Below are positions 1-64,000 of a DNA stretch of 64,000 nt, piece by piece. Under the pieces are notes generated by a model that was not told the DNA's origin, ran no database searches, and was given only the letters and a program-made list of their open reading frames with translations. The stretch is from Agromyces salentinus (lineage in GTDB: Bacteria; Actinomycetota; Actinomycetes; Actinomycetales; Microbacteriaceae), in NCBI RefSeq assembly GCF_009749395.1, contig NZ_WBIR01000003.1, forward strand, positions 1-64,000. The letters run 5' to 3'. Within the stretch, counting starts at the first letter, position 1. Each line of letters begins with the position of its first letter. A program made the position numbers and the translations under genes.

Positions 1-78
1 GGATCCTTTCAGACCATGCCCCTGACCAATCGCAGCCAGAAACCGCACCGCCGCAGGAGAAGAGAACGACAACACCAC
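1..78 (-). CDS. Possible IS-type transposase, N-terminal fragment (cut by window edge)
   Basis: The minus strand opens with GTG at 78 and stays open for 26 codons to the window edge. A GGAGG motif lies 9 nt upstream of that GTG. The fragment begins VVLSFSSPAAVRFLAAIG and continues QGHGLKGS, which resembles the N-terminus of IS30-like transposases of actinobacteria as I remember them. No catalytic residues are inside the window, so the family is a guess. Base composition here is lower in G+C than in the neighbouring genes, which fits foreign DNA. It could equally be the start of an ordinary gene. Confidence 0.35.
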   Translation of the reverse strand, partial: MVLSFSSPAAVRFLAAIGQGHGLKGS

Positions 79-100
79 GAGCAACAACCTCCAAGAAGGG

Positions 101-145
101 GTGTTGCATCGATCAATAGAATCCGGGGTACGCCTACTGCAACAC
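101..145. repeat. Inverted repeat near the left-edge fragment
   Basis: GTGTTGCA at 101-108 is matched by its exact reverse complement at 138-145. The word CGATCAAT appears both just inside and just outside this pair. It could be an insertion-sequence end or a small hairpin. The rest of 79-223 contains nothing I recognise as a gene. Confidence 0.35.
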
Positions 146-223
146 GGATCGAATCCCGATCAATGGTCCAATTGGACACATCGATGACAGACCCAGTGGG
201 AACTGGACATCTACCGCGGGAAC

Positions 224-1255
224 CTACACACCCGCGCCCGTGCCCGCCGCGGTGTCCACTTCGATGCCGCCGAGCCCGAGGGACGCGATGCGGCTCGTTC
301 GGGCCGCCGCTGTGAAGCCCACGATGGCGTCGGCCACGGCGCCGGCGACGATGCCGCCGACGAGGAGGATCGGCAGCACCTGCTGCGCATCGGCGTCGAG
401 GTTCGCCTCGAAGAGCTCGACGAAGCCGGGCGCGAACAGCTGTCCGGTGACGATCAGCCAGGTGGACGGCACCGCCCAGGCGAGGGCGAGCACGAGGTTC
501 GCCGAGGCGATCGGCCAGGTCGGTCCGGAGCGGAACAGCCAGACGGCCATCGCCGCTTCGAGTGCCGTGAGCACGAGGAAGTACGGCAGCCAGAAGGACC
601 AGAGCGCCGGATCCAGCACGGGCAGCACCCCGTCGGTCTCGCCCCAGCTGTCCGGGCCGAACTGCTGCCACACCAGCAGCCCGACGAGGACGGCGAGCCA
701 GGAGAGCTTCGCGATCAGGCCGGCGCGGCGGTCGGTTCTGCTCGCCACCGGTGCGGCGGGGAGGAACGCCGGCGTCCAGGGGACCGAGTCGGCCTCGGGG
801 CTCGTCGGCACACGGTCGATCGCCGCGAAGATCGCGGTCGTGAAGAACGCGATGTAGATGGCGCTCGTCAGCAGCACGAACCACGTTCGGCCGATGGTGC
901 CGGCATCGGCCTCGCCCGAGATGAATTGGGCGAGCAGGTAGGCGCCGGTGATCGCGGGCACGGCGCTCCACTCGATGATGACCAGCACGCGCTTCCACGC
1001 TGCGTACCACCTCGGGCCGATGAGCATCGGCGGGCGATCGGCATAGCTCGCGGCGAGCAGCGCGGGGTCACCGAGGGCGGCGAGCGCGTCGAACTCGGCC
1101 GCGTCGGGCGTCGAGTCTCCGGAGGCGATGCGGGCGTCGATGTCATCGCGGATGCGTTCCTCGAGTTCGCGGGCGAACTCGCGACCCTGCCGTCGGGGCA
1201 GGCTCCGGGCGGCCGCGATCACGTAGCGATCGGTGAGGTCCGTCGTCGCGGTCAT
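224..1255 (-). CDS. HAAS-domain multi-pass membrane protein (second gene of the PadR operon)
   Basis: This 343-residue protein starts MTATTDLTDRYVIAAARSLP. Residues 1 to about 80 form a charged HAAS-like cytosolic domain with the pattern ELEERIRDDIDARI followed by LAALGDPALLAASYADRP. Six or so hydrophobic segments follow, including LVIIEWSAVPAITGAYLLAQ and LIAKLSWLAVLVGLLVW. HAAS domains commonly partner PadR regulators, and a PadR gene is the first gene of this operon. The start ATG overlaps the stop of the preceding gene by four bases. It is a paralogue of that gene: domain order and the DPALWSFWLPYFLVL block match DPELWTFWMPYFLVL-like residues there. The substrate or signal is unknown; a role in membrane stress sensing or export is inferred only from family context. 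Confidence 0.8.
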   Translation of the reverse strand: MTATTDLTDRYVIAAARSLPRRQGREFARELEERIRDDIDARIASGDSTPDAAEFDALAALGDPALLAASYADRPPMLIGPRWYAAWKRVLVIIEWSAVPAITGAYLLAQFISGEADAGTIGRTWFVLLTSAIYIAFFTTAIFAAIDRVPTSPEADSVPWTPAFLPAAPVASRTDRRAGLIAKLSWLAVLVGLLVWQQFGPDSWGETDGVLPVLDPALWSFWLPYFLVLTALEAAMAVWLFRSGPTWPIASANLVLALAWAVPSTWLIVTGQLFAPGFVELFEANLDADAQQVLPILLVGGIVAGAVADAIVGFTAAARTSRIASLGLGGIEVDTAAGTGAGV

Positions 1256-2274
1256 CGTGCGCTCCCCTCGAACGAGGTTCCGGATGTCGCAGCGCCCCGC
1301 GCAGGCGACCCGGTGGAGTGACCTCGCCGAGATGCCTTGACGGCGCCGTCGACGACATCCCAGATGGCGGCGGCGATCAGGACCGCGACGAGGATCGCGA
1401 CGATGATCGGCGCCGACTCGCCCCACGGCCACTTCATGACCTCGAGCACCTGCTCGTCGATGAGCTGTCCGGTGAGGAGCAGCCACAGCGCCGGAACGGT
1501 GAACGCGACGTTCAGCACGAGGTTCACGGCCGCGAGCCACCAGTTCCAACCCCAGGCGTAGAGCGCGAAGGCGAAGACGATCTCGGCCGCGATGAGCACC
1601 AGGAAGTACGGCATCCAGAAGGTCCAGAGCTCGGGGGAGAGCAGCGGGACGGACTCCAGGTCGTCGACCCAGGGAACGCCGACGAAGTGCTGCAGGACGA
1701 GCACGACCGCGAAGGCCACGAGGAACACGACCGAGGTGATGAGTTCGGCCAGGCGTGACGCCTTCGCCGGTTCCGGCAGTGCCGGCAGCATGTCGAGCGT
1801 CCAGGCGACGTCGACGCCCCGCTGCCCGCTCTCAGTCGGCGTGCGCTCGAGGATCGCGAAGACCAGCGTCGTCCAGAAGGCCACGTGAACGCCCACCGAG
1901 ATGGCGATGCCGATCACGGCACCGAAGATGCCCCCGATGCTCTCGCCGGCGATGGCCTGCGCGATCGCGACGCCGACGGCCGCGCACGGGACGACGATCG
2001 CGATGAGGAGTTTCAGCAACCGCAGCCAGGTCAGGTAGTACTTGGGCCCGATGAGCTGGAGCGGCCGGTCGATGTACTGCGCCGCGAGGCCGGCCGGATC
2101 GCCGAGCTCGAGGAGGGCCGCACGCTCGGCATCGGGCGGGGCGATGCCGGCCTCGACCTGCGCGTCGACCGCGTCGCCGATGCGCTCGCGGAGTTCGCGA
2201 TCGAGTTCGGCGCGCTGTCGCTCGGGAACCGTGCGGACGGCGCCCCACACGTAGCGGTCGGTCAGGGTGGTCAT
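1252..2274 (-). CDS. HAAS-domain multi-pass membrane protein (first of two paralogues)
   Basis: This 340-residue protein starts MTTLTDRYVWGAVRTVPERQ. The N-terminal 75 residues are helical and charged (ELDRELRERIGDAVDAQVEAG), ending in LLELGDPAGLAAQYIDRP, the typical HAAS-type pattern. The remainder has about six membrane segments with a conserved TFWMPYFLVL block shared with the downstream paralogue. ATG overlaps the padR stop by four bases and the gene's own stop overlaps the next start by four bases, so all three genes are probably translationally coupled. A longer reading in this frame exists upstream, but it runs through padR and has no ribosome site. The function is unknown beyond membership of the PadR-HAAS membrane-protein pair. 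Confidence 0.82.
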   Translation of the reverse strand: MTTLTDRYVWGAVRTVPERQRAELDRELRERIGDAVDAQVEAGIAPPDAERAALLELGDPAGLAAQYIDRPLQLIGPKYYLTWLRLLKLLIAIVVPCAAVGVAIAQAIAGESIGGIFGAVIGIAISVGVHVAFWTTLVFAILERTPTESGQRGVDVAWTLDMLPALPEPAKASRLAELITSVVFLVAFAVVLVLQHFVGVPWVDDLESVPLLSPELWTFWMPYFLVLIAAEIVFAFALYAWGWNWWLAAVNLVLNVAFTVPALWLLLTGQLIDEQVLEVMKWPWGESAPIIVAILVAVLIAAAIWDVVDGAVKASRRGHSTGSPARGAATSGTSFEGSAR

Positions 2275-2612
2275 GATTCGTCTCCTGTGGTGAGTCCTGC
2301 GAGGGCGTCGTCGATGCGTCGCCAGTCGGTCATGAGGGCGATCGCGAGCGCGTCGCCGGTCGGGCTCGTGCGGTAGAACTTGCGGGGCCGTGCCTCGTCG
2401 GTGTTCCACTCGCTCGTGAGCAGCCCCTGCTTCTCGAGTCGCCGAAGCAGCGGGTAGAGGGTGTTCGCGTCGACCAGGATGCCGAGGCCGTTCAGCGACT
2501 CCAGCAGCGCGTAGCCGTAGTCGGGGGTGCGCAGTCGCACCAGGCACGCGAGCACGACGGTACCGCGGCGCAGTTCCTGCAGGTGCGCGACGGTCGTCTC
2601 ATCGAGGTTCAT
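2271..2612 (-). CDS. PadR-family transcriptional repressor
   Basis: This 113-residue winged-helix protein fits the length of the PadR subfamily-2 family. The central segment reads YGYALLESLNGLGILVDANTLYPLLRRLEKQGLL, with the characteristic Y-PLLRRLE-GLL recognition-helix and wing region, followed by RKFYRTSPTGDALA. It opens a three-gene operon with two HAAS-type membrane proteins. The ATG at 2612 has no Shine-Dalgarno sequence. It lies 7 nt after a TATCGT -10 box and directly abuts a perfect palindrome, so the mRNA is probably leaderless and autorepressed. The effector is unknown. Confidence 0.92.
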   Translation of the reverse strand: MNLDETTVAHLQELRRGTVVLACLVRLRTPDYGYALLESLNGLGILVDANTLYPLLRRLEKQGLLTSEWNTDEARPRKFYRTSPTGDALAIALMTDWRRIDDALAGLTTGDES

Positions 2613-2637
2613 GTGTCACACGATACTGTGTGACACA
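2612..2637 (-). promoter_or_regulatory. Probable PadR operator (perfect inverted repeat)
   Basis: The arm TGTGTCACAC at 2612-2621 and its exact reverse complement GTGTGACACA at 2628-2637 flank a 6-bp spacer. The element covers the -10 box and the transcription start of the padR operon, the position expected for an autorepressor. Assignment to PadR is an inference from position. Confidence 0.7.
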
Positions 2638-2648
2638 CACTATTGCAA
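2620..2648 (-). promoter_or_regulatory. padR operon promoter, leaderless
   Basis: Read on the minus strand, TTGCAA (2648-2643) is separated by 17 bp from TATCGT (2625-2620), and 7 nt later comes the ATG at 2612. Spacing and sequence are close to a primary-sigma promoter with transcription starting at or next to the start codon. Confidence 0.7.
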
Positions 2649-2730
2649 AAGAGACTTCATGGTGTGACGGATGCCTCGCTCGGGACGCTCGCCACGGGAC
2701 ATCCGATCGCGCGGTGTGACCGTCGCCGGG

Positions 2731-4173
2731 CTACTCCCCGGCGTGGGCCTCCAGGAACTCGTACACCTCGGCGTCGTCGACGCCGGGGAACGTGCCGGAT
2801 GGCAGGGGGGAGAGCACATGTGCGTGCAGTCTCGCGCTCGGCCACGCCCGGCCCGCCCAGCGCTCGGCGAGCCCCCCGGGCGCCCGCCGGCAGCACGCCT
2901 CGTCTGGGCAGGTCGACACCGCCCGCAGCGTCGTCTCGCGCCCGCGGAACCACTTCGCCTGCGCGAACGGCACGCCCACCGAGATCGAGAACTCCGCGGC
3001 ATCCGTGCGCCCGGTCTGGGTCGCGCACCAGAAGGTGCCCGCCGGGGTGTCGGTGTACTGGTAGTTCTCGGTCGTGCGGTTCGTGTGCTCGAACGCCGTG
3101 CGGGCGCTCCACTTCTTGCACACCCACTGGCCCTCGATGCTGCCGGTCACATCGGTGGGCAGCGGCAGCCCGTCGTTCTCGTAGCCCTTGAGCAGCGCGC
3201 CGTCGCCGGCCACTCGCAGGAAGTGCACGGTCATGTCCAGGTGCGACGTGCCGAGGTTCGTGAAGCGGAGCGCCGCGGCCTCGTGCGTGACCCCGAAGGC
3301 GTCGCGGAAGTCCTCGATCGCCAGCCGCTTCTCCTTCTTCGCCTGCTGCAGGAAGGCGACGGATGCCTCGCGGGGCATCAGGCACGCGGCGGCGAAGTAG
3401 TTGATCTCGAGCCGCTGCCAGAGGAACTCGTCGTAGCTGGCGGGCGGCTGGTGCCCGAGCAGTCGGTGCGCCATGGCCTGCAGCGCCATCGAGCGCAGGC
3501 CGTGCCCGCCCGGGATCGAGGCGGGCGGCAGGTAGATGCGCCCGTTGGCGAGGTCCGTGATCGACCGCGTGGAGTCTGGCAGGTCGTTCACGTAGATGAG
3601 CTGGAACCCGAGGCGCTCGGCCATGACGCTGACCTCGCGGTGCGTGACTGCGCCCGTGCGGTGGCCCGCGGCGCGCACCTGGTCCTCGGCGAGCTGCTCG
3701 ATGTCGGGCAGGTAGTTCGCCTCGGCGCGCATGCGCTCGCGCAGGTCGGTGTTGGCCCGTCGTGCCTCCTCGGGCGTCGCGATGGCCTCGCTCGCGCGCC
3801 GCTGCAACTCGCGGTGCAGGCCGACGATCGCCTCGAGCGCCTCGTCGGAGATGCCCCGCCCCGCACGGATCGGCGGCAGCCCGAGGCTCGCGTACAGGGG
3901 GCTCGACTGCGCCCGACCGAGCTCGAGTTCGAGCGCGGCCCTGGCGCTCGGGGCCTCGGGGGAGAGCAGGTCGCCGAGCCCGATGCCGAACGCGGTCGCC
4001 AGGGCGTCGAGGGTCGAGAGCTTCGGCTCGCGCTTGCCGTTCTCGATGAGCGAGAGCTGCGAACCGGCGAGCCCGACCGCCTCACCGGTCTGGTCGAGCG
4101 TCATGCCGCGCTCGCCGCGGAAATGGCGGATGCGCTGACCGAGGGTCGCGAGATCGGGGGTTCCAGCCTTCAT
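2731..4173 (-). CDS. ramB: RamB-like XRE/ImmA-IrrE regulator of carbon metabolism
   Basis: This 480-residue regulator has an XRE helix-turn-helix at about residues 12-68 ([20 protein letters not shown]). An IrrE/ImmA-like region around residues 170-300 follows, in which the usual zinc HEXXH is degenerate ([10 protein letters not shown]). The C-terminal domain contains cysteines (CPDEACC). This is the architecture of RamB and related short-chain acyl-CoA/acetate regulators, which in Corynebacterium control acetate and gluconeogenic genes. It is divergent from pckG, 138 bp away, which fits regulation of that gene. The ATG at 4173 lies 6 nt downstream of a TAGCCT -10 box and lacks a Shine-Dalgarno site. 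The family call is confident; strict RamB orthology is less certain. Confidence 0.8.
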
Positions 4174-4179
4174 GGCTTA

Positions 4180-4223
4180 AGGCTATCGAAAGATCGCAAA
4201 TTCTTAACCAACGAATTGGTCAA
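4180..4223 (-). promoter_or_regulatory. ramB-like gene promoter and palindrome
   Basis: TAGCCT (4185-4180) ends 6 nt before the ATG at 4173, a leaderless arrangement. Upstream, TTAACCAA and TTGGTCAA around CGAA form a 7-of-8 inverted repeat at 4204-4223, across the -35 region of this gene. The minus-strand AATTTGCGA just inside is reminiscent of RamB sites, but not a clean match. It may serve both ramB and pckG. Confidence 0.5.
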
Positions 4224-4311
4224 CGAGAAGCCGCATTTCAACGCATTCTTGAAAGACGAACCGACTCCGAGGCTCGCGACGTGCGACACCGGACACACAG
4301 AAGGGACGACG

Positions 4312-6228
4312 ATGACCATCTCCGAGTTCGCCGGCACCGAGGCATCCGGCACCGAGGCATCCGCCGCCGCGACGTCCGCCAACGACGCATCAGCGACCCG
4401 CGCCACCGCCACGGCGACCCCCGCGGGCGGCACCACCGACCAGGACCTGCGCGCCTGGGTCGCCGAGATCGCCGCCCTCACCAAGCCCGACGCGATCGTC
4501 TGGTGCGACGGCTCGAAGCACGAGGCCGACCTGCTCACCAAGCAGCTCGTCGCCGACGGACGCCTCATCAAGCTGAACCCCGAATGGCGCCCGAACAGCT
4601 ACCTCGCCCGCACCGACCCGCGCGACGTGGCCCGGGTCGAGGACCGCACCTTCATCTGCTCGACGTACGAGGAGGACGCCGGTCCCACGAACAACTGGCG
4701 CGACCCGAAGGCCATGCGCGGCGAGCTCGAGGACGTGTTCGACGGCTCGATGAAGGGGCGCACGATGTACGTCGTGCCCTTCTCGATGGGCCCGCTCGGC
4801 GGGCCGATCAGCCAGCTCGGCGTCGAGATCACCGACTCGCCCTACGTCGTGCTCTCCATGGGCATCATGACGCGTATGGGCGAGCAGGTGTACCGCCTCA
4901 TCGAGGCCGGCGACCCGTGGGTGCGCACCGTCCACTCCGTCGGGCACCCGCTCGTCGACGGCGTCGGCCACCGCGTCGCCGAGGTCGACTGGCCCTGCAA
5001 CGACACGAAGTACATCGTGCAGTTCCCCGACTCCCGCGAGGTCTGGTCGTACGGCTCGGGTTACGGCGGCAACGCCCTCCTGGCGAAGAAGTGCTTCGCC
5101 CTCCGCATCGCGAGTGTCATGGCCCGCGACGAGGGATGGCTCGCCGAGCACATGCTGCTGATCAAGATCACCTCGCCCGAGGGGCGCGCGTACCACGTCG
5201 CCGCGGCGTTCCCGTCGGCGTGCGGCAAGACGAACCTCGCGATGCTGCAGCCCACGATCCCCGGATGGCGCGTCGAGACCATCGGCGACGACATCGCGTG
5301 GATGCGCCCCGGCGAAGACGGCCGCCTCTACGCCATCAACCCCGAGGCGGGCTTCTTCGGCGTCGCCCCCGGCACCGGCGAGACGACGAACCCGACCGCC
5401 GTGCAGACGCTCTGGGGCAACACGATCTTCACCAACGTGGCGCTCCGCCCTGATGGCGACGTCTGGTGGGAGGGCCTCACCGACACCCCGCCCGCCGAGC
5501 TCATCGACTGGGAGGGCAAGCCGTGGACCCCGGCGTCGGGCCGCCCGGCCGCGCACCCGAACTCGCGCTTCACGGTCGCCGCCGACCAGTGCCCGCAGAT
5601 CTCCGACGACTGGGACGCCCACGACGGCGTGCCGATCGACGCGATCCTCTTCGGCGGGCGACGGGCCACGAACGTCCCGCTCGTCGCCGAGGCGCGCAGC
5701 TGGAAGCACGGCGTGTTTATGGGGGCGACGATCTCGTCCGAGAAGACGGCGGCGGCCGAGGGCAAGGTCGGCGAGCTCCGTCGCGACCCCTTCGCGATGC
5801 TCCCGTTCTGCGGGTACAACATGGCCGACTACTGGAGCCACTGGGTCAAGATGGGCCGCGTGCTCGGCACGAACGCGCCGAAGATCTTCCAGGTCAACTG
5901 GTTCCGCAAGGGCGACGACGGCTCGTTCCTCTGGCCCGGCTTCGGCGAGAACTCGCGCGTGCTCGAGTGGATCGTCGGCCGCATCGAGGGTCGCGCCGAC
6001 GTCGTCGAGACGCCGATCGGCCTGCTCCCGGCATCCGGGTCGCTCGACCTCGACGGCCTCGAGATCACGGATGCCGCGCTCGAGCAGCTCTTCGAGGTCG
6101 ACCGCGACTCGTGGCTGGCCGAATGCGACCTCACCGAGGAGTACTTCGCGCAGTTCGGCGACCGGGTCCCGGCCGCGCTCCGCGCGGAGCTCGCAAGCCT
6201 GCGCTACCACCTGGACCACCAGGCGTAG
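4312..6228 (+). CDS. pckG: Phosphoenolpyruvate carboxykinase (GTP)
   Basis: The enzyme converts oxaloacetate and GTP to phosphoenolpyruvate, CO2 and GDP, the entry step of gluconeogenesis, in the cytosol. At 638 residues it is slightly longer than the usual 600-620. The kinase-1a loop [13 protein letters not shown] places the reactive Cys near residue 304 and the P-loop Lys near 306. The kinase-2 motif GDDIAWM and the late motif [18 protein letters not shown] are present. The first about 45 residues are an Ala/Ser/Thr-rich extension with a duplicated GTEAS pentapeptide. The ATG at 4312 has an AGAAGGGA ribosome site. Continuing the frame upstream would run into ramB with no support. The divergent RamB-like regulator is a likely controller. 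Confidence 0.96.
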
Positions 6229-6277
6229 CGCACCGGGGTCGCACGGTGCTCCAAGCGGGCGGCCCCACCACTGGATG

Positions 6278-6317
6278 CCCCGGGCGGGCGCGTACGGGAA
6301 TGCGCGCACGCCCGGGG
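6278..6317. terminator. Bidirectional hairpin terminator
   Basis: Arms at 6278-6292 (CCCCGGGCGGGCGCG) and 6303-6317 pair at 14 of 15 positions around a 10-nt loop. It lies between convergent pckG and the 6341 gene and has no T-run, as is common in high-G+C actinobacteria. Confidence 0.75.
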
Positions 6318-6340
6318 CTCCGCATGTCTCCGCCCCAGGC

Positions 6341-7171
6341 TCAGGCGAGGTGCCCGAGCACCCGCAGCAGGGATGCCGGGGCGAAGCGGTACTCGATCGT
6401 GCCGGTGGCGCCGGGCTCGACGGGGCCGATCCAGGTGCTGGATCCCTCGTGCACGCGCACCCAGCCGTTCTCGAACAGGAGCTCGGTGCCGACGACGAAC
6501 GCCATGGCGGGCGTCTCGCCCTGGCGCACGGCGATCGATCCCTCGACGACCTGCGTCGACGACGCATCCTGGTCGGCGCGGCACTGCACGCCGACGAGGG
6601 GGCGCACGAGCGGGGAGGAGAAGCCGGGCGCCTCGAAGGGGCTGCCCTTCGCGGCATCCGGGACGATGCCGAAGTGCACGGCCGTCGAGACGAGGCTGAG
6701 GTCGGCTTGCCCGTCGAGCACGAGGCGGCTCGACACGCGGAACCGGTAGTAGAGTCGCCCGGCCTCGCGCGCGGTCGGCAACGTGAGCGCACTCGCCCAG
6801 TTGCGCGACCAGCCGAGCGGCTCGCCGTGGCGTGTCGGCGGGTCGTAGAGCGAGGCGCTCACGCGCACGGCGCCGTCGGGTGCGGCGACCGAGCTCTTGA
6901 GTCCCGACGTGCCGCGCTCGGTCTCGGGTGCGACGTCGCGGACCGGGGTGAACGTCGGCAGGCGGCGCGGGTGCCACGTGCGCAGCCACGCCTGGACCTC
7001 GCCGTGCACGCGGTCGAACGACTCGCCGGGGCTCCGACGCCGTCCGCCGTCGTCGGCGGCGTTCGGCAGGTCGTCGATGAGGTCGAGGGGCAGTTGGTCG
7101 AGGTCGGCGGTGGCGCGCACGTCTCGTGCGTCGCGCACGTCGCGCAGGTCGGTCACGGGTGCGATGCTCAT
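6341..7171 (-). CDS. Protein of unknown function, soluble, beta-rich
   Basis: I do not recognise this 276-residue protein. It has no signal peptide or membrane segment. The N-terminal 55 residues are acidic and repetitive, with RDVRDARDVRATADLDQLPL. The rest is predicted beta-rich, with blocks such as RVSASLYDPPTRHGEPLGW and YRFRVSSRLVLDGQADLSLV. The C-terminal half has a WVRVHEGSSTWIGPVEPGATG stretch that looks like a jelly-roll or immunoglobulin-like fold. Codon use is like its neighbours. The ATG at 7171 is preceded by a GAAGGA ribosome site. It stands alone: pckG is convergent and the exporter gene ends 184 bp upstream. Confidence 0.7.
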   Translation of the reverse strand: MSIAPVTDLRDVRDARDVRATADLDQLPLDLIDDLPNAADDGGRRRSPGESFDRVHGEVQAWLRTWHPRRLPTFTPVRDVAPETERGTSGLKSSVAAPDGAVRVSASLYDPPTRHGEPLGWSRNWASALTLPTAREAGRLYYRFRVSSRLVLDGQADLSLVSTAVHFGIVPDAAKGSPFEAPGFSSPLVRPLVGVQCRADQDASSTQVVEGSIAVRQGETPAMAFVVGTELLFENGWVRVHEGSSTWIGPVEPGATGTIEYRFAPASLLRVLGHLA

Positions 7172-7355
7172 GGGGATGGGTCCTTCGGTGCGGGTGGGTT
7201 CTCGGCATCCGGAATCGGACGCAGGACCACACGTTACGAAGGTCGCGCCGGGCTCCCATCCGGGCCGGCACTGAGGTTCGCCCGGGCGTACCCCGAGATG
7301 CGGATGTCGCGGCCGACGTCGATTCGACGGCGTCGGGTGGCGGCATCCGCCCCCA

Positions 7356-9254
7356 TCACACGAGCAGCTGGTGCTCGGCGAGCTCTCGGTAGAGGGGCAC
7401 GGAGGCGACCAGCTCGGCGTGCGTCCCCTCGCCGATGACGCGCCCGTCGTCGAGCACGACGATGCGGTCGGAGTCGATGACGGTCGAGAGCCGGTGCGCG
7501 ATGACGATGAGGGTGCGGCCGGCCGAGACCTGGTCGATCGCCTCGCGCATCATGCGCTCGTTCACGCCGTCGAGGGAGGAGGTCGACTCGTCGAGCAGCA
7601 GGATCGGCGGGGCGGCGAGGAGCGCGCGGGCGATGGCGAGGCGCTGGCGCTCGCCGCCCGAGAGCATGATCCCGTCGTCGCCCACGGCGGCCGAGAGTCC
7701 GGCCGGATCGCGGTCGAGCACCGCGCCGAGGTTCACCGAGCGCAGCACGTGCTCGCACTCCTCGTCGGTGGCCTCGGGGCTGCCGAGGAGGAGGTTCTCG
7801 CGCAGGGTTCCCGCGAGCACCGGTGCGTCCTGCTCGACGTACCCGATCTGCGCGCGGAGTTCGGCGCGGTCGAGCGAGCGCAGGTCGAGTCCGCCCATGC
7901 GCACCGTGCCGACCGACGGGTCGTAGAAGCGCTCGATGAGGGCGAGGATCGTCGACTTGCCGGCACCGGACGGGCCGACGAGCGCGACGCGCTGCCCGCG
8001 GGGGACCTCGAACGAGACGCCGCGGAGCACCGGCTGGCGGTCGGTGACGTCGGGCTCGGGAAGGTGCTCGTCGGGCGAGTCGTTGTCGGGATCGGCCGGG
8101 TCGCTGCGCGTGGACGCATATGCGAAGTGCACCTCGTCGAGGGCGATCGCCGGGGCGTCGGGCATGACGCCCGCGTTCGCCTCGCCGACCATGAGCGCGA
8201 GCGGGGCGAGATCGCGGTCGTTCGCGCTCTCGTCGGGGAGGTCGAGGATCTCCTGGATGCGCCCGAGGGCGCCGAGCGCCTGGTTGACCGACGTGATCGC
8301 ACCGAAGAAGAGCCCCAGCGGCATGATCATCATGAACAGGAACAGGATGAACGCGACGAGGTTCGCGACGGTCAGCGCCCCGGATGCCACGCGGAAACCG
8401 CCGACGCCGAGCACCACGAGGAACGAGACCTGCATGGCGATGCCCGCCACGGGCACGATGAGCGCCGAGATCTTCGCGACGTTGACGCCCATCTGCCAGG
8501 CGCCCTCGGCCTCGGCGTCGATGGCGCGGGTCTCGCGGTCGGTCGCCCCGGCGGCGCGGATGGTGCGCACGGCACCGATGGCGCGCTCGACGGATGCGGC
8601 GACGTCGCCGACCTTCGCCTGGGCGGCGTGCGACGCGTCGCGCACCTTGCGGGAGAGCAGGGTCACCGTGGTGATCGCGATGAGGACGACGAGCAGCGTG
8701 AGCCCGAGCAGCACGGGGTCGATGATGAGCATCGCGATGAGCGCGCCGATGAAGGTGACCGTGCCGCCGATGGCCTCGACGAGGCCCTGCGTGAGCACGG
8801 CGCGGAGCATCGTGGTGTCGCTGCCCACGCGCGACACGAGATCGCCCGTGCGCCGGGTGTCGAACTCCGAGATCGGCAGGTTCAGCAGCTTGGCGACGAG
8901 GCGCTTGCGGCTCGAGAGCACGATGCCCTCGCCGGTGCGCTGCAGCAGGTAGTGCTGGTAGCCCGAGATGACGCCGCTCACGATGACGAGCGCGACGAGG
9001 GCCCAGGCGATGCCGCCGAGCGGTTCGTTCGCCTCGACGATGGTGATGACCTGGCTCACGAGCAGGGGCTGGGCGAGGCTCGCGAGCGCACCCACGATCG
9101 AGAGCGCCGCGACCCAGATGAGCACCGGGCGGTGCTCGAAGATGAACGGCAGCAACTGGCGGAAGGATGCGCGAGGGCCGTCGGTCTTCGCGGGCCGGGC
9201 GAAGGGGTTGCGGCGGGGGGCGGTGCTGGTGGTGCGGTTCTGCGTCTGGCTCAT
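7356..9254 (-). CDS. ABC exporter half-transporter (fused membrane and ATPase domains)
   Basis: This 632-residue ABC transporter is of the type IV exporter fold, expected as a dimer in the membrane. Residues about 40-330 carry six membrane segments (VLIWVAALSIVGALASLAQPLL through FILFLFMMIMPLGLFFGAI). The C-terminal ATPase has GPSGAGKST (Walker A), LSGGERQRLAIARALL (signature), ILLLDESTSSLD (Walker B) and IAHRLST (H-loop). An unusual acidic stretch, rich in Asp, Pro and Glu, is inserted between the first ATPase strand and VLRGVSFEVP. The ATG at 9254 is preceded by AGGAAG. The small HTH gene 76 bp upstream reads in the same direction and may control it. The substrate cannot be inferred; drug or lipid export is typical. 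Confidence 0.88.
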   Translation of the reverse strand: MSQTQNRTTSTAPRRNPFARPAKTDGPRASFRQLLPFIFEHRPVLIWVAALSIVGALASLAQPLLVSQVITIVEANEPLGGIAWALVALVIVSGVISGYQHYLLQRTGEGIVLSSRKRLVAKLLNLPISEFDTRRTGDLVSRVGSDTTMLRAVLTQGLVEAIGGTVTFIGALIAMLIIDPVLLGLTLLVVLIAITTVTLLSRKVRDASHAAQAKVGDVAASVERAIGAVRTIRAAGATDRETRAIDAEAEGAWQMGVNVAKISALIVPVAGIAMQVSFLVVLGVGGFRVASGALTVANLVAFILFLFMMIMPLGLFFGAITSVNQALGALGRIQEILDLPDESANDRDLAPLALMVGEANAGVMPDAPAIALDEVHFAYASTRSDPADPDNDSPDEHLPEPDVTDRQPVLRGVSFEVPRGQRVALVGPSGAGKSTILALIERFYDPSVGTVRMGGLDLRSLDRAELRAQIGYVEQDAPVLAGTLRENLLLGSPEATDEECEHVLRSVNLGAVLDRDPAGLSAAVGDDGIMLSGGERQRLAIARALLAAPPILLLDESTSSLDGVNERMMREAIDQVSAGRTLIVIAHRLSTVIDSDRIVVLDDGRVIGEGTHAELVASVPLYRELAEHQLLV

Positions 9255-9330
9255 CGTCTCTTCCTGGGCGACGCGGCGGCGGTCGATGCGACCGGGTTCC
9301 GCGGCGTTCGCCCCGAACAGCCTACGTCGC

Positions 9331-9558
9331 TCAGCTGCGCCCGTACTTCTTGTGCACGGCCTGCTTGGAGACCTCGAGGGCGAGGGCGATGAGCTGCCAG
9401 CTCGACCCGGCCGTGCGGGCGCGGCGGACCGCGATGGCCTCGGCGCGGTCGAGGTCGCGGTTGACCTCGACGCGCGCGCGGTGGAGGTCTCGGAGGGCCC
9501 GGTAGGGGTCGTCGCCGTCGGCCGCGGCGATGGCGGTGCGGAGCGTCGTGTCATCCAT
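9331..9558 (-). CDS. Small helix-turn-helix regulator
   Basis: This 75-residue protein has a helical N-terminal half (ALRDLHRARVEVNRDLDRAEAIAVRRAR). Its C-terminal helix-turn-helix, SSWQLIALALEVSKQAVHKK, is of the kind found in short actinobacterial DNA-binding proteins. I chose ATG at 9558 because it lies 7 nt after a TACGGT -10 box that has a TTGACG -35 box at 17 bp. A TTG 36 nt further upstream would sit inside the promoter. Two identical palindromes overlap the -10 and -35 boxes, suggesting autoregulation. The next gene in the same direction is an ABC exporter. A dimeric repressor role is inferred, not shown. Confidence 0.75.
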   Translation of the reverse strand: MDDTTLRTAIAAADGDDPYRALRDLHRARVEVNRDLDRAEAIAVRRARTAGSSWQLIALALEVSKQAVHKKYGRS

Positions 9559-9561
9559 GCC

Positions 9562-9605
9562 GTCAACCGTAGTTGACGGTCGAACGCACGTCAACTCATG
9601 TTGAC
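9562..9605 (-). promoter_or_regulatory. Twin GTCAAC-N4-GTTGAC operators over a leaderless promoter
   Basis: Perfect palindromes GTCAAC-N4-GTTGAC lie at 9562-9577 and 9590-9605, centres 28 bp apart. On the minus strand the TACGGT -10 box (9571-9566) falls inside the first. The TTGACG -35 box (9594-9589) starts inside the second. The -10 box is 7 nt from the ATG at 9558. Confidence 0.75.
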
Positions 9606-9633
9606 GCCCGCGTCGGCGGTCGGCGCGCCCCGC

Positions 9634-11139
9634 TCAGTGCTCGTGGCCGCCGCCCTCGAGTGCGAGGCGCAGGGGCGTGCGCTTCTCGGTCCCTGGCGCG
9701 ACGGTCACGAACTGACCCATCATCCCCTCGTCCTCGTGCCGGAGGATGTGGCAGTGGTACATGTACGGCATGCTCGGGTCGGGGTGGTCCGCGAACCGCA
9801 CCGCGATCCTCGCGGATGACCGTGGCGGAACGAACACGGTGTCCTTGTGGCCCGACATCGCGTCCTCCGGCGCTCGTCCCGCGACCTCGAGCACGGTGAA
9901 TGCCGCACCGTGGATGTGGAAGTTGTGGGCGTACACGGGGTTCTCGATCGTCCAGATCTCGACGGCGCCGGCTGCCACGACCGTGTCGATCCGGGACAGG
10001 TCCATCTCCTCGCCGTTGATGGCGTCGTGGCCGTTGAGGCGGAAGGTCCGCTCGCGTGCCGTCGAGGGGGCGTGGATGGGCTTCGGGCCCGGGAGGCGGG
10101 CGGGCACGGGCGATGACGGCGTGAGGGCCTCCGCCGTGATCCGCAGGAGGTCGAAGTCCCCGTCGTCGATGTCGAGGCCTCCGCCGCGGGTGACGAGGCG
10201 CACGTCGTCTCCGCCCTCGAGCGCCACCACGAGTTCGACCCGCTCCGCCGGGCTGATCGCGACCCGCGATGTCTCGACCGGTGCGGGCAGCAGGCCGGCG
10301 TCGCCGCCGACGACCTGGAAGGGCCTGCCATCGGAGAACTCGAGGTTGTACCTGCGGGCGTTGGAGCCGTTCAGGATCCGGAAGCGCACGGCGCCGGTGG
10401 TCGCGTGGAACACCGCCGAGGCGGTGCCGTTGGCCAGCATGGTGTTCCCCATGATGCCGAAGTTCGGAATCCGGTCGGGGTCCAGCGTTCCGTCGTCGGC
10501 GAACGTCTTGTCCTGCAGGATCAGCGGGATGTCGTCGATCCCGTACGCCGATGGCAGCCCCGCCGTCGCGGAGTCGTCGTCGTCGACGATGAAGAGCCCG
10601 GCGAGGCCCGCGTAGACTTGCATGGCCGTGTCACCGTGCGGATGCGGGTGATACCAGAGCGTCGCGGCGGGCTGGTCGATCCTCCATTCGGGCGACCAGC
10701 TGCCGCCGGCCTCGATGACCTGGTGCGGGCCCCCGTCCATCGCGGCCGGCAGGATCATGCCGTGCCAGTGCACCGTGGTCGGATCACGGAGCGAGTTCCG
10801 GATGTCGAAGGCGACGGTGTCGCCGCGAGTGGCCCGCACCGTCGGGCCGAGGAGCGCGCCGTTGTAGCCCCACGACGGCGTCCTCACTCCCGGCAGGATC
10901 TCGGAGGCGCCCTCTTGCGCGGTCAGCTCGAAGACGAGCGTGCCGTCGCCCCGGACCACGGGCTCGAGCAGGGGTGGGATGGCGAGGACGTTGCCCGCCG
11001 CGGCTCCTGCGCTGCCGCCCGCCCCGCCCGCCCCGCCGGTGGGCGGGCCACGTCGGTCGTCGGGGAAGCAGGCGGCCATGGCGACGCCGACGCCGCCCGC
11101 GGTCAGTCCAGCCAGGAATCCTCGTCGCGTGAGCACCAT
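9634..11139 (-). CDS. Tat-exported multicopper oxidase (CueO/CotA-like)
   Basis: This 501-residue multicopper oxidase is probably outside the membrane. The N-terminus MVLTRRGFLAGLTAGG carries a twin-arginine motif at residues 5-6, followed by a possible lipobox with Cys24. A Gly/Ala linker follows. Copper ligand blocks are complete: HWHG (124-127), WYHPHPHG (162-169), HNFHIHG (405-411) and HCHILRHEDEGMM (462-474), the last supplying the type 1 Cys463. Such enzymes oxidise Cu(I), Mn(II), Fe(II) or phenols. A copper-detoxification role is inferred and would fit the copper-storage-like gene at 14120. A MarR gene is divergent, with a shared palindrome between them. Confidence 0.93.
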   Translation of the reverse strand: MVLTRRGFLAGLTAGGVGVAMAACFPDDRRGPPTGGAGGAGGSAGAAAGNVLAIPPLLEPVVRGDGTLVFELTAQEGASEILPGVRTPSWGYNGALLGPTVRATRGDTVAFDIRNSLRDPTTVHWHGMILPAAMDGGPHQVIEAGGSWSPEWRIDQPAATLWYHPHPHGDTAMQVYAGLAGLFIVDDDDSATAGLPSAYGIDDIPLILQDKTFADDGTLDPDRIPNFGIMGNTMLANGTASAVFHATTGAVRFRILNGSNARRYNLEFSDGRPFQVVGGDAGLLPAPVETSRVAISPAERVELVVALEGGDDVRLVTRGGGLDIDDGDFDLLRITAEALTPSSPVPARLPGPKPIHAPSTARERTFRLNGHDAINGEEMDLSRIDTVVAAGAVEIWTIENPVYAHNFHIHGAAFTVLEVAGRAPEDAMSGHKDTVFVPPRSSARIAVRFADHPDPSMPYMYHCHILRHEDEGMMGQFVTVAPGTEKRTPLRLALEGGGHEH

Positions 11140-11154
11140 TTCGTTTCCCCCGAA

Positions 11155-11174
11155 ATCGTTTCGTACGGAATCAT
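11155..11174. promoter_or_regulatory. Candidate MarR operator between oxidase and marR
   Basis: An imperfect palindrome (14 of 20 positions symmetric, core TTTCGTACGGAA) lies in the 59-bp divergent gap. On the minus strand a TATGAT -10 box for the oxidase gene (11175-11170) overlaps it, so binding would block the oxidase start site. Confidence 0.5.
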
Positions 11175-11186
11175 AACGCGCCTCAC

Positions 11187-11192
11187 TAGGAT
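11187..11192 (+). promoter_or_regulatory. marR -10 box, leaderless
   Basis: TAGGAT ends 6 nt before the ATG at 11199, and no Shine-Dalgarno site is present. No clear -35 box is seen. Confidence 0.5.
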
Positions 11193-11198
11193 TGCGCC

Positions 11199-11738
11199 AT
11201 GGGTGAGCGACGCAGTTCGAGACGCGGGACCGAGGCGGGGCTCGGCTCGGGGCCCGTGCGCGAACCCGGACCCGACGCCGAACGTCCGGCCGAGGCCATG
11301 CCGCTCGGCTTCGTGACCGCGTCGGTGGGCGAACTGGTGGCGTCGGGCTTCCGCGACGCGTTGGCGCCGCACGGCGTGAGCCCCAGGCAGTACGCCGTCC
11401 TCTGGGCGCTCGTCGCGCACGGTGAGCACACCCAGCAGCAGTTGAGCGAACGCCTCGGCATTCCGGCGAGCCGCGTCGTCGCGCTCATCGACGACCTCGA
11501 ACGGCGCGGGGCCGTGCAGCGCGTCGCAAGCGACCGGGATCGCCGCATCCGCACCGTGCGGCTCACGGACGACGGGCGCCGGCTCGTGGAGGACCTGCGC
11601 GCCACGGCGTACCGGTACGAACGAGATCTCCTCCGCGACCTCACCGACGACGAGCAGCGGGTGCTGCGCAGCCTGCTCGCGCGCATGGGCTCGAACGTCG
11701 GGCGGGGAGGGAGCGCCGCGCGCATCCGATCCTGGTAG
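11199..11738 (+). CDS. MarR-family transcriptional regulator
   Basis: This 179-residue regulator has the MarR winged helix at about residues 60-125: YAVLWALVAHGEHTQQQLSERL, then IPASRVVALIDDLERRGAV and the wing RDRRIRTVRLTDDGRRL. The first 35 residues are a Pro/Arg/Glu-rich extension. If translation instead began at the in-frame ATG preceding PLGFVTAS, the protein would have a standard MarR length of about 146. The leaderless -10 box favours the upstream ATG at 11199. It is divergent from the multicopper oxidase, which is the likely target along with its own gene. The ligand is unknown. Confidence 0.88.
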   Translation: MGERRSSRRGTEAGLGSGPVREPGPDAERPAEAMPLGFVTASVGELVASGFRDALAPHGVSPRQYAVLWALVAHGEHTQQQLSERLGIPASRVVALIDDLERRGAVQRVASDRDRRIRTVRLTDDGRRLVEDLRATAYRYERDLLRDLTDDEQRVLRSLLARMGSNVGRGGSAARIRSW

Positions 11739-11745
11739 GCGTCAT

Positions 11746-11769
11746 CCGCCGCCGCCGCCGCCGCCGCCG
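11746..11769. repeat. (CCG)8 trinucleotide run
   Basis: Eight uninterrupted CCG copies lie in the 52-bp gap between the convergent ends of marR and psuK. It is non-coding on present evidence. Confidence 0.9.
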
Positions 11770-11790
11770 TACGTCACGTCGGCGAGCTGC

Positions 11791-12684
11791 TCACGCCGAG
11801 TTCGCGGCACCCGGATTCGTGAGCACGGATGCCGCCGAACGATGCCCGGCCAGGCACGCCGTCTCGACGCCCTCTCCGGCGAGCGTCGCGGCCAGGAACC
11901 CGGCGGCGAACGCGTCTCCCGCCCCGGTGAGGTCCCGGATGCCGGGCACCGGGGCCACGTCAACGCGTGCCGCGAGCCGGCCGTCGGCGATGACGTCGGT
12001 CGGCAGCGCGCCGTGCTTGACCACGACGGTCGGTGCGACGGATGCCGCGACGGCGCCCCCGCCCGTCAGGCCGAGCAGCGCCGCCTCGTCCTCGTTGGCG
12101 AAGAGCACGTCGGGCCGGATGCCGCGCACGAGCTCGAGGGCGGACGCGACGCCGAGCGCGCCGAGCAGCCCCGTCGACGACGCGTCGACCGAGACGCCTG
12201 CCCCGCGGGAACGGGCGAGCTCCGCCAGCCGCGCGAGCTCGCCGCGCATCGGCTCGCGCTCGAGCCCGTAGGCGGGCAGGTGCAGCCAGCCGACGCCGGT
12301 GAGCCACTCGGGGTCGACGCGCTGGAGGTCGGCGGAGGCCCCGCGGTCGGGGTACATCGTGCGCTCGCCGTCGACGTCGACGAGGAGCACGACCGTGCCC
12401 GTGCGACCGGCGCGCTGCGCGCGGACGTCGACGCCGTCGGAGGCGAGCGCCGCGACGAGCGCGTCGCCCGCGGCATCCGCCCCGACCCGGCCGATGAAGC
12501 GCGTCGGCACGAGGCTCGCGGCGAGGGCCGCGACGTTCGCCCCGCTGCCGCCGCGCGCGCGGAACACCCGCGCCGCGGTGTCGGTCGCCCGGTGGACGGG
12601 TTCGCTCGCCCACACCACGATGTCCTCGACGAGGTCGCCGGCGACCGCGAGTATCCCGCCGCCCGCGTCAACCGGCGACGGCAC
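11791..12684 (-). CDS. psuK: PfkB-family sugar kinase, probable pseudouridine kinase
   Basis: This 297-residue ribokinase-fold enzyme has the N-terminal GGSGANVAALAASL motif (PfkB signature 1) and the C-terminal DLTGAGDAFAAGFLAA motif (signature 2, with catalytic Asp). It overlaps the end of psuG by 17 bp. That pairing is why I call it pseudouridine kinase, which makes pseudouridine-5'-phosphate for the glycosidase. The start is GTG at 12684 (VPSPVDAGGG). A start slightly further in is possible, because the first ten residues are not conserved in the family. Sequence alone does not fix the substrate; another nucleoside or ribose is possible. Confidence 0.82.
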   Translation of the reverse strand: MPSPVDAGGGILAVAGDLVEDIVVWASEPVHRATDTAARVFRARGGSGANVAALAASLVPTRFIGRVGADAAGDALVAALASDGVDVRAQRAGRTGTVVLLVDVDGERTMYPDRGASADLQRVDPEWLTGVGWLHLPAYGLEREPMRGELARLAELARSRGAGVSVDASSTGLLGALGVASALELVRGIRPDVLFANEDEAALLGLTGGGAVAASVAPTVVVKHGALPTDVIADGRLAARVDVAPVPGIRDLTGAGDAFAAGFLAATLAGEGVETACLAGHRSAASVLTNPGAANSA

Positions 12685-13585
12685 GCGCGATCTCCGCCCC
12701 GAGCGCGACGTTGCCGCGGTAGACCTCGAGGTTGACCTCGAGGCTCTCGCCGCCCGTCGCCCGCTGGACGAAGTCGAGGAGGAACGGCGTCGTGTCGTGC
12801 CCGGTGACCCCCTGGGCGGATGCCGCGGCCAGCGCCTCGGCGAGCACGCGATCGTGGAAGGCGGGGTCGAGCTGCTTCGCCTCGTCGACGGGGTTGGCCA
12901 CGAGCACGGCCTGCGGCAACCCGAGCTCGTCGCGCGCGAGCGCGAGCGCCGCGGCCTCCGCGGGGGTCTCGATGCGGTAGTCGAGCGCGAAGCCGGAGTC
13001 GGTGACGTAAAAGGCCGGGTACCGCTCGGTGCGGTACCCGACGACGGGGATGTTCAGCGTCTCGAGGCGCTCGAGCGTCGCGGCGATGTCGAGGATCGAC
13101 TTGACGCCCGCGCTCACGAGCGTGATGGGCGTGGTGGCGAGCGTGCCTAGGTCGGCGGACTCGTCGAACGTCTCGCTCGCGCCGCGGTGCACGCCGCCGA
13201 GCCCGCCGGTCGACATGACCCGGATGCCGGCGCGATGCGCGAGCCAGGCCGTCGCCGCGACGGTGGTTCCGGCGTGCAGGCGCTTGGCCCTGGCGATGGG
13301 CAGGTCGCGGACGCTGGCCTTCACCACGCCCTCAGCGATGCAGAGCCGCTCGATCTCCTCGGTCGAGAGGCCGACGACCGGTACGCCGTCGATGACGCCG
13401 ATCGTCGCGGGCGTCACGCCGAGCGCCCGGACCTGCTGCTCGGAGGCGAGCCCGACCTCGAGGTTGCGCGGCGCCGGCAGCCCGTGGCTGAGGATGGTCG
13501 ACTCGAGGGCGAGCACCGGGTCGCCGTCCTCGAGGGCGTCGCGGACCTCGTCGCCGATGCGCATGCCCGTGGGAGGTGTCTGCAT
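12668..13585 (-). CDS. psuG: Pseudouridine-5'-phosphate glycosidase
   Basis: This cytosolic enzyme of pseudouridine catabolism splits the C-C glycosidic bond of pseudouridine-5'-phosphate to uracil and ribose-5-phosphate. The 305-residue length is typical. Family motifs include ALESTILSHGLPAPRNLE near the N-terminus (catalytic Glu), MSTGGLGGVHRGA, VSAGVKSILDIAATLE with the catalytic Lys, and GYRTERYPAFY. The gene leads a psuG-psuK operon. ATG at 13585 lies 6 nt after a TACGAT box (13597-13592), so the message is probably leaderless. No pseudouridine transporter is adjacent. Confidence 0.95.
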   Translation of the reverse strand: MQTPPTGMRIGDEVRDALEDGDPVLALESTILSHGLPAPRNLEVGLASEQQVRALGVTPATIGVIDGVPVVGLSTEEIERLCIAEGVVKASVRDLPIARAKRLHAGTTVAATAWLAHRAGIRVMSTGGLGGVHRGASETFDESADLGTLATTPITLVSAGVKSILDIAATLERLETLNIPVVGYRTERYPAFYVTDSGFALDYRIETPAEAAALALARDELGLPQAVLVANPVDEAKQLDPAFHDRVLAEALAAASAQGVTGHDTTPFLLDFVQRATGGESLEVNLEVYRGNVALGAEIARAVAG

Positions 13586-13591
13586 GCCGAC

Positions 13592-13597
13592 ATCGTA
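13592..13597 (-). promoter_or_regulatory. psuG -10 box, leaderless
   Basis: TACGAT on the minus strand ends 6 nt before the psuG ATG. There is no Shine-Dalgarno site at this start. Confidence 0.5.
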
Positions 13598-13719
13598 GGA
13601 GGCGGCCCCGGCCGTCGGCCGGCGGCCCGCCGAGGCCTCTGTTTCCGCGTGTGACGACGGCCCGCGACATCCGGGGGAGGCGGGCGTAACGTGGCCGCAT
13701 CGAACCCCGAGGAGCCCTC

Positions 13720-14070
13720 ATGTCGCACCGCGAGCCGCACGCCGCCACCACGCCCGTCACGGGTGCGGTCATGGGCATGCGCGGCTGCGAGCACGCGGCG
13801 GAGTGCACCAGCGAGCGTGCCGGGCACGGCCTGAACGCGGTCCAGGAGCGACTGGCGGCGGTGACCGCCAGCAAGTGGATCGACGCGATCGTGACCTCGG
13901 TCGACGCAGCCGGGTCCGCGTGGCTCGCGACGCTCGATGGCAGCATCCGGCGCGTCTGGCAGCACGACGCGTTCGGCGGCGCGCTCGCGTCCGGCGACCC
14001 CGTCGCCCTGCACGGCGTCTACGGCGTCCTCGTGGCCGGCGCGCAGCGCTTCAGCGTCGCCGACGCCTGA
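13720..14070 (+). CDS. Small protein of unknown function
   Basis: I do not recognise this 116-residue protein. The ATG at 13720 has a GAGGAG ribosome site 7 nt upstream. The N-terminal 25 residues are His/Thr/Ala-rich and contain MGMRGCEHAAEC, a Cys/His cluster that could bind a metal. Residues 50-116 are a compact beta-rich segment with WLATLDGSIRRVWQHD that resembles an SH3- or Hfq-like barrel by pattern only. It is convergent with the copper-storage-like gene. The end of the coding region runs into a short tandem repeat. Confidence 0.65.
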   Translation: MSHREPHAATTPVTGAVMGMRGCEHAAECTSERAGHGLNAVQERLAAVTASKWIDAIVTSVDAAGSAWLATLDGSIRRVWQHDAFGGALASGDPVALHGVYGVLVAGAQRFSVADA

Positions 14071-14110
14071 CGCCTGACGGCCCACGCCTGACGGCCGACG
14101 CCTGACGCCA
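14064..14110. repeat. 14-bp tandem repeat at a convergent gene junction
   Basis: Two full units, CGCCTGACGGCCCA (14071-14084) and CGCCTGACGGCCGA (14085-14098), are flanked by partial copies at 14064 and 14099. The array covers the stop codon of the 13720 gene. Confidence 0.85.
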
Positions 14111-14119
14111 CAGCCCGTC

Positions 14120-14545
14120 TCACGCCATCGGCATGGCCTCGCTCATCGTGCCCATCATCTTCTCCATGGCCATGACCAGCTGATCGCAGGCCATCGCGCA
14201 CATGCGGCAGTGCTCGCTCATCTCGGCGTGCATCATGCACTCGGCCGAACAGGCGCGGGCCATCATCGTCGTCGACTGCATCATCGACATCATCACGCCC
14301 ATGTCCCAGCCGCGCATGCGCAGCATCATCCGCATCATGGTGTCGCACATGTCGGCGCAGTTCGCGCACATGGACGCGCAGCGGCCCATGCCCTCCGCGG
14401 CATCCGCGTCGGCGCACATGATGCATGCCTGCATGCACGCCGAGAGCGCCTCCATGCACTCCTGCATCATCATCGGATCCATGCCGCTCATCGGCATCTC
14501 CGACGACGACATCGCGCCCTTCATCATGTCCATCGTCATGTTCAT
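14120..14545 (-). CDS. Met/Cys-rich four-helix copper-storage (Csp/DUF326-like) protein
   Basis: This 141-residue, all-helical protein has 13 Cys and more than 30 Met residues. Cysteines are spaced as in copper storage proteins: SACMQACIMC, CASMCANCADMC and CSAEC, then HCRMCAMAC. These line the core of a four-helix bundle in the Csp family and bind many Cu(I) ions. The N-terminus MNMTMDMMKGAM is extremely Met-rich, with no signal peptide, so a cytosolic protein is likely. A GGGGAG ribosome site precedes the ATG at 14545. With the multicopper oxidase at 9634 it suggests copper handling, although the two are about 3 kb apart. The family call rests on pattern, not alignment. Confidence 0.8.
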   Translation of the reverse strand: MNMTMDMMKGAMSSSEMPMSGMDPMMMQECMEALSACMQACIMCADADAAEGMGRCASMCANCADMCDTMMRMMLRMRGWDMGVMMSMMQSTTMMARACSAECMMHAEMSEHCRMCAMACDQLVMAMEKMMGTMSEAMPMA

Positions 14546-14689
14546 CGATCGCTCGCTCCCCGGGCCTGCGAGTGCCGACCGGCGGCGGCGGAGGTCTCGG
14601 CTGCCCTGCTCGCGGCCATGCTACGCCGGGGGCGCGCGGGCGTGAAGGGTCCGACGTGACGTTCGTGTGAACGCTCGCGGAGACGACGA

Positions 14690-14717
14690 AGGGGCGGATG
14701 CCGCAGCATCCGCCCCT
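14690..14717. terminator. Perfect hairpin terminator
   Basis: AGGGGCGGATGC at 14690-14701 pairs perfectly with 14706-14717 around a 4-nt CGCA loop. It lies 93 bp beyond the stop of the MHS transporter and before the copper-storage-like gene. Confidence 0.75.
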
Positions 14718-14809
14718 CGCGAGCCGCCGGTGGATCCCGACGACACGCCGCCCGCCCCCGGCGCGTCGCGCGAATCGTCCTGCGACTCGGCGACGGCCTT
14801 CGCTCGGGC

Positions 14810-16180
14810 TCAGGCGTCCATGTCGACGTCCTTCGTCTCCTTCGACAGGAGCAGGGCGATGAGCGTCAGCACGGCCATCACCGAGAGGTACACGCCGACC
14901 CAGAACGGGCTGCCGCCGCCCGCCTGCCAGAGCGCGACCGCGATGAACGGCGCGACGGCGGCGCCGAGGATCGACGAGACGTTGTACGAGATGCCGGAGC
15001 CGGTGTACCGCACGTTCGTGGGGAACAGCTCGGGCAGCAGCGCGCCCATCGGACCGAACGTGAGGCCCATGAGCGAGAAGCCCACGACGAGCCAGATCAT
15101 GACGCCGGCGAAGCCCGCGTTCAGCAGCGGCACCCAGACCAGGCCGAACGCGATGATGCCGAGGGTGACCCAGATGAGCGTCTTGCGACGGCCCCAGCGG
15201 TCGGCGAGCGGGCCCGAGACGAGCGTGAAGACGCCGAAGAAGAGCACGCCGCCGATGAGCATGAGCACGAAGGTGCTGTAGGAGTACCCGAGGCCGGGAA
15301 GGGCGCCCTCTGCCGCCTCGACGGGGGCGCGGCCGTAGCTCAGCGAGAACGTCGTCATGAGGTAGAAGAGCACGTACGTCGCGAGCATGAAGAACGTGCC
15401 GAGGATGAGCTGCTTCCAGTACGTGGTGAACACGGTCGCGAGCGGCAGCTTCTTCAGCTTGCCCTGCTCGGACGCCTTCGTGAACGCCGTCGACTCGACC
15501 AGGCGCAGGCGCACCCACAGGCCGACCGCGACCATCACCACGGAGAAGAGGAAGGGGATGCGCCAGCCCCAGTCGAGGAACGCCTGCGACGGCATCGACG
15601 GGTCATCGGACGGGAGCACGGCGGCGATGACGAGGAAGAGGCCGTTGGCGATGATGAAGCCGATCGGCGCGCCGAGCTGCGGGAACGTGCCGTACCAGGC
15701 GCGCTTGCCCTTGGGGGCGTTCTCGGTCGCCACGAGGGCGGCGCCGGACCACTCGCCGCCGAGGGCGAAGCCCTGTGCGATGCGGAGGATCACGAGCAGG
15801 AGCGGGGCGAGCCAGCCGACCATGGCGTAGGTCGGCAGCACACCGATGAGGAAGGTCGCGACGCCCATCGTGAGCAGCGCGCCGACGAGCGTCGCCTTGC
15901 GGCCGTGCTTGTCGCCCAGGTGGCCGAAAACGACGGCACCGAGCGGGCGGGCGACCATGGCGGCGCCGAAGACCGCGAACGAGGAGAGCAGGGCCGTGGT
16001 CGCGTCGCCGGTCGGGAAGAAGAGGTGCGGGAAGACGAGCACCGCGGCCGTGGCGTAGACGTAGAAGTCGTAGAACTCGATCGTCGTGCCGATGAGGCTC
16101 GCGAGCACGACGCGGCTGCGCGGGTTCGCGGGGGTGGTCGATGCGGAAGGTGCGGCCGTGGCCGCGGATGTCGCTGGCAT
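14810..16180 (-). CDS. MHS-family (ShiA/ProP-type) metabolite:H+ symporter
   Basis: This 456-residue major facilitator protein has twelve membrane segments. The family hallmarks are GTTIEFYDFYVYATAA in helix 1, the loop GHLGDKHGRKATL between helices 2 and 3, RIAQGFALGGEWSGAALV, and the second-half loop GPLADRWGRRKTLIW. Members import proline/betaine, alpha-ketoglutarate, shikimate or dicarboxylates; the substrate cannot be told here. The start ATG at 16180 has no strong ribosome site, and in-frame starts further in would remove only a disordered Ala/Ser/Thr tail. The gene stands alone, between a terminator-bearing neighbour upstream and a terminator downstream. Confidence 0.92.
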   Translation of the reverse strand: MPATSAATAAPSASTTPANPRSRVVLASLIGTTIEFYDFYVYATAAVLVFPHLFFPTGDATTALLSSFAVFGAAMVARPLGAVVFGHLGDKHGRKATLVGALLTMGVATFLIGVLPTYAMVGWLAPLLLVILRIAQGFALGGEWSGAALVATENAPKGKRAWYGTFPQLGAPIGFIIANGLFLVIAAVLPSDDPSMPSQAFLDWGWRIPFLFSVVMVAVGLWVRLRLVESTAFTKASEQGKLKKLPLATVFTTYWKQLILGTFFMLATYVLFYLMTTFSLSYGRAPVEAAEGALPGLGYSYSTFVLMLIGGVLFFGVFTLVSGPLADRWGRRKTLIWVTLGIIAFGLVWVPLLNAGFAGVMIWLVVGFSLMGLTFGPMGALLPELFPTNVRYTGSGISYNVSSILGAAVAPFIAVALWQAGGGSPFWVGVYLSVMAVLTLIALLLSKETKDVDMDA

Positions 16181-16357
16181 TGCTGTCGAAGACTCCAGTG
16201 TGGTGGGGAACTCTGCACCACGAGGCGGTCGGTCTGGCTGGACACGGGGCAGGCGGAGGGAATCGTCGCTTGTGGCAACCGAGAAAGCCTACGTCGAATT
16301 CGCGGATGCCCCGGCCGCATCGGCGCGCTCGATCGTCGAACGGCGGGCACGGTGCGA

Positions 16358-16407
16358 CGAACGGCGGATGCCGCGGGCCGACGAGGGCGCGCGGCATCCG
16401 CCGTTCG
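16358..16407. terminator. Long perfect hairpin terminator
   Basis: Arms at 16358-16375 and 16390-16407 are 18-bp exact complements (start CGAACGGCGGATGCC) around a 14-nt loop. It sits 15 bp beyond the stop of the 16423 gene. The stem contains the CGGCATCCG word common in this genome. Confidence 0.75.
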
Positions 16408-16422
16408 AGGGTGGGGGACCGG

Positions 16423-16776
16423 CTACCTCCAGAGGACGGCGATGCCCGCGTTCAGGAGCGTGAGTACGCCGATCGACCAGAAGAGCGCGGGCGGCACGGA
16501 GCCGTTGCGGCGCTGGCGCGCGGAACCGATGCCGAGCAGCGCGCCGATCGCGAGCAGCACGACGAGCTTGACGCCGATCTTCACGTAGTTCAGGTCGTAC
16601 TCGATGCCCCACGGGGCGGCAAGTGCGAATCCCGCGACGCCCGCGACGAGCAGGCCGTAGTTCATCAGGCGGGTCACGGCGTACCGCCGGTTGACGGCCT
16701 CGACCGCCCATGCGCCGAAGAGCAGGGCGAAGCCCACCAGGTGGACGAGCAGGACGACGTGCCGCAGGATCTCCAT
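16423..16776 (-). CDS. Small four-helix membrane protein of unknown function
   Basis: This 117-residue protein has four hydrophobic segments: HVVLLVHLVGFALLFGAWAV, MNYGLLVAGVAGFALAA, VKIGVKLVVLLAIGALLGIG and ALFWSIGVLTLLNAGIAVLW. It looks like the small actinobacterial integral-membrane proteins of unknown role; some resemble CopD/SirB-like families in helix layout. The ATG at 16776 lies 7 nt downstream of TAATAT, with no Shine-Dalgarno site. It is transcribed away from ribH with its own promoter and terminator, so it is a single-gene unit. Confidence 0.75.
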   Translation of the reverse strand: MEILRHVVLLVHLVGFALLFGAWAVEAVNRRYAVTRLMNYGLLVAGVAGFALAAPWGIEYDLNYVKIGVKLVVLLAIGALLGIGSARQRRNGSVPPALFWSIGVLTLLNAGIAVLWR

Positions 16777-16783
16777 GGAGCCG

Positions 16784-16789
16784 ATATTA
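16784..16789 (-). promoter_or_regulatory. TAATAT -10 box, leaderless
   Basis: On the minus strand TAATAT ends 7 nt before the ATG at 16776. It stands out in an otherwise very G+C-rich stretch. Confidence 0.55.
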
Positions 16790-16827
16790 AGTTCTACCGG
16801 GCGTCGAAGTCGAATCGACGCGCGGGG

Positions 16828-17298
16828 TCAGCTCCAGACCGAGCGCAGCGCCCTGGCGGTCGCGATGGCGGCCTCCGCGGCCTCGCGGCCCTTGTCCTCC
16901 TTGGAGCCGGGCAGGCCGGCGCGGTCGAGCCCCTGCTGCTCGTCGTCGAGGGTCAGCACGCCGAACCCGACGGGCTTGCCGGTGTCGAGGGCCACGCGCG
17001 TGAGCCCGTCGGTGGCGGCTGCCGAGACGTACTCGAAGTGCGGCGTGCCGCCGCGGATGATCACGCCGAGGGCGACCACCGCGTCGGCGCCCGCCTCGAG
17101 CGCCGCCTTCGACACGACGGGCAGCTCGAAGCTGCCGGGTACCCGGACCAGCGAGAACTGGGCGCCGGAGGCCTCGAGCGTGCGGGTCGCGCCCGCGATG
17201 AGGGCGTCGGTGATCTCGTCGTGCCAGCTGCCGGCGACGATGACCACCCGCAGCCCCGTGCCGTCGACGTCGAGGGTGGGGGAGCCTGCTCCGCTCAT
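16828..17298 (-). CDS. ribH: 6,7-dimethyl-8-ribityllumazine synthase
   Basis: This enzyme condenses 5-amino-6-ribitylaminouracil with 3,4-dihydroxy-2-butanone-4-phosphate to give lumazine, the penultimate step of riboflavin synthesis. The 156-residue length is standard. Motifs include [26 protein letters not shown] with catalytic His in the loop, and [18 protein letters not shown]. It is the last gene of the ribD-ribE-ribBA-ribH operon, with its ATG overlapping the ribBA stop by four bases. It should be under the FMN riboswitch upstream of ribD. Confidence 0.97.
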
Positions 17299-18599
17299 GA
17301 TGCGTGTCCTTCCAGAAGGGCCTCGGCCGCGGCGTCCGCGAGCTGGGCGTCATCGATCGCGTGGCCCATGCGGCGACGCTTGGTGTCGAGGTAGGCGGAG
17401 TTGATCGCGCCGACGCCGACGACGAGCGGCAGCCGCTCGTCGACCCGGATGCCGTGCGCCTCGAGCTGGCTCACCTTCTCGGGGTTGTTCGTGAGGAGCC
17501 GGACGTGCTCGACGCCGAGGTCGGCGAGGATCGCACTCGCGGCCCGGTAGTCGCGCGAGTCGGCCGGCAGGCCGAGCGCGATGTTCGCGTCGAGGGTGTC
17601 CAGGCCCTGATCCTGGAGGCGGTAGGCCCGCAGCTTGTTGATGAGGCCGATGCCGCGACCCTCGTGCCCGCGCAGGTACACGACCACGCCGCCGTGCTCT
17701 CGGATCTCGCCGAGCGCGGCGTCGAGTTGCGGCCCGCACTCGCACTTGAGCGAGCCGAACGCCTCGCCGGTCAGGCACTCGGAGTGCACGCGGACGACGG
17801 CGCCCGCGGGGTCGGCGGCCGGGTCGCCCGCGATGATCGCGACGTGGTCGGCGCCCGTCTCCTGGTCTCGGTAGGCGCGGACGCGGAACTCGCCGTGCAC
17901 GGTCGGGAGCGTCGTCTCGACCTCGAAGCGCACGCGCGAGGACTCGGGCACGTCGCCGACGATCGGGCCATCGGTGAGGTCGTGGCCCTCGTGCCACGTG
18001 CGCAGCCACTCGATGAGGGCGGCGACGGTCGTGACCGGGAGGCCCTCGCGGGCCCCGAACTCGATGAGGCCGGGCAGGCGCATCATGTCGCCGTCGTCGG
18101 TCACGATCTCGCCGATGACGCCGACCGGGGCGAGGCCCGCGAGGCGCATCAGGTCGACGGCGGCCTCCGTGTGGCCGGCGCGCTCGCGCACGCCGCCCGC
18201 CACGGCCCGCAGCGGGATGACGTGCCCCGGCCGGATGAGGCGATCGGGCGTGGACTCGGGGTCGGCCAGCACGCGCAGCGTGTGCGCGCGGTCGGAGGCG
18301 CTGATGCCCGTCGAGGTGCGATCGGCGGCGTCGACCGAGATCGTGTAGGCCGTGCCGCGCACGTCTTCACTGCGCTCGACCATGAGCGGCAGCTCGAGCC
18401 GGTCGGCGACGTCGTCGGGCATCGGGGCGCAGAGGTAGCCGCTCGTGTGGCGCACCATCCAGGCGATCCACTCGCGCGTGGCGAACTCCGCGGCCATGAT
18501 CGCGTCGCCCTCGTTCTCGCGGCCCTCGTCATCGGCCACGATCACGGGCTTGCCGGCACGCAGGGCGTCCAGGACCTCGGGGATGCTCGCGAGGCTCAT
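17295..18599 (-). CDS. ribBA: Bifunctional DHBP synthase / GTP cyclohydrolase II
   Basis: This 434-residue fusion has two riboflavin-pathway activities. The N-terminal half (about 1-205) is 3,4-dihydroxy-2-butanone-4-phosphate synthase, with [11 protein letters not shown] and the [16 protein letters not shown] motif. The C-terminal half is GTP cyclohydrolase II. It has the zinc triad in [30 protein letters not shown], and a nucleotide-binding [13 protein letters not shown] segment. The ATG at 18599 overlaps the ribE stop by four bases, and the end overlaps ribH by four. Catalytic residues of both halves look intact. Confidence 0.97.
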
Positions 18600-19288
18600 C
18601 GGGTGCCCCCGATCGGCGCCGGCTCGGGCGAGGCGGACGACCCCGCGAGCGAGGACGCGTCGACGGACGACGGCAGCGACCGGTGCGCGTCCAGGCGCAG
18701 CATCCGCTCGACGTGCCTGGCGAGGATGTCCGTCTCGATGTTGACCCGGTCGCCCACCGCGAGCCCGCCGAACGTCGTTGCGGTGAGCGTCTCGGGGATG
18801 AGTGAGACCTCGAACCAGGAGCCGTCGGGCTCGTCGCCGAGGGCGCTCACCGTGAGCGAGACGCCGTCGACCGCGATCGAGCCCTTGTCCACGACGAGCG
18901 CGGCGTGCGCGGCGTCGAGCGAGAAGCGGATGACGCGCCACGCATCGCCCGGTCGCACCTCGAGCACCGTCGCCGTGCCGTCGATGTGGCCCTGCACGAT
19001 GTGCCCGCCGAGCCGGTCGCCGACGAGCGCCGCGCGTTCGAGGTTGACCCCCCGCCCGGCCTCCACGGAGTCGAGGGTCGACATCGCGAGCGTCTGCGCC
19101 ATCACGTCGGCCGTGAACCGCTCGCCGTCGAAGTCGACCACCGTGAGGCAGACGCCTGAGACCGAGATCGAGTCGCCGTGCTTCGCACCCGAGACGGCCA
19201 GCGGGCCGCGCACGGTGAGGCGCGCGGCATCCGCGGTGCGCTCGACGCGCTCGACCGTGCCGAGCTCTTCGATGATTCCGGTGAACAT
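18596..19288 (-). CDS. ribE: Riboflavin synthase alpha chain
   Basis: It dismutates two molecules of dimethyl-ribityllumazine to riboflavin. The 230-residue protein begins MFTGIIEELGTVERVE, the diagnostic N-terminus. It has two lumazine-binding barrels with the paired motifs SISVSGVCLTVV (first) and SIAVDGVSLTVS (second) and GGHIVQGHIDGTATV. The C-terminal 25 residues are a Ser/Ala/Pro-rich tail beyond the usual end. It starts one base after the ribD stop and overlaps ribBA by four bases. Confidence 0.96.
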   Translation of the reverse strand: MFTGIIEELGTVERVERTADAARLTVRGPLAVSGAKHGDSISVSGVCLTVVDFDGERFTADVMAQTLAMSTLDSVEAGRGVNLERAALVGDRLGGHIVQGHIDGTATVLEVRPGDAWRVIRFSLDAAHAALVVDKGSIAVDGVSLTVSALGDEPDGSWFEVSLIPETLTATTFGGLAVGDRVNIETDILARHVERMLRLDAHRSLPSSVDASSLAGSSASPEPAPIGGTR

Positions 19289-19289
19289 G

Positions 19290-20360
19290 TCAGTTCCTTT
19301 CAGGGGTCGAGGAGCGCGGAGCACTGCTCGAGACCGGGTGGGCGACGAGCAGGACGTCGTCGCCGAGCCGCTCGACGGCGGCGAATTCGTGGCGGCGGGC
19401 CTCGCCGATGGTCGTGACGCCGAGGTCGCCGACGGCGAGCCGGTCGCCGCCGAGCAGGGCCGGCGCGAGGTAGACGAGCACCGTGTCCGCGAGGCCGGCG
19501 GACAGGAAGGCACTCGCGAGCGTCGGACCGCCCTCGACGAACAGCGAGCGGATGCCGCGCTTCGCCAGGTCGCGCAGGTCGGCGTCGAGGTCGTGGCCGT
19601 CGACGATGATGGGGGCGTGCGGATGCCGCGTGAGCGCCGCCCCGGCGGGCACGGCTCGGCGGCCGAACACGACGGGGACCGGCTGCGCGTCGAGCAGGTC
19701 GCCGTCGGCGCCTCGCGCCGTGAGCGACGGATCGTCCGCGAGCAGCGTGCCCGTGCCGACGGCGATGGCGTCGTGGGCGGCGCGCCGGCGGTGGACGTCG
19801 AGCCGCGCCTCTGGACCGGTGATCCACTGGCTCGTGCCGTCGGCGGCGGCCGCACGGCCGTCGAGGCTGGACGCCCACTTCACCGTGACGTACGGGCGAT
19901 GGTGCCGCGCCGCGAACAGCCAGTCGCCGAGGAACTCCTCGGCCTCGGCGGCCAGGAGCCCGCCGTCGACGTCGACGCCCCCGGCGCGCAGGTGCTCGGC
20001 GCCCCCGGAGGAGTGCTCGCCCGGGTCGGCGACGGCGAAGACGACGCGTGCGATGCCGGCGTCGAGCAGCGCCACGGCGCAGGGACCGGTGCGGCCGGTG
20101 TGGTTGCAGGGCTCGAGCGTCACGACGGCGGTCGCGCCGACCGCGTCGCCGGGCGAGAGGCGCCCGAGCGCGTCGACCTCGGCATGGGCGGTGCCCGCGC
20201 CGCGGTGCCAGCCCTCGGCGAGCACGGTGCCGTCGGGCGAGAGGATGACGCAGCCGACGCGCGGGTTCACGCCGCGGGCCGGGCCGTTCGCCGCGAGCTC
20301 GAGCGCGCGCCGCATGGCCGCCGCCTCCACCGCGATGCGATCGTCGCCGCCCGTGCTCAT
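19290..20360 (-). CDS. ribD: Bifunctional diaminohydroxyphosphoribosylaminopyrimidine deaminase / reductase
   Basis: This enzyme carries out the second and third steps of riboflavin synthesis. The 356-residue protein has the N-terminal deaminase zinc site (HAEVDAL, then EPCNHTGRTGPC) and a C-terminal reductase with VKWASSLDGRAAAADGTSQW and LFVEGGPTLASAFL. The ATG at 20360 is preceded by AGGACGG. It is the first gene after the FMN riboswitch, and longer in-frame starts would lie inside the riboswitch. The following ribE starts one base after its stop. Confidence 0.96.
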   Translation of the reverse strand: MSTGGDDRIAVEAAAMRRALELAANGPARGVNPRVGCVILSPDGTVLAEGWHRGAGTAHAEVDALGRLSPGDAVGATAVVTLEPCNHTGRTGPCAVALLDAGIARVVFAVADPGEHSSGGAEHLRAGGVDVDGGLLAAEAEEFLGDWLFAARHHRPYVTVKWASSLDGRAAAADGTSQWITGPEARLDVHRRRAAHDAIAVGTGTLLADDPSLTARGADGDLLDAQPVPVVFGRRAVPAGAALTRHPHAPIIVDGHDLDADLRDLAKRGIRSLFVEGGPTLASAFLSAGLADTVLVYLAPALLGGDRLAVGDLGVTTIGEARRHEFAAVERLGDDVLLVAHPVSSSAPRSSTPERN

Positions 20361-20413
20361 CCGTCGTCCTGTCGTCAGGCTCCGGGAACGGCGGCGTGCG
20401 CCGAATTCGTCGA

Positions 20414-20428
20414 CCGTGCACAGCACGG
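20414..20428 (-). promoter_or_regulatory. Hairpin in the riboswitch expression platform
   Basis: CCGTGC and GCACGG pair around a 3-nt loop between the aptamer and ribD. It may be part of the switch that hides the ribosome site or stops transcription. The alternative pairing was not worked out. Confidence 0.4.
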
Positions 20429-20435
20429 CCGACAC

Positions 20436-20571
20436 GTGCCGCCTCCCATCCGGACTTTCACCGTCGGTTCCGGAATTCCACCGGATCAACCAGGGGCGTG
20501 AGGTCGAGACCTCGCGCCCGCAGCTCGCGGACTGTCACCGCCGGCTCGGAATTACACCGACCCCGGAGCAC
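20436..20571 (-). ncRNA. FMN riboswitch (RFN element)
   Basis: Read on the minus strand, the conserved RFN blocks are all present in order: GGGGTCGGTGTAATTCCGA, CCGGCGGTGACAGTCCGCGA, GGTTGATCCGGTGGAATTCC and ACCGACGGTGAAAGTCCGGA, then TGGGAGG. GTGC at 20571-20568 and GCAC at 20439-20436 close the basal stem. It precedes ribD by about 75 nt and should lower expression of the rib operon when FMN is plentiful. The remainder of the gene-free stretch, 20591-20682, holds only promoter-side sequence with nothing else recognisable. Confidence 0.96.
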
Positions 20572-20584
20572 GTTTGTCGTGTCG

Positions 20585-20590
20585 ATTCTA
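20585..20590 (-). promoter_or_regulatory. rib operon -10 box
   Basis: TAGAAT on the minus strand lies 13 nt before the 5' end of the RFN element, so the transcript would start almost at the aptamer. No consensus -35 box is visible. Confidence 0.5.
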
Positions 20591-20682
20591 CTCAACGCCG
20601 CGATCGCCGCCGTATTCCCCGTCATCCCGCGCGATACGGGCGCGGGGCGGGTGCCTCGCGTCGACCCGGGTGGTGGGGCGGC

Positions 20683-21675
20683 TCACGGCTCCAGGAGTGC
20701 GCGGGCGGTGCCCTCGTCGACGATGAGGTCGGTGATCAGGCCGGCCGCGAGCGCCCCGCCGAGGCTCGCGAGCTTCGCGCGCCCGGAGACCACGCAGATC
20801 CGGCGCGGCGCCCGGCGGAGCACCGTGAAGTCGGGCCCCGTCGCACGTTCGTTCAGCGCGATGCCGTCGGTGCTCCCGTCGGCGCGGTAGAACACGGTCG
20901 CGACATCCCCGACGGCGCCGTCCCGGCTGAGTGCCTCGTAGTCGCCCCGATCGAGGTATCCACCCTGGTAGACGTGGCTCGGCACCTCGGCGAACGGGGA
21001 GCCGATGCCGAAGATCGCGACATCCATGCCGGCCTGCAGGTCCAGCAGCCGCTGGGTGCTGCGCTCCTTCCAGAAGGCGCGCCGCGTCGCCGGGTCGTCG
21101 AAGAAGGCGGGCACGGGGAACTGCTGCACGCGCGCGCCGAACGCGTCGCCGAATCGGCGCAGGAGCTCGCTCGCATAGACGATGCCGGTGGTGCGACCGT
21201 TGCCCGCGCCGTTCAACTGGACGATCTCGGTGTTGTGGGTCGACTTGGGTACGAGGTGCCGGCTCATCGCGCTCATCGTCGAACCCCAGGCGACGCCGAT
21301 GGTCTGGTTCGAGTCGACGAAGCGACCGAGAATCCGTGCAGCCGAGAGGGCGACGCGGTCCAGCCGGTCGACGTCGGTGGCATGGTCGGGCACCGGGACG
21401 ACGTGGGCGACGATCTCGAACCTCGCGAGGATCTCCTGCTCGATGCGGCTCGGAAGGTCGAGCGGCGAATGGATCGAGATCTCCACCAGTCCGCTCGCCC
21501 GCGCGTGGCTCAACAGGCGCGAGACCGAGGATCGCGAGGTGTGCAGCTCATGGGCGATGGCATCCATCGTCAGGTCCTGCATGTAGTAGAGGTGCGCGGC
21601 TCGGAGGGCCTCCCTGGTCCGCCCCGAGACCGTGTCGGCCCCCTCCGAGGCGTTCGACGTGTCGCGTTCGATCAT
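20683..21675 (-). CDS. SorC/DeoR-type sugar-binding transcriptional regulator of glycerol genes
   Basis: This 330-residue regulator has an N-terminal helix-turn-helix at about residues 20-60 (MQDLTMDAIAHELHTSRSSV, then SRLLSHARASGLVEI). The rest is a SorC-type sugar-phosphate-binding domain with VAWGSTMSAMSRHL, IVQLNGAGNGRTTG, IFGIGSPF and ICVVSGRAKLASLGGALAAGL. It is divergent from glpD, 125 bp away, and a TGCAC-N4-GTGCA site lies just upstream of its start and again before glpF. It probably senses glycerol-3-phosphate or a related triose/polyol phosphate. The classical GlpR family is different, so this seems to be an alternative glp regulator. Confidence 0.85.
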   Translation of the reverse strand: MIERDTSNASEGADTVSGRTREALRAAHLYYMQDLTMDAIAHELHTSRSSVSRLLSHARASGLVEISIHSPLDLPSRIEQEILARFEIVAHVVPVPDHATDVDRLDRVALSAARILGRFVDSNQTIGVAWGSTMSAMSRHLVPKSTHNTEIVQLNGAGNGRTTGIVYASELLRRFGDAFGARVQQFPVPAFFDDPATRRAFWKERSTQRLLDLQAGMDVAIFGIGSPFAEVPSHVYQGGYLDRGDYEALSRDGAVGDVATVFYRADGSTDGIALNERATGPDFTVLRRAPRRICVVSGRAKLASLGGALAAGLITDLIVDEGTARALLEP

Positions 21676-21686
21676 GTTCCCACCCT

Positions 21687-21700
21687 TGCACGTTTGTGCA
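21687..21700. promoter_or_regulatory. Candidate glp-regulator operator, site 1
   Basis: TGCAC-N4-GTGCA at 21687-21700, 12 bp upstream of the regulator's start codon and in the gap shared with glpD. The same pattern and spacing recur at 23608-23621 before glpF. Confidence 0.6.
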
Positions 21701-21800
21701 CGCGGCTTGCAACAGCGTGCGGTCGAGTCGACGATGTATTCATCCACACCGGGCGCGCCGGCGCAAGCCGCACGTCCACGCACACTCCGAGAGGACAGCG

Positions 21801-23558
21801 ATGTCGCACCCGACGACCCCGCAGCACACGCCAGACCACCACCACCTCGGAGCCTCCGCTCCCCGGGCGGAGGTCGCCGCCCTTCGCGCACGCCCGACGG
21901 CGCAGGTCGTCGTCATCGGCGGCGGCATCAACGGCATCGCGACCTTCCGCGACCTCGCCCTGCAGGGCGTCGAGGTCGTGCTCGTCGAGCGCGACGACTT
22001 CGTCTCCGGCGCGTCGTCTGCGTCGTCGCACATGATCCACGGCGGCATCCGCTATCTCGAGAACGGCGAGTTCCGGCTCGTGAAGGAGTCGGTCACCGAG
22101 CGCAACGCCCTCATCCGCATCGCGCCGCACTACGTGAAGCCGCTCGAGACGACCGTGCCGATCTACTCGACGTTCTCGGGCATCCTCTCGGCACCGCTGC
22201 GCTTCCTCACCCATCGCTCCGGCAAGCCCACCGAGCGCGGCGCCGCGCTCATCAAGACCGGCCTGACCATCTACGACGCCTTCTCGCGCGACGGCGGCTC
22301 CGTGCCGCGGCACCGGTTCCACGGCCGCGCGCGGTCGCTGGCCGAGCTGCCCGCGCTGGACCCGCGCATCAAGTACACGGCGACGTACTACGACGCGAGC
22401 ATGCACGACCCCGAGCGGCTCGCACTCGACGTGCTCTTCGACGGGCTCGCCGCCGGGCCCAACGCACGCTCCGCCAACCACCTCGCCGCGGTCGGGATGG
22501 ACGCCGACGGCGTGCGCGTGCGCGACGGGCTGACCGGCGAGGAGTTCTCCATCGCCGCCGACGTCGTCGTGAACACGAGCGGGCCATGGACCGACCTCAC
22601 GAACGAGGACCTCGGTCGGGGCACCCGCTACATGGGCGGCACGAAGGGCTCGCACATCGTGCTCGATCACCCCGAACTGCTCGAGGCCACCGGTGGCCGG
22701 GAGATCTTCTTCGAGCACGAGGACGGTCGCATCGTGCTCATCTACCCGCTCAAGGGGCGGGTCATGGTCGGCACGACCGACCTCGAGCACGACATGCGCG
22801 AGCCCGCGATCTGCACCGAGGAGGAGGTCGACTACTTCTTCGAGCTCATCGCGCACGTTTTCCCAGCGATCGCCGTCGACCGTTCGCAGATCGTCTACCG
22901 CTTCTCGGGCGTTCGCCCGCTGCCCCGCCACGACGACACGCAGCCCGGCTTCGTGAGCCGCGACTACCGCATCGAGCGGGCGGATGTCGCGGAGCGGCCG
23001 GGCACGACGGTGCTGAGCCTCGTCGGGGGCAAGTGGACGACCTTCCGCGCACTGGCCGAGCACCTCTCGGACGAGGTGCTCGGGCTGCTCGGACAGGACC
23101 GGGTGCGCTCGACCGAGGGCGTTCCCATCGGCGGCGGAGCCGGCTACCCGGTCACCGACGACGCCCGCCTGGTGTGGCTCGTGGGCCACGACGACGAGGT
23201 GGGTCGCGCCCGCGCCGAGGCCCTGCTCGAGCGCTACGGGACCCGCGCCGAGGCGTACCTCGACGAGGTCGACGGCGAGACCGAGCGCCCCCTCGAGCAC
23301 CACGCCGGCTACACGCAGGGCGAGATCACCCGGCTCGTGCGGAACGAGCGCGTCGTGCACCTCACCGACCTGGTGCTGCGCCGCACGAGCATCGCGTTCA
23401 CCGGGTCGTTGACGGCGCCCCTGCTCGACGAGCTGGCGGACCTCACGGGCGACGAGCTCGGCTGGGACGCCGCGCGCCGTCGGAGCGAGATCGAGGCGGC
23501 GCGCGAACTCCTGGCGTCGCGTCACGGCGTTCGCCTGAGCGAGGTCGCCGCCGCCTGA
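21801..23558 (+). CDS. glpD: Glycerol-3-phosphate dehydrogenase, FAD-dependent
   Basis: This membrane-associated enzyme oxidises glycerol-3-phosphate to dihydroxyacetone phosphate and feeds electrons to quinone. The 585-residue protein begins with a Pro/His-rich 25-residue tail. The FAD-binding VVVIGGGINGIATFRDLALQG and ERDDFVSGASSASSHMIHGG follow. GGRYMGGTKGSHI-type and RVMVGTTDLE motifs lie in the middle. A C-terminal DAO_C domain starts near residue 450. The ATG at 21801 is preceded by GAGAGGA. It leads glpD-glpF-glpK and is divergent from the SorC-type regulator. Confidence 0.95.
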   Translation: MSHPTTPQHTPDHHHLGASAPRAEVAALRARPTAQVVVIGGGINGIATFRDLALQGVEVVLVERDDFVSGASSASSHMIHGGIRYLENGEFRLVKESVTERNALIRIAPHYVKPLETTVPIYSTFSGILSAPLRFLTHRSGKPTERGAALIKTGLTIYDAFSRDGGSVPRHRFHGRARSLAELPALDPRIKYTATYYDASMHDPERLALDVLFDGLAAGPNARSANHLAAVGMDADGVRVRDGLTGEEFSIAADVVVNTSGPWTDLTNEDLGRGTRYMGGTKGSHIVLDHPELLEATGGREIFFEHEDGRIVLIYPLKGRVMVGTTDLEHDMREPAICTEEEVDYFFELIAHVFPAIAVDRSQIVYRFSGVRPLPRHDDTQPGFVSRDYRIERADVAERPGTTVLSLVGGKWTTFRALAEHLSDEVLGLLGQDRVRSTEGVPIGGGAGYPVTDDARLVWLVGHDDEVGRARAEALLERYGTRAEAYLDEVDGETERPLEHHAGYTQGEITRLVRNERVVHLTDLVLRRTSIAFTGSLTAPLLDELADLTGDELGWDAARRRSEIEAARELLASRHGVRLSEVAAA

Positions 23559-23596
23559 GCCACCGCCGGTGGCGGCTCGCCACCGGCCGGTGGGGC

Positions 23597-23624
23597 GGGT
23601 GCACATCTGCACGGATGTGCACCC
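23597..23624. promoter_or_regulatory. Candidate glp-regulator operator, site 2 (upstream of glpF)
   Basis: Perfect 11-bp arms GGGTGCACATC (23597-23607) and GATGTGCACCC (23614-23624) flank a 6-bp spacer. Nested inside is TGCAC-N4-GTGCA (23608-23621), the same element as at 21687-21700. Confidence 0.7.
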
Positions 23625-23658
23625 GAATCGCCCTCGCAACGCCCTCGCGGCTGGATAC

Positions 23659-23687
23659 GGTACCTCGGGGCCACTCGCCCCGGTACC
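23659..23687 (+). promoter_or_regulatory. glpF leader hairpin with repeated GGTACC
   Basis: GGTACCTCGGGGC (23659-23671) pairs with GCCCCGGTACC (23677-23687) around CACTC, with a 2-nt bulge. The word CGGTACCTCGG is also present twice in direct orientation. A TACGGT box (23656-23661) abuts it. It could be an attenuator, a 5' stabilising hairpin or a second protein site. Confidence 0.5.
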
Positions 23688-23727
23688 TCGGCCCGCTGCC
23701 TCGCGGGCACCAGACAGGAAGGTCAAC

Positions 23728-24477
23728 GTGGACAATCTCGGAATCGTGTTCCTCTCGGAGCTCGTCGGCACGGCGCTGCTCGTGCTGCTCGGCTGCGGCG
23801 TCGTCGCCAACGTCATCCTCGCCAAGACGAAGGGCTTCGGCGGCGGAACGCTCATGATCAACATCGGCTGGGGCCTCGCGGTCTTCGTCGGCGTCATCGT
23901 CTCCTACGCCTCCGGCGCACAGCTGAACCCGGCGGTCACCCTCGGCCTGGTCGCCAACGGCGCCAGCGAGTTCGGCATGGGCGTCCCGGTGAACCTCGTG
24001 TCGGTACTCGTGTACATCGCCGCGCAGACGATCGGCGCCTTCATCGGCGCGATCTTCTGCTGGCTCGCGTACAAGCAGCACTTCGACGCCGAACCGGATG
24101 CCGCGAACAAGCTCGGCGTGTTCTCGACGGGTCCGGCCATCCGCTCCTACGGCTGGAACCTCGTCACCGAGATCATCGGCACCTTCGTGCTCGTCTTCGT
24201 CATCATCGGCTTCACGAACGGCGGCACGCCGGCCGAACTCGGCGCCATCCCCGTCGCGTTCCTCGTGATCGCGATCGGCGCCTCCCTCGGTGGCCCGACC
24301 GGGTACGCCATCAACCCGGCCCGTGACCTCGCACCCCGCATCGCACACGCCCTGCTGCCGATCAAGGACAAGGGCGGCAGCGACTGGTCGTACTCGTGGG
24401 TCCCCGTGGTCGGCCCGATCATCGGCGGCGTGCTCGCCGGCCTCGCCGCCATCCCGCTCCTGCCGATCCTCGGCTGA
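23728..24477 (+). CDS. glpF: Glycerol uptake facilitator (aquaglyceroporin)
   Basis: This 249-residue MIP-family channel has six membrane segments and both NPA boxes: AQLNPAVTL in the first half and AINPARDLAPR in the second. The Asp after the second NPAR is the aquaglyceroporin marker, so glycerol passage is expected. The start is GTG at 23728 (VDNLGIVFL), chosen for its AGGAAGG ribosome site 4-5 nt before. The in-frame upstream extension contains the operator and leader hairpin. It is followed 49 bp later by glpK, which traps the glycerol by phosphorylation. Confidence 0.94.
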   Translation: MDNLGIVFLSELVGTALLVLLGCGVVANVILAKTKGFGGGTLMINIGWGLAVFVGVIVSYASGAQLNPAVTLGLVANGASEFGMGVPVNLVSVLVYIAAQTIGAFIGAIFCWLAYKQHFDAEPDAANKLGVFSTGPAIRSYGWNLVTEIIGTFVLVFVIIGFTNGGTPAELGAIPVAFLVIAIGASLGGPTGYAINPARDLAPRIAHALLPIKDKGGSDWSYSWVPVVGPIIGGVLAGLAAIPLLPILG

Positions 24478-24526
24478 GCCGCGGCATCCGCCTCCATCCA
24501 TTCACTGACAGCAACGGAGTTCTCAG

Positions 24527-26041
24527 ATGAGCGACTACATCCTCGCGATCGACCAGGGCACGACCTCGTCGCGCGCCATCATCTTCGACAAGGCCGGTTC
24601 GATCGTCGCGACCGGGCAGCTCGAGCACGAGCAGATCTTCCCGAAGGCGGGCTGGGTCGAGCACGATCCGGCCGAGATCTGGCGCAACACGCGCGAGGTC
24701 ATCGGCCAGGCCCTCGGCAAGGCGAACCTGACGAGGCATGACATCGCGGCGGTGGGCATCACGAACCAGCGCGAGACCGCGGTCGTGTGGGACAAGAACA
24801 CCGGCGAGCCGGTGTACAACGCGATCGTCTGGCAGGACACCCGCACCCAGTCGATCGTCGACCGGCTCGCGGCCGACGGCGGCGTCGAGCGGTTCAAGCC
24901 GGTCGTCGGCCTGCCGTTGGCGACGTACTTCTCGGGCACGAAGATCGTCTGGATCCTCGAGAACGTCGAGGGCGCCCGTGAGAAGGCCGAGGCCGGCGAC
25001 CTGCTGTTCGGCACGACCGACACGTGGGTGCTCTGGAACCTGACCGGCGGTGTCGACGGCGGCGTGCACGCGACCGACGTCACCAACGCGTCACGCACGA
25101 TGTTCATGGACCTCGAGACGCTCTCCTGGCGCGACGACATCCTCGAGGCGTTCGGCGTGCCGAAGTCGATGCTGCCCGAGATCCGCTCCTCCTCCGAGGT
25201 CTACGGCGTGGCGAACGAGCACTCGCTCCTGCGGGAGACGCCGATCGCGGGCATCCTGGGCGACCAGCAGGCCGCGACCTTCGGCCAGGCGGCGTTCGAT
25301 GCCGGCGAATCGAAGAACACCTACGGCACCGGCAACTTCCTCATCTTCAACACCGACACCGAGATCATCCACTCCAAGAACGGGCTGCTCACGACGATCG
25401 GCTACAAGCTCGGCGACGGCCCCGTGCACTACGCGCTCGAGGGGTCGATCGCGGTCACGGGCTCGCTGATCCAGTGGCTCCGCGACAACCTCGGCCTCAT
25501 CTCCTCCGCCGCCGAGGTCGAGACGCTCGCCAAGAGCGTCGAGGACAACGGCGGCGCCTACTTCGTGCCGGCCTTCTCGGGGCTCTTCGCTCCGTACTGG
25601 CGGCCCGACGCCCGCGGCGCACTCGTGGGCCTGACCCGCTACGTGAACAAGGGACACATCGCGCGGGCGGCCCTCGAGGCGATCGCGTTCCAGACCAGGG
25701 ACGTGGTCGAGGCCGTGAACGCCGATGCGGGCATCGACCTGACCGAGCTGCGCGTCGACGGCGGCGCGACCGCCAACGACACGCTGCTGCAGTTCCAGGC
25801 CGACATCCTCGGCGTGCCGGTCGTCCGACCGGTCGTCGCGGAGACCACTGCCCTGGGGGCCGCATACGCGGCGGGGCTGGCGGTCGGGTTCTGGTCGGGA
25901 CTCGATGACCTGGCCAAGAACTGGCAGGAGGACAAGCGCTGGACGCCCTCGATGGAGGACGCCGAGCGCGAGCGCCTCGACCGGAGCTGGAAGAAGGCCG
26001 TCACGAAGACGCTCGACTGGGTCGACGCCGACGTGGACTAG
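24527..26041 (+). CDS. glpK: Glycerol kinase
   Basis: This 504-residue FGGY-family kinase phosphorylates glycerol to glycerol-3-phosphate, the substrate of GlpD. The length is standard. It begins [21 protein letters not shown] (phosphate-binding loop). Later come [17 protein letters not shown] and WQDTRT, the [10 protein letters not shown] segment, [13 protein letters not shown], and [17 protein letters not shown] near residue 405. The ATG at 24527 has an ACGGAG ribosome site. A strong hairpin terminator follows, ending the glp unit. Confidence 0.97.
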
Positions 26042-26069
26042 CCGCGTCCGGCGGTTAGAGTGGGGACGC

Positions 26070-26099
26070 GGGTCGGTCGCATGGGGGTGCGGCCGACCC
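26070..26099. terminator. glp operon terminator
   Basis: GGGTCGGTCGCA (26070-26081) pairs with 26088-26099 at 11 of 12 positions around a TGGGGG loop. It lies between convergent glpK and the HAD gene, so it may act on both strands. Confidence 0.8.
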
Positions 26100-26123
26100 G
26101 ATCTCATGCCCTGACCGGGTGAT

Positions 26124-26945
26124 TCAGCCGTTCGCCGAGCGTTCCTCGGGCGCCGGGCCGCGCGCCTCCGCGCCTTCGGGTGCCGGATGGGTGCGGTGCG
26201 CCCAGAGCTCGCTCAGCCGGGGGGCGAGCTCGTCGAGGCCGGTGATCACGACGACCCCCGCGGCGGCGATGGCGGACGCCTCGGCCGGGGCCACCGGGGT
26301 CGCCCAGCGGTCGATCCAGACGCCGTCGAGGCCGGCCGCCGCGGCCCCGAGCGCGTCGGTGCCGAGCCGATCGCCGACGTACGCGACGTGCGACACGGGC
26401 GCGGATTCCGCGAACGACGCGATCGCATGCTCGAAGATGCGTCGATCGGGCTTCGTCACGCCGAGGGCGCCCGAGGCGATCACGTGCTCGAAGCGGTCGA
26501 GGATGCCGAGGCGTTCGAGCTTCGCGCGCTGGAAGTCGGATTCGCCGTTTGTGATGATGCCGAAGCGCACCCCCGGGAACGCGCGACGGAGACGATCGAG
26601 CGCGGGTAGCGCATCGCCGTGCAGCGCCCAGGCGTCGCGGTAGCGCTCGAAGTAGCGATCGAACCATGCCCCCGAGGCAGGATCGTCGAGGACGTCGCCG
26701 TGGGCTCGGGCGAAGTCCCGCGCCCGCGCCCGACGCTGACCCTCGAAGCTCATCCTCCCGTCGAGGTAGGAGTGGTAGTGCTCCTCCTCGAGGGCGTGCC
26801 AGAGTCGCTGGGCGGCCTCGACGTCGCCCTCGTATGCGCGTTCGAGCATGTGGTCGACGATGCCGGTGGCCACCGCCTCCCGGTGGGCCATCAAGGTGTC
26901 ATCGAGGTCGAAGAGCACGACGGCCCGGGCGGCGGTCGCGCTCAT
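26124..26945 (-). CDS. HAD-superfamily hydrolase (subfamily IA, YjjG-like)
   Basis: This 273-residue phosphatase-like protein has the nucleophile motif VVLFDLDDTLMAHR (residues 9-22), the motif II segment GIITNGESDFQRAKLERLG, Lys in GVTKPDRRIFEHA, and the metal-binding motif IV in VAYVGDRLGTDALGA. A helical cap lies at residues 25-100. YjjG-type enzymes act on nucleotides and other small phosphates; the substrate is not determinable here. The ATG overlaps the GNAT gene's stop by four bases. The gene closes a minus-strand cluster with trpS. Confidence 0.9.
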   Translation of the reverse strand: MSATAARAVVLFDLDDTLMAHREAVATGIVDHMLERAYEGDVEAAQRLWHALEEEHYHSYLDGRMSFEGQRRARARDFARAHGDVLDDPASGAWFDRYFERYRDAWALHGDALPALDRLRRAFPGVRFGIITNGESDFQRAKLERLGILDRFEHVIASGALGVTKPDRRIFEHAIASFAESAPVSHVAYVGDRLGTDALGAAAAGLDGVWIDRWATPVAPAEASAIAAAGVVVITGLDELAPRLSELWAHRTHPAPEGAEARGPAPEERSANG

Positions 26946-27523
26946 CTCGCGACCTCGAGGAGGTCGCTCCAGCTCGCCTCGGCGCGCGGGTCCGCGACGC
27001 GCTCCCGGACGGCGTACCAGGCGGGCAGCGTGGTCTCGCCGTCGCGGGTCGGAACCGTGGGGTTCTCGGGCGTGATTCGCCGGAATCCCGCGGCCCTGGC
27101 GACCTTGGCGGAACCGACGTTGCCCTCGACGGCACGCCAGAACACCGTGGACGACCCCGGGATGCCGCCGCCGAGCACCCACTCCGCGACGGCCGTGACC
27201 GCCTCGCTCATGAATCCGGCGCCCCGATGCTCGGAGCCCATCCAGAAGCCGATCTCGCGCTGCGTCTCGCGCACGCTCACGACACCGAGCAACGGAGCCG
27301 CCTCAGCGCGGCGGATGGCCCAGGTGAGCTCGGACTCGGAGCGCCATCCCGACGGGACATACGTTCCGAGGAATGCATCCGCGTCCGTTCGGGTGTACGG
27401 CCAGGGCGTCGTCAGCCAGCGCTCGAAGATCGGGTCCTGGCAGTACCGTGTGACGAGCTCGGCGTCATCTGGTACGGGCAGGTCGAGCCGGAGTCGGGGC
27501 GTGCGAAGGACGACTGGGCGCAT
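26942..27523 (-). CDS. GNAT-family N-acetyltransferase (RimJ/RimL type)
   Basis: This 193-residue protein starts MRPVVLRTPRLRLDLPVP, the usual start of the RimJ-like branch (TPRLRLR). The acetyl-CoA loop region reads EIGFWMGSEHRGAGFMSEAV and later GNVGSAKVARAAGFRR. It could acetylate a ribosomal protein N-terminus or a small amine. The start ATG lies 18 bp after trpS, and the stop overlaps the HAD gene, so the three genes are probably co-transcribed. Confidence 0.88.
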   Translation of the reverse strand: MRPVVLRTPRLRLDLPVPDDAELVTRYCQDPIFERWLTTPWPYTRTDADAFLGTYVPSGWRSESELTWAIRRAEAAPLLGVVSVRETQREIGFWMGSEHRGAGFMSEAVTAVAEWVLGGGIPGSSTVFWRAVEGNVGSAKVARAAGFRRITPENPTVPTRDGETTLPAWYAVRERVADPRAEASWSDLLEVAR

Positions 27524-27541
27524 CGTGTGCTCGCGCCGGGC

Positions 27542-28612
<1,071 letters not shown>

Positions 28613-29440
28613 TCAGACGGCGTAGTCGACGACCACGGGGGAGTGGTCGGAGAAGCGAGCGTCGTAGGTCGCGGCGCGATCGACCCGGTAGTCGGTCACG
28701 AGCTCGGCCAGCGCCGGGGTCGCGAGCTGGTAGTCGATGCGCCAGCCCGCGTCGTTGTCGAACGCCTTGCCGCGGAACGACCACCAGGTGTACGGCCCGT
28801 CGACCTCGCCGGCGAAGCGGCGCCCGACGTCGACCCAGCCGAGGCCGTGGTCCTCCGAGCCCTCGGCGCCGACGAAGCGGTCGAAGTACGCGCGCTCCTC
28901 GGGGAGGAAGCCGGCACGCTTGACGTTGCCCTTCCAGTTGCGGATGTCGAGGGTGCGATGCCCGACATTGAGGTCGCCGACGACGAGCGCGAGCTCGGAG
29001 TGCGCCTGGAGCTCTGGCAGCCGCGCCTGCATCGCGTCGAGGAACTTGAACTTCTCGACCTGCTTCGGGGTGTCGGCCTCGCCGGAGTGCACGTACGCGC
29101 TCACGAGCGTGACGATGCGACCGTCGACCTCGTAGTCGGCCTCGAGCCACCGGCCGGCGGTGTCGAAGTCGGGACCGCCGAGTTCGACGCGGTGGATGCT
29201 CGCCCGACGGCGGCTCGCGATGGCGACACCCGCGCGGCCCTTCGCCGTGGCGGGGTCGTGCAGGATGTCCCACTCGTCGCCGAGCAGGGCCTGCAGGTCT
29301 TCGGTGGACGCGCGCACCTCCTGCAGGGCGAGCAGGTCGACGTCGCGGCCGGCGAGCCACTCGCCCATGCCGCGGCGATACGCGGCTCGCACCCCGTTCA
29401 CGTTGACGCTGGCGACACGGAGACGAGAGGGCGAAGGCAT
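28613..29440 (-). CDS. xth: Exodeoxyribonuclease III (AP endonuclease)
   Basis: This 275-residue enzyme of the exonuclease III/AP-endonuclease family nicks DNA at abasic sites in base-excision repair. Catalytic motifs are intact: NVNGVRA at the N-terminus, LALQEVRA (metal-binding Glu), YVHSGEADTPKQVEKF, GDLNVGHRTLDIRN and the final SDHSPVVVDY with catalytic His. The ATG at 29440 (MPSPSRLRV) follows the yihY-like stop by 10 bp. It is probably translated from the same message. Confidence 0.96.
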   Translation of the reverse strand: MPSPSRLRVASVNVNGVRAAYRRGMGEWLAGRDVDLLALQEVRASTEDLQALLGDEWDILHDPATAKGRAGVAIASRRRASIHRVELGGPDFDTAGRWLEADYEVDGRIVTLVSAYVHSGEADTPKQVEKFKFLDAMQARLPELQAHSELALVVGDLNVGHRTLDIRNWKGNVKRAGFLPEERAYFDRFVGAEGSEDHGLGWVDVGRRFAGEVDGPYTWWSFRGKAFDNDAGWRIDYQLATPALAELVTDYRVDRAATYDARFSDHSPVVVDYAV

Positions 29441-29450
29441 GCCCTCGATC

Positions 29451-30761
29451 CTATTCGAGGCGTCCGACGTCGATCGTCGTGGAGCGGCCCGAGGCCACCT
29501 TCGCGACCGCGGCCTCCGCCTCGTCGAGCTCGAGCCGCGCCTTCGCCACCCGCCGGCGAGCGGCGAAGGACGCGAGCCAGTTCGCGTCCGCGGCATCCGC
29601 TTCGGCTTCTCGGAGCCGGACCCGGGCGACCGTCAGCGCCGCCTCGGCCTCGCGCCGGTGGCGCTCGGCCTCGAGCTGCTCGGGGCTGAGCGAGAGCAGC
29701 GTCTCGTTGGCGTCGGATGCCTCGACCGCGATCCAGCTCGCCGCCACGAGGATGACGATGCTCGTCATCCGGAACCAGAAGAGGAGCGCGATGAAGACGG
29801 CGAAGGTCGCGAGCAGGGGGTTGCTGCTCGCGAAGCCGATGAGCACGCCGCCGAGCAACTGCATGACCGAGAGCGCAGCGGAGCCCAGGACCGAGCCGAT
29901 CACCATGCGCCGCCACGGCATCTCGGCGCCGGAGAGGTAGCGGAACAGCACCGCGAGGGCGAGCGTGTCGATCACGAAGACCACGACGATGGCACCGACC
30001 TGCACGAAGAAGGCCGACAGGCCGGAATCGCGCTCGACGCCGATGAGCGAGAGCAGCCACGTGACGAATCCGGTCGTGAGGACCGAGAGCGCGGACGCGA
30101 GGAGGAGGACCGCGCCGAACATGAGGCCGGCGACGAGGTCGCGCGCCTTCAGCAGGGCGTAGGAGCGGGTGTCCTTCGGGAGGCCGAAGATGCTGCGCAC
30201 GCCGATGCGGGTATAGGTGACCCACCCGATCGCGGTCCAGATGAATCCGATCAGGGCGATGCCGCCGGTCCAGCCGAGGGTGCCCGTGCTCGTCGACGTG
30301 ATCGCGACGAGCTCGTCGGTCGAGATGATGCCCTCGTCGCCGATGAGTCCCGGCGCGTAGGTGTTCAGGAGCAGCGCGAACGCCTCCATGGTGTCGTCGT
30401 TGTTCGTGAACCAGATGCCGAAGACGGCGAACACCACGTAGACGGCGGCGAAGACGCCGAAGAGCGCCTGGTAGCTCATGCCCGACGAGAGGATGAAGCC
30501 GTTTTGCGCCAGGAAGTAGCGCCACACGCGCACGGGGAGCAGCGCGAGGGTCCGGTTCGTGAGCGAGGTGACGCGGTTGATCGGCTGCTCGAAGCGTTCG
30601 CGGAGGGGCTCGCTGAGCTCGTCGAGTCGTTCGCGGGCCGAACGCGCGACCGCCTCCTCGAGGGGCGTCGAAGTCTCGGGATGTCCCGCGCCGTTCGCCC
30701 GCGTCGCCGGTCGGTGGCGGTCGGGGGCGTCCCCGGGCTCTGACGACGCGCGCTCGCTCAC
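29451..30761 (-). CDS. YihY/BrkB-family integral membrane protein with helical C-terminal tail
   Basis: This 436-residue protein has six membrane segments in residues about 85-335: SYQALFGVFAAVYVVFAVFGIWF, IALIGFIWTAIGWVTYTRIG and AVLLLASALSVLTTGFVTWLL, among others. The family motif LFRYLSGAEMPWRRMVIGS is followed by FRMTSIVILVAASWIAVE. The N-terminal 70 residues are charged and disordered. The C-terminal about 80 residues are Ala/Glu/Arg-rich and would form a coiled coil, an addition to the usual family length. The start is GTG at 30761, 6 nt after a TACGCT box, so it is leaderless. YihY proteins have no settled function. Confidence 0.88.
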   Translation of the reverse strand: MSERASSEPGDAPDRHRPATRANGAGHPETSTPLEEAVARSARERLDELSEPLRERFEQPINRVTSLTNRTLALLPVRVWRYFLAQNGFILSSGMSYQALFGVFAAVYVVFAVFGIWFTNNDDTMEAFALLLNTYAPGLIGDEGIISTDELVAITSTSTGTLGWTGGIALIGFIWTAIGWVTYTRIGVRSIFGLPKDTRSYALLKARDLVAGLMFGAVLLLASALSVLTTGFVTWLLSLIGVERDSGLSAFFVQVGAIVVVFVIDTLALAVLFRYLSGAEMPWRRMVIGSVLGSAALSVMQLLGGVLIGFASSNPLLATFAVFIALLFWFRMTSIVILVAASWIAVEASDANETLLSLSPEQLEAERHRREAEAALTVARVRLREAEADAADANWLASFAARRRVAKARLELDEAEAAVAKVASGRSTTIDVGRLE

Positions 30762-30767
30762 CGTCCC

Positions 30768-30773
30768 AGCGTA
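30768..30773 (-). promoter_or_regulatory. yihY-like gene -10 box, leaderless
   Basis: TACGCT on the minus strand ends 6 nt before the GTG at 30761. It would drive the yihY-xth-trpS-GNAT-HAD unit. Confidence 0.45.
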
Positions 30774-30857
30774 CTGAGCGTGGCGGCGGCACTCGCTCGG
30801 GGCCGCGCGCAGCAGCGACCGAAGGAGGTCCGATCACCGATTCCGCTCGCCGACCTG

Positions 30858-30938
30858 TACCCCCCCGTACTGGTTACACAGCATGGAAACCCTTGAGTTT
30901 CCGGGGAAGTCGCTTCGAATACCCCCCGTATTGGTCAC
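30858..30938 (+). promoter_or_regulatory. Direct repeat TACCCCCC-GTA-N-TGGT upstream of the giant surface protein
   Basis: Two near-identical 19-20-bp elements lie at 30858-30877 and 30920-30938. Each reads TA, a run of 6-7 C, GTA, C or T, TGGT, one base, AC. Their GTA cores are 61 bp apart, about six helical turns. They lie 109-189 bp before the surface-protein start, where an activator or repressor would bind on one DNA face. The rest of 30774-31046 shows no gene. Confidence 0.6.
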
Positions 30939-31046
30939 GGCGCTGCCCTGTCGGGCGATCCCTGCCGAGTGGTTGACTCGGCGCACCTGCGTAATCCTCA
31001 CATTCCATTCCGCATGTCTGACCCGACACACGAAGGTTGAACGACG

Positions 31047-34000
31047 ATGAGCAACTTCCTCGGATTCCGTCACGACGACTCCGCACAGCAGCCCCGACGG
31101 GCGCGGCGTCGGCGGGAGGCGAGACGCGCACGTTCCCTTCGCGGTCTGATCGCGACCATCGCGGTCGGCGGACTGCTCGCGGTCGGCCTGCCGACCATGG
31201 CGTTCGCCGACCCGGCGGACGAGCCGCAGGCCACGACCACCAGCGAGCCGACGGATGCGGCGACCCTGGCCGAGACCCCGTCCGACGCGCCGACCGAGGA
31301 AGCGCCTGCCGAGGAGGCCCCCGCCGAGGAGACGCCGGCAGACGAGCCGCCCGCAGAGGAGTCACCGGCGGAGGAGGCTCCCACCGAGGAAACGCCGGCC
31401 GAAGAGACACCGGTCGAGGAGACGCCGGCCGAGGAGGAGCCCACGACGGACGAAAAGTCCGAGGCCCCTCAGAAGAAGGCCGCCAAGAAGGCTGACGGGG
31501 AGGGCGGGGTCAATGCGCTCGTCGTGCCCCCGGCCGGGCCCACCGAGGCGGTCGTCACCGTTCGCACCGGCGACGTCCGGTCGCTCGCCGACCCCAACTC
31601 GATCTCCGCCCTCCAGGGCGTGCAACTCGGCCTCTACACCTCCCGCACCGGCGGCACGCTCCTGTTCACCTGTACGACCGACGCCGACGGCGACTGCAAC
31701 TTCGTCATTCCCGAGACCGGTACCGGTGGAGTGAACCGCGACCGTCAGATGTGGGTCCGCCAGATCTCCGCCCCGGGAACGCACTTCACGAACCCGTCGC
31801 TCCGCACCGGCGACGCCTTCGGCGGCGACAACCAGCAGACCAGCTACAGCTTCCGCGTCGGACTGCTGAGCGGAGGCACCTGGCAGATCCGCGCCGGCAA
31901 CACCTACAGCACGACCCCGCCGGCCGAGTTCATGGTCGGCACGGGCAACACGAACCGCGACGCCTCCGGCGGCGTCTGGCAGAGTTCGCGGGTCAACCCG
32001 CTGCTGCCCCAGCAGTGCGGCCTCGACGTCGCCCTCATCATGGACCTCTCGGGGTCGGTGAACCCCGCGATCGTGCAGGCCCGTGCGGCCGGTGTCACGC
32101 TCGTCAACTCGCTCGTGGGCACGCCCTCGCGCGTCGGCCTCTTCACCTTCGCCCAGTCTGCGCCCGCTCCGGGCGCCAACAACCAGAACCGGAGCATCGC
32201 TTCGGTGTCGAACCAGCCCGCCGCCGACATCGTGAACGGCTACATCAACGGCCTCACCGCGCCGGCGAGCGGCACCACGAACTGGGACCGCGGACTCTGG
32301 CAGGTCGCGAACTCCCCGACGCAGTACGACGTCGCCATCATCCTCACCGACGGCAACCCGACGGTGTACGGCACCGAGACCACCCCGGGCAACTTCACGC
32401 GAACCCGTGAGGTCGAGAACGCCGTCTTCTCGGCGAACTCGATCAAGTCCGAGGCGACCCGCGTGATCGCGCTCGGTGTCGGGTCCGGTGTCACGAACGC
32501 GGACACGGCCCTCAACCTGCGGGCGATCTCGGGCGGCATCCCGTTCAACGGAGGCAACGCGACCGCGGCCGACTACTACCAGACCGCCGACTACGCGGCT
32601 GCCGGGGCCGCCCTCAAGCAGATCGCCCTCGGCAACTGCCAGGGATCGGTGTCGGTGACCAAGGCGGTCGTCCCGCCGGGAGGCACGATCGACGACGCCC
32701 AGGCCGCAGGCGGCTGGGCGATCTCGGCGACCGAACCGTCGACCGGCATCACGGTGAACACCCCGAACCCGGCCGATGGCCTGACGGCTCCGGTCACGGG
32801 CGTCATCAGCTACCCGCTCGACTTCGCCGGCGGCACGAACTCCGGCACCGTGGTCATCCGCGAGACGCAGCAGAGCGGGCACACGGTCATTCCGCAGGGC
32901 GCGTTGAACGCGACCTGTCGCGATCTCAACACCGACACCCCGATCGCCGGGGTCACGAACAACAACTCCGTTCCGGGCCAGCCGGGCATCAACGTGCCTG
33001 TCAGTCCGACGACGGCCGTGAGCTGCATCTTCTTCAACCAGGCTCCGAACCCCGCCGCGAGTGTCGTGGTCGACAAGCTGTGGGCCGTCAACGGGCAGCC
33101 CGCCGTCCCGAACGGCTCGCAGGACCCCTCGCTCGTCGGCAACGCCGACGTGAACGGCGCGACCACCGGGTTCGGCACCGAGGTGGGCGGATTCACCGCC
33201 GGGCAGTCCATCCCGATCACCGAGCAGCTCACGGCGCTCCCCACGACGTGCGAGCTCGTCGGCCAGCGGGTCACGGGGGTGAACGGCGCCGGGGCGGACT
33301 TCGACCTCGGTGGCGGAGCGTACTCCCTCACCCTCCTGGGCGGACTGAACACCGTCGAGATCACGAACACGATCACCTGTCCGACCAAGCTGACGCTGCG
33401 GAAGGAGGTCATCGGTGGCGGTGTGGCGACCGACCTCTGGACCCTCGACGCGATCAACGGCCCGACGGACTTCCCGGCCGGCAACGACTCCGGCGACGGT
33501 GTCACCGGCACCGTGACCCCCGGCGTCGTCTACGCCCTCGCCGAGTCCGACGGCGACCCGCGCTACCTGCAGGTCGACAACCGTGATCCGGTCCTCGCGG
33601 TGCCCGGCTCGACGGGCAGCTGGGCGTGCGTGCCGCTCGACGCGGACGGCAACCCGACCGGTGGCAACGCCGGCGGCCTCAACGGCGGCGTGAACGTCGG
33701 CTTCGGCAACTGGGTGCAGTGCACCGCGGTGAACCAGACCGCCCAGGTCGAACTCCGCAAGGTCGTGAACCCCGCGAACGGCGGCGACGCCGTCCCCGCC
33801 GACTGGGACCTCACCGCCACGCCGGTCGACCCGCCCGCGGGCATCGTCTCGTCGACGGTGACGAGTGGCACGACGATCCTCGTCCGCCCCGGCGTGACGT
33901 ACGAACTCTCCGAGGAGAACGGTCCGGCCGGATACGACCTCGAGTCGCTCCAGTGCAACGTCGGGCCTGAGGGCACCTACGTGGATGTCACCGACATCAC

Positions 34001-37000
34001 GCTCGACCCGACGGAGTCGGCGATCTGCGTGTTCACGAACATCGCCGAACTGCCGAAGATCTCCCTCGACAAGGTCGTCTCGCCCACGGGCGTCGCCGAC
34101 AAGACGTCGTGGACGCTGAGCGCGAGCCGCGCCGACAACGCCGCCGTCGTCGCCACCGGTGCCGGCGGCACGTCCGGCCAGTTCGTGAGCGTGCCCGCGG
34201 GCGTCGCCTTCGACCTCGCCGAGACCACATCGCTCCCGAACGCCGGCGAGTTCCAGGCCGGCACGTGGCAGTGCTTCGTGAACGGCGGACCGGCGATCGC
34301 CGGACCCGTGCTCGCGGCGCTCTCGCCGGGAGACGAGGCATCCTGCGTCGTCACGAACACGCTGAAGCCGGTGGTCCCGACCATCACGAAGACGGCGGCG
34401 GTCCCGACCCCGAACGCCGACGGCACCTGGACCGTCGAGTACGACATCGTCGTGACCAACCCGAGCAACTTCCAGGACCTCGCGTACAGCCTGACCGACC
34501 AGCTGCAGTTCGGCGGCAACGTCACCGTGAACAGCGCGAGCTACCAGCGGACGCTCCCGGCGCCGCCGGGCGCGAGCACCTCGTGGACGGTTCCGTTCAC
34601 CGACGTCCAGGCGTTCGCCGGTGAGCCGACGCTCGTCAAGGCCACGTCGCACACCTGGCACGTCACGGTGAACGCGACGGTCGCACCGGGATCCGACTTC
34701 GGGGGCACCAGCCCGACCGCCTGCGACGCCGGGACCCCCGGCACCGTCGGCTTCCTCAACACGGCCGTCATGACCGTGGCGGGCGTCGACTACCCGGCTC
34801 AGGACTGCACGATTCCGGTGAAGCCGACCATCGCCAAGGTGGGCGGCACGGCCGTCGACAACGGTGACGGCACGTGGACCCTCCCGTACCGGATCACGGT
34901 CACGAACCCGTCCGCCACGACCGGCGTGGTCTACGACCTCGGCGACGCCCTCGATCTTCCGGCCGCGGCCGAGATCGTCGGCACCCCGGTCGTCGTAGCG
35001 AAGCCGGCGGGCGTCACGACGGTTCCCACGTGGACCGGCCAGGCTCCGAACACGCTGCTCGCCGATGACATCGCCCTCGCCGGCGGTGCGGCGGCGCACG
35101 TGTACGACATCACGGTGACGGTGCGCCTCGATTCCGACGACGCCGAGTTCATCTGCCCGAGTGCCGACGGCCTGAACAACACGGCGACCGTCGTCTCGGG
35201 CAACCAGTCGACGGATGCCACGGGCTGCGTCGTCATCAACCCGCCGACGATCACCCACACGAAGTCCGTCGTGCCGGGGTCGGTCTCGCAGGCGGTCGAC
35301 GGCACCTGGAGCATCGCCTACGACATCGTGGTGACGAACACCGGCGCGGTCGGCGGCGTCTACGACCTCGCCGACACGACGCACTTCGGCACCGGCATCA
35401 CCGGGGGCACCTACTCGGCGACGAAGAACGGCGTGCCGATCGCCGGGTGGACGAACGGCGGCGTCCTCGCCGACAACGCCTACCTCGCGGCCGGCGACCC
35501 CGACCCGAGTGACACGTATCGCATCACCGTGACGGGCATCGCCGTCGCCGGGCCCGAGCTCACGCCGGCCCAGACGGCCTGCCCGACCGGTCCCGGATCG
35601 GGAGCCTTCCTCAACACGGCGACCCTCACGGTCGCGGGCGTCGACTCCGACAAGTCGGCGTGCGACGCGCCCAGCGCACCGAGGATCGTGAAGTCGGGAG
35701 CGACGGCATCGCAGCTGCCTGACGCCACGTGGAACGTGACCTACACGCTCACGGTGTCCAACACCGACCCCGGCGCCAGGCCGTCGTACTACACGCTGAC
35801 CGATGACCCGGCGTTCCCCGCCGGCGTCGACTACCTCAGCTACACGATCGACGGCGGAGCGCCGGTGAGCCCGTACGACGGCTCGGAGTTCACGGTCGTC
35901 GCCGACCAGGCCATCGCGGCGGGCGAGGTCGACGTCTACACCGTCGTCCTCAACGTCGATGCGCCGTCCGGCGCCATCGCTCCCGAAGAGTTCGAGTGCC
36001 AGAGCGAGAACAACCCCGACGGCGTCGGCTTCCTGAACGAGGGCATCGTCACGTCGGGTGAGATCATCCGCACCGACGTGGACTGCACCGAGATCAGCCG
36101 CGGCGGCGAGCCGACGGTCGAGAAGGGCGACCCGACGGTCACCCAGGGCGGGGACGGGGTCTGGACCCTCGTCTACGACGTCACCGTCACGGGCAACGCC
36201 GAGTTCGTCTCGCGCTACGTCCTCGACGACACGCTCCGCTTCGGGCCGGAGGTCGACATCCTCTCGGCCGACTGGGAGAACGCCGACGACCCGACCGAGA
36301 ACGGCACCTGGACCGACCCCGAGGCGGACCCGACGACGAGCATCGTCGAGACGCCGCGGATCATCGGCGTCGACGCCGTGCACAGCTACACGGTGACGGT
36401 CACCGCGAGCGTGGATGCCGCGGCCTTCGAGGACCCGACGACCAACACGTGCTCGCCCTCCGAGGGTGCGCCGAACGTCGGCTTCCTCAACGAGGTCGCC
36501 CTGACGACGCCCGGCGGGCAGCCGACGTACGACACGGGCTGTGCGCTTCCGGCGGAGCCCGAGGTGACGAAGACCTTCAACGGACCGGTCACCGGCGACG
36601 CGAGTGGGTGGACCGCGAGCTACACCATCACCGTGCACAACACGAGTGACGACCAGGAGCTCGTCTACGACCTCAGCGACACGGCGGACTTCGCCGAAGG
36701 CGTGGTCATCACCGGCGCATCCGTCAGCTCCACCGACGTCACGGTCAATCCCGCCTGGGATGGCAACGCCGACACGACGCTGGTCACCGACCAGCCGCTC
36801 CCCGGTGGAGCGACCCACACCTTCACGGTGGAGTTCACCTTCACGGTCGAGGCCGATGCCCCCGCCGAGGACCTGGTCTGCGCCACCGACGAGACCGACG
36901 GCCAGGGCCTGCTGAACCACGCGGTGGTCACCTCGGGTGACGACTACGAGGCCGACGACTGCGGCGACGTGCCGGTGACGGTCGAGGTCACGAAGTTCTG

Positions 37001-40000
37001 GGTGATCAACGGCGGCGACCCGATCCCCTGGGACAGCGACGAGCTGCCCGCCGGCTTCGGCGCCACGCTCGTGCTCGACGACGTGTCCTCCGACTGGGAC
37101 ACGGTCTACGGACCGTACTCGGTCGGCAACTCGGTGAGCATCGGCGAGACGGATGTCGCGACGCCCGAGGGCGCCCGATGCTCGCTCGACGCCGACTCGA
37201 CCACCGGGCTCGGTGACGAGGAGCTGACCGGCGCCGTCAACGAGTTCGAGGTCGTCAACTACGTCGACTGCACGCAGACGGTGACGCTCACCAAGGTCGT
37301 CGACAACCAGCACGGCGGCGACGCCGTGGCCGAGGACTGGACGCTGAGCGGCGAGAACGTCGGAGACGACACCGACACCTTCAGCGGTGACGGCACGGCG
37401 AACGGCACGGTCGAGGCCGGCGTGGGCTACGCGCTCGACGAGGCCTCGACGGTCTGGGAGAACGGCGTCGAGTACGAGGTCTCCGCGACCTGGACCTGCG
37501 AGTCCGACAGCGGCGACGGCGCATTCACCCTGGTGCCCGGCGCGACCGACACGAGCGCCACCCTCACGGTGAACGAGTTCGGTGCGAGCGTCGAGTGCGA
37601 GATCACGAACACGGACATCGCGCCCGAGCTCACGCTCGTGAAGGTCGTGGAGCCCGAGGACGTCGCCACCGACTTCCCGCCGACGCTCTGGACCCTGACC
37701 GCCAGCGACAACGGCACCGAGGTGCTGTCGGGCGACGGCGGAGCCACCGGCGCGGTCGACTCGAACGTGGCGTACGACCTGGCCGAGGCCGCGAGCTTCG
37801 ACGAGGCCGACGAGTTCACGGCGAGCGACTGGACCTGCGTGAACGCCGAGGGAGCGCCCATCGCGCTCGATGACGCGGCCGTGACGCTCCAGCCGGGCGA
37901 CGACGTGACCTGCACGATCACGAACACGGCGGAGCCGGCCACGTACACGTTCGAGAAGACGGTGACGTCGGCCGAGCAGCAGCCCGACGGCACATGGCTC
38001 GTCGAGTACGCGATCGAGGTCGTGAACACGAGCGGCGTCTCGCCGCTCGAGTACGACCTCGTCGACACGCTCGACCAGTTCGGTGAGGGCATCACGGTCG
38101 ACGAGGCCTCGTGGACGAGCTCCGACGGGCGGGACGGCGAGTGGACCGGCCTTCCCGACGACCTCGACACCACGCTCGCCGACGGTCAGGCGCTCGGTGC
38201 GGGCGAGACCCACACCTACGACGTGACCGTCGTCGCGACGGTCACCGCGGGCGCCTGGACCGAGGACACCACGCAGTGCTCGAGCGATGAGATGTTCGAG
38301 CCCGGCGGGTTCCGCAACGTCGCGACGCTCACGGTCGACGACCTGCCGACCGTCCGCACCGACTGCGACGAGCCCGGCACCTCGTTCGCCGAGAAGCAGG
38401 TCCTGGGTGTGCCGGTCTACAACGGCGACGGCACGTTCGACGTCTCCTACGAGATCATGGTGTCCAACGCGAGTGACAAGGACCAGTACTACGACCTGAG
38501 CGACACGCCGGCCTTCCCGGCGGGCACGACGTTCACGGCCCAGGCGACCGATCCCGACGGCGACCCGGTGGTCGGCTGGACGGGTGTCGCTCCCGACGAC
38601 GTGCTGGCGGACGGTCGCCTGCTCGCCGCAGGGACCGGCGAGGGCCCGACCGTCGAGGTCTGGACCATCAACGCCACGGTGAAGGTCGACACGATCACGA
38701 ACACCGACGATGCGAAGTGCGTCGAGGAGACGAGCGGTCGCGGGTTCTACAACGGCGGTGAGTTCACCACCGGCACGATCACGACGCCGATCAGCGCCTG
38801 CGTCGACATCCCGATCGTCGACGTCGGCATCGAGAAGACGGCCGTGCTGCCGGATGGGGTGACGGCCGTCGATGACACCGAGGACAACACCTTCGACTGG
38901 GTGCTCACGGTCACGAACCACGGAGTGGACGTCCAGGACCTCGAGGTGACGGACCTCATCGATCCGCAACTCGAGATCACCGGGCCGGCCGTGTTCGAGG
39001 CTCCCGAGAACTGGACGGAGTCGACCGTGGGCAACCAGTTCACGGCCGACTACACCGGGACCTTCGTCGAGGGCCAGGTCACGACGATCACGATCCCGGT
39101 GCGGGTGCTCCCGGACGAGGTCGAGGCGCCGCCGGCCGTCGGGCCGGACGACCCGGCTCCGGTGCTGCCTGACTTCCCCGAGAACCAGGTGATCCCGAAC
39201 GTGGACGCGTGCGTGGCGACCAGCGGTTACCAGCCGCCGGCGCCCGGGCTCGCGGCACTGGCGCTCGAGGTCCCCGAGGGCAACATCGGCGACATCTTCC
39301 CCGGCAACGACTGCGCCGATGCCGAGGTGCCGGTGAAGAAGGTCGACGCCGGAGCCTACGTGCGATGCGTCGCGGACGTCCCGTGGCTGTACTACGACGT
39401 GCGGGCGACCGAGAACGTCACCCCCGGCGACATCACCGTGACGTGGACCTCGGCCGACGGCACGCAGACCAAGGAGCAGACGATCCCGTGGGACGACCGC
39501 GAGGGCCGACTCCTGTGGCCGGGCGCCGCGGTCGACGCAGACGGACTGCCGTATGCGTTCCCGGGCTGGCGTCCGATCACCGAGGAGGACCTCACGAACC
39601 CGCCGACTCCCGGCACCAGGTTCCTCGACCTCATCCTCGATGACAGCCTGCCCAGCTACGCCTGGCGGGACACGGAGAACCCGGCGTCCATCGAGTTCTC
39701 GGTGAACCCGAGCCAGACGGTGCTCGCGGTCTACCCGCAGGCGCTCCCGACCTGTGCGGTCGACCGACCGGCCGAGCTCGAGATCGAGAAGACCGCGAGC
39801 GTCACCAGCACGAAGGCGGACGGCGACTTCAGCTACTCGCTGCAGGTGACGTCGGTCGGAACGGGCGCGACGGACCCGACCGAGGTGTTCGACGAGATCC
39901 CGGCCATGCTGCGGGTCGACGAGATCACGACGGCGCCGGCTCCCGCGTTCCCGCGCTGGGAGGACTGCGAGGTGACGGGCCAGGACTCGGGCGGTTACGG

Positions 40001-40328
40001 CGGAACGCTCCACTGCGACCTGCTCGGCCAACTCGGGCCGAACTTCACGACGGCGCCGGTCATCGACCTGGCCGTGCACGTGAAGCCCGGAACGACGGTC
40101 TCGACGATCGACAACACCGGCGAGGTGTGCTGGCAGACGGCGGACGACCCTGATCCGGTCACCGAGTGCGCCGACGACACGGTCAGCGTGACGCTGCTCG
40201 GCGGCACGGCGATCACCGGGTTCTCGACCGGCCCGTGGATCTGGGGCGCCGCAGGGCTGCTCTTCCTCGGCGGGCTCGCCGTGGTCTGGGTCCTGGTCCG
40301 GCGGCGCAGGGAGATCGCCGGAGACTGA
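31047..40328 (+). CDS. Giant vWA / SpaA-like / DUF11-repeat surface protein (3,093 residues)
   Basis: This is an exported, wall- or membrane-attached adhesin-like protein. A long signal peptide has an Arg-rich n-region, the hydrophobic core LIATIAVGGLLAVGLP, and cleavage after AFA near residue 54. A Pro/Glu repeat spacer (EEAPAEETPA type) covers about 61-150. An SpaA-like module comes next. A von Willebrand A domain at about 322-532 has the MIDAS start DVALIMDLSGS. Five prealbumin/SpaA-like modules run to about 1110 and six DUF11-type modules to about 1972. Three more SpaA-like modules run to about 2297 and four more DUF11-like repeats, with one unrelated block (about 2762-2908), follow. It ends with a membrane helix (about 3064-3084) and RRRREIAGD. 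There is no LPXTG; TAITG precedes the helix. Most modules carry one Cys pair. The ATG at 31047 has a GAAGG site. Confidence 0.92.
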   Translation: MSNFLGFRHDDSAQQPRRARRRREARRARSLRGLIATIAVGGLLAVGLPTMAFADPADEPQATTTSEPTDAATLAETPSDAPTEEAPAEEAPAEETPADEPPAEESPAEEAPTEETPAEETPVEETPAEEEPTTDEKSEAPQKKAAKKADGEGGVNALVVPPAGPTEAVVTVRTGDVRSLADPNSISALQGVQLGLYTSRTGGTLLFTCTTDADGDCNFVIPETGTGGVNRDRQMWVRQISAPGTHFTNPSLRTGDAFGGDNQQTSYSFRVGLLSGGTWQIRAGNTYSTTPPAEFMVGTGNTNRDASGGVWQSSRVNPLLPQQCGLDVALIMDLSGSVNPAIVQARAAGVTLVNSLVGTPSRVGLFTFAQSAPAPGANNQNRSIASVSNQPAADIVNGYINGLTAPASGTTNWDRGLWQVANSPTQYDVAIILTDGNPTVYGTETTPGNFTRTREVENAVFSANSIKSEATRVIALGVGSGVTNADTALNLRAISGGIPFNGGNATAADYYQTADYAAAGAALKQIALGNCQGSVSVTKAVVPPGGTIDDAQAAGGWAISATEPSTGITVNTPNPADGLTAPVTGVISYPLDFAGGTNSGTVVIRETQQSGHTVIPQGALNATCRDLNTDTPIAGVTNNNSVPGQPGINVPVSPTTAVSCIFFNQAPNPAASVVVDKLWAVNGQPAVPNGSQDPSLVGNADVNGATTGFGTEVGGFTAGQSIPITEQLTALPTTCELVGQRVTGVNGAGADFDLGGGAYSLTLLGGLNTVEITNTITCPTKLTLRKEVIGGGVATDLWTLDAINGPTDFPAGNDSGDGVTGTVTPGVVYALAESDGDPRYLQVDNRDPVLAVPGSTGSWACVPLDADGNPTGGNAGGLNGGVNVGFGNWVQCTAVNQTAQVELRKVVNPANGGDAVPADWDLTATPVDPPAGIVSSTVTSGTTILVRPGVTYELSEENGPAGYDLESLQCNVGPEGTYVDVTDITLDPTESAICVFTNIAELPKISLDKVVSPTGVADKTSWTLSASRADNAAVVATGAGGTSGQFVSVPAGVAFDLAETTSLPNAGEFQAGTWQCFVNGGPAIAGPVLAALSPGDEASCVVTNTLKPVVPTITKTAAVPTPNADGTWTVEYDIVVTNPSNFQDLAYSLTDQLQFGGNVTVNSASYQRTLPAPPGASTSWTVPFTDVQAFAGEPTLVKATSHTWHVTVNATVAPGSDFGGTSPTACDAGTPGTVGFLNTAVMTVAGVDYPAQDCTIPVKPTIAKVGGTAVDNGDGTWTLPYRITVTNPSATTGVVYDLGDALDLPAAAEIVGTPVVVAKPAGVTTVPTWTGQAPNTLLADDIALAGGAAAHVYDITVTVRLDSDDAEFICPSADGLNNTATVVSGNQSTDATGCVVINPPTITHTKSVVPGSVSQAVDGTWSIAYDIVVTNTGAVGGVYDLADTTHFGTGITGGTYSATKNGVPIAGWTNGGVLADNAYLAAGDPDPSDTYRITVTGIAVAGPELTPAQTACPTGPGSGAFLNTATLTVAGVDSDKSACDAPSAPRIVKSGATASQLPDATWNVTYTLTVSNTDPGARPSYYTLTDDPAFPAGVDYLSYTIDGGAPVSPYDGSEFTVVADQAIAAGEVDVYTVVLNVDAPSGAIAPEEFECQSENNPDGVGFLNEGIVTSGEIIRTDVDCTEISRGGEPTVEKGDPTVTQGGDGVWTLVYDVTVTGNAEFVSRYVLDDTLRFGPEVDILSADWENADDPTENGTWTDPEADPTTSIVETPRIIGVDAVHSYTVTVTASVDAAAFEDPTTNTCSPSEGAPNVGFLNEVALTTPGGQPTYDTGCALPAEPEVTKTFNGPVTGDASGWTASYTITVHNTSDDQELVYDLSDTADFAEGVVITGASVSSTDVTVNPAWDGNADTTLVTDQPLPGGATHTFTVEFTFTVEADAPAEDLVCATDETDGQGLLNHAVVTSGDDYEADDCGDVPVTVEVTKFWVINGGDPIPWDSDELPAGFGATLVLDDVSSDWDTVYGPYSVGNSVSIGETDVATPEGARCSLDADSTTGLGDEELTGAVNEFEVVNYVDCTQTVTLTKVVDNQHGGDAVAEDWTLSGENVGDDTDTFSGDGTANGTVEAGVGYALDEASTVWENGVEYEVSATWTCESDSGDGAFTLVPGATDTSATLTVNEFGASVECEITNTDIAPELTLVKVVEPEDVATDFPPTLWTLTASDNGTEVLSGDGGATGAVDSNVAYDLAEAASFDEADEFTASDWTCVNAEGAPIALDDAAVTLQPGDDVTCTITNTAEPATYTFEKTVTSAEQQPDGTWLVEYAIEVVNTSGVSPLEYDLVDTLDQFGEGITVDEASWTSSDGRDGEWTGLPDDLDTTLADGQALGAGETHTYDVTVVATVTAGAWTEDTTQCSSDEMFEPGGFRNVATLTVDDLPTVRTDCDEPGTSFAEKQVLGVPVYNGDGTFDVSYEIMVSNASDKDQYYDLSDTPAFPAGTTFTAQATDPDGDPVVGWTGVAPDDVLADGRLLAAGTGEGPTVEVWTINATVKVDTITNTDDAKCVEETSGRGFYNGGEFTTGTITTPISACVDIPIVDVGIEKTAVLPDGVTAVDDTEDNTFDWVLTVTNHGVDVQDLEVTDLIDPQLEITGPAVFEAPENWTESTVGNQFTADYTGTFVEGQVTTITIPVRVLPDEVEAPPAVGPDDPAPVLPDFPENQVIPNVDACVATSGYQPPAPGLAALALEVPEGNIGDIFPGNDCADAEVPVKKVDAGAYVRCVADVPWLYYDVRATENVTPGDITVTWTSADGTQTKEQTIPWDDREGRLLWPGAAVDADGLPYAFPGWRPITEEDLTNPPTPGTRFLDLILDDSLPSYAWRDTENPASIEFSVNPSQTVLAVYPQALPTCAVDRPAELEIEKTASVTSTKADGDFSYSLQVTSVGTGATDPTEVFDEIPAMLRVDEITTAPAPAFPRWEDCEVTGQDSGGYGGTLHCDLLGQLGPNFTTAPVIDLAVHVKPGTTVSTIDNTGEVCWQTADDPDPVTECADDTVSVTLLGGTAITGFSTGPWIWGAAGLLFLGGLAVVWVLVRRRREIAGD

Positions 40329-40337
40329 TCCACGGCT

Positions 40338-40361
40338 GCCCGGCGGATGAACCCGCCGGGC
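40338..40361 (+). terminator. Hairpin after the surface protein gene
   Basis: GCCCGGCGG and CCGCCGGGC pair perfectly around a 6-nt loop, 10 bp after the stop codon. Confidence 0.65.
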
Positions 40362-40406
40362 GGCCGTGACCGACACCCGGAAGCGAGGGGGAACGCGACT
40401 GGGGAC

Positions 40407-40444
40407 GAAGAAGGGCCGATGCGTTCTCGCATCGGCCCTTCTTC
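40407..40444. terminator. Strong bidirectional terminator between surface protein and sdhB
   Basis: A perfect 17-bp stem (arm GAAGAAGGGCCGATGCG at 40407-40423, complement at 40428-40444) has a TTCT loop. The outer CTTCTTC tract gives a weak T-rich tail on either strand. It closes the sdh operon and backs up the terminator at 40338. Confidence 0.9.
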
Positions 40445-40471
40445 AGCGCGACGGTGTCGCGTCGATCGAGG

Positions 40472-41233
40472 TCAGGGCTTGCCCCGCATGATGGCCTGCT
40501 TGACCTCGGCGATGGCCTTGGTGACCTCGATGCCGCGGGGGCAGGCGTCGGTGCAGTTGAAGGTCGTGCGGCAGCGCCACACGCCCTCCTTGTCGTTCAG
40601 GATGTCGAGGCGAACGGATGCCGCGTCGTCACGGTCGTCGAAGATGAACCGGTGCGCGTTCACGATGGCCGCGGGGCCGAAGTACTGCCCATCGGTCCAG
40701 AACACGGGGCAGGAGGAGGTGCACGCGGCGCAGAGGATGCACTTGGTCGTGTCGTCGAAGATCTCGCGCTTGGCGATCGACTGCACGCGCTCCTTGCCCG
40801 CCTCGGGCTTCGAGTTGGCGATGAGGAACGGCTGCACCTCGCGGTAGCTCGCGAAGAACGGCTCCATGTCGACGATGAGGTCCTTCTCGAGCGGCAGGCC
40901 CTTGATGGCCTCCACGTAGATGGGCTTCGAGATGTCGAGGTCCTTGATGAGCGTCTTGCACGCGAGCCGGTTGCGTCCGTTGATGCGCATGGCGTCGGAG
41001 CCGCAGATGCCGTGTGCGCAGGAGCGCCGGAACGTGAGCGAGCCGTCCTGCTCCCACTTGATCTTGTGCAGGGCGTCGAGCACGCGGTCGGTCGCGTACA
41101 TCTCGACGTCGAAGTCCTGCCAGCGCGGCTCGGTGTCCACGTCGGGGTCGAAGCGGCGGATCAGGAACGTCACGGTGAAGGACTGGATGGCCGCCTCGGC
41201 GGCGGGCGGCTGCTCGAGCGTGGTGGTGCTCAC
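40472..41233 (-). CDS. sdhB: Succinate dehydrogenase iron-sulfur subunit
   Basis: This 253-residue subunit B of complex II passes electrons from FAD to quinone. The [2Fe-2S] ligands are in SCAHGICGSDAM and NRLACKT. The [4Fe-4S]/[3Fe-4S] ligands are in CILCAACTSSCPVFW and CRTTFNCTDACPRGI. The start is GTG at 41233 (VSTTTLEQP), only two bases after the sdhA stop. All expected cluster cysteines are present. It is the last gene of sdhC-sdhD-sdhA-sdhB, followed by a strong terminator. Confidence 0.97.
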   Translation of the reverse strand: MSTTTLEQPPAAEAAIQSFTVTFLIRRFDPDVDTEPRWQDFDVEMYATDRVLDALHKIKWEQDGSLTFRRSCAHGICGSDAMRINGRNRLACKTLIKDLDISKPIYVEAIKGLPLEKDLIVDMEPFFASYREVQPFLIANSKPEAGKERVQSIAKREIFDDTTKCILCAACTSSCPVFWTDGQYFGPAAIVNAHRFIFDDRDDAASVRLDILNDKEGVWRCRTTFNCTDACPRGIEVTKAIAEVKQAIMRGKP

Positions 41234-41235
41234 GA

Positions 41236-43044
41236 TCAGTACTTCCTCTCCATCGGCTGGTAGCGGGTGATGGTCACGGGTTTCCAGTCGAGCCGGATGT
41301 GGTCGGCGGCATCCGAGGAGTGCGCGTCGCCCGAGAGGTAGGCCATCGTGTGCTGCATGTAGTTCTCGTCGTCGCGCTTCGGGAAGTCGTCGCGCATGTG
41401 GCCGCCACGGCTCTCCTGGCGGTTGCGCGCCGAGTACACGACGACCTCGGCGAGGTCGAGCAGGAAGCCGAGCTCGACGGCCTCGAGGAGGTCGGTGTTG
41501 AAGCGCTTGCCCTTGTCCTGGACGGCGATGTTGCGGTAGCGGTCGCGGAGGCCGGCGATCACGTTCGTGACGTGGGCCAGCGACTCGTCGGTGCGGAACA
41601 CCTGCGCGTTCTTGTCCATCTCGTCCTGCAGCTCCTTGCGGATCGCCGCGATGCGCTCGGTGCCGGCCGAGTCGCGGAGCAGCTGCAGCATCTGGCGGAT
41701 GTCGCGAGCCGGGTCCTCGGGGAGCGGCGTGAACTCCGCCGTCTTGACGTACTCGACGGCGTTGCGGCCGGCGCGCTTGCCGAAGACGTTGATGTCGAGG
41801 AGGGAGTTCGTGCCGAGGCGGTTGGAGCCGTGCACGGAGACGCAGGCGCATTCGCCGGCCGCGTAGAGGCCCGGCACGACGGTCTGGTTGTCGCGGAGGA
41901 CCTCGGCGGCGACGTTCGTCGGGATGCCGCCCATGGCGTAGTGCGCGGTCGGCATGACGGGAACGGGCTCGTACACGGGGTCGACGCCGAGGTACGTGCG
42001 GGCGAACTCGGTGATGTCGGGGAGCTTGGTCTCGAGGACCTCGGCGCCGAGGTGGGTGCAGTCCAGGAGCACGTAGTCCTTGTGCGGGCCGGCGCCGCGG
42101 CCCTCGGCGACCTCCTGGACCATGCAGCGGGCGACGATGTCGCGCGGCGCGAGATCCTTGATCGTGGGGGCGTAGCGCTCCATGAACCGCTCGCCGCTCG
42201 CATTGCGGAGGATCGCGCCCTCGCCGCGGGCGCCCTCGGTGAGCAGGATGCCGAGGCCGGCGAGGCCGGTCGGGTGGAACTGGAAGAACTCCATGTCCTC
42301 GAGCGGGAGGCCCTTGCGCCAGATGATCCCGACGCCGTCGCCCGTGAGGGTGTGCGCGTTCGAGGTCGTCTTGTAGATCTTGCCGAAGCCGCCGGTCGCG
42401 AAGATGATCGCCTTCGCCTGGAAGACGTGCAGCTCGCCGGTGGCGAGCTCGTAGGCGACGATGCCCGAGGGCTGCTCGACGCCGTCGACCTCGGTCATGA
42501 TGAGGTCGAGCGCGTAGTACTCGTTGTAGAACTCGATGCCGAGCCGGACGCAGTTCTGGAACAGCGTCTGCAGGATCATGTGACCCGTGCGGTCGGCGGC
42601 GTAGCAGGCCCGGCGGACGGGCGCCTTGCCGTGATCGCGGGTGTGGCCGCCGAAGCGCCGCTGGTCGATCTTCCCCTCGGGCGTGCGGTTGAACGGCAGG
42701 CCCATGTTCTCGAGGTCGATGACCGCGTCGATGGCCTCCTTCGCGAGGATCTCCGCCGCGTCCTGGTCGACGAGGTAGTCGCCGCCCTTGACGGTGTCGA
42801 AGGTGTGCCACTCCCAGCTGTCCTCCTCGACGTTCGCGAGCGCGGCGGCCATGCCGCCCTGCGCGGCACCCGTGTGGGAGCGCGTCGGGTACAGCTTCGA
42901 GATCACGGCGGTCTTCGCGCCTGGCCCGGCCTCGATCGCCGCGCGCATCCCCGCGCCGCCGGCGCCGACGATCACGATGTCGTACTGGTGGTAGTGGACT
43001 CCGTCGATGACGTTGGTCTCGACGTGGGCGCTCTGGGAAGTCAC
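41236..43044 (-). CDS. sdhA: Succinate dehydrogenase flavoprotein subunit
   Basis: This 602-residue subunit A oxidises succinate to fumarate. It has [19 protein letters not shown] (FAD Rossmann motif), [16 protein letters not shown] with the covalent-FAD His57, [13 protein letters not shown] and [19 protein letters not shown]. The arginine-containing [20 protein letters not shown] region also fits. Length is normal. The C-terminal [21 protein letters not shown] segment is family-typical. It lies 7 bp after sdhD. The subunit works at the inner face of the cytoplasmic membrane. Confidence 0.98.
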
Positions 43045-43051
43045 GGTTCTC

Positions 43052-43486
43052 CTAGACAGCGGGGCAGAACGAGGGAAGCAGGTCTGCGGGGGAGCCGGCG
43101 GGGCACGGCTCGAAGGTGAAGACCACGAGGGTGCCGAGCACGATGAGCACGGCCGCGGCCGCGAAGAGCGCGCCCTTCAGGACCTTCTGCGTCGTGCCGG
43201 GGTTCGTGTAGTCGTTCACGAGCGTGCGCATGCCGTTCGCGCCGTGGATGAGCGCGAGCCACAGCATCGTGACGTCCCACCACTGCCAGAACGGGTCGGC
43301 CCACTTGCCGCCGACGAAGCCGAAGTCGATGGCCTTCACGCCCTCGCCGACCATGAGGTTCACGATCAGGTGGCCGAAGATCAGCACGAGCAGCACGACG
43401 CCGCTGGCGCGCATGTAGATCCAGCCCCACTTCTCGAGGTTGGTGCCTCGACGGCGTGGTTCGCCCGGGAAGTTGATGGCAGTCAC
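43052..43486 (-). CDS. sdhD: Succinate dehydrogenase membrane anchor, SdhD
   Basis: This 144-residue membrane anchor has three hydrophobic segments: [40 protein letters not shown] and [19 protein letters not shown]. The His in IFGHLIVN and the later LIHGANGMR motif match haem- and quinone-binding positions of the actinobacterial type. The start is GTG at 43486 ([10 protein letters not shown]), with a GAGG ribosome site. It follows sdhC by 11 bp. Longer readings of this frame run through sdhC. Confidence 0.93.
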
Positions 43487-43497
43487 GTCGCGGCTCC

Positions 43498-43920
43498 TCA
43501 GTGGCTGAAGACGTTGATGAGGTGGCGGGGCGTGAAGCCGAGCATCGTGATGACCCAGAGGGCGATGACGATGTAGAAGAGCAGCTTCTGGTGGCGCGTG
43601 GCCCAGGCCCACAGGTCGACGAGGATGATGCGCAGGCCGTTGAAGGCGTGGAACACGATCGCGCCGACGAGGGCGACCTCGCCGAGGCCCATGATGGGCG
43701 TCTGGTACGTGCCGATGACGGCGTTGTACGCCTCGGGGCTCACGCGCACGAGCGCGGTGTCGAGGATGTGCACCAAGAGGAAGAAGAAGATGGCGACGCC
43801 CGTGATGCGGTGCAATACCCACGACCACATGCCCTCGCGGCCGCGGTACAGCGTGCCACCAGGCTTCTGCTTCGCCGGCTTCGCGGGTGTGGTCAGGGTT
43901 CCTGCCGGGTTCTCTGGCAT
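43498..43920 (-). CDS. sdhC: Succinate dehydrogenase cytochrome b556 subunit, SdhC
   Basis: This 140-residue anchor subunit has three membrane segments. The WSWVLHRITGVAIFFFLLVHILDTAL motif is characteristic, with a haem-ligand His in the HRITG and VHILD parts. VGAIVFHAFNGLRIILVD matches the second conserved block. The ATG at 43920 has a GGGAGG ribosome site 7 nt upstream, so this gene is leadered, unlike its divergent neighbour manC. It heads the sdh operon. A TACAAT -10 box and a TTAGG-N4-CCTAA palindrome lie upstream. Confidence 0.95.
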   Translation of the reverse strand: MPENPAGTLTTPAKPAKQKPGGTLYRGREGMWSWVLHRITGVAIFFFLLVHILDTALVRVSPEAYNAVIGTYQTPIMGLGEVALVGAIVFHAFNGLRIILVDLWAWATRHQKLLFYIVIALWVITMLGFTPRHLINVFSH

Positions 43921-43988
43921 GAACAACCCTCCCTGGCTGCTGAAGGCCCTCGATCTCAGGGCGCGAACGGGCCGAACGACCCGATGCG

Positions 43989-43994
43989 ATTGTA
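43989..43994 (-). promoter_or_regulatory. sdhC operon -10 box
   Basis: TACAAT on the minus strand, about 70 nt before the sdhC start. No -35 consensus is present at 17-18 bp, which suggests activator-dependent transcription. Confidence 0.5.
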
Positions 43995-44018
43995 GTCCCG
44001 GGGTCGCCACGCCGCCGC

Positions 44019-44032
44019 TTAGGGCTGCCTAA
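44019..44032. promoter_or_regulatory. TTAGG-N4-CCTAA palindrome between sdhC and manC
   Basis: A perfect 14-bp palindrome whose centre is about 43 bp upstream of the expected sdh start. Extended one way it matches 12 of 19 positions of the DtxR/IdeR iron-box consensus, though the half-site spacing differs. Regulation of sdh by iron is plausible, not shown. Confidence 0.45.
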
Positions 44033-44044
44033 CTCTCTCGACGT

Positions 44045-44056
44045 CGAGATATCTCG
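44045..44056. promoter_or_regulatory. CGAGATATCTCG palindrome upstream of manC
   Basis: A perfect 12-bp palindrome in the same divergent gap, overlapping a second palindrome TCGACGTCGA (44039-44048). No known regulator can be assigned. Confidence 0.4.
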
Positions 44057-44114
44057 TTTGTAAAATCCGGATGCCGGGTGCCGAGGTTCCCGGCGTCCCG
44101 CGGCCGCGTCCGGC

Positions 44115-44120
44115 TATCCT
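44115..44120 (+). promoter_or_regulatory. manC -10 box, leaderless
   Basis: TATCCT ends 7 nt before the ATG at 44128, and there is no ribosome site at that start. Confidence 0.5.
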
Positions 44121-44127
44121 CGGACTC

Positions 44128-45252
44128 ATGTCAGCCCACTCCGTCCCGTTCGACGGGTTCTACAGCGTCATCCCGGCCGGCGGCGTCGGGTCCCGCCTCT
44201 GGCCGCTGTCCCGAGCCGACGCGCCGAAGTTCCTCCACGACCTGACCGGTTCCGGCCAGACGCTGCTCAAGGACACGTGGGATCGCCTCGCCCCCCTCTC
44301 GGGCGAACAGCGCATCATGGTCGTCACGGGCCGCGCGCACCGCGCGGCGGTCGAGTCCCAGCTCCCCGAGCTCGCCGACGTCAACGTCGTGCTCGAGTCC
44401 GAGCCGCGCGACTCCACGGCCGCCATCGGCCTCGCCGCGGCCATCCTCGAACTCCGCGAGCCCGGCGTCGTCATCGGGTCGTTCGCGGCCGATCACGTGA
44501 TCTCGGGCGACGCGCTCTTCCGTTCGGCGGTCGCCGACGCGATCACGGCCGCGAAGAACGGCTACATCGCGACCATCGGCATCACGCCGACCGAGCCCGC
44601 GGTCGGCTTCGGGTACATCGAGTGCGGGCAGCAGCTCGCCATCCCGGGAGCCGGCCGGGTCGAGGTCGTGGCGAACTTCGTCGAGAAGCCCGACCTCGAG
44701 ACGGCGCGAGACTACGTCGACGGGGGCGCCCACCTCTGGAACGCCGGCATGTTCATCGCGAAGGCCTCCACGCTCCTCGAGGAGCTCGCCCGCACGAAGC
44801 CCGAGCTGCACGCCGGCCTCATCGAGCTCGCCGCGGCGTGGGACGACCCCGCGACCAGGGGGCCGGCCGTCGATCGCATCTGGCCGAAGCTCGAGAAGAT
44901 CGCCATCGACTACTCCGTCGCCGAGCCGGCCGCGGATGCCGGACGCCTGGTCGTCGTGCGCGGTCACTTCCAGTGGGACGACGTCGGCGACTTCGCCTCG
45001 CTCGCCAAGCTCAACTCCTCCGGGCGCTCCGGCGAGCTCGCCATCCTCGGCGAGCACGCGCGCGTCCTCGCCGACGCATCGAGCGGCATCGTCATCAGCC
45101 GGTCCAAGCGGGTCATCAGCCTCATCGGCGTGCAGGACATCGTGGTCGTCGACACACCCGATGCGCTCCTCGTGACCACGAGCGAGCACGCGCAGCGCGT
45201 GAAGGCCGTGGTCGACGCGCTCCGCCTCGGCGGCTCGGGCGACGTGCTCTGA
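44128..45252 (+). CDS. manC: Mannose-1-phosphate guanylyltransferase
   Basis: This 374-residue enzyme makes GDP-mannose from mannose-1-phosphate and GTP, supplying mannosyl donors for glycolipids and glycoproteins. The N-terminus carries VIPAGGVGSRLWPLSRADAPKF (nucleotidyltransferase signature). ADHVI (metal site), FGYIECG, NFVEKPD and LWNAGMFI follow. The shorter C-terminal end lacks the cupin isomerase domain of bifunctional ManC/AlgA. ATG at 44128 is chosen for its leaderless -10 box. An upstream in-frame start would add 19 unconserved residues. It is divergent from sdhC and just upstream of the first BMP lipoprotein. Confidence 0.92.
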   Translation: MSAHSVPFDGFYSVIPAGGVGSRLWPLSRADAPKFLHDLTGSGQTLLKDTWDRLAPLSGEQRIMVVTGRAHRAAVESQLPELADVNVVLESEPRDSTAAIGLAAAILELREPGVVIGSFAADHVISGDALFRSAVADAITAAKNGYIATIGITPTEPAVGFGYIECGQQLAIPGAGRVEVVANFVEKPDLETARDYVDGGAHLWNAGMFIAKASTLLEELARTKPELHAGLIELAAAWDDPATRGPAVDRIWPKLEKIAIDYSVAEPAADAGRLVVVRGHFQWDDVGDFASLAKLNSSGRSGELAILGEHARVLADASSGIVISRSKRVISLIGVQDIVVVDTPDALLVTTSEHAQRVKAVVDALRLGGSGDVL

Positions 45253-45275
45253 CCGGATCGAAGAGGGAGCAGCGG

Positions 45276-46334
45276 ATGTCGCGCAGGAGAGTCGGATTCG
45301 GAGTCGCGCTCGTCGCGGCATCCGTGGTGCTGGCCGGGTGCCAGGCGGCGCCCGAGAAGGGCGACGGCGGGGATGCGAGTGCGGGCTGCGTCCGCATGGT
45401 CACGAACTCGGGCGGACTCGAGGACCGGTCGTTCAACCAGTCCAGCTGGGAGGGCCTGCAGCAGGCGGAGGAGGAGCTCGGCGTCGAGGCCGAGGCGATC
45501 GTCTCGACGAGCGAGACCGACCTGGCCCCCAACGTCGAGCAGGCCGTGCAGTCCGGCTGCGGACTGGTCGTGACGGTCGGCTGGGAGCTCGCCGACCCCA
45601 CCCTCGAGCAGGCCGCGGCCAACCCCGACGTCGCGTTCGCCATCGTCGACGAGTCGGTCGAGGCGCCCAACGTCAAGCCGGTGGTGTTCGACACGGCACA
45701 GGCGGCGTACCTCGCCGGGTACCTGGCCGCGGGGGTCACGAGGACCGGCGTCGTCGCGACCTTCGGCGGCGGCAACCAACCGCCGGTGACGCTGTTCATG
45801 GACGGCTTCGTCGACGGCGTGGCCAAGTACAACGAGGTGCACGGCACGAGCGTGCGGGCCCTCGGCTGGGACAAGGCGAGCCAGGACGGCGCCTTCACCG
45901 GCGACTTCGAGGACGTGAACAAGGGCAAGACGCTGGCCGAGGGGTTCATCGACCAGGGTGCCGACGTCATCCTGCCGGTGGCCGGGCAGGTCGGCGAGGG
46001 CGCGGCGGCCGCGGCGCTCGAGCGCGACGGCGTCTCCATCGTGTGGGTCGACAGCGACGGCTACGAGTCGCTGCCCGCCGACTTCCGGCCGGTCATCCTG
46101 ACGAGCGTGCTGAAGAACACGCAGGACGCGATGGTGACGATCGTCGGCGACGTCCAGGATGACGCCTTCACCGCGGATCCGTACGTCGGGACCCTCGAGA
46201 ACGCGGGCGTCGAGATCGCGCCGTACCACGACCTCGCGTCCCTCGTGACGCCCGAGCTCGACGGTGAGATCGAGGGCCTGCGCCAGGCGATCATCGCCGG
46301 CGAGATCGTCGTGGAGTCGCCGAGCGCGCCCTGA
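45276..46334 (+). CDS. BMP-family substrate-binding lipoprotein (first copy)
   Basis: This 352-residue lipoprotein is of the BmpA/Med type, the nucleoside-binding partner of YufO-type ABC transporters. A signal peptide ends in the lipobox VLAGC, with Cys22 as the lipidation site. The family pattern is seen in GGLEDRSFNQSSWEG, VVFDTAQAAYLAGYLAAG, VATFGGGNQPPVTLFMDGF and GWDKASQDGAFTGDFED. The ATG at 45276 has an AGAGGGAG site and lies 23 bp after manC. A small hairpin follows the stop. The paralogue downstream shares every block, so the two are probably a gene duplication, possibly with different nucleoside preference. Confidence 0.9.
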   Translation: MSRRRVGFGVALVAASVVLAGCQAAPEKGDGGDASAGCVRMVTNSGGLEDRSFNQSSWEGLQQAEEELGVEAEAIVSTSETDLAPNVEQAVQSGCGLVVTVGWELADPTLEQAAANPDVAFAIVDESVEAPNVKPVVFDTAQAAYLAGYLAAGVTRTGVVATFGGGNQPPVTLFMDGFVDGVAKYNEVHGTSVRALGWDKASQDGAFTGDFEDVNKGKTLAEGFIDQGADVILPVAGQVGEGAAAAALERDGVSIVWVDSDGYESLPADFRPVILTSVLKNTQDAMVTIVGDVQDDAFTADPYVGTLENAGVEIAPYHDLASLVTPELDGEIEGLRQAIIAGEIVVESPSAP

Positions 46335-46345
46335 TCCGAGCGCTG

Positions 46346-46361
46346 TCCCCCATGCGGGGGA
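46346..46361 (+). terminator. Short hairpin after the first BMP gene
   Basis: TCCCCC and GGGGGA pair around a 4-nt loop 12 bp after the stop codon. It is short, so it may be only a partial terminator. Confidence 0.5.
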
Positions 46362-46368
46362 GCCCCGG

Positions 46369-46386
46369 TCTGCTCATATGAGCAGA
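46369..46386. promoter_or_regulatory. Perfect 18-bp palindrome upstream of the second BMP gene
   Basis: TCTGCTCATATGAGCAGA is a perfect palindrome, 126 bp before the GTG start. Its A+T-rich centre and position between two paralogous binding-protein genes suggest a repressor site. Confidence 0.55.
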
Positions 46387-46511
46387 ATGTCGCGTCTTCA
46401 TAACCATTGGATGTCGTGCGCGCCAACTACGCCGGTCGTGCCCGCAACATTCGGTAACGTACCCACACGGCCCCCCGCTCTGGGTTCTGGGCGCACGATT
46501 TGGAGGACACA

Positions 46512-47609
46512 GTGAAGGTCACGACCAAGAAGGCCGGATTCGCCGGCCTCGCGATGTTCGGTGCAGCCGCGTTGCTCGCCGGTTGCGCGTCGGCTCCCGA
46601 GGAGTCCGGCGGTTCCACCGAGGCGGCCTCGGACTTCCTGCCCTGCATGGTCTCCGACGCGGGCGGATTCGACGACAAGTCCTTCAACCAGCTCGGCTTC
46701 GAGGGCCTCACCGCCGCGTCCGAGGAACTCGGCGTCGAGCCGAAGACGGTCGAGTCGGCCGCGGAGACCGACTACGCCTCGAACCTGCAGTCGCTCGTCG
46801 ACCAGGGCTGCAACGCGATCGTGACCGTCGGCTTCCTGCTGGCGCCCGCCGCGCTCGAGTCCGCGACCGACAACCCCGACATCGAGTACGTCTCGATCGA
46901 CGACACGGTCGACACCGACTTCGACGGCACGACCGACGCCGAGAACATCAAGCCCATCATCTTCGACACCGCGCAGGCCGCGTTCCTCGCCGGCTACCTC
47001 TCGGCGGGCGTCTCGAAGACCGGCGTCGTCGGCACCTTCGGCGGCATGAACATCCCGACGGTCACGATCTTCATGGACGGCTTCGCGCAGGGCGTCGACT
47101 ACTACAACGAGGAGAACGGCACCGCCGTCAAGGTCATCGGCTGGGACCGCGACGCGCAGGACGGCTCCTTCACCGGTGGCTTCGAGGCCAACGACGGCGC
47201 CCGTCAGGTCGCCCAGGGCCTCATCGACCAGAACGTCGACGTGCTGCTGCCCGTCGGCGGCCCGATCTACCAGTCGGCCGCCGTCGCCATCCGCGACGCC
47301 GGTCGTGAGATCGCCCTGCTCGGTGTCGACGCCGACGTGTTCGAGACCGACCCCGAGGTCGCCGACCTCCTCCTGACCTCGATCCTCAAGGGCATCGACG
47401 TCGGTGTCGAGGACGCGATCATCGAGGCCGGCAACGGCGAGTTCGACGCCACCCCGTTCGTCGGCACGCTCGAGAACGAGGGCGTCGGCCTGGCCGATTA
47501 CCACGACTGGGCGGACGCCGTTCCGGCCGACCTCGACGCCAAGGTGCAGGAGCTGCGCGACCAGATCATCGCCGGCGACATCACGGTGGAGTCCTACCTG
47601 GCCGAATAA
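46512..47609 (+). CDS. BMP-family substrate-binding lipoprotein (second copy)
   Basis: This 365-residue lipoprotein resembles BmpA/Med nucleoside-binding proteins. The GTG start at 46512 is chosen because GGAGG lies 5 nt upstream. The TTG four codons earlier overlaps that ribosome site. The signal peptide reaches LLAGC with Cys25. GGFDDKSFNQLGFEG, IIFDTAQAAFLAGYLSAG, GTFGGMNIPTVTIFMDGF and GWDRDAQDGSFTGGFEAND mark the family. The mature N-terminus has a Ser/Glu-rich stretch. It has its own promoter region and is followed by a strong terminator. It therefore may be made in excess over the ABC transporter genes downstream, as is common for binding proteins. Confidence 0.92.
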   Translation: MKVTTKKAGFAGLAMFGAAALLAGCASAPEESGGSTEAASDFLPCMVSDAGGFDDKSFNQLGFEGLTAASEELGVEPKTVESAAETDYASNLQSLVDQGCNAIVTVGFLLAPAALESATDNPDIEYVSIDDTVDTDFDGTTDAENIKPIIFDTAQAAFLAGYLSAGVSKTGVVGTFGGMNIPTVTIFMDGFAQGVDYYNEENGTAVKVIGWDRDAQDGSFTGGFEANDGARQVAQGLIDQNVDVLLPVGGPIYQSAAVAIRDAGREIALLGVDADVFETDPEVADLLLTSILKGIDVGVEDAIIEAGNGEFDATPFVGTLENEGVGLADYHDWADAVPADLDAKVQELRDQIIAGDITVESYLAE

Positions 47610-47622
47610 GGCCCAACCGCGG

Positions 47623-47652
47623 CGGGGAGGTCGGCTCGTGCCGGCCTCCCCG
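47623..47652 (+). terminator. Terminator after the second BMP gene
   Basis: CGGGGAGGTCGG and CCGGCCTCCCCG pair around CTCGTG, with one G-T pair. It separates the binding protein from the transporter operon, which has its own -10 box. Confidence 0.8.
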
Positions 47653-47754
47653 TCGTCGTTCCCCGCGATTGCGCGGGATCGGCTGCATCTGAGCAGCCCG
47701 CTCGCACGGCGAGCGACATCCGAGCAGCACCTGCTGCGGATGCAGGCCAATCAG

Positions 47755-47760
47755 TAGGAT
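47755..47760 (+). promoter_or_regulatory. Nucleoside ABC operon -10 box, leaderless
   Basis: TAGGAT ends 7 nt before the ATG at 47768, with no ribosome site present. Confidence 0.5.
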
Positions 47761-47767
47761 CGATGAC

Positions 47768-49288
47768 ATGAAACTCGAGCTCCGGGGCATCACGAAGACG
47801 TTCGGGACGCTCGTGGCGAACGACCACATCGACCTCACCGTCGAGGCCGGCGAGATCCACTGCCTCCTCGGCGAGAACGGCGCAGGCAAGTCCACCCTCA
47901 TGAACGTGCTCTACGGCCTGTACCAGGCCGATGGCGGCGAGATCCTCCTCGACGACCGGGTGCAGAGCTTCGCCGGACCGGGTGACGCGATGCGCGCCGG
48001 CATCGGCATGGTGCACCAGCACTTCATGCTCATCCCCGTCTTCACGGTGGCCGAGAACGTCATGCTCGGCCACGAGGAGACGCGCTTCGGCGGCAGGCTC
48101 GACCTGCCGGCCGCCCGCGCCAAGGTCAGGGAGATCTCCGACCGCTTCGGGTTCGACGTCGATCCCGACGCCCTCGTCGACGACCTTCCCGTCGGCGTGC
48201 AGCAGCGCGTCGAGATCATCAAGGCGCTCTCCCGCGACGCGCGCGTGCTCGTGTTCGACGAGCCGACGGCCGTGCTCACGCCGCAGGAGACCGACGAGCT
48301 CATGGCCATCATGCGCCAGCTCAAGGAGTCGGGCACCTCCATCGTCTTCATCACGCACAAGTTGCGCGAGGTCCGCGAGGTGGCCGACCGCATCACCGTG
48401 ATCCGGCTCGGAAAGGTCGTGGGCGAGGCATCGCCCACCGCCTCGAACGCCGAGCTGGCCTCGCTCATGGTCGGGCGCGCCGTGGAGCTCACCGTCCAGA
48501 AGGACGCACCGCAGCTCGGCGACCCCGCGCTCGTCGTCCAGGGCCTGACCGTCGTCGACCCGATCGGCCAGCTCGTCGTCAACGACGTCTCCTTCGAGGT
48601 GCGCCGCGGCGAGATCCTCGCGGTCGCGGGCGTGCAGGGGAACGGCCAGACCGAGCTCACCGAGGCGCTCGTGGGCCTGCAGCCCCGGGTGCGCGGCTCC
48701 ATGCGACTCGACGGCAACGAGCTCAACGGCGACAGCGTCCGCAGCATCCTCGACGCCGGCGTCGGGTTCGTGCCCGAGGATCGCAAGGAGGACGGGCTCG
48801 TCGCGGAGTTCTCCATCGCCGAGAACCTCATGCTCGACCGTGCCGAGGGAGCTCCGTTCGTCAAGGGCGGCAACCTCCAGCTCGCCACCCTCGCCGAGTT
48901 CGCCGAGGAGAAGGTCGCCGAGTACGACGTCCGCACGCCCTCCATCGAGACGAAGGTCGGCCGGCTGTCCGGCGGCAACCAGCAGAAGGTCGTGCTCGCG
49001 CGCGAGCTCAGCCGCGAGCTGCGCCTCCTCGTCGCGGCCCAGCCCACCCGTGGAGTCGACGTCGGGTCGATCGAGTTCATCCACAAGCGCATCGTCGAGA
49101 CCCGTGACTCCGGCGTGCCCGTGGTCGTCGTGTCCACCGAGCTCGATGAGGTCACGGCCCTCGCCGATCGCATCATGGTCATGTACCGCGGCAAGGTGGT
49201 GGGCATCGTGCCGGGGGACACCCCGCGCGAGACCCTCGGCCTGATGATGGCCGGCGAGGCCCCGAACCCCGAAGGAGCCGCGGCATGA
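47768..49288 (+). CDS. Nucleoside ABC transporter ATP-binding protein (duplicated ATPase)
   Basis: This 506-residue protein has two fused ATPase domains, as in the YufO/NupA and RbsA families. The first has the full Walker A GENGAGKST and LVFDEPTAVLTP but a degenerate signature (DDLPVGVQQRVEI). The second has a normal LSGGNQQK signature, but its Walker A is GVQGNGQTE and its Walker B reads LLVAAQPTRGVDVG, lacking the catalytic Glu. This pairing is normal for the family: one composite site is catalytic. The gene is followed by two permease genes with four-base overlaps. Confidence 0.94.
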   Translation: MKLELRGITKTFGTLVANDHIDLTVEAGEIHCLLGENGAGKSTLMNVLYGLYQADGGEILLDDRVQSFAGPGDAMRAGIGMVHQHFMLIPVFTVAENVMLGHEETRFGGRLDLPAARAKVREISDRFGFDVDPDALVDDLPVGVQQRVEIIKALSRDARVLVFDEPTAVLTPQETDELMAIMRQLKESGTSIVFITHKLREVREVADRITVIRLGKVVGEASPTASNAELASLMVGRAVELTVQKDAPQLGDPALVVQGLTVVDPIGQLVVNDVSFEVRRGEILAVAGVQGNGQTELTEALVGLQPRVRGSMRLDGNELNGDSVRSILDAGVGFVPEDRKEDGLVAEFSIAENLMLDRAEGAPFVKGGNLQLATLAEFAEEKVAEYDVRTPSIETKVGRLSGGNQQKVVLARELSRELRLLVAAQPTRGVDVGSIEFIHKRIVETRDSGVPVVVVSTELDEVTALADRIMVMYRGKVVGIVPGDTPRETLGLMMAGEAPNPEGAAA

Positions 49289-50595
49289 GCGCGCAAGGAC
49301 CGAGCGACCCCGACGTCGCCGTCGAGACGGGCTCGCAGGTCCCGCCGGCGGAGCCCGTGAGGCGGGCCGAGCCCGAGCCGGAGCCCGAGTCGCGCTGGCA
49401 CCGCGCCCTCCGCGAGGTCGCGACGGGCAACGCCATCATCTCCGTGCTCGCGGTCGTGCTCGCACTCATCGTCGGTGCGATCATGATCGCCTTCACCGAC
49501 GAGCGCGTGCAGGCGGCATCCGGCTACTTCTTCGCCCGGCCGGGCGACACGTTCGTCGCGATCTGGGAGTCGGTCTCCGGCGCCTACTCGGCCTTCTTCC
49601 AGGGCTCGATCTACAACTTCCGCCGGCCCGACTTCGCCGCCGGCATCCGGCCGCTCACCGAGACGCTGACGTTCGCGACCCCGCTCATCGCGGCGGGCCT
49701 CGGCGTGGCGCTCGCGTTCCGCGTCGGCATGTTCAACATCGGCGGCCGCGGCCAGATGCTCATGGCCTCCGCAGCCGCGGGCTGGGTCGCGTTCTCGTTC
49801 GACCTCCCCTTCGGCGTGCACATGTTCGTCGCGCTGCTCGCAGGCCTCCTCGCCGGCGCGCTGTGGGCCGGCATCGCGGGCCTCCTGAAGGCGCGCACCG
49901 GCGCCCACGAGGTCATCGTCACGATCATGCTGAACTACGTCGCGCTCTACCTCGTGACCTGGATGCTGCGGACGCCCGGCCTGCTGCAGGCCCCCGGTTC
50001 GAACAACCCCAAGACGCCGCCCATGAAGGACACGGCGATCTTCCCCGCCATCCTCGGCGACGGCTACAACCTGCACTTCGGCTTCCTCCTCGCGATCGCC
50101 TCGGTCGTGCTCGTCTGGTGGATCCTCGACCGATCGAGCCTCGGCTTCCAGTTCCGCGCGGTCGGCGAGAACCCCAACGCGGCTCGCGTCGCGGGCATCA
50201 ACGTCAAGGCGATGTACGTCTACGCGATGCTGATCTCGGGCGCGCTCATCGGACTGGCCGGCGTCAGCCAGGTGCTCGGCACCGTGACGACCGGGTTCTC
50301 CAGCGGCATCGACGCGGGCATCGGCTTCGACGCCATCACCGTCGCGCTGCTCGGCCGCTCGACCCCGTGGGGCGTGCTCGCGGCCGGCATCCTCTTCGGC
50401 GCGTTCAAGGCCGGCGGGTTCGCGATGCAGGCCGCCGAGGGCGTCCCGATCGACATCGTCCTCGTCGTCCAGTCGCTCATCGTGCTCTTCATCGCGGCCC
50501 CGCCGCTCGTGCGCGCCATCTTCAGGCTCCCCGCCCCGGGCAGCGCGTCGCGCAGACCGCGACCCAACGTCACGAAGGAGGTGGAGCCGAAATGA
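49285..50595 (+). CDS. Nucleoside ABC transporter permease 1
   Basis: This 436-residue permease of the RbsC/NupP type has about 10 membrane segments. After a Pro/Glu-rich 45-residue tail comes NAIISVLAVVLALIVGAIMIAF. FATPLIAAGLGVALAFRVGMFNIGGRGQMLMASAAAG is the permease signature, and FRAVGENPNAARVAGINV is the family marker loop. The ATG overlaps the ATPase stop by four bases, and its end overlaps permease 2 by four. It is the YufP/NupP-like half of the translocation pore. Confidence 0.93.
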   Translation: MSAQGPSDPDVAVETGSQVPPAEPVRRAEPEPEPESRWHRALREVATGNAIISVLAVVLALIVGAIMIAFTDERVQAASGYFFARPGDTFVAIWESVSGAYSAFFQGSIYNFRRPDFAAGIRPLTETLTFATPLIAAGLGVALAFRVGMFNIGGRGQMLMASAAAGWVAFSFDLPFGVHMFVALLAGLLAGALWAGIAGLLKARTGAHEVIVTIMLNYVALYLVTWMLRTPGLLQAPGSNNPKTPPMKDTAIFPAILGDGYNLHFGFLLAIASVVLVWWILDRSSLGFQFRAVGENPNAARVAGINVKAMYVYAMLISGALIGLAGVSQVLGTVTTGFSSGIDAGIGFDAITVALLGRSTPWGVLAAGILFGAFKAGGFAMQAAEGVPIDIVLVVQSLIVLFIAAPPLVRAIFRLPAPGSASRRPRPNVTKEVEPK

Positions 50596-51890
50596 CCACC
50601 GCGACCCAGCACAATGCCGCCGCGCCGCAGGAGCCGGCCCTCGCGAGGACCGTCGTCGTCAGCTGGAAGGCCCCGATCGCCTTCGGCGTGATCACCGTCC
50701 TCGCCGCCATCCTCTTCCTCGTCGCCGGGCAGGGCGGAGAGGCCGTGTTCCGCATCTCCGCCGCGGGTGACGCCCTCCAGCTGCCCGAGATCGTGCTCGA
50801 CGCGACCGTCGTCGCGTGGACCTCGACCATCCTGCTCCTCGCGATCACCGTCGCGAGCGCGCTCCTCGTGCGCTCCGAGCGCAAGGTCCCCGTGTGGCTG
50901 ATGGCCGTGTTCGCGGTCGTGTTCCTCATCGGGTTCCTGACGTGGGCCGCCGCGGGCGCCCGAACGAACGTGATCCCGGTCGCGGGACTGCTCGCCGGTG
51001 CGCTCAGCCTCTCCGTGCCGCTGATCTTCGGCTCGCTGAGCGGCGTGATCTCCGAGCGCGTCGGCGTCATCAACATCGCGATCGAGGGCCAGCTCCTGGC
51101 GGGTGCCTTCACGTCGGCCGTCGTGGCGACCGCGACCGGCAACCCCTATGCCGGGCTGCTCGCCGCCGGCGTCGCGGGCGTGCTCGTCTCGTTCGTGCTG
51201 GCCGCCTTCGCGATCAAGTACTTCGTCGACCAGGTCATCGTCGGTGTCGTGCTGAACGTGCTGGTGCTCGGTCTCACGAGCTTCTTCTTCTCTCAGGTCC
51301 TGGCGCCGAACGCGACCACCCTGAACTCCCCGCCGCGGTTCGAGCGCATCCCGATCCCGATCCTCTCCGAGATCCCGCTCATCGGGCCGACGTTCTTCCG
51401 GCAGACCATCATCGTCTACCTCATGTACGTCGCCGTCGCGGCCGTCTACATCGGGCTGTTCCACACCAAGTGGGGCCTCCGGCTGCGCGCCGTGGGCGAG
51501 CACCCCCAAGCCGCGGACACCGTCGGCATCAACGTCACGGGCACCCGGTTCTGGAATGTCTCCCTGGCCGGTGCGATCGCGGGCCTCGGCGGTGCGTTCT
51601 TCACCCTCGGGTCCGTCGGCGCGTTCAACAAGGAGATGACCGCCGGAGCCGGCTTCATCGCCCTCGCCGCCGTGATCTTCGGGCAGTGGGACCCGATCAA
51701 GGCGACGCTCGCCGCACTGCTGTTCGGCTTCGCGTCGAACCTCCAGAACACGCTCGGCGTCATCGGGTCTCCGGTGCCGAGCGAGTTCATGCTCATGCTG
51801 CCGTACGTGGTGACGATCTTCGCGGTCGCCGGCCTCGTGGGCAAGGTGCGTGGGCCCGCTGCCGCGGGCAAGCCCTACATCAAGGCCTGA
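50592..51890 (+). CDS. Nucleoside ABC transporter permease 2
   Basis: This 432-residue permease is homologous to YufQ/NupQ. It has ten or so membrane segments, the motif VGVINIAIEGQLLAGAF, and the family loop LRLRAVGEHPQAADTVGINV. The N-terminal 25 residues are hydrophilic. Its ATG overlaps the first permease stop by four bases, so the pore subunits are coupled. It is followed 67 bp later by cdd, tying uptake directly to nucleoside breakdown. Confidence 0.93.
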   Translation: MTTATQHNAAAPQEPALARTVVVSWKAPIAFGVITVLAAILFLVAGQGGEAVFRISAAGDALQLPEIVLDATVVAWTSTILLLAITVASALLVRSERKVPVWLMAVFAVVFLIGFLTWAAAGARTNVIPVAGLLAGALSLSVPLIFGSLSGVISERVGVINIAIEGQLLAGAFTSAVVATATGNPYAGLLAAGVAGVLVSFVLAAFAIKYFVDQVIVGVVLNVLVLGLTSFFFSQVLAPNATTLNSPPRFERIPIPILSEIPLIGPTFFRQTIIVYLMYVAVAAVYIGLFHTKWGLRLRAVGEHPQAADTVGINVTGTRFWNVSLAGAIAGLGGAFFTLGSVGAFNKEMTAGAGFIALAAVIFGQWDPIKATLAALLFGFASNLQNTLGVIGSPVPSEFMLMLPYVVTIFAVAGLVGKVRGPAAAGKPYIKA

Positions 51891-51957
51891 CCGGCCACGC
51901 CGCACCCCGACGTGCGGCGGGACACGACGAACACCCATCCTGGAACGGGGGAGCATC

Positions 51958-52377
51958 ATGACCGCAACGGATGCGATCGACTGGACCGACCTGCGCGAGC
52001 GCGCGCGGGAGGCCATGGCCAAGGCGTACGTGCCCTATTCGGAGTTCCCGGTGGGCGCGGCGGCGATCGTCGACGACGGCCGCGTCGTCAGCGGGTGCAA
52101 CGTCGAGAACGCCTCGTACGGTGTCACGCTCTGCGCGGAGTGCTCGCTCGTCTCGGCGCTCGCGATGTCGGGGGGCGGCAAGCTCGTCGCGTTCACATGC
52201 GTCGACGGCCACGGGAACGTGCTGATGCCGTGCGGACGGTGCCGCCAACTGCTGTTCGAGCACTCGGCGGAGGGCATGGTCCTCGAGACCGTCTCCGGCT
52301 TCAGGACGATCGACGAGGTGCTTCCCGACGCCTTCGGACCCAGGCAGCTCGCCGAGTACCGCGGAGCGGGCGCATGA
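51958..52377 (+). CDS. cdd: Cytidine deaminase
   Basis: This enzyme hydrolyses cytidine and deoxycytidine to uridine and deoxyuridine. The 139-residue zinc enzyme has SGCNVENASYGVTLCAECSLV (Cys-Ala-Glu catalytic site) and PCGRCRQLL with the other two zinc cysteines. The 5' start MTATDAIDWTDLRERARE matches the family. The ATG at 51958 has a GGGGGAG ribosome site. It is the first catabolic gene of the operon, and its stop overlaps deoA by four bases. Confidence 0.97.
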   Translation: MTATDAIDWTDLRERAREAMAKAYVPYSEFPVGAAAIVDDGRVVSGCNVENASYGVTLCAECSLVSALAMSGGGKLVAFTCVDGHGNVLMPCGRCRQLLFEHSAEGMVLETVSGFRTIDEVLPDAFGPRQLAEYRGAGA

Positions 52378-53675
52378 GCGGCGTCGAGGCCTTCGACGCG
52401 GTCGACCTGATCCGGGCCAAGCGAGACGGGCACGAGCTCGAGACCGCCGAGATCGACTGGCTCGTCGACGCCTACACGCGCGGGTACGTGGCCGACGAGC
52501 AGATGTCCGCCATGACCATGGCGATCTTCCTGAACGGCATGGCGAGGCGCGAGATCCGCGACCTGACGATGGCGATGATCGCCTCGGGCGAGCGCATGGA
52601 CTTCAGCGGCCTCGGCAAGGCGACCACCGACAAGCACTCCACCGGGGGAGTCGGCGACAAGATCACGCTCCCCCTCATGCCGCTCGTCGCGAGCTTCGGC
52701 GTGGCGGTGCCGCAGCTCTCCGGCCGCGGACTCGGCCACACCGGCGGCACGCTCGACAAGCTCGAGTCCATCCCCGGCTGGCGCGCCGACCTGACGAACG
52801 ACGAGATGTTCGCGCAGCTCCGCGACGTGGGCGGCGTGATCTGCGCCGCGGGCAGCGGCCTCGCCCCCGCCGACAAGAAGCTCTACGCCCTGCGCGACAT
52901 CACCGGCACCGTCGAGGCGATCCCGCTGATCGCCTCCTCAATCATGTCGAAGAAGATCGCCGAGGGCACGGGTGCGCTCGTGCTCGACGTGAAGTTCGGG
53001 TCGGGGGCCTTCCTGCAGGACATCGAGCGGTCGCGCGAGCTCGCCCGCACGATGGTCGAACTCGGCGAGGACGCCGGCGTCGCGACATCCGCCCTCATCA
53101 CCAACATGAACGTGCCGCTCGGCCTCACGATCGGCAACGCCAACGAGGTGCGCGAGTCGATCGAGGTGCTGGCCGGCGGCGGCCCCGCCGACGTGCGGGA
53201 GCTCACCATCGCGCTGGCGCAGGAGATGCTCGAGCTCGCGGGCGTCCGCGACGCCGACGTCGCCGCGGCGCTCGACGACGGCCGTGCCATGGACAGCTGG
53301 CGCGCCTTCGTGATCGCGCAGGGCGGGGACCCCGACGCCGCGATGCCCGTCGCACGCGAGACGCACACCGTCGTGGCCGACCGCGACGGCGTGCTGGTCG
53401 AGCAGTCGGCGCTGCCGTTCGGCATCGCCGCCTGGCGGCTCGGGGCGGGCCGTGCGCGCAAGGAGGACCCGGTGCACCACGCCGCGGGCATCGACCTGCA
53501 CGCCAAGCCCGGCGACACGGTGCGCAAGGGCGAGCCGCTGTTCACCCTGCTCGCCGACGAGCCCGCCCGGTTCGCCAGGGCGCTCGACGCCGTCGAGGGT
53601 GCGTACCGCATCGGCGACGCGGGAGAACAGGTCGCCGACGGCGGCCCGCTCATCGCGGACCGCATCGGGCGCTGA
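52374..53675 (+). CDS. deoA: Thymidine (pyrimidine-nucleoside) phosphorylase
   Basis: This 433-residue enzyme of the nucleoside phosphorylase II family splits thymidine, uridine or deoxyuridine with phosphate to give a base and (deoxy)ribose-1-phosphate. Active-site motifs are KATTDKHSTGGVGDKITLPL, SGRGLGHTGGTLDKLES, and SIMSKKIAEGTGALVLDVKFGSGAF with catalytic Lys residues. The C-terminal PYNP domain ends DGGPLIADRIGR. The ATG overlaps the cdd stop by four bases. Confidence 0.97.
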   Translation: MSGVEAFDAVDLIRAKRDGHELETAEIDWLVDAYTRGYVADEQMSAMTMAIFLNGMARREIRDLTMAMIASGERMDFSGLGKATTDKHSTGGVGDKITLPLMPLVASFGVAVPQLSGRGLGHTGGTLDKLESIPGWRADLTNDEMFAQLRDVGGVICAAGSGLAPADKKLYALRDITGTVEAIPLIASSIMSKKIAEGTGALVLDVKFGSGAFLQDIERSRELARTMVELGEDAGVATSALITNMNVPLGLTIGNANEVRESIEVLAGGGPADVRELTIALAQEMLELAGVRDADVAAALDDGRAMDSWRAFVIAQGGDPDAAMPVARETHTVVADRDGVLVEQSALPFGIAAWRLGAGRARKEDPVHHAAGIDLHAKPGDTVRKGEPLFTLLADEPARFARALDAVEGAYRIGDAGEQVADGGPLIADRIGR

Positions 53676-53749
53676 CGCCGACACGCCCATGCTGCGTCGT
53701 GCGGCGCCATTGCTCTGAGATTGCCGAGACTTCGCGGCGGCCTCGCCGG

Positions 53750-53755
53750 TATCGT
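53750..53755 (+). promoter_or_regulatory. add -10 box, leaderless
   Basis: TATCGT ends 6 nt before the GTG at 53762. It gives add its own promoter inside the operon. Confidence 0.45.
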
Positions 53756-53761
53756 TGAGCC

Positions 53762-54883
53762 GTGAACACGAATGCGACGCAGTACCGGCTCGAGGGCGAT
53801 GGCGCGAACATCCAGGCGCTCCCGAAGATCTCACTGCACGACCACCTCGACGGGGGTCTGCGTCCGCAGACCGTCATCGAGCTCGCCGACGCCACGGGCG
53901 TCGACGTGCCGAAGCACGATGCCGAGCAGCTCGGCACCTGGTTCGCCGAGAAGTCCGACTCCGGCTCGCTCGTGGAGTACCTGAAGACGTTCGACGTCAC
54001 GACCGCAGTGATGCAGACCCGCGAGGGCCTCACGAGGGTCGCGCGCGAGTTCGTCCAAGACCTCGCGGCCGACGGCGTGATCTACGGCGAGGTGCGCTGG
54101 GCGCCCGAGCAGCACCTCGCGGGCGGGCTCGACCTCGACGAGGTCGTCGCGGCCGTGCAGGAGGGGCTCGAGCAGGGCGCCGACGATGCGCGCGACGCCG
54201 GTCACGGCATCCGCACCGGCCAGCTCATCACGGCCATGCGCCACGCCGACCGCGGGCTCGAGATCGCCGAGCTGGCCGTGCGGCACCGCGACCGCGGCGT
54301 GGTCGGCTTCGACATCGCCGGCGCCGAGGCGGGATTCCCCGCGAGCCGGCACCGCACGGCGTTCGACTTCCTCGCCGGGCAGTACCTTCCCGTCACCGTG
54401 CACGCCGGCGAGGCCGACGGCCTCGAGTCCATCCGGAGCGCGCTCTTCGACGGGCGGGCACTGCGCCTCGGCCACGGCGTGCGCCTCGCCGAGGACCTCG
54501 TGATCGAGCGCCAGGATGACGAGAACACCTACGTCTCCCTCGGACCGATCGCCCAGTGGGTCCGCGATCGCGAGATCGCGCTCGAGCTGAGCCCGTCGTC
54601 GAACCTGCAGACCGGTGCCATCGAGGCGTGGGGCGACGAGCTCGTCGACCACCCCTTCGACCTGCTCTACCAGCTGGGCTTCCGGGTGACCGTCAACCCC
54701 GACAACCGCCTGCAGAGCTCGACGAGCATCACCCGCGAGCTCGCGCTGCTCAGCGACGCCTTCGGCTACGACCTCGACGACTTCGAGACGTTCCAGCTGA
54801 ACGCGGCGGCGGCGACGTTCCTTCCGGTCGACGACCGCGACGAGCTCGCCGAGCTCATCCGCGAGGGCTTCGACGACGCCTGA
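53762..54883 (+). CDS. add: Adenosine deaminase
   Basis: This 373-residue enzyme converts adenosine and deoxyadenosine to inosine and deoxyinosine, feeding purine nucleoside phosphorylase. The metal-binding SLHDHLDGGLRP carries His26 and His28. The later VTVHAGEADG, the GHGVRLAED segment with catalytic His, and NPDNRLQSSTSI, with the metal-binding Asp and downstream residues, are all family-typical. The start is GTG at 53762, with a -10 box 6 nt before it, so the message is leaderless. It is 86 bp downstream of deoA and continues into the lone PTS genes. Confidence 0.96.
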   Translation: MNTNATQYRLEGDGANIQALPKISLHDHLDGGLRPQTVIELADATGVDVPKHDAEQLGTWFAEKSDSGSLVEYLKTFDVTTAVMQTREGLTRVAREFVQDLAADGVIYGEVRWAPEQHLAGGLDLDEVVAAVQEGLEQGADDARDAGHGIRTGQLITAMRHADRGLEIAELAVRHRDRGVVGFDIAGAEAGFPASRHRTAFDFLAGQYLPVTVHAGEADGLESIRSALFDGRALRLGHGVRLAEDLVIERQDDENTYVSLGPIAQWVRDREIALELSPSSNLQTGAIEAWGDELVDHPFDLLYQLGFRVTVNPDNRLQSSTSITRELALLSDAFGYDLDDFETFQLNAAAATFLPVDDRDELAELIREGFDDA

Positions 54884-54984
54884 GCGGATGCCGCCGCCGG
54901 CGGCCCGATCCACGGGGGCGTCATCCACGCCACCGCACCCGCAACCCACGACCACGCGCGATCGCCGTGCGGAACGGATCCTCC

Positions 54985-55473
54985 ATGACGACACCGTCGC
55001 TTCCCGACGCGGCCGTGCTCCTCGGCGCACGTGTCGACGACTGGCGGCAGGCCGTCCGCGAATCCGGTCGAGCCCTCACCCGCGCCGGCGCCACCCGAGA
55101 CGAGTACACCGAGCGCATGATCGGCGTCATCGAGGAGTTCGGCGCCTACGTCGTCATCGCCCCGGGCCTCGCGCTCGCCCATGCCCGCCCCGGCTCCGAT
55201 GTCCTCCACGAGGGGCTCTCCGTCGTGACGCTGGCGACGCCCGTCGACTTCGGGCACCCGCACAACGACCCGGTGCGCGTCGTCATCGGCCTCGCGGTGG
55301 CCAATGCCGAGGAGCACGTGGCCTCCGTCGCACGGCTCGCGAACGTGTTCAACGACGAGCAGGTGATCGCCCGCATCGCGGAGGCTCGAACGGCCGATGA
55401 GGTCCGTGCGCTCCTGGGCCTCGGGGTGCCGAGCGGCGAACCAGGCGGCGACGGCCTGGGGGCCCACGCATGA
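54985..55473 (+). CDS. PTS EIIA component (ascorbate/fructose type)
   Basis: This 162-residue PTS EIIA-type phosphocarrier has the phosphorylated His66 in APGLALAHARPGSDVL, the pattern of UlaC-like (ascorbate-type) EIIA proteins. It would pass phosphate from HPr to EIIB. The ATG at 54985 has only a weak ribosome site. The stop overlaps the EIIB start by four bases. No EIIC transport component lies here, so either the channel is encoded elsewhere or these proteins serve regulation. It follows add by 101 bp. Confidence 0.85.
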   Translation: MTTPSLPDAAVLLGARVDDWRQAVRESGRALTRAGATRDEYTERMIGVIEEFGAYVVIAPGLALAHARPGSDVLHEGLSVVTLATPVDFGHPHNDPVRVVIGLAVANAEEHVASVARLANVFNDEQVIARIAEARTADEVRALLGLGVPSGEPGGDGLGAHA

Positions 55474-55754
55474 GGATCATCGCCGTCTGCGGTTCGGGCA
55501 TCGGCACCTCGGCCATCCTGAAGGTGAATGCGGAGCGAGCGCTCGGCCGGCTCGGCCTCACGGCCGTGGTCGACGCCAGCGACCTCGCGTCCATCGCCGT
55601 CGCGGCATCCGACGCCCAGGTGGTGCTGACCTCGACCGAGCTCGCCGCGGCCGTCCGCACGGCCCTCGGACGCAGCCACGCCGAGATCATCGAGGTGGTC
55701 AACTACTTCGACGTCGAGGAGATCAGCGGCAAGCTCGAGGAATCGCTCGGCTGA
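55470..55754 (+). CDS. PTS EIIB component (ascorbate/galactitol type)
   Basis: This 94-residue EIIB domain has a phosphocysteine loop at the N-terminus, CGSGIGTSAILK, with Cys7, as in UlaB/GatB-like proteins. It receives phosphate from the EIIA just upstream, with which it overlaps by four bases. The expected membrane partner EIIC is absent between here and the convergent mutase gene 27 bp away. A small downstream hairpin was not obvious. Confidence 0.87.
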   Translation: MRIIAVCGSGIGTSAILKVNAERALGRLGLTAVVDASDLASIAVAASDAQVVLTSTELAAAVRTALGRSHAEIIEVVNYFDVEEISGKLEESLG

Positions 55755-55781
55755 TCGATCGGGCGCTGCCCTCGGGCCGGC

Positions 55782-57509
55782 TCAGGCGAAGAGCTCGCGC
55801 ATGCCCGTCTCCAGCCGTTCGAGCGTTGCGGATGCCGCGGCCCGGCGCTCGGCGACCGTGCCCGTGTGCGAGGCGGCGTCGAGGTAGGCCTTGAGCTTCG
55901 GCTCGGTTCCGCTGGGGCGGACCATGACGCGCGCACCGCCCTCGATGACGAAGCGCAGGACGTCGCTCGGAGCGAGCGAACCGAAGCCGTGCGAGAGGTC
56001 CTCGATGCGTTCGACCCGCACGCCGCCGACGGAGGCCGGCGGCTCGGCGCGCAGGCGCGCCATGATCGTGTCGATGCGGCTCAGGTCGGTGACGCGGATC
56101 GAGATCTGGCTCGACACGTGGCAGCCGAACCGCTCGACGAATTCGTCGAGGTGGTCGGCGATGGTGCGTCCGCTCGTCCTGAGCTCCGCGGCGAGGGAGA
56201 GGAAGGCGACGGCCGCGGAGATGCCGTCCTTGTCGCGCACGGTGCCCGGGTTCACGAGGTAGCCGAGCGCCTCCTCGAAGCCGAATACGAGGTTCGGTGC
56301 CCGGGAGATCCACTTGAACCCGGTCAGGGTGGCCTCGAAGTCGAGGTCGTAGGCGTCGGCGATCTCGGCGAGCCCCGGCGAGGACACGATGGAGCAGGCG
56401 AGGGTGCCGTCGGCTCCGCCGTCGCCCGAGGCGCCGGCGGCGTGGCGGGCGGCCCGCCAGCCGAGCAGCAGGCCGACCTCGTTGCCGGTGAGACGGCGGT
56501 ACCCGGCGTCGGCCGCGGTATCGGGGATCGCGATCGCGAGCCGGTCGGCGTCGGGGTCGTTCGCCACGATGAGGTCGGCGCCGACCTGCCGGGCCCGCGC
56601 GAAGGAGAGGTCCATCGCGCCCGGTTCCTCGGGATTCGGGAACGCGACGGTCGGGAAGGCCGCATCGGGATGGATCTGCTCGTCGACGAGCGTCGGCGCG
56701 TCGAACCCGGCCGCGGCGAGCACGCGGGAGGCGGTCTCCCACCCGACACCGTGCATGGCGGTGTAGACGACCTTCGGCTGGGCGGCGGGCGCATGCCCGG
56801 CCTCGAGCGCCGTCTGGTGCACGTAGGCCTCGAGGACGGACTCGTCGGCGATCTCGACCTCCCCACGGGGGAGGTCGGGCACCGAGGCGGTGGCCGCGAT
56901 GCCGGTGATGTGCGCGGCGATCTCGGCGTCGGCCGGCGACACGATCTGCGAGCCGTGGTCGCGACCGCCGAGGTAGACCTTGTACCCGTTGTCGTTCGGA
57001 GGGTTGTGCGAGGCGGTGACCATGACGCCCGCCGAGGTGTCGAGGTGGCGCACCGCGAACGCGAGCACGGGGGTCGGGAGCAGCCGCGGCAGCAGGATCG
57101 CGCGGACGCCGGCACCCGCGAGGATCTCGGCGGAGTCGCGCGCGAACACCGCCGAGTTGCGGCGCCCGTCGTAGCCGATGACGACCGAGGGCGTGCCGTC
57201 GGTGCTGCGTTCGAGCAGGTAGGCCGCGAGCCCCGCCGCCGCCTGGGAGACCAGCACCCGGTTCATCCGGTTGGGGCCGGCCGCGATCTCGCCGCGGAGG
57301 CCGGCGGTCCCGAAGGCCAGCCGCTGGTCGAACCGGTCGGCGAGGTCGGCGGATGCCGCGGGGTCGCCGTCCTGCGTGCGCGCCACGATGGCCGCGAGCT
57401 CGGCACGCGTCTCGGGGTCGGGGTCCTGCGTGATCCAGGCCTCGGCGAGGGCGATGCGTTCGCGGTCGGCGTCGGACGGGACGGTGGTCGAGGCGTCTGG
57501 CTGCGACAT
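55782..57509 (-). CDS. Phosphohexo/phosphopentomutase (alpha-D-phosphohexomutase family)
   Basis: This 575-residue phosphosugar mutase has the catalytic serine loop VMVTASHNPPNDNGYKVY. The metal-binding site is NDPDADRLAIAIP, the sugar loop GFEEALGYLV and the phosphate-binding loop VMVRPSGTEPKLKAY. PmmB/PGM-type enzymes interconvert 1- and 6-phosphates. Next to punA and across from deoA it probably serves as phosphopentomutase, turning (deoxy)ribose-1-phosphate into the 5-phosphate, because no deoB gene is visible. The ATG at 57509 has an AGGAG ribosome site and lies 9 bp after punA. A phosphomannomutase role, supplying manC, is possible. Confidence 0.88.
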   Translation of the reverse strand: MSQPDASTTVPSDADRERIALAEAWITQDPDPETRAELAAIVARTQDGDPAASADLADRFDQRLAFGTAGLRGEIAAGPNRMNRVLVSQAAAGLAAYLLERSTDGTPSVVIGYDGRRNSAVFARDSAEILAGAGVRAILLPRLLPTPVLAFAVRHLDTSAGVMVTASHNPPNDNGYKVYLGGRDHGSQIVSPADAEIAAHITGIAATASVPDLPRGEVEIADESVLEAYVHQTALEAGHAPAAQPKVVYTAMHGVGWETASRVLAAAGFDAPTLVDEQIHPDAAFPTVAFPNPEEPGAMDLSFARARQVGADLIVANDPDADRLAIAIPDTAADAGYRRLTGNEVGLLLGWRAARHAAGASGDGGADGTLACSIVSSPGLAEIADAYDLDFEATLTGFKWISRAPNLVFGFEEALGYLVNPGTVRDKDGISAAVAFLSLAAELRTSGRTIADHLDEFVERFGCHVSSQISIRVTDLSRIDTIMARLRAEPPASVGGVRVERIEDLSHGFGSLAPSDVLRFVIEGGARVMVRPSGTEPKLKAYLDAASHTGTVAERRAAASATLERLETGMRELFA

Positions 57510-57518
57510 CCGGGTCTC

Positions 57519-58346
57519 CTAGAGCTCTGCGACGATCTTCGCGAGCAGCGAGGAGATGACGGGCTCGGCGAGTCGTCCGGCCTCGATGACCTCCTCATGG
57601 CTCAGCGGGGTCTGCTGGATGCCGGCGGCGAGGTTGGTGATCAGCGACATGCCGAGCACCTCCATGCCGGCCTGCCGGGCGGCGATCGCCTCGAGCGCCG
57701 TGGACATGCCGACGATGTGGCCGCCGATGGCCTTGGCCATCTGCACCTCGGCGGGGGTCTCGTAGTGGGGTCCGCGGAACTGGCAGTAGACGCCCTCGTC
57801 GAGCTCGGGGGAGAGGGTGCGCGCGAGGTCGCGCAGCCGCTTCGAGTAGAGGTCGGTGAGGTCGATGAAGGTCGCGCCCTCGAGCGGGGAGTCGGCCGTG
57901 AGGTTGATGTGGTCGCTGATCAGCACGGGCGTGCCGGGCGTCCAGTGCTCCTTGATGCCGCCGGCGCCGTTCGTCAGGATCATCGTGGTCGCACCCGCTG
58001 CCGCCGCGGTGCGCACCGAGTGCACCACGCGGCGGACCCCGTGGCCCTCGTAGTAGTGGGTGCGCGCGCCGATGACGAGTGCTCGCTTGCCGGAGGGCAG
58101 CAGCACCGAGCGCAGCGTGCCCACGTGCCCCTCGAGCGCCGGCTTGGAGAACCCGGGCACCTCCGTCGCGGCGATCGTGTGGGTCGTCTCGCCGATGAGC
58201 TCGGCGGCCCGGCCCCAGCCGCTGCCGAGCGTGAGGGCGATGTCGTGGCGTTCGACCCCGGTCAGCTCCGCGATGCGGGCGGCCGCGTCGGCCGCGACGG
58301 CGAAGGGGTCTGCTGCGGGGTCGTCGAGCACGTTCACGTCGGTCAT
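57519..58346 (-). CDS. punA: Purine nucleoside phosphorylase (trimeric type)
   Basis: This 275-residue enzyme of the PNP/MTAP family splits inosine and guanosine, and deoxy forms, with phosphate. Motifs: LTLGSGWGRAAE, RTHYYEGHGVRRV, TNGAGGIKEHW, FRGPHYETPAEVQM, and the base site STALEAIAARQAG with SLITNLAAG. The ATG at 58346 lies 6 nt after a TAGAGT box, so it may be leaderless, though GGTGGG just before the ATG could serve as a weak ribosome site. It heads a punA-mutase pair divergent from lpdA. Confidence 0.95.
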   Translation of the reverse strand: MTDVNVLDDPAADPFAVAADAAARIAELTGVERHDIALTLGSGWGRAAELIGETTHTIAATEVPGFSKPALEGHVGTLRSVLLPSGKRALVIGARTHYYEGHGVRRVVHSVRTAAAAGATTMILTNGAGGIKEHWTPGTPVLISDHINLTADSPLEGATFIDLTDLYSKRLRDLARTLSPELDEGVYCQFRGPHYETPAEVQMAKAIGGHIVGMSTALEAIAARQAGMEVLGMSLITNLAAGIQQTPLSHEEVIEAGRLAEPVISSLLAKIVAEL

Positions 58347-58352
58347 CCCACC

Positions 58353-58358
58353 ACTCTA
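58353..58358 (-). promoter_or_regulatory. punA -10 box
   Basis: TAGAGT on the minus strand ends 6 nt before the punA ATG, the same layout as the other leaderless genes. Confidence 0.4.
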
Positions 58359-58429
58359 ACGAGCGTGCGGATGCCGCGGCCGGTCGTGCTCGGGTGAGCC
58401 CGTCGCACGCGTACTGGCAGAATATGAGC

Positions 58430-59860
58430 ATGGCCTACGAGTTCGAGCGCACCCAACGAATCGCGGTACTCGGAGGCGGGCCCGGGGGGTACGAGGCCGC
58501 ACTGGCCGCCGCCCAGCTCGGGGCCGAGGTGACGCTCATCGAACGGGCCGGCGTGGGCGGGTCGGCCGTGCTCACCGACGTGGTCCCCTCCAAGTCGCTC
58601 ATCGCGACGGCCGAGGCGTCCAACGCCGTCAAGGAGGCCGCCGACCTCGGTGTGCAGTTCTACGCCAAGGGCGATTCCGAGAAGGCCGTGAAGCCGAGTG
58701 TCGCGATCAACCTCGCGGCCGTCAACAAGCGGCTGCTCGGGCTCGCGGCGCAGCAGTCCGATGACATGCGCACCAACCTCATCGACGCCGGCGTGCACCT
58801 CGTCCACGGCGAGGGACGCCTCGACGGGCCGAACGCGGTCATCGTCGCGACGGCCAAGGGCGGCACCGACTTCGACCGCATCGAGGCCGACACCCTCGTC
58901 GTGTCCGTCGGCGCGACGCCGCGGATCCTGCCCTCGGCCGTGCCCGACGGCGAGCGCATCCTCACCTGGACCCAGCTGTACCACCTGCAGCAGGTTCCGC
59001 AGCACCTCATCGTCGTCGGCTCGGGCGTCACGGGCGCCGAGTTCGCCTCGGCCTACCGCGCGCTCGGCGCCAAGGTCACGCTCATCTCCAGCCGCGACCA
59101 GGTGCTCCCGGGCGAAGACGCGGACGCGGCATCCGTCATCGAGAAGGTGTTCAAGCGCAACGGCATGAAGGTGCTCAACAAGTCCCGCGCCGAGTCGGTC
59201 GTGCGCGACGGCGACGAGGTGGTCGCGACGCTCTCCGACGGTCGCGAGGTGCGCGGCAGTCACTGCCTCATGGCGGTCGGCTCGGTGCCGAACACGCACG
59301 ACCTCGGCCTCGAGCAGGCCGGCGTGCAGTTCTCGGACTCGGGCCACATCCGGGTGAATCGGGTGGCCCGCACGTCGATGCCGAACATCTACGCGGCCGG
59401 CGACTGCACGACGTTCCCCCCGCTGGCCTCGGTGGCCTCGATGCAGGGGCGCACGGCCGTGTTCCATGCCATGGGCGACATCGTGAACCCGCCGGAGCTG
59501 CGCAACATCACCTCGAACATCTTCACCCAGCCCGAGATCGCCGCCGTCGGCTGGACCCAGAAGGAGATCGAGGACGGCGTGGTGCCGGGCGTCGTCTACA
59601 AGCTGCCGCTCGCGTCGAACCCGCGCGCGAAGATGATGGGCATCCGCGACGGCTTCGTGAAGCTGTTCGCCTCGAACGGCTCCGGCGCCATCATCGGCGG
59701 CGTGATCGTCGCACCCAAGGCGTCCGAACTCATCTTCCCGCTCGCCCTGGCCGTCGAGCACCGCCTCACCGTCGACCAGTTCGCCGAGGCCTTCCCGGTC
59801 TACCCGTCGCTCAGCGGGTCGCTGACGGATGCCGCACGCGCCATGCACGTCGTACGCTAG
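58430..59860 (+). CDS. lpdA: LpdA-like NAD(P)H:quinone reductase / pyridine nucleotide-disulfide oxidoreductase without the redox disulfide
   Basis: This 476-residue flavoprotein has FAD-binding IAVLGGGPGGYEAALAAAQLG, NAD-binding IVVGSGVTGAEFASAYRALG and YAAGDCTTFPPLASVA. The stretch GVGGSAVLTDVVPSKSLIAT sits where dihydrolipoamide dehydrogenases have Cys-x4-Cys. Here both cysteines are replaced, so it cannot be a true lipoamide dehydrogenase. M. tuberculosis LpdA (Rv3303c), known as a quinone reductase, has the same lack and sits in a similar neighbourhood. I chose the second ATG, at 58430 (MAYEFERTQ), because CAGAAT lies 6 nt upstream. The start at 58424 (MSMAYEF) would add two residues. 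Confidence 0.88.
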   Translation: MAYEFERTQRIAVLGGGPGGYEAALAAAQLGAEVTLIERAGVGGSAVLTDVVPSKSLIATAEASNAVKEAADLGVQFYAKGDSEKAVKPSVAINLAAVNKRLLGLAAQQSDDMRTNLIDAGVHLVHGEGRLDGPNAVIVATAKGGTDFDRIEADTLVVSVGATPRILPSAVPDGERILTWTQLYHLQQVPQHLIVVGSGVTGAEFASAYRALGAKVTLISSRDQVLPGEDADAASVIEKVFKRNGMKVLNKSRAESVVRDGDEVVATLSDGREVRGSHCLMAVGSVPNTHDLGLEQAGVQFSDSGHIRVNRVARTSMPNIYAAGDCTTFPPLASVASMQGRTAVFHAMGDIVNPPELRNITSNIFTQPEIAAVGWTQKEIEDGVVPGVVYKLPLASNPRAKMMGIRDGFVKLFASNGSGAIIGGVIVAPKASELIFPLALAVEHRLTVDQFAEAFPVYPSLSGSLTDAARAMHVVR

Positions 59861-59901
59861 GCACCGGAGCGTCGCGGGGGCGGCGCGGTTCGGGGGCACT
59901 G

Positions 59902-61413
59902 ATGAACCTGCGCGTGAAGTCCGTCGAGGCGTCGATCGCCGATTCGCACGACGAGGAGCGGAGCCTCAAACGCTCCCTCGGCACCTGGGACCTCGCCCTC
60001 ATGGGCATCGCCGTCGCGGTCGGCGCGGGCATCTTCTCGGTCGGCGCCCAGGCCGCGGCGAACTTCGCCGGACCGAGCGTGATCCTCTCGTTCATCCTGG
60101 CCGCGGTCACCTGCGGCCTCGCGATCATGTGCTACGCGGAGTTCGCCTCCACGGTGCCGGTCGCGGGCAGTGCCTACACGTTCACGTATGCGACCATGGG
60201 CGAACTGCTCGCCTGGATCATCGGCTGGGACCTCATCCTCGAGTTGTTCACCGCAGCAGCGGTGCTGGCGAAGTACTGGGGCGTCTACCTCGGCGAGGCG
60301 CTGCTCGCGTTCGGCCTCCCGTTCCCGGCGACGTTCGACCTCGGCGGCCTCGAGGTGAGCTGGCCGGCATTCCTCATCGTCGCCGTCTTCACGACGCTGC
60401 TGGTCGCCGGTACGAAGCTCACGGCGCGCATCGGCGCGGTGTTCACGATCATCAAGGTCGCGATCGTGCTCTTCGTCATCGTCGTCGGCTTCTTCTTCGT
60501 CAAGGCGGCGAACTTCTCGCCGTTCATCCCCGAGGCGGTGCCTACCGAGGGCGGCGCCACGGATGTCTGGACGCAGTCGCTCTTCTCGTGGGCGACCGGC
60601 GCCGCCCCTGCGCAGTACGGCGTCTTCGGCATGCTGTCGGCGGCCGCACTCGTCTTCTTCGCGTTCATCGGCTTCGACGTGGTCGCCACGAGCGCGGAGG
60701 AGGTCCGCGAGCCGCAGAAGCGCCTGCCCCGCGGCATCTTCCTGGGGCTCGGCATCGTCACGCTGCTCTACGTGCTCGTGTCGATCGTCATGACGGGGAT
60801 GGTGTCCTACACCGAGCTCGCCGAGGAGGAGACGCCCTCCCTCGCGACGGCCTTCCGGCTCGTGGGCCAGGACTGGGCGTCCGCCGTGATCTCGCTCGGC
60901 GCGCTCGCCGGCCTCACGACCGTCATCATGATCATCCTCCTCGGCCTGTCGAGGATCGTCTTCGCGCTCAGCCGCGACGGGCTCCTGCCCCGGTGGCTCT
61001 CGAAGACGACCGAGCGCACGAAGACGCCGGCGCGCATCCAGATCATCGCGGGCACCGTCGTCGCGTTCGTCGCCGCCTTCACCGACGTCGGCCTCCTCGA
61101 GGAGATGATCAACATCGGCACGCTCTCGGCGTTCGTGCTGGTGAGCATCGGCATCGTGGTGCTGCGGCGCACCCGGCCCGACCTGCCACGCGGGTTCCGC
61201 GTCCCGTGGTCGCCCGTGCTGCCGATCCTGTCCGCGGTGCTGTGCGTCTGGCTCATGCTCAACCTGACGACGCTCACGTGGGTCCGCTTCGTGGTGTGGC
61301 TCGTGATCGGCGTGGCCATCTACCTGCTCTACGGTCGTCGTCGCTCCCGGATGGCGGGCGGCGTCAGCGAGGTCGAACTGCCGACTCCCCAGGGGGTCCG
61401 ACCGCCGAGCTGA
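59902..61413 (+). CDS. APC-family (cationic) amino-acid permease
   Basis: This 503-residue permease has about twelve membrane segments and belongs to the APC superfamily, CAT-type branch. Helix 1 contains GIAVAVGAGIFSVGAQAAAN, the classic unwound GAGIF motif. The loop PVAGSAYTFTYATMGELLAWIIGWDLILE and FFAFIGFDVVATSAEEVREPQKRLPRGI are diagnostic. LSRIVFALSRDGLLP fits the cytosolic loop. The ATG at 59902 follows GGGGGC. It lies 41 bp after lpdA in the same direction. The substrate cannot be fixed; cationic amino acids are typical. Confidence 0.92.
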   Translation: MNLRVKSVEASIADSHDEERSLKRSLGTWDLALMGIAVAVGAGIFSVGAQAAANFAGPSVILSFILAAVTCGLAIMCYAEFASTVPVAGSAYTFTYATMGELLAWIIGWDLILELFTAAAVLAKYWGVYLGEALLAFGLPFPATFDLGGLEVSWPAFLIVAVFTTLLVAGTKLTARIGAVFTIIKVAIVLFVIVVGFFFVKAANFSPFIPEAVPTEGGATDVWTQSLFSWATGAAPAQYGVFGMLSAAALVFFAFIGFDVVATSAEEVREPQKRLPRGIFLGLGIVTLLYVLVSIVMTGMVSYTELAEEETPSLATAFRLVGQDWASAVISLGALAGLTTVIMIILLGLSRIVFALSRDGLLPRWLSKTTERTKTPARIQIIAGTVVAFVAAFTDVGLLEEMINIGTLSAFVLVSIGIVVLRRTRPDLPRGFRVPWSPVLPILSAVLCVWLMLNLTTLTWVRFVVWLVIGVAIYLLYGRRRSRMAGGVSEVELPTPQGVRPPS

Positions 61414-61467
61414 GCCTGCGGCGATCCGGAACCGAGCGCAGCCGACGCCTGGGCCCCGGGACCCGGC

Positions 61468-62340
61468 TCAGCCCGCGGCGCGGTCGATCTCGGCCACGAT
61501 CGCGTTGAAGCCGCGTCGGGCCGCCAGGTCGCGTGGGAGCACGCAGTCGCCGTCGGGTATCGCCGGGTCGGCGCCGGCGGCGAGCAGGAGTCGCACGACC
61601 TCGACCTGGTCGGCCGATCCGTCGGCGAGCACGATGGCCTCGTGCAGCGCGGTCCACGACAGCCGGTTCACGTGGTTGACCGGGACGCCCGCGGTGAGCA
61701 GGATGCGCACGGTCTCGACGTGCCCGTGCTCGCTCGCGGGGATGAGGGCCGTGCCGCCGAAGCGGTTCGTGCTCGCGACATCCGCACCGTGCGAGATGGT
61801 CGACTCGAGGATCTCGTTCAGGCCCTCGGCCCCGGCGTAGAGGAACGCGGAGTCCTGCAGGTCGTCCTTCGCGTCGGGATCGGCTCCTGCGTCGAGCAGG
61901 AGGGAAGCCATGGCGGTGTCGGCCCGCTTCGTCGCATGGACGAGCGGCGTGCGCCCCTCGGCGCCGCGCGTCTCGAGATCGGCTCCGGCGGCGATCGCGG
62001 AACGAGCCGCCCCGACGTCGCCGGCATCGACAGCGGCCTGCAGCCGCACCGTCGCGGCGGCCCTCGCCTCGGGGGAGACCGGCGCCGGCGTCGGCGTCGA
62101 CGCGGGAGAGGGTGCCGGCGTCGGCGGATGCGGTGTCATCGACGACTCCTTCGGGCCAGGGGCTGCGGATGCTTCGGCGCCCGCGTCGAACTGCGGCGCC
62201 GCGCATCCCGCGAGGACCGCGACGGCGGCGAGGGCGCAGGACGTGCGGACGGCGACCCCGGCCGAGCGGATGCCGGTGCGCACGGGCCGTCGTCGCGGCA
62301 TCCGTTCGCGGTTCGCCCCGGTCGATTCGGAATCGTGCAT
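61468..62340 (-). CDS. Ankyrin-repeat lipoprotein
   Basis: This 290-residue exported protein has a signal peptide ending at the lipobox AVLAGC (Cys46), so it should be anchored to the outer face of the membrane. A Pro/Thr/Ala linker follows (residues about 70-95). At least four ankyrin repeats come next: EGRTPLVHATKRADTAMASLLLDAG, the two in the middle (FGGTALIPASEHGHVETVRILLTAG) and WTALHEAIVLADGS with VVRLLLAAGADP. Exported ankyrin proteins can bind proteins or inhibit enzymes outside the cell. The start at 62340 has no clear ribosome site. An internal ATG 13 codons on (MPRRRPVRTG) would give a more usual n-region. Confidence 0.88.
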   Translation of the reverse strand: MHDSESTGANRERMPRRRPVRTGIRSAGVAVRTSCALAAVAVLAGCAAPQFDAGAEASAAPGPKESSMTPHPPTPAPSPASTPTPAPVSPEARAAATVRLQAAVDAGDVGAARSAIAAGADLETRGAEGRTPLVHATKRADTAMASLLLDAGADPDAKDDLQDSAFLYAGAEGLNEILESTISHGADVASTNRFGGTALIPASEHGHVETVRILLTAGVPVNHVNRLSWTALHEAIVLADGSADQVEVVRLLLAAGADPAIPDGDCVLPRDLAARRGFNAIVAEIDRAAG

Positions 62341-62432
62341 CCGGCTTGTCTACCGAATCGCTCCGGGAAAGGACGGTGGGACGACTGGGCGCCCCCTTCG
62401 AATCGGACGCGGGCGCGCAGCCGTGGTCGGCG

Positions 62433-64000
<1,568 letters not shown>

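Follow-up and report, generated by a model that had tools for sequence, protein, structure and literature searches.

Isopeptide bonds and disulfides are already known to meet in the same bacterial surface domains: the combination is published for DUF11/CLIPPER domains, for SpaA_2 domains and for an adhesin of Mobiluncus (PMC12617251, PMC10619420 and PMC3485203). The survey of PMC12617251 gives disulfides in 29.7% of CLIPPER, 34.9% of CLIPPER_2 and 41.3% of Actinomycetota isopeptide domains, calls them prevalent in SpaA_2, and has a CLIPPER isopeptide demonstrated in a crystal structure. For the Mobiluncus adhesin, PMC10619420 demonstrates isopeptide and disulfide in one module, by mass spectrometry and crystallography. 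The survey drew on AlphaFold DB models of at most 1280 amino acids (PMC12617251), so that giant proteins above this length fall outside it, among them the 3093-residue Agromyces protein described here.

This protein is encoded on the + strand at 31047..40328 of the window (the whole 64,000-nucleotide stretch of Agromyces salentinus contig NZ_WBIR01000003.1 that was analysed), in an open reading frame with an ATG start, as given by the ORF list and the translation of the window. A 3004-residue minus-strand ORF over the same stretch was taken as a mirror of the high GC content and not as a gene. The genes on either side lie on the opposite strand; from their sequences, one flank is what we take to be sdhCDAB, and the other presumably holds a YihY-like gene, an exonuclease III-like gene and trpS. 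Among 23 full-length orthologues an sdhB match lies inside the fetched locus in 21, the exceptions being L080 and L081 (L-numbers are our labels for collected loci), and one of the 21 loci, L088, is of a different genus. The nearest named locus is that of A. terreus, at 72% over the best segment. With the D1-to-D8 stretch as query, relatives were found in 29 of 60 genomes of the genus (its own included) and in 34 of 398 of the family.

The reading favored here, at a probability of roughly 0.78, is that of a single-chain, wall-anchored fibrillar adhesin: a VWA head on top of some 18 stalk modules that would carry isopeptide bonds, to which S1-S8 and D1-D8 would add disulfides. The features of the protein, all on the + strand, are as follows; the three residues named for a module are its Lys, acid and Asn.

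31047..31211, +, Arg-rich signal peptide, aa 1-55 (from the sequence)
31212..31496, +, Pro/Glu-rich low-complexity linker, aa 56-150, the least conserved part (conservation 0.33)
31512..32015, +, N-terminal head domain, aa 156-323, with Cys209/Cys217; beta-rich in a low-confidence model
32016..32639, +, VWA domain, aa 324-531, with Cys324 and Cys531 at its borders (Pfam, MIDAS)
32640..33038, +, SpaA/CnaB-like module S1: K539 E606 N664, C624/C660; alone no Pfam match
33039..33386, +, SpaA/CnaB-like module S2: K677 E726 N774, C735/C778; alone no Pfam match
33387..33734, +, SpaA/CnaB-like module S3: K786 E833 N896, C861/C892; SpaA_2 at 16.9 bits, below cut-off
33735..34040, +, SpaA_2 module S4: K905 E956 N998, C970/C994; Pfam SpaA_2 at 55.4 bits
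34041..34358, +, SpaA_2 module S5: K1009 E1059 N1104, C1076/C1100; SpaA_2 at 33.3 bits
34359..34808, +, CnaA-like module D1: K1115 D1151 N1238, C1226/C1254
34809..35228, +, CnaA-like module D2: K1264 D1300 N1378, C1370/C1394
35229..35663, +, CnaA-like module D3: K1406 D1443 N1523, C1512/C1539
35664..36086, +, CnaA-like module D4: K1549 D1586 N1664, C1651/C1680
36087..36542, +, CnaA-like module D5: K1693 D1728 N1815, C1802/C1832
36543..36962, +, CnaA-like module D6: K1842 D1878 N1957, C1945/C1972; here TIGR04226 matches best
36963..37277, +, SpaA/CnaB-like module S6: K1983 E2034 N2071, C2045/C2075; alone no Pfam match
37278..37610, +, SpaA_2 module S7: K2083 E2132 N2188, C2151/C2184; SpaA_2 at 32.8 bits
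37611..37925, +, SpaA_2 module S8: K2199 E2247 N2293, C2264/C2289; SpaA_2 at 56.8 bits
37926..38366, +, CnaA-like module D7: K2304 D2340 N2424, C2411/C2440
38367..38801, +, CnaA-like module D8: K2450 D2486 N2569, C2558/C2585
38802..39317, +, divergent DUF11-like module D9: K2597 D2636 N2718, invariant; Cys pair 2722/2756, placed otherwise
39318..39761, +, domain aa 2758-2905, with Cys2774 and Cys2903
39762..40196, +, DUF11-like module D10: K2915 D2949 N3023; four Cys at 2974, 2990, 3028 and 3041
40197..40325, +, C-terminal sorting signal TAITGF, hydrophobic segment and RRRR tail; T-G-F invariant in 23/23 orthologues

The head segment scores 25.7 bits against the Pfam VWA family (PF00092; cut-off 23.8, E 1.6e-5), and its MIDAS residues (D333-x-S335-x-S337, T411 and D435) are invariant in 23/23 orthologues. 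A model of the head has the SpaC tip adhesin as its best Foldseek match, which is only supporting because the model is poor (4 alignment rows, pLDDT 57.6). Such a head, of pilus-tip type, would be borne on a stalk whose roughly 18 Ig-like modules are of the CnaB (SpaA_2) and CnaA (RrgB-D2/CLIPPER-like) types. Neither the neighbours of the ORF nor the two sortases of the genome search gave any sign of a multi-subunit pilus operon with its class C sortase. Of these two, both on other contigs, one is a class E sortase (232.6 bits, cut-off 160) and the other is class F-like, at 100.3 bits under the cut-off of 166. Class E sortases recognise and prefer LAXTG. The motif of the window protein, TAITG, is without the Leu of LAxTG; among the orthologues (LAVTG, IASTG and TAVTG, for example) the A is present in 22/23 and the TG in 23/23. 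Class E sortase and LAXTG are both named in the abstract of PMC5148588. The class E enzyme of the genome would be the one that anchors the protein to the cell wall. Candidates for oxidation in the genome are a DsbA-like, thioredoxin-like protein with a membrane segment and CPFC, and a VKOR; the exported protein may be oxidised by such a DsbA/MdbA-like enzyme, which VKOR would recycle.

A structural cell-surface protein, acting for example in aggregation or morphogenesis, could have the same doubly cross-linked stalk and be no adhesin at all, which we consider unlikely though credible. Such a role fits the regional conservation among orthologues to some extent, as D1 (0.65) and D2 (0.66) stand above the VWA head (0.54), though D7 (0.48) and D8 (0.46) stand below it. 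The presence of sdhB in most orthologue loci is also consistent with it, as is the action of SrtE-dependent wall proteins in Actinoplanes morphogenesis (PMC13251363). The VWA head with its invariant MIDAS argues the other way, as does the pilus tip adhesin at the top of the fold matches of the head, a low-confidence model notwithstanding. An adhesive function remains the more probable one.

In the stalk, four of the eight S modules (S4, S5, S7 and S8) pass the SpaA_2 cut-off of 25 bits (PF19403). The D modules had been called "DUF11-like" in an initial annotation, a label that proved loose when set against curated cut-offs: none of the seven modules scanned alone (all but D4) reaches a Pfam cut-off, and none of all eight reaches a curated cut-off in NCBIfam. 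For CLIPPER/DUF11 itself (PF01345, cut-off 24.6) the scores are 15.7 bits for the whole protein, 17.1 for D1 and 19.6 for the C-terminal part (D10). It is the RrgB K2N isopeptide D2 domain, TIGR04226, that the whole protein passes, at 41.2 bits against a cut-off of 30 and with its best stretch at D6; taken singly, D6 (23.2 bits) and D1 (17.6 bits) stay below this cut-off and the other six are without a match. Sequence searches of the PDB with the whole protein, the D1-D2 stretch and a D-module profile gave no meaningful relative.

Each S module (8/8) has a Lys in its first strand, a Glu, and an Asn near its end. In D1-D8 the corresponding residues are a Lys, the Asp of Y-x-L-x-D and an Asn, which is the N of the GFLN motif. 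These Lys/acid/Asn triads are invariant in 16/16 modules in every orthologue that holds the module (20-23 of 23 rows), and those of D9 and D10 likewise (21-22 of 23 rows); by residue class, triad included, mean identity is far lower, at 0.48 for Asp, 0.36 for Glu, 0.53 for Asn and 0.70 for Lys. The Lys-to-Asp distance of 34-39 residues in D1-D8, D9 and D10 is a CnaA-like spacing, and the triad spacings are similar to those of CnaA triads in Table 1 of PMC12617251. Across the 456 related D modules counted below, 428 show the complete triad of Lys, Asp and Asn; the remaining 28 comprise 24 that are gapped at the Lys column (including one that has Glu at the acid position), three with Glu for Asp and one with Arg for Lys. 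An intramolecular Lys-Asn isopeptide bond, aided by Asp in D modules and by Glu in S modules, would be expected in every module.

The initial annotation had set a disulfide-stapled stalk against isopeptide bonds as the more familiar solution. This contrast does not hold, for the 16 modules with a Cys pair have an invariant triad as well, as have two C-terminal modules, and both sets of residues occur within each module. To judge from these residues, each stalk module most likely combines an isopeptide bond with a disulfide, and the either/or reading is to be corrected in that sense. A stalk held by disulfides only, in which Cys replace the isopeptides and the Lys, acid and Asn are left over or structural, is quite improbable: the Cys pairs are indeed conserved as strongly as the triads, but no orthologue departs from the triad in any module that it has, and the two D modules found to be free of Cys, in L042 and L054, still hold K, D and N.

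The protein has 44 Cys, namely the 16 pairs of S1-S8 and D1-D8, 209/217 and 324/531 in the head, and eight in the C-terminal part. The ladder of Cys pairs that had first drawn attention is present in all of D1-D8 (8/8) as Cys..[GA][FL]xN..Cys, with gaps of 28, 24, 27, 29, 30, 27, 29 and 27 residues; the actual range is 24-30 rather than 25-30, and exact GFLN, given as the motif with variants, occurs in three of the eight, the others being GLNN, AFLN, GLLN, GFRN and GFYN. Pairs also recur in all eight SpaA-like modules (gaps 24-43), several of which had been said to end in W-x-C ... C-x-TN. Of that description W-x-C applies to only 4/8 and C-x-x-x-N to 6/8; in the remaining 2/8, the second Cys lies four residues C-terminal of the Asn.

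Cys is the top residue class by conservation in the 23 orthologues, with a mean identity of 0.97 (Trp 0.86, Tyr 0.73), and, being so far above the all-column mean of 0.53, the Cys ladder is not due to chance. Where orthologues lack Cys, the loss takes a pair or a complete module. The exceptions are C861 in L081 and C970 in L082, and each of these two proteins, with one single-Cys substitution, nonetheless has an even total. The count of Cys after the signal is in fact even in 24/24 proteins (window and 23 orthologues), at seven values: 36, 38, 40, 44, 46, 48 and 50. It is also even in 28 of 31 further related giants with a signal-like segment, a sample that is left of 40 further related ORFs after nine without a detected signal segment are set aside and in which L006, L007 and L008 repeat proteins of the orthologue set. 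Odd totals occur in L090, L098 and L069_+_38. The last of these starts near its locus end and is probably cut; the even-count L074_+_8 and L073_-_2 likewise start at locus ends.

The initial annotation had also called for a scan of other giants for the Cys pattern. Pairing was counted with a D-module profile in which every Cys was masked, to avoid bias, run on the collected loci. This yielded 481 unique D modules, of which the 456 with Asn and complete flanks were used and 25 dropped. Both Cys are present in 453 (240/241 in Agromyces, 213/215 in others), neither in two, the first only in one (in L030) and the second only in none; these are counts of sequences and not of independent events, from loci mostly retrieved by Cys-containing queries. 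The unmasked D profile hit 41/297 genomes of the order and 13/396 of the phylum at E of at most 0.001; with the Cys-blind profile the hits were 39/297 of the order, which is nearly equal. A count with a Cys-trained profile, in which 370/370 full-span modules had one Cys on either side of the Asn, was set aside as biased because the profile itself demands the Cys. An earlier Cys-masked pass (n=396: two Cys in 384, three in eight, none in two, one in one, five in one) is superseded by the 456-module count. The both-or-neither count covers D modules; S modules were checked within the 23 orthologues.

From this conservation, the even totals and the joint presence or loss, pairing of Cys within the stalk modules is well supported, and with it the proposal of a disulfide-stapled stalk: the two Cys of each of S1-S8 and D1-D8 would form a disulfide of that module's own. 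Disulfides between molecules, zipping adjacent fibres, come to mind for Cys that are extracellular and, in the D modules, include one at the module end. Such an arrangement is highly improbable given that of 456 modules two lack both Cys, one lacks the second and none lacks the first alone, that the totals are even in 24/24, and that the distance from Asn to second Cys is 16 residues in 339/453 modules, as would be expected within a hairpin. Metal binding by the Cys, or a thiol or redox switch in which they remain reduced, has nothing except conservation in its favour. Either is barely credible with two Cys per module, 16 poorly conserved His (6% at an identity of 0.9 or more in the orthologue alignment), even totals, and export of the protein from a cell whose genome encodes DsbA-like and VKOR proteins.

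A model of S5-D1, from an alignment of 24 rows (window and L006-L008), has a mean pLDDT of 87.5 and a pTM of 0.79. In its D part, strands 240-248 and 251-259 make up a hairpin that has the Asn (model residue 242) in the former and the second Cys (258) in the latter, and residue counting sets Cys258 roughly across from Asn242; the loop ahead of this hairpin, modelled at pLDDT 58-63, contains the first Cys (230). The S part has both of its Cys in strands, namely 78-82 and 101-110 (block mean pLDDT 96 and 97). This placement fits disulfides, the S-S geometry being judged from strands and not from distances. Foldseek and VIA group modelled D1 with pilin and adhesin domains of the CnaA type, of which some have known isopeptides (SpaD 4hss, RrgB 2y1v, SspB 2wza); VIA gives PilA 8wxd (Z 10.4, 3.1 A over 130), SspB 2wza (Z 9.4, 3.1 A over 126) and RrgB 2y1v (Z 9.3, 3.2 A over 124). 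Folds free of isopeptides score similarly or higher (FnBPA 4b5z at Z 11.4, integrins at 9.2-9.4), so the fold of D1 does not prove an isopeptide bond. The CnaA-like beta-sandwich is a result for one module, D1; the S part was barely probed by VIA.

Spacing along the stalk is regular when measured between a module's last cross-linkable residue and the Lys of the module that follows: 8-13 residues (mean 10.6) at 16/16 junctions of the window protein. Among orthologues it is constant at 13 of 15 junctions from S1-S2 through D7-D8, and deviates in 3/24 rows at S1-S2 and in 2/24 at S3-S4. At D8-D9 it deviates in 11/20 rows by about 110 residues, a difference that suggests an extra module there. From Asn alone, the next Lys is 9-13 residues away after S modules and 26-29 after D modules. 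Over 306 neighbouring D-D pairs, counted only where K, N and both Cys are present, the next Lys follows the second Cys at a distance of 10.8 in Agromyces (sd 1.2) and of 10.5 in others (sd 1.1); more variable are Asp to first Cys (sd 4.1 and 5.6) and first Cys to Asn (sd 2.0 and 2.0).

In the D modules the disulfide would connect the loop preceding the Asn strand with the last strand, as a ring around the isopeptide Asn, and these distances suggest that it may brace the terminal hairpin, which the Lys-Asn bond does not enclose. A simple bypass of the post-Asn hairpin by the disulfide was rejected in that form: the first Cys precedes the Asn by about 12 residues and the second follows it by about 16, so that a free path of about 16 residues would still measure about 12 with the ring closed. 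Bracing against peeling is the more plausible role. A bolder proposal, which we regard as tentative and rather doubtful, is that the D modules are an unmodelled CnaA-like subfamily in which isopeptide and Asn-bracketing disulfide form one coupled device, the disulfide bracing the otherwise free hairpin, hence the 8-13-residue spacing, and that the export-linked disulfide may set or gate the isopeptide through the position it gives to the Asn strand. As the spacing is kept across the genus and in other genera, it offers a handle on what a disulfide adds to an isopeptide module, and lets the dependence of one bond on the other be tested.

A search of titles and abstract openings in the open-access literature on isopeptide or disulfide adhesins and pilins found no description of the Cys-GFLN-Cys arrangement. 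The nearest relatives in kind are as follows. CLIPPER (DUF11, PF01345) and CLIPPER_2 (DUF7507) share a CnaA-like Ig fold and frequently form tandem arrays within long surface proteins, and CLIPPER has a similar Lys-Asp-Asn triad, with a Lys-to-Asp distance of 33 in 9IFR against 35-37 in D1-D8 (PMC12617251). The D modules differ in scoring under the Pfam cut-offs, and their Cys pair brackets the Asn, whereas the disulfide of 9IFR is a CTTC tetrapeptide in the last strand (PMC12617251). RrgB K2N D2 (TIGR04226) is matched by the protein as a whole, and by single modules below the cut-off.

The giant adhesin of Mobiluncus mulieris (7651 aa) is likewise a single actinobacterial chain of repeated Ig-like modules; it has ester-bond domains and a thioester-type head, in contrast to the VWA head and other module subfamilies of the Agromyces protein, and its disulfide links strands 2 and 5, not the Asn hairpin (PMC10619420). 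In the pilins FimP and FimA of Actinomyces and SpaA and SpaD of Corynebacterium, CnaA and CnaB domains have isopeptides and disulfides, as proposed here, and the Lys190-Asp230-Asn319 of the FimP M-domain resembles the D-module triad (PMC3485203); SpaD (4hss) is itself among the Foldseek and VIA matches of modelled D1. Those pilins are sortase-polymerised subunits of about 500 residues and FimP has its disulfides in its CnaB domains, whereas the Agromyces protein is a single long chain in which each of S1-S8 and D1-D8 has its own Cys pair (PMC3485203 for the pilins). What appears particular to the D modules, as their sequences indicate, is a Cys pair around the putative isopeptide Asn, near-universal in the subfamily, together with scores under the Pfam cut-offs and a regular spacing.

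Conservation across the orthologues of the giant surface protein is greater in the CnaA-like modules D1 (0.65) and D2 (0.66; 34359-35228) than in the VWA head (0.54), and the order of modules is mostly preserved. At the junction between the CnaA-like module D8 and the divergent DUF11-like module D9 (at about 38802), the distance separating the two is greater by approximately 110 residues in 11 of 20 orthologue rows, which suggests that these rows carry an additional module between D8 and D9.

The neighborhoods of several orthologues contain further proteins of this kind. A second Cys-rich giant surface protein lies close to the orthologue in the Agromyces loci L006, L008, L065-L070 and L072-L080, and in L080 there is additionally a third. 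As recovered, these extra giants are pieces of 863 to 2475 amino acids, many of them truncated by the end of the locus. Within the window's own genome, search matches were confined to the single gene at 31047-40328. An uncultured Microbacterium contig (L009) has an open frame of 3745 amino acids with 60 cysteines close to a relative of the query, and at E 1e-8 no similarity between this frame and the window protein was detected. The minus-strand ORF of 3004 amino acids at 31362-40376, which overlaps the giant-protein gene, is regarded as a by-product of the approximately 70% GC content rather than as a gene.

All three named orthologues from Agromyces carry, ahead of the head, an extra SpaA-like stretch with cysteines that the window protein lacks. 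Their head segments start at:

L006: 7556
L007: 8207
L008: 8207

This Cys-containing stretch is likely one reason for the higher cysteine totals of the three proteins.
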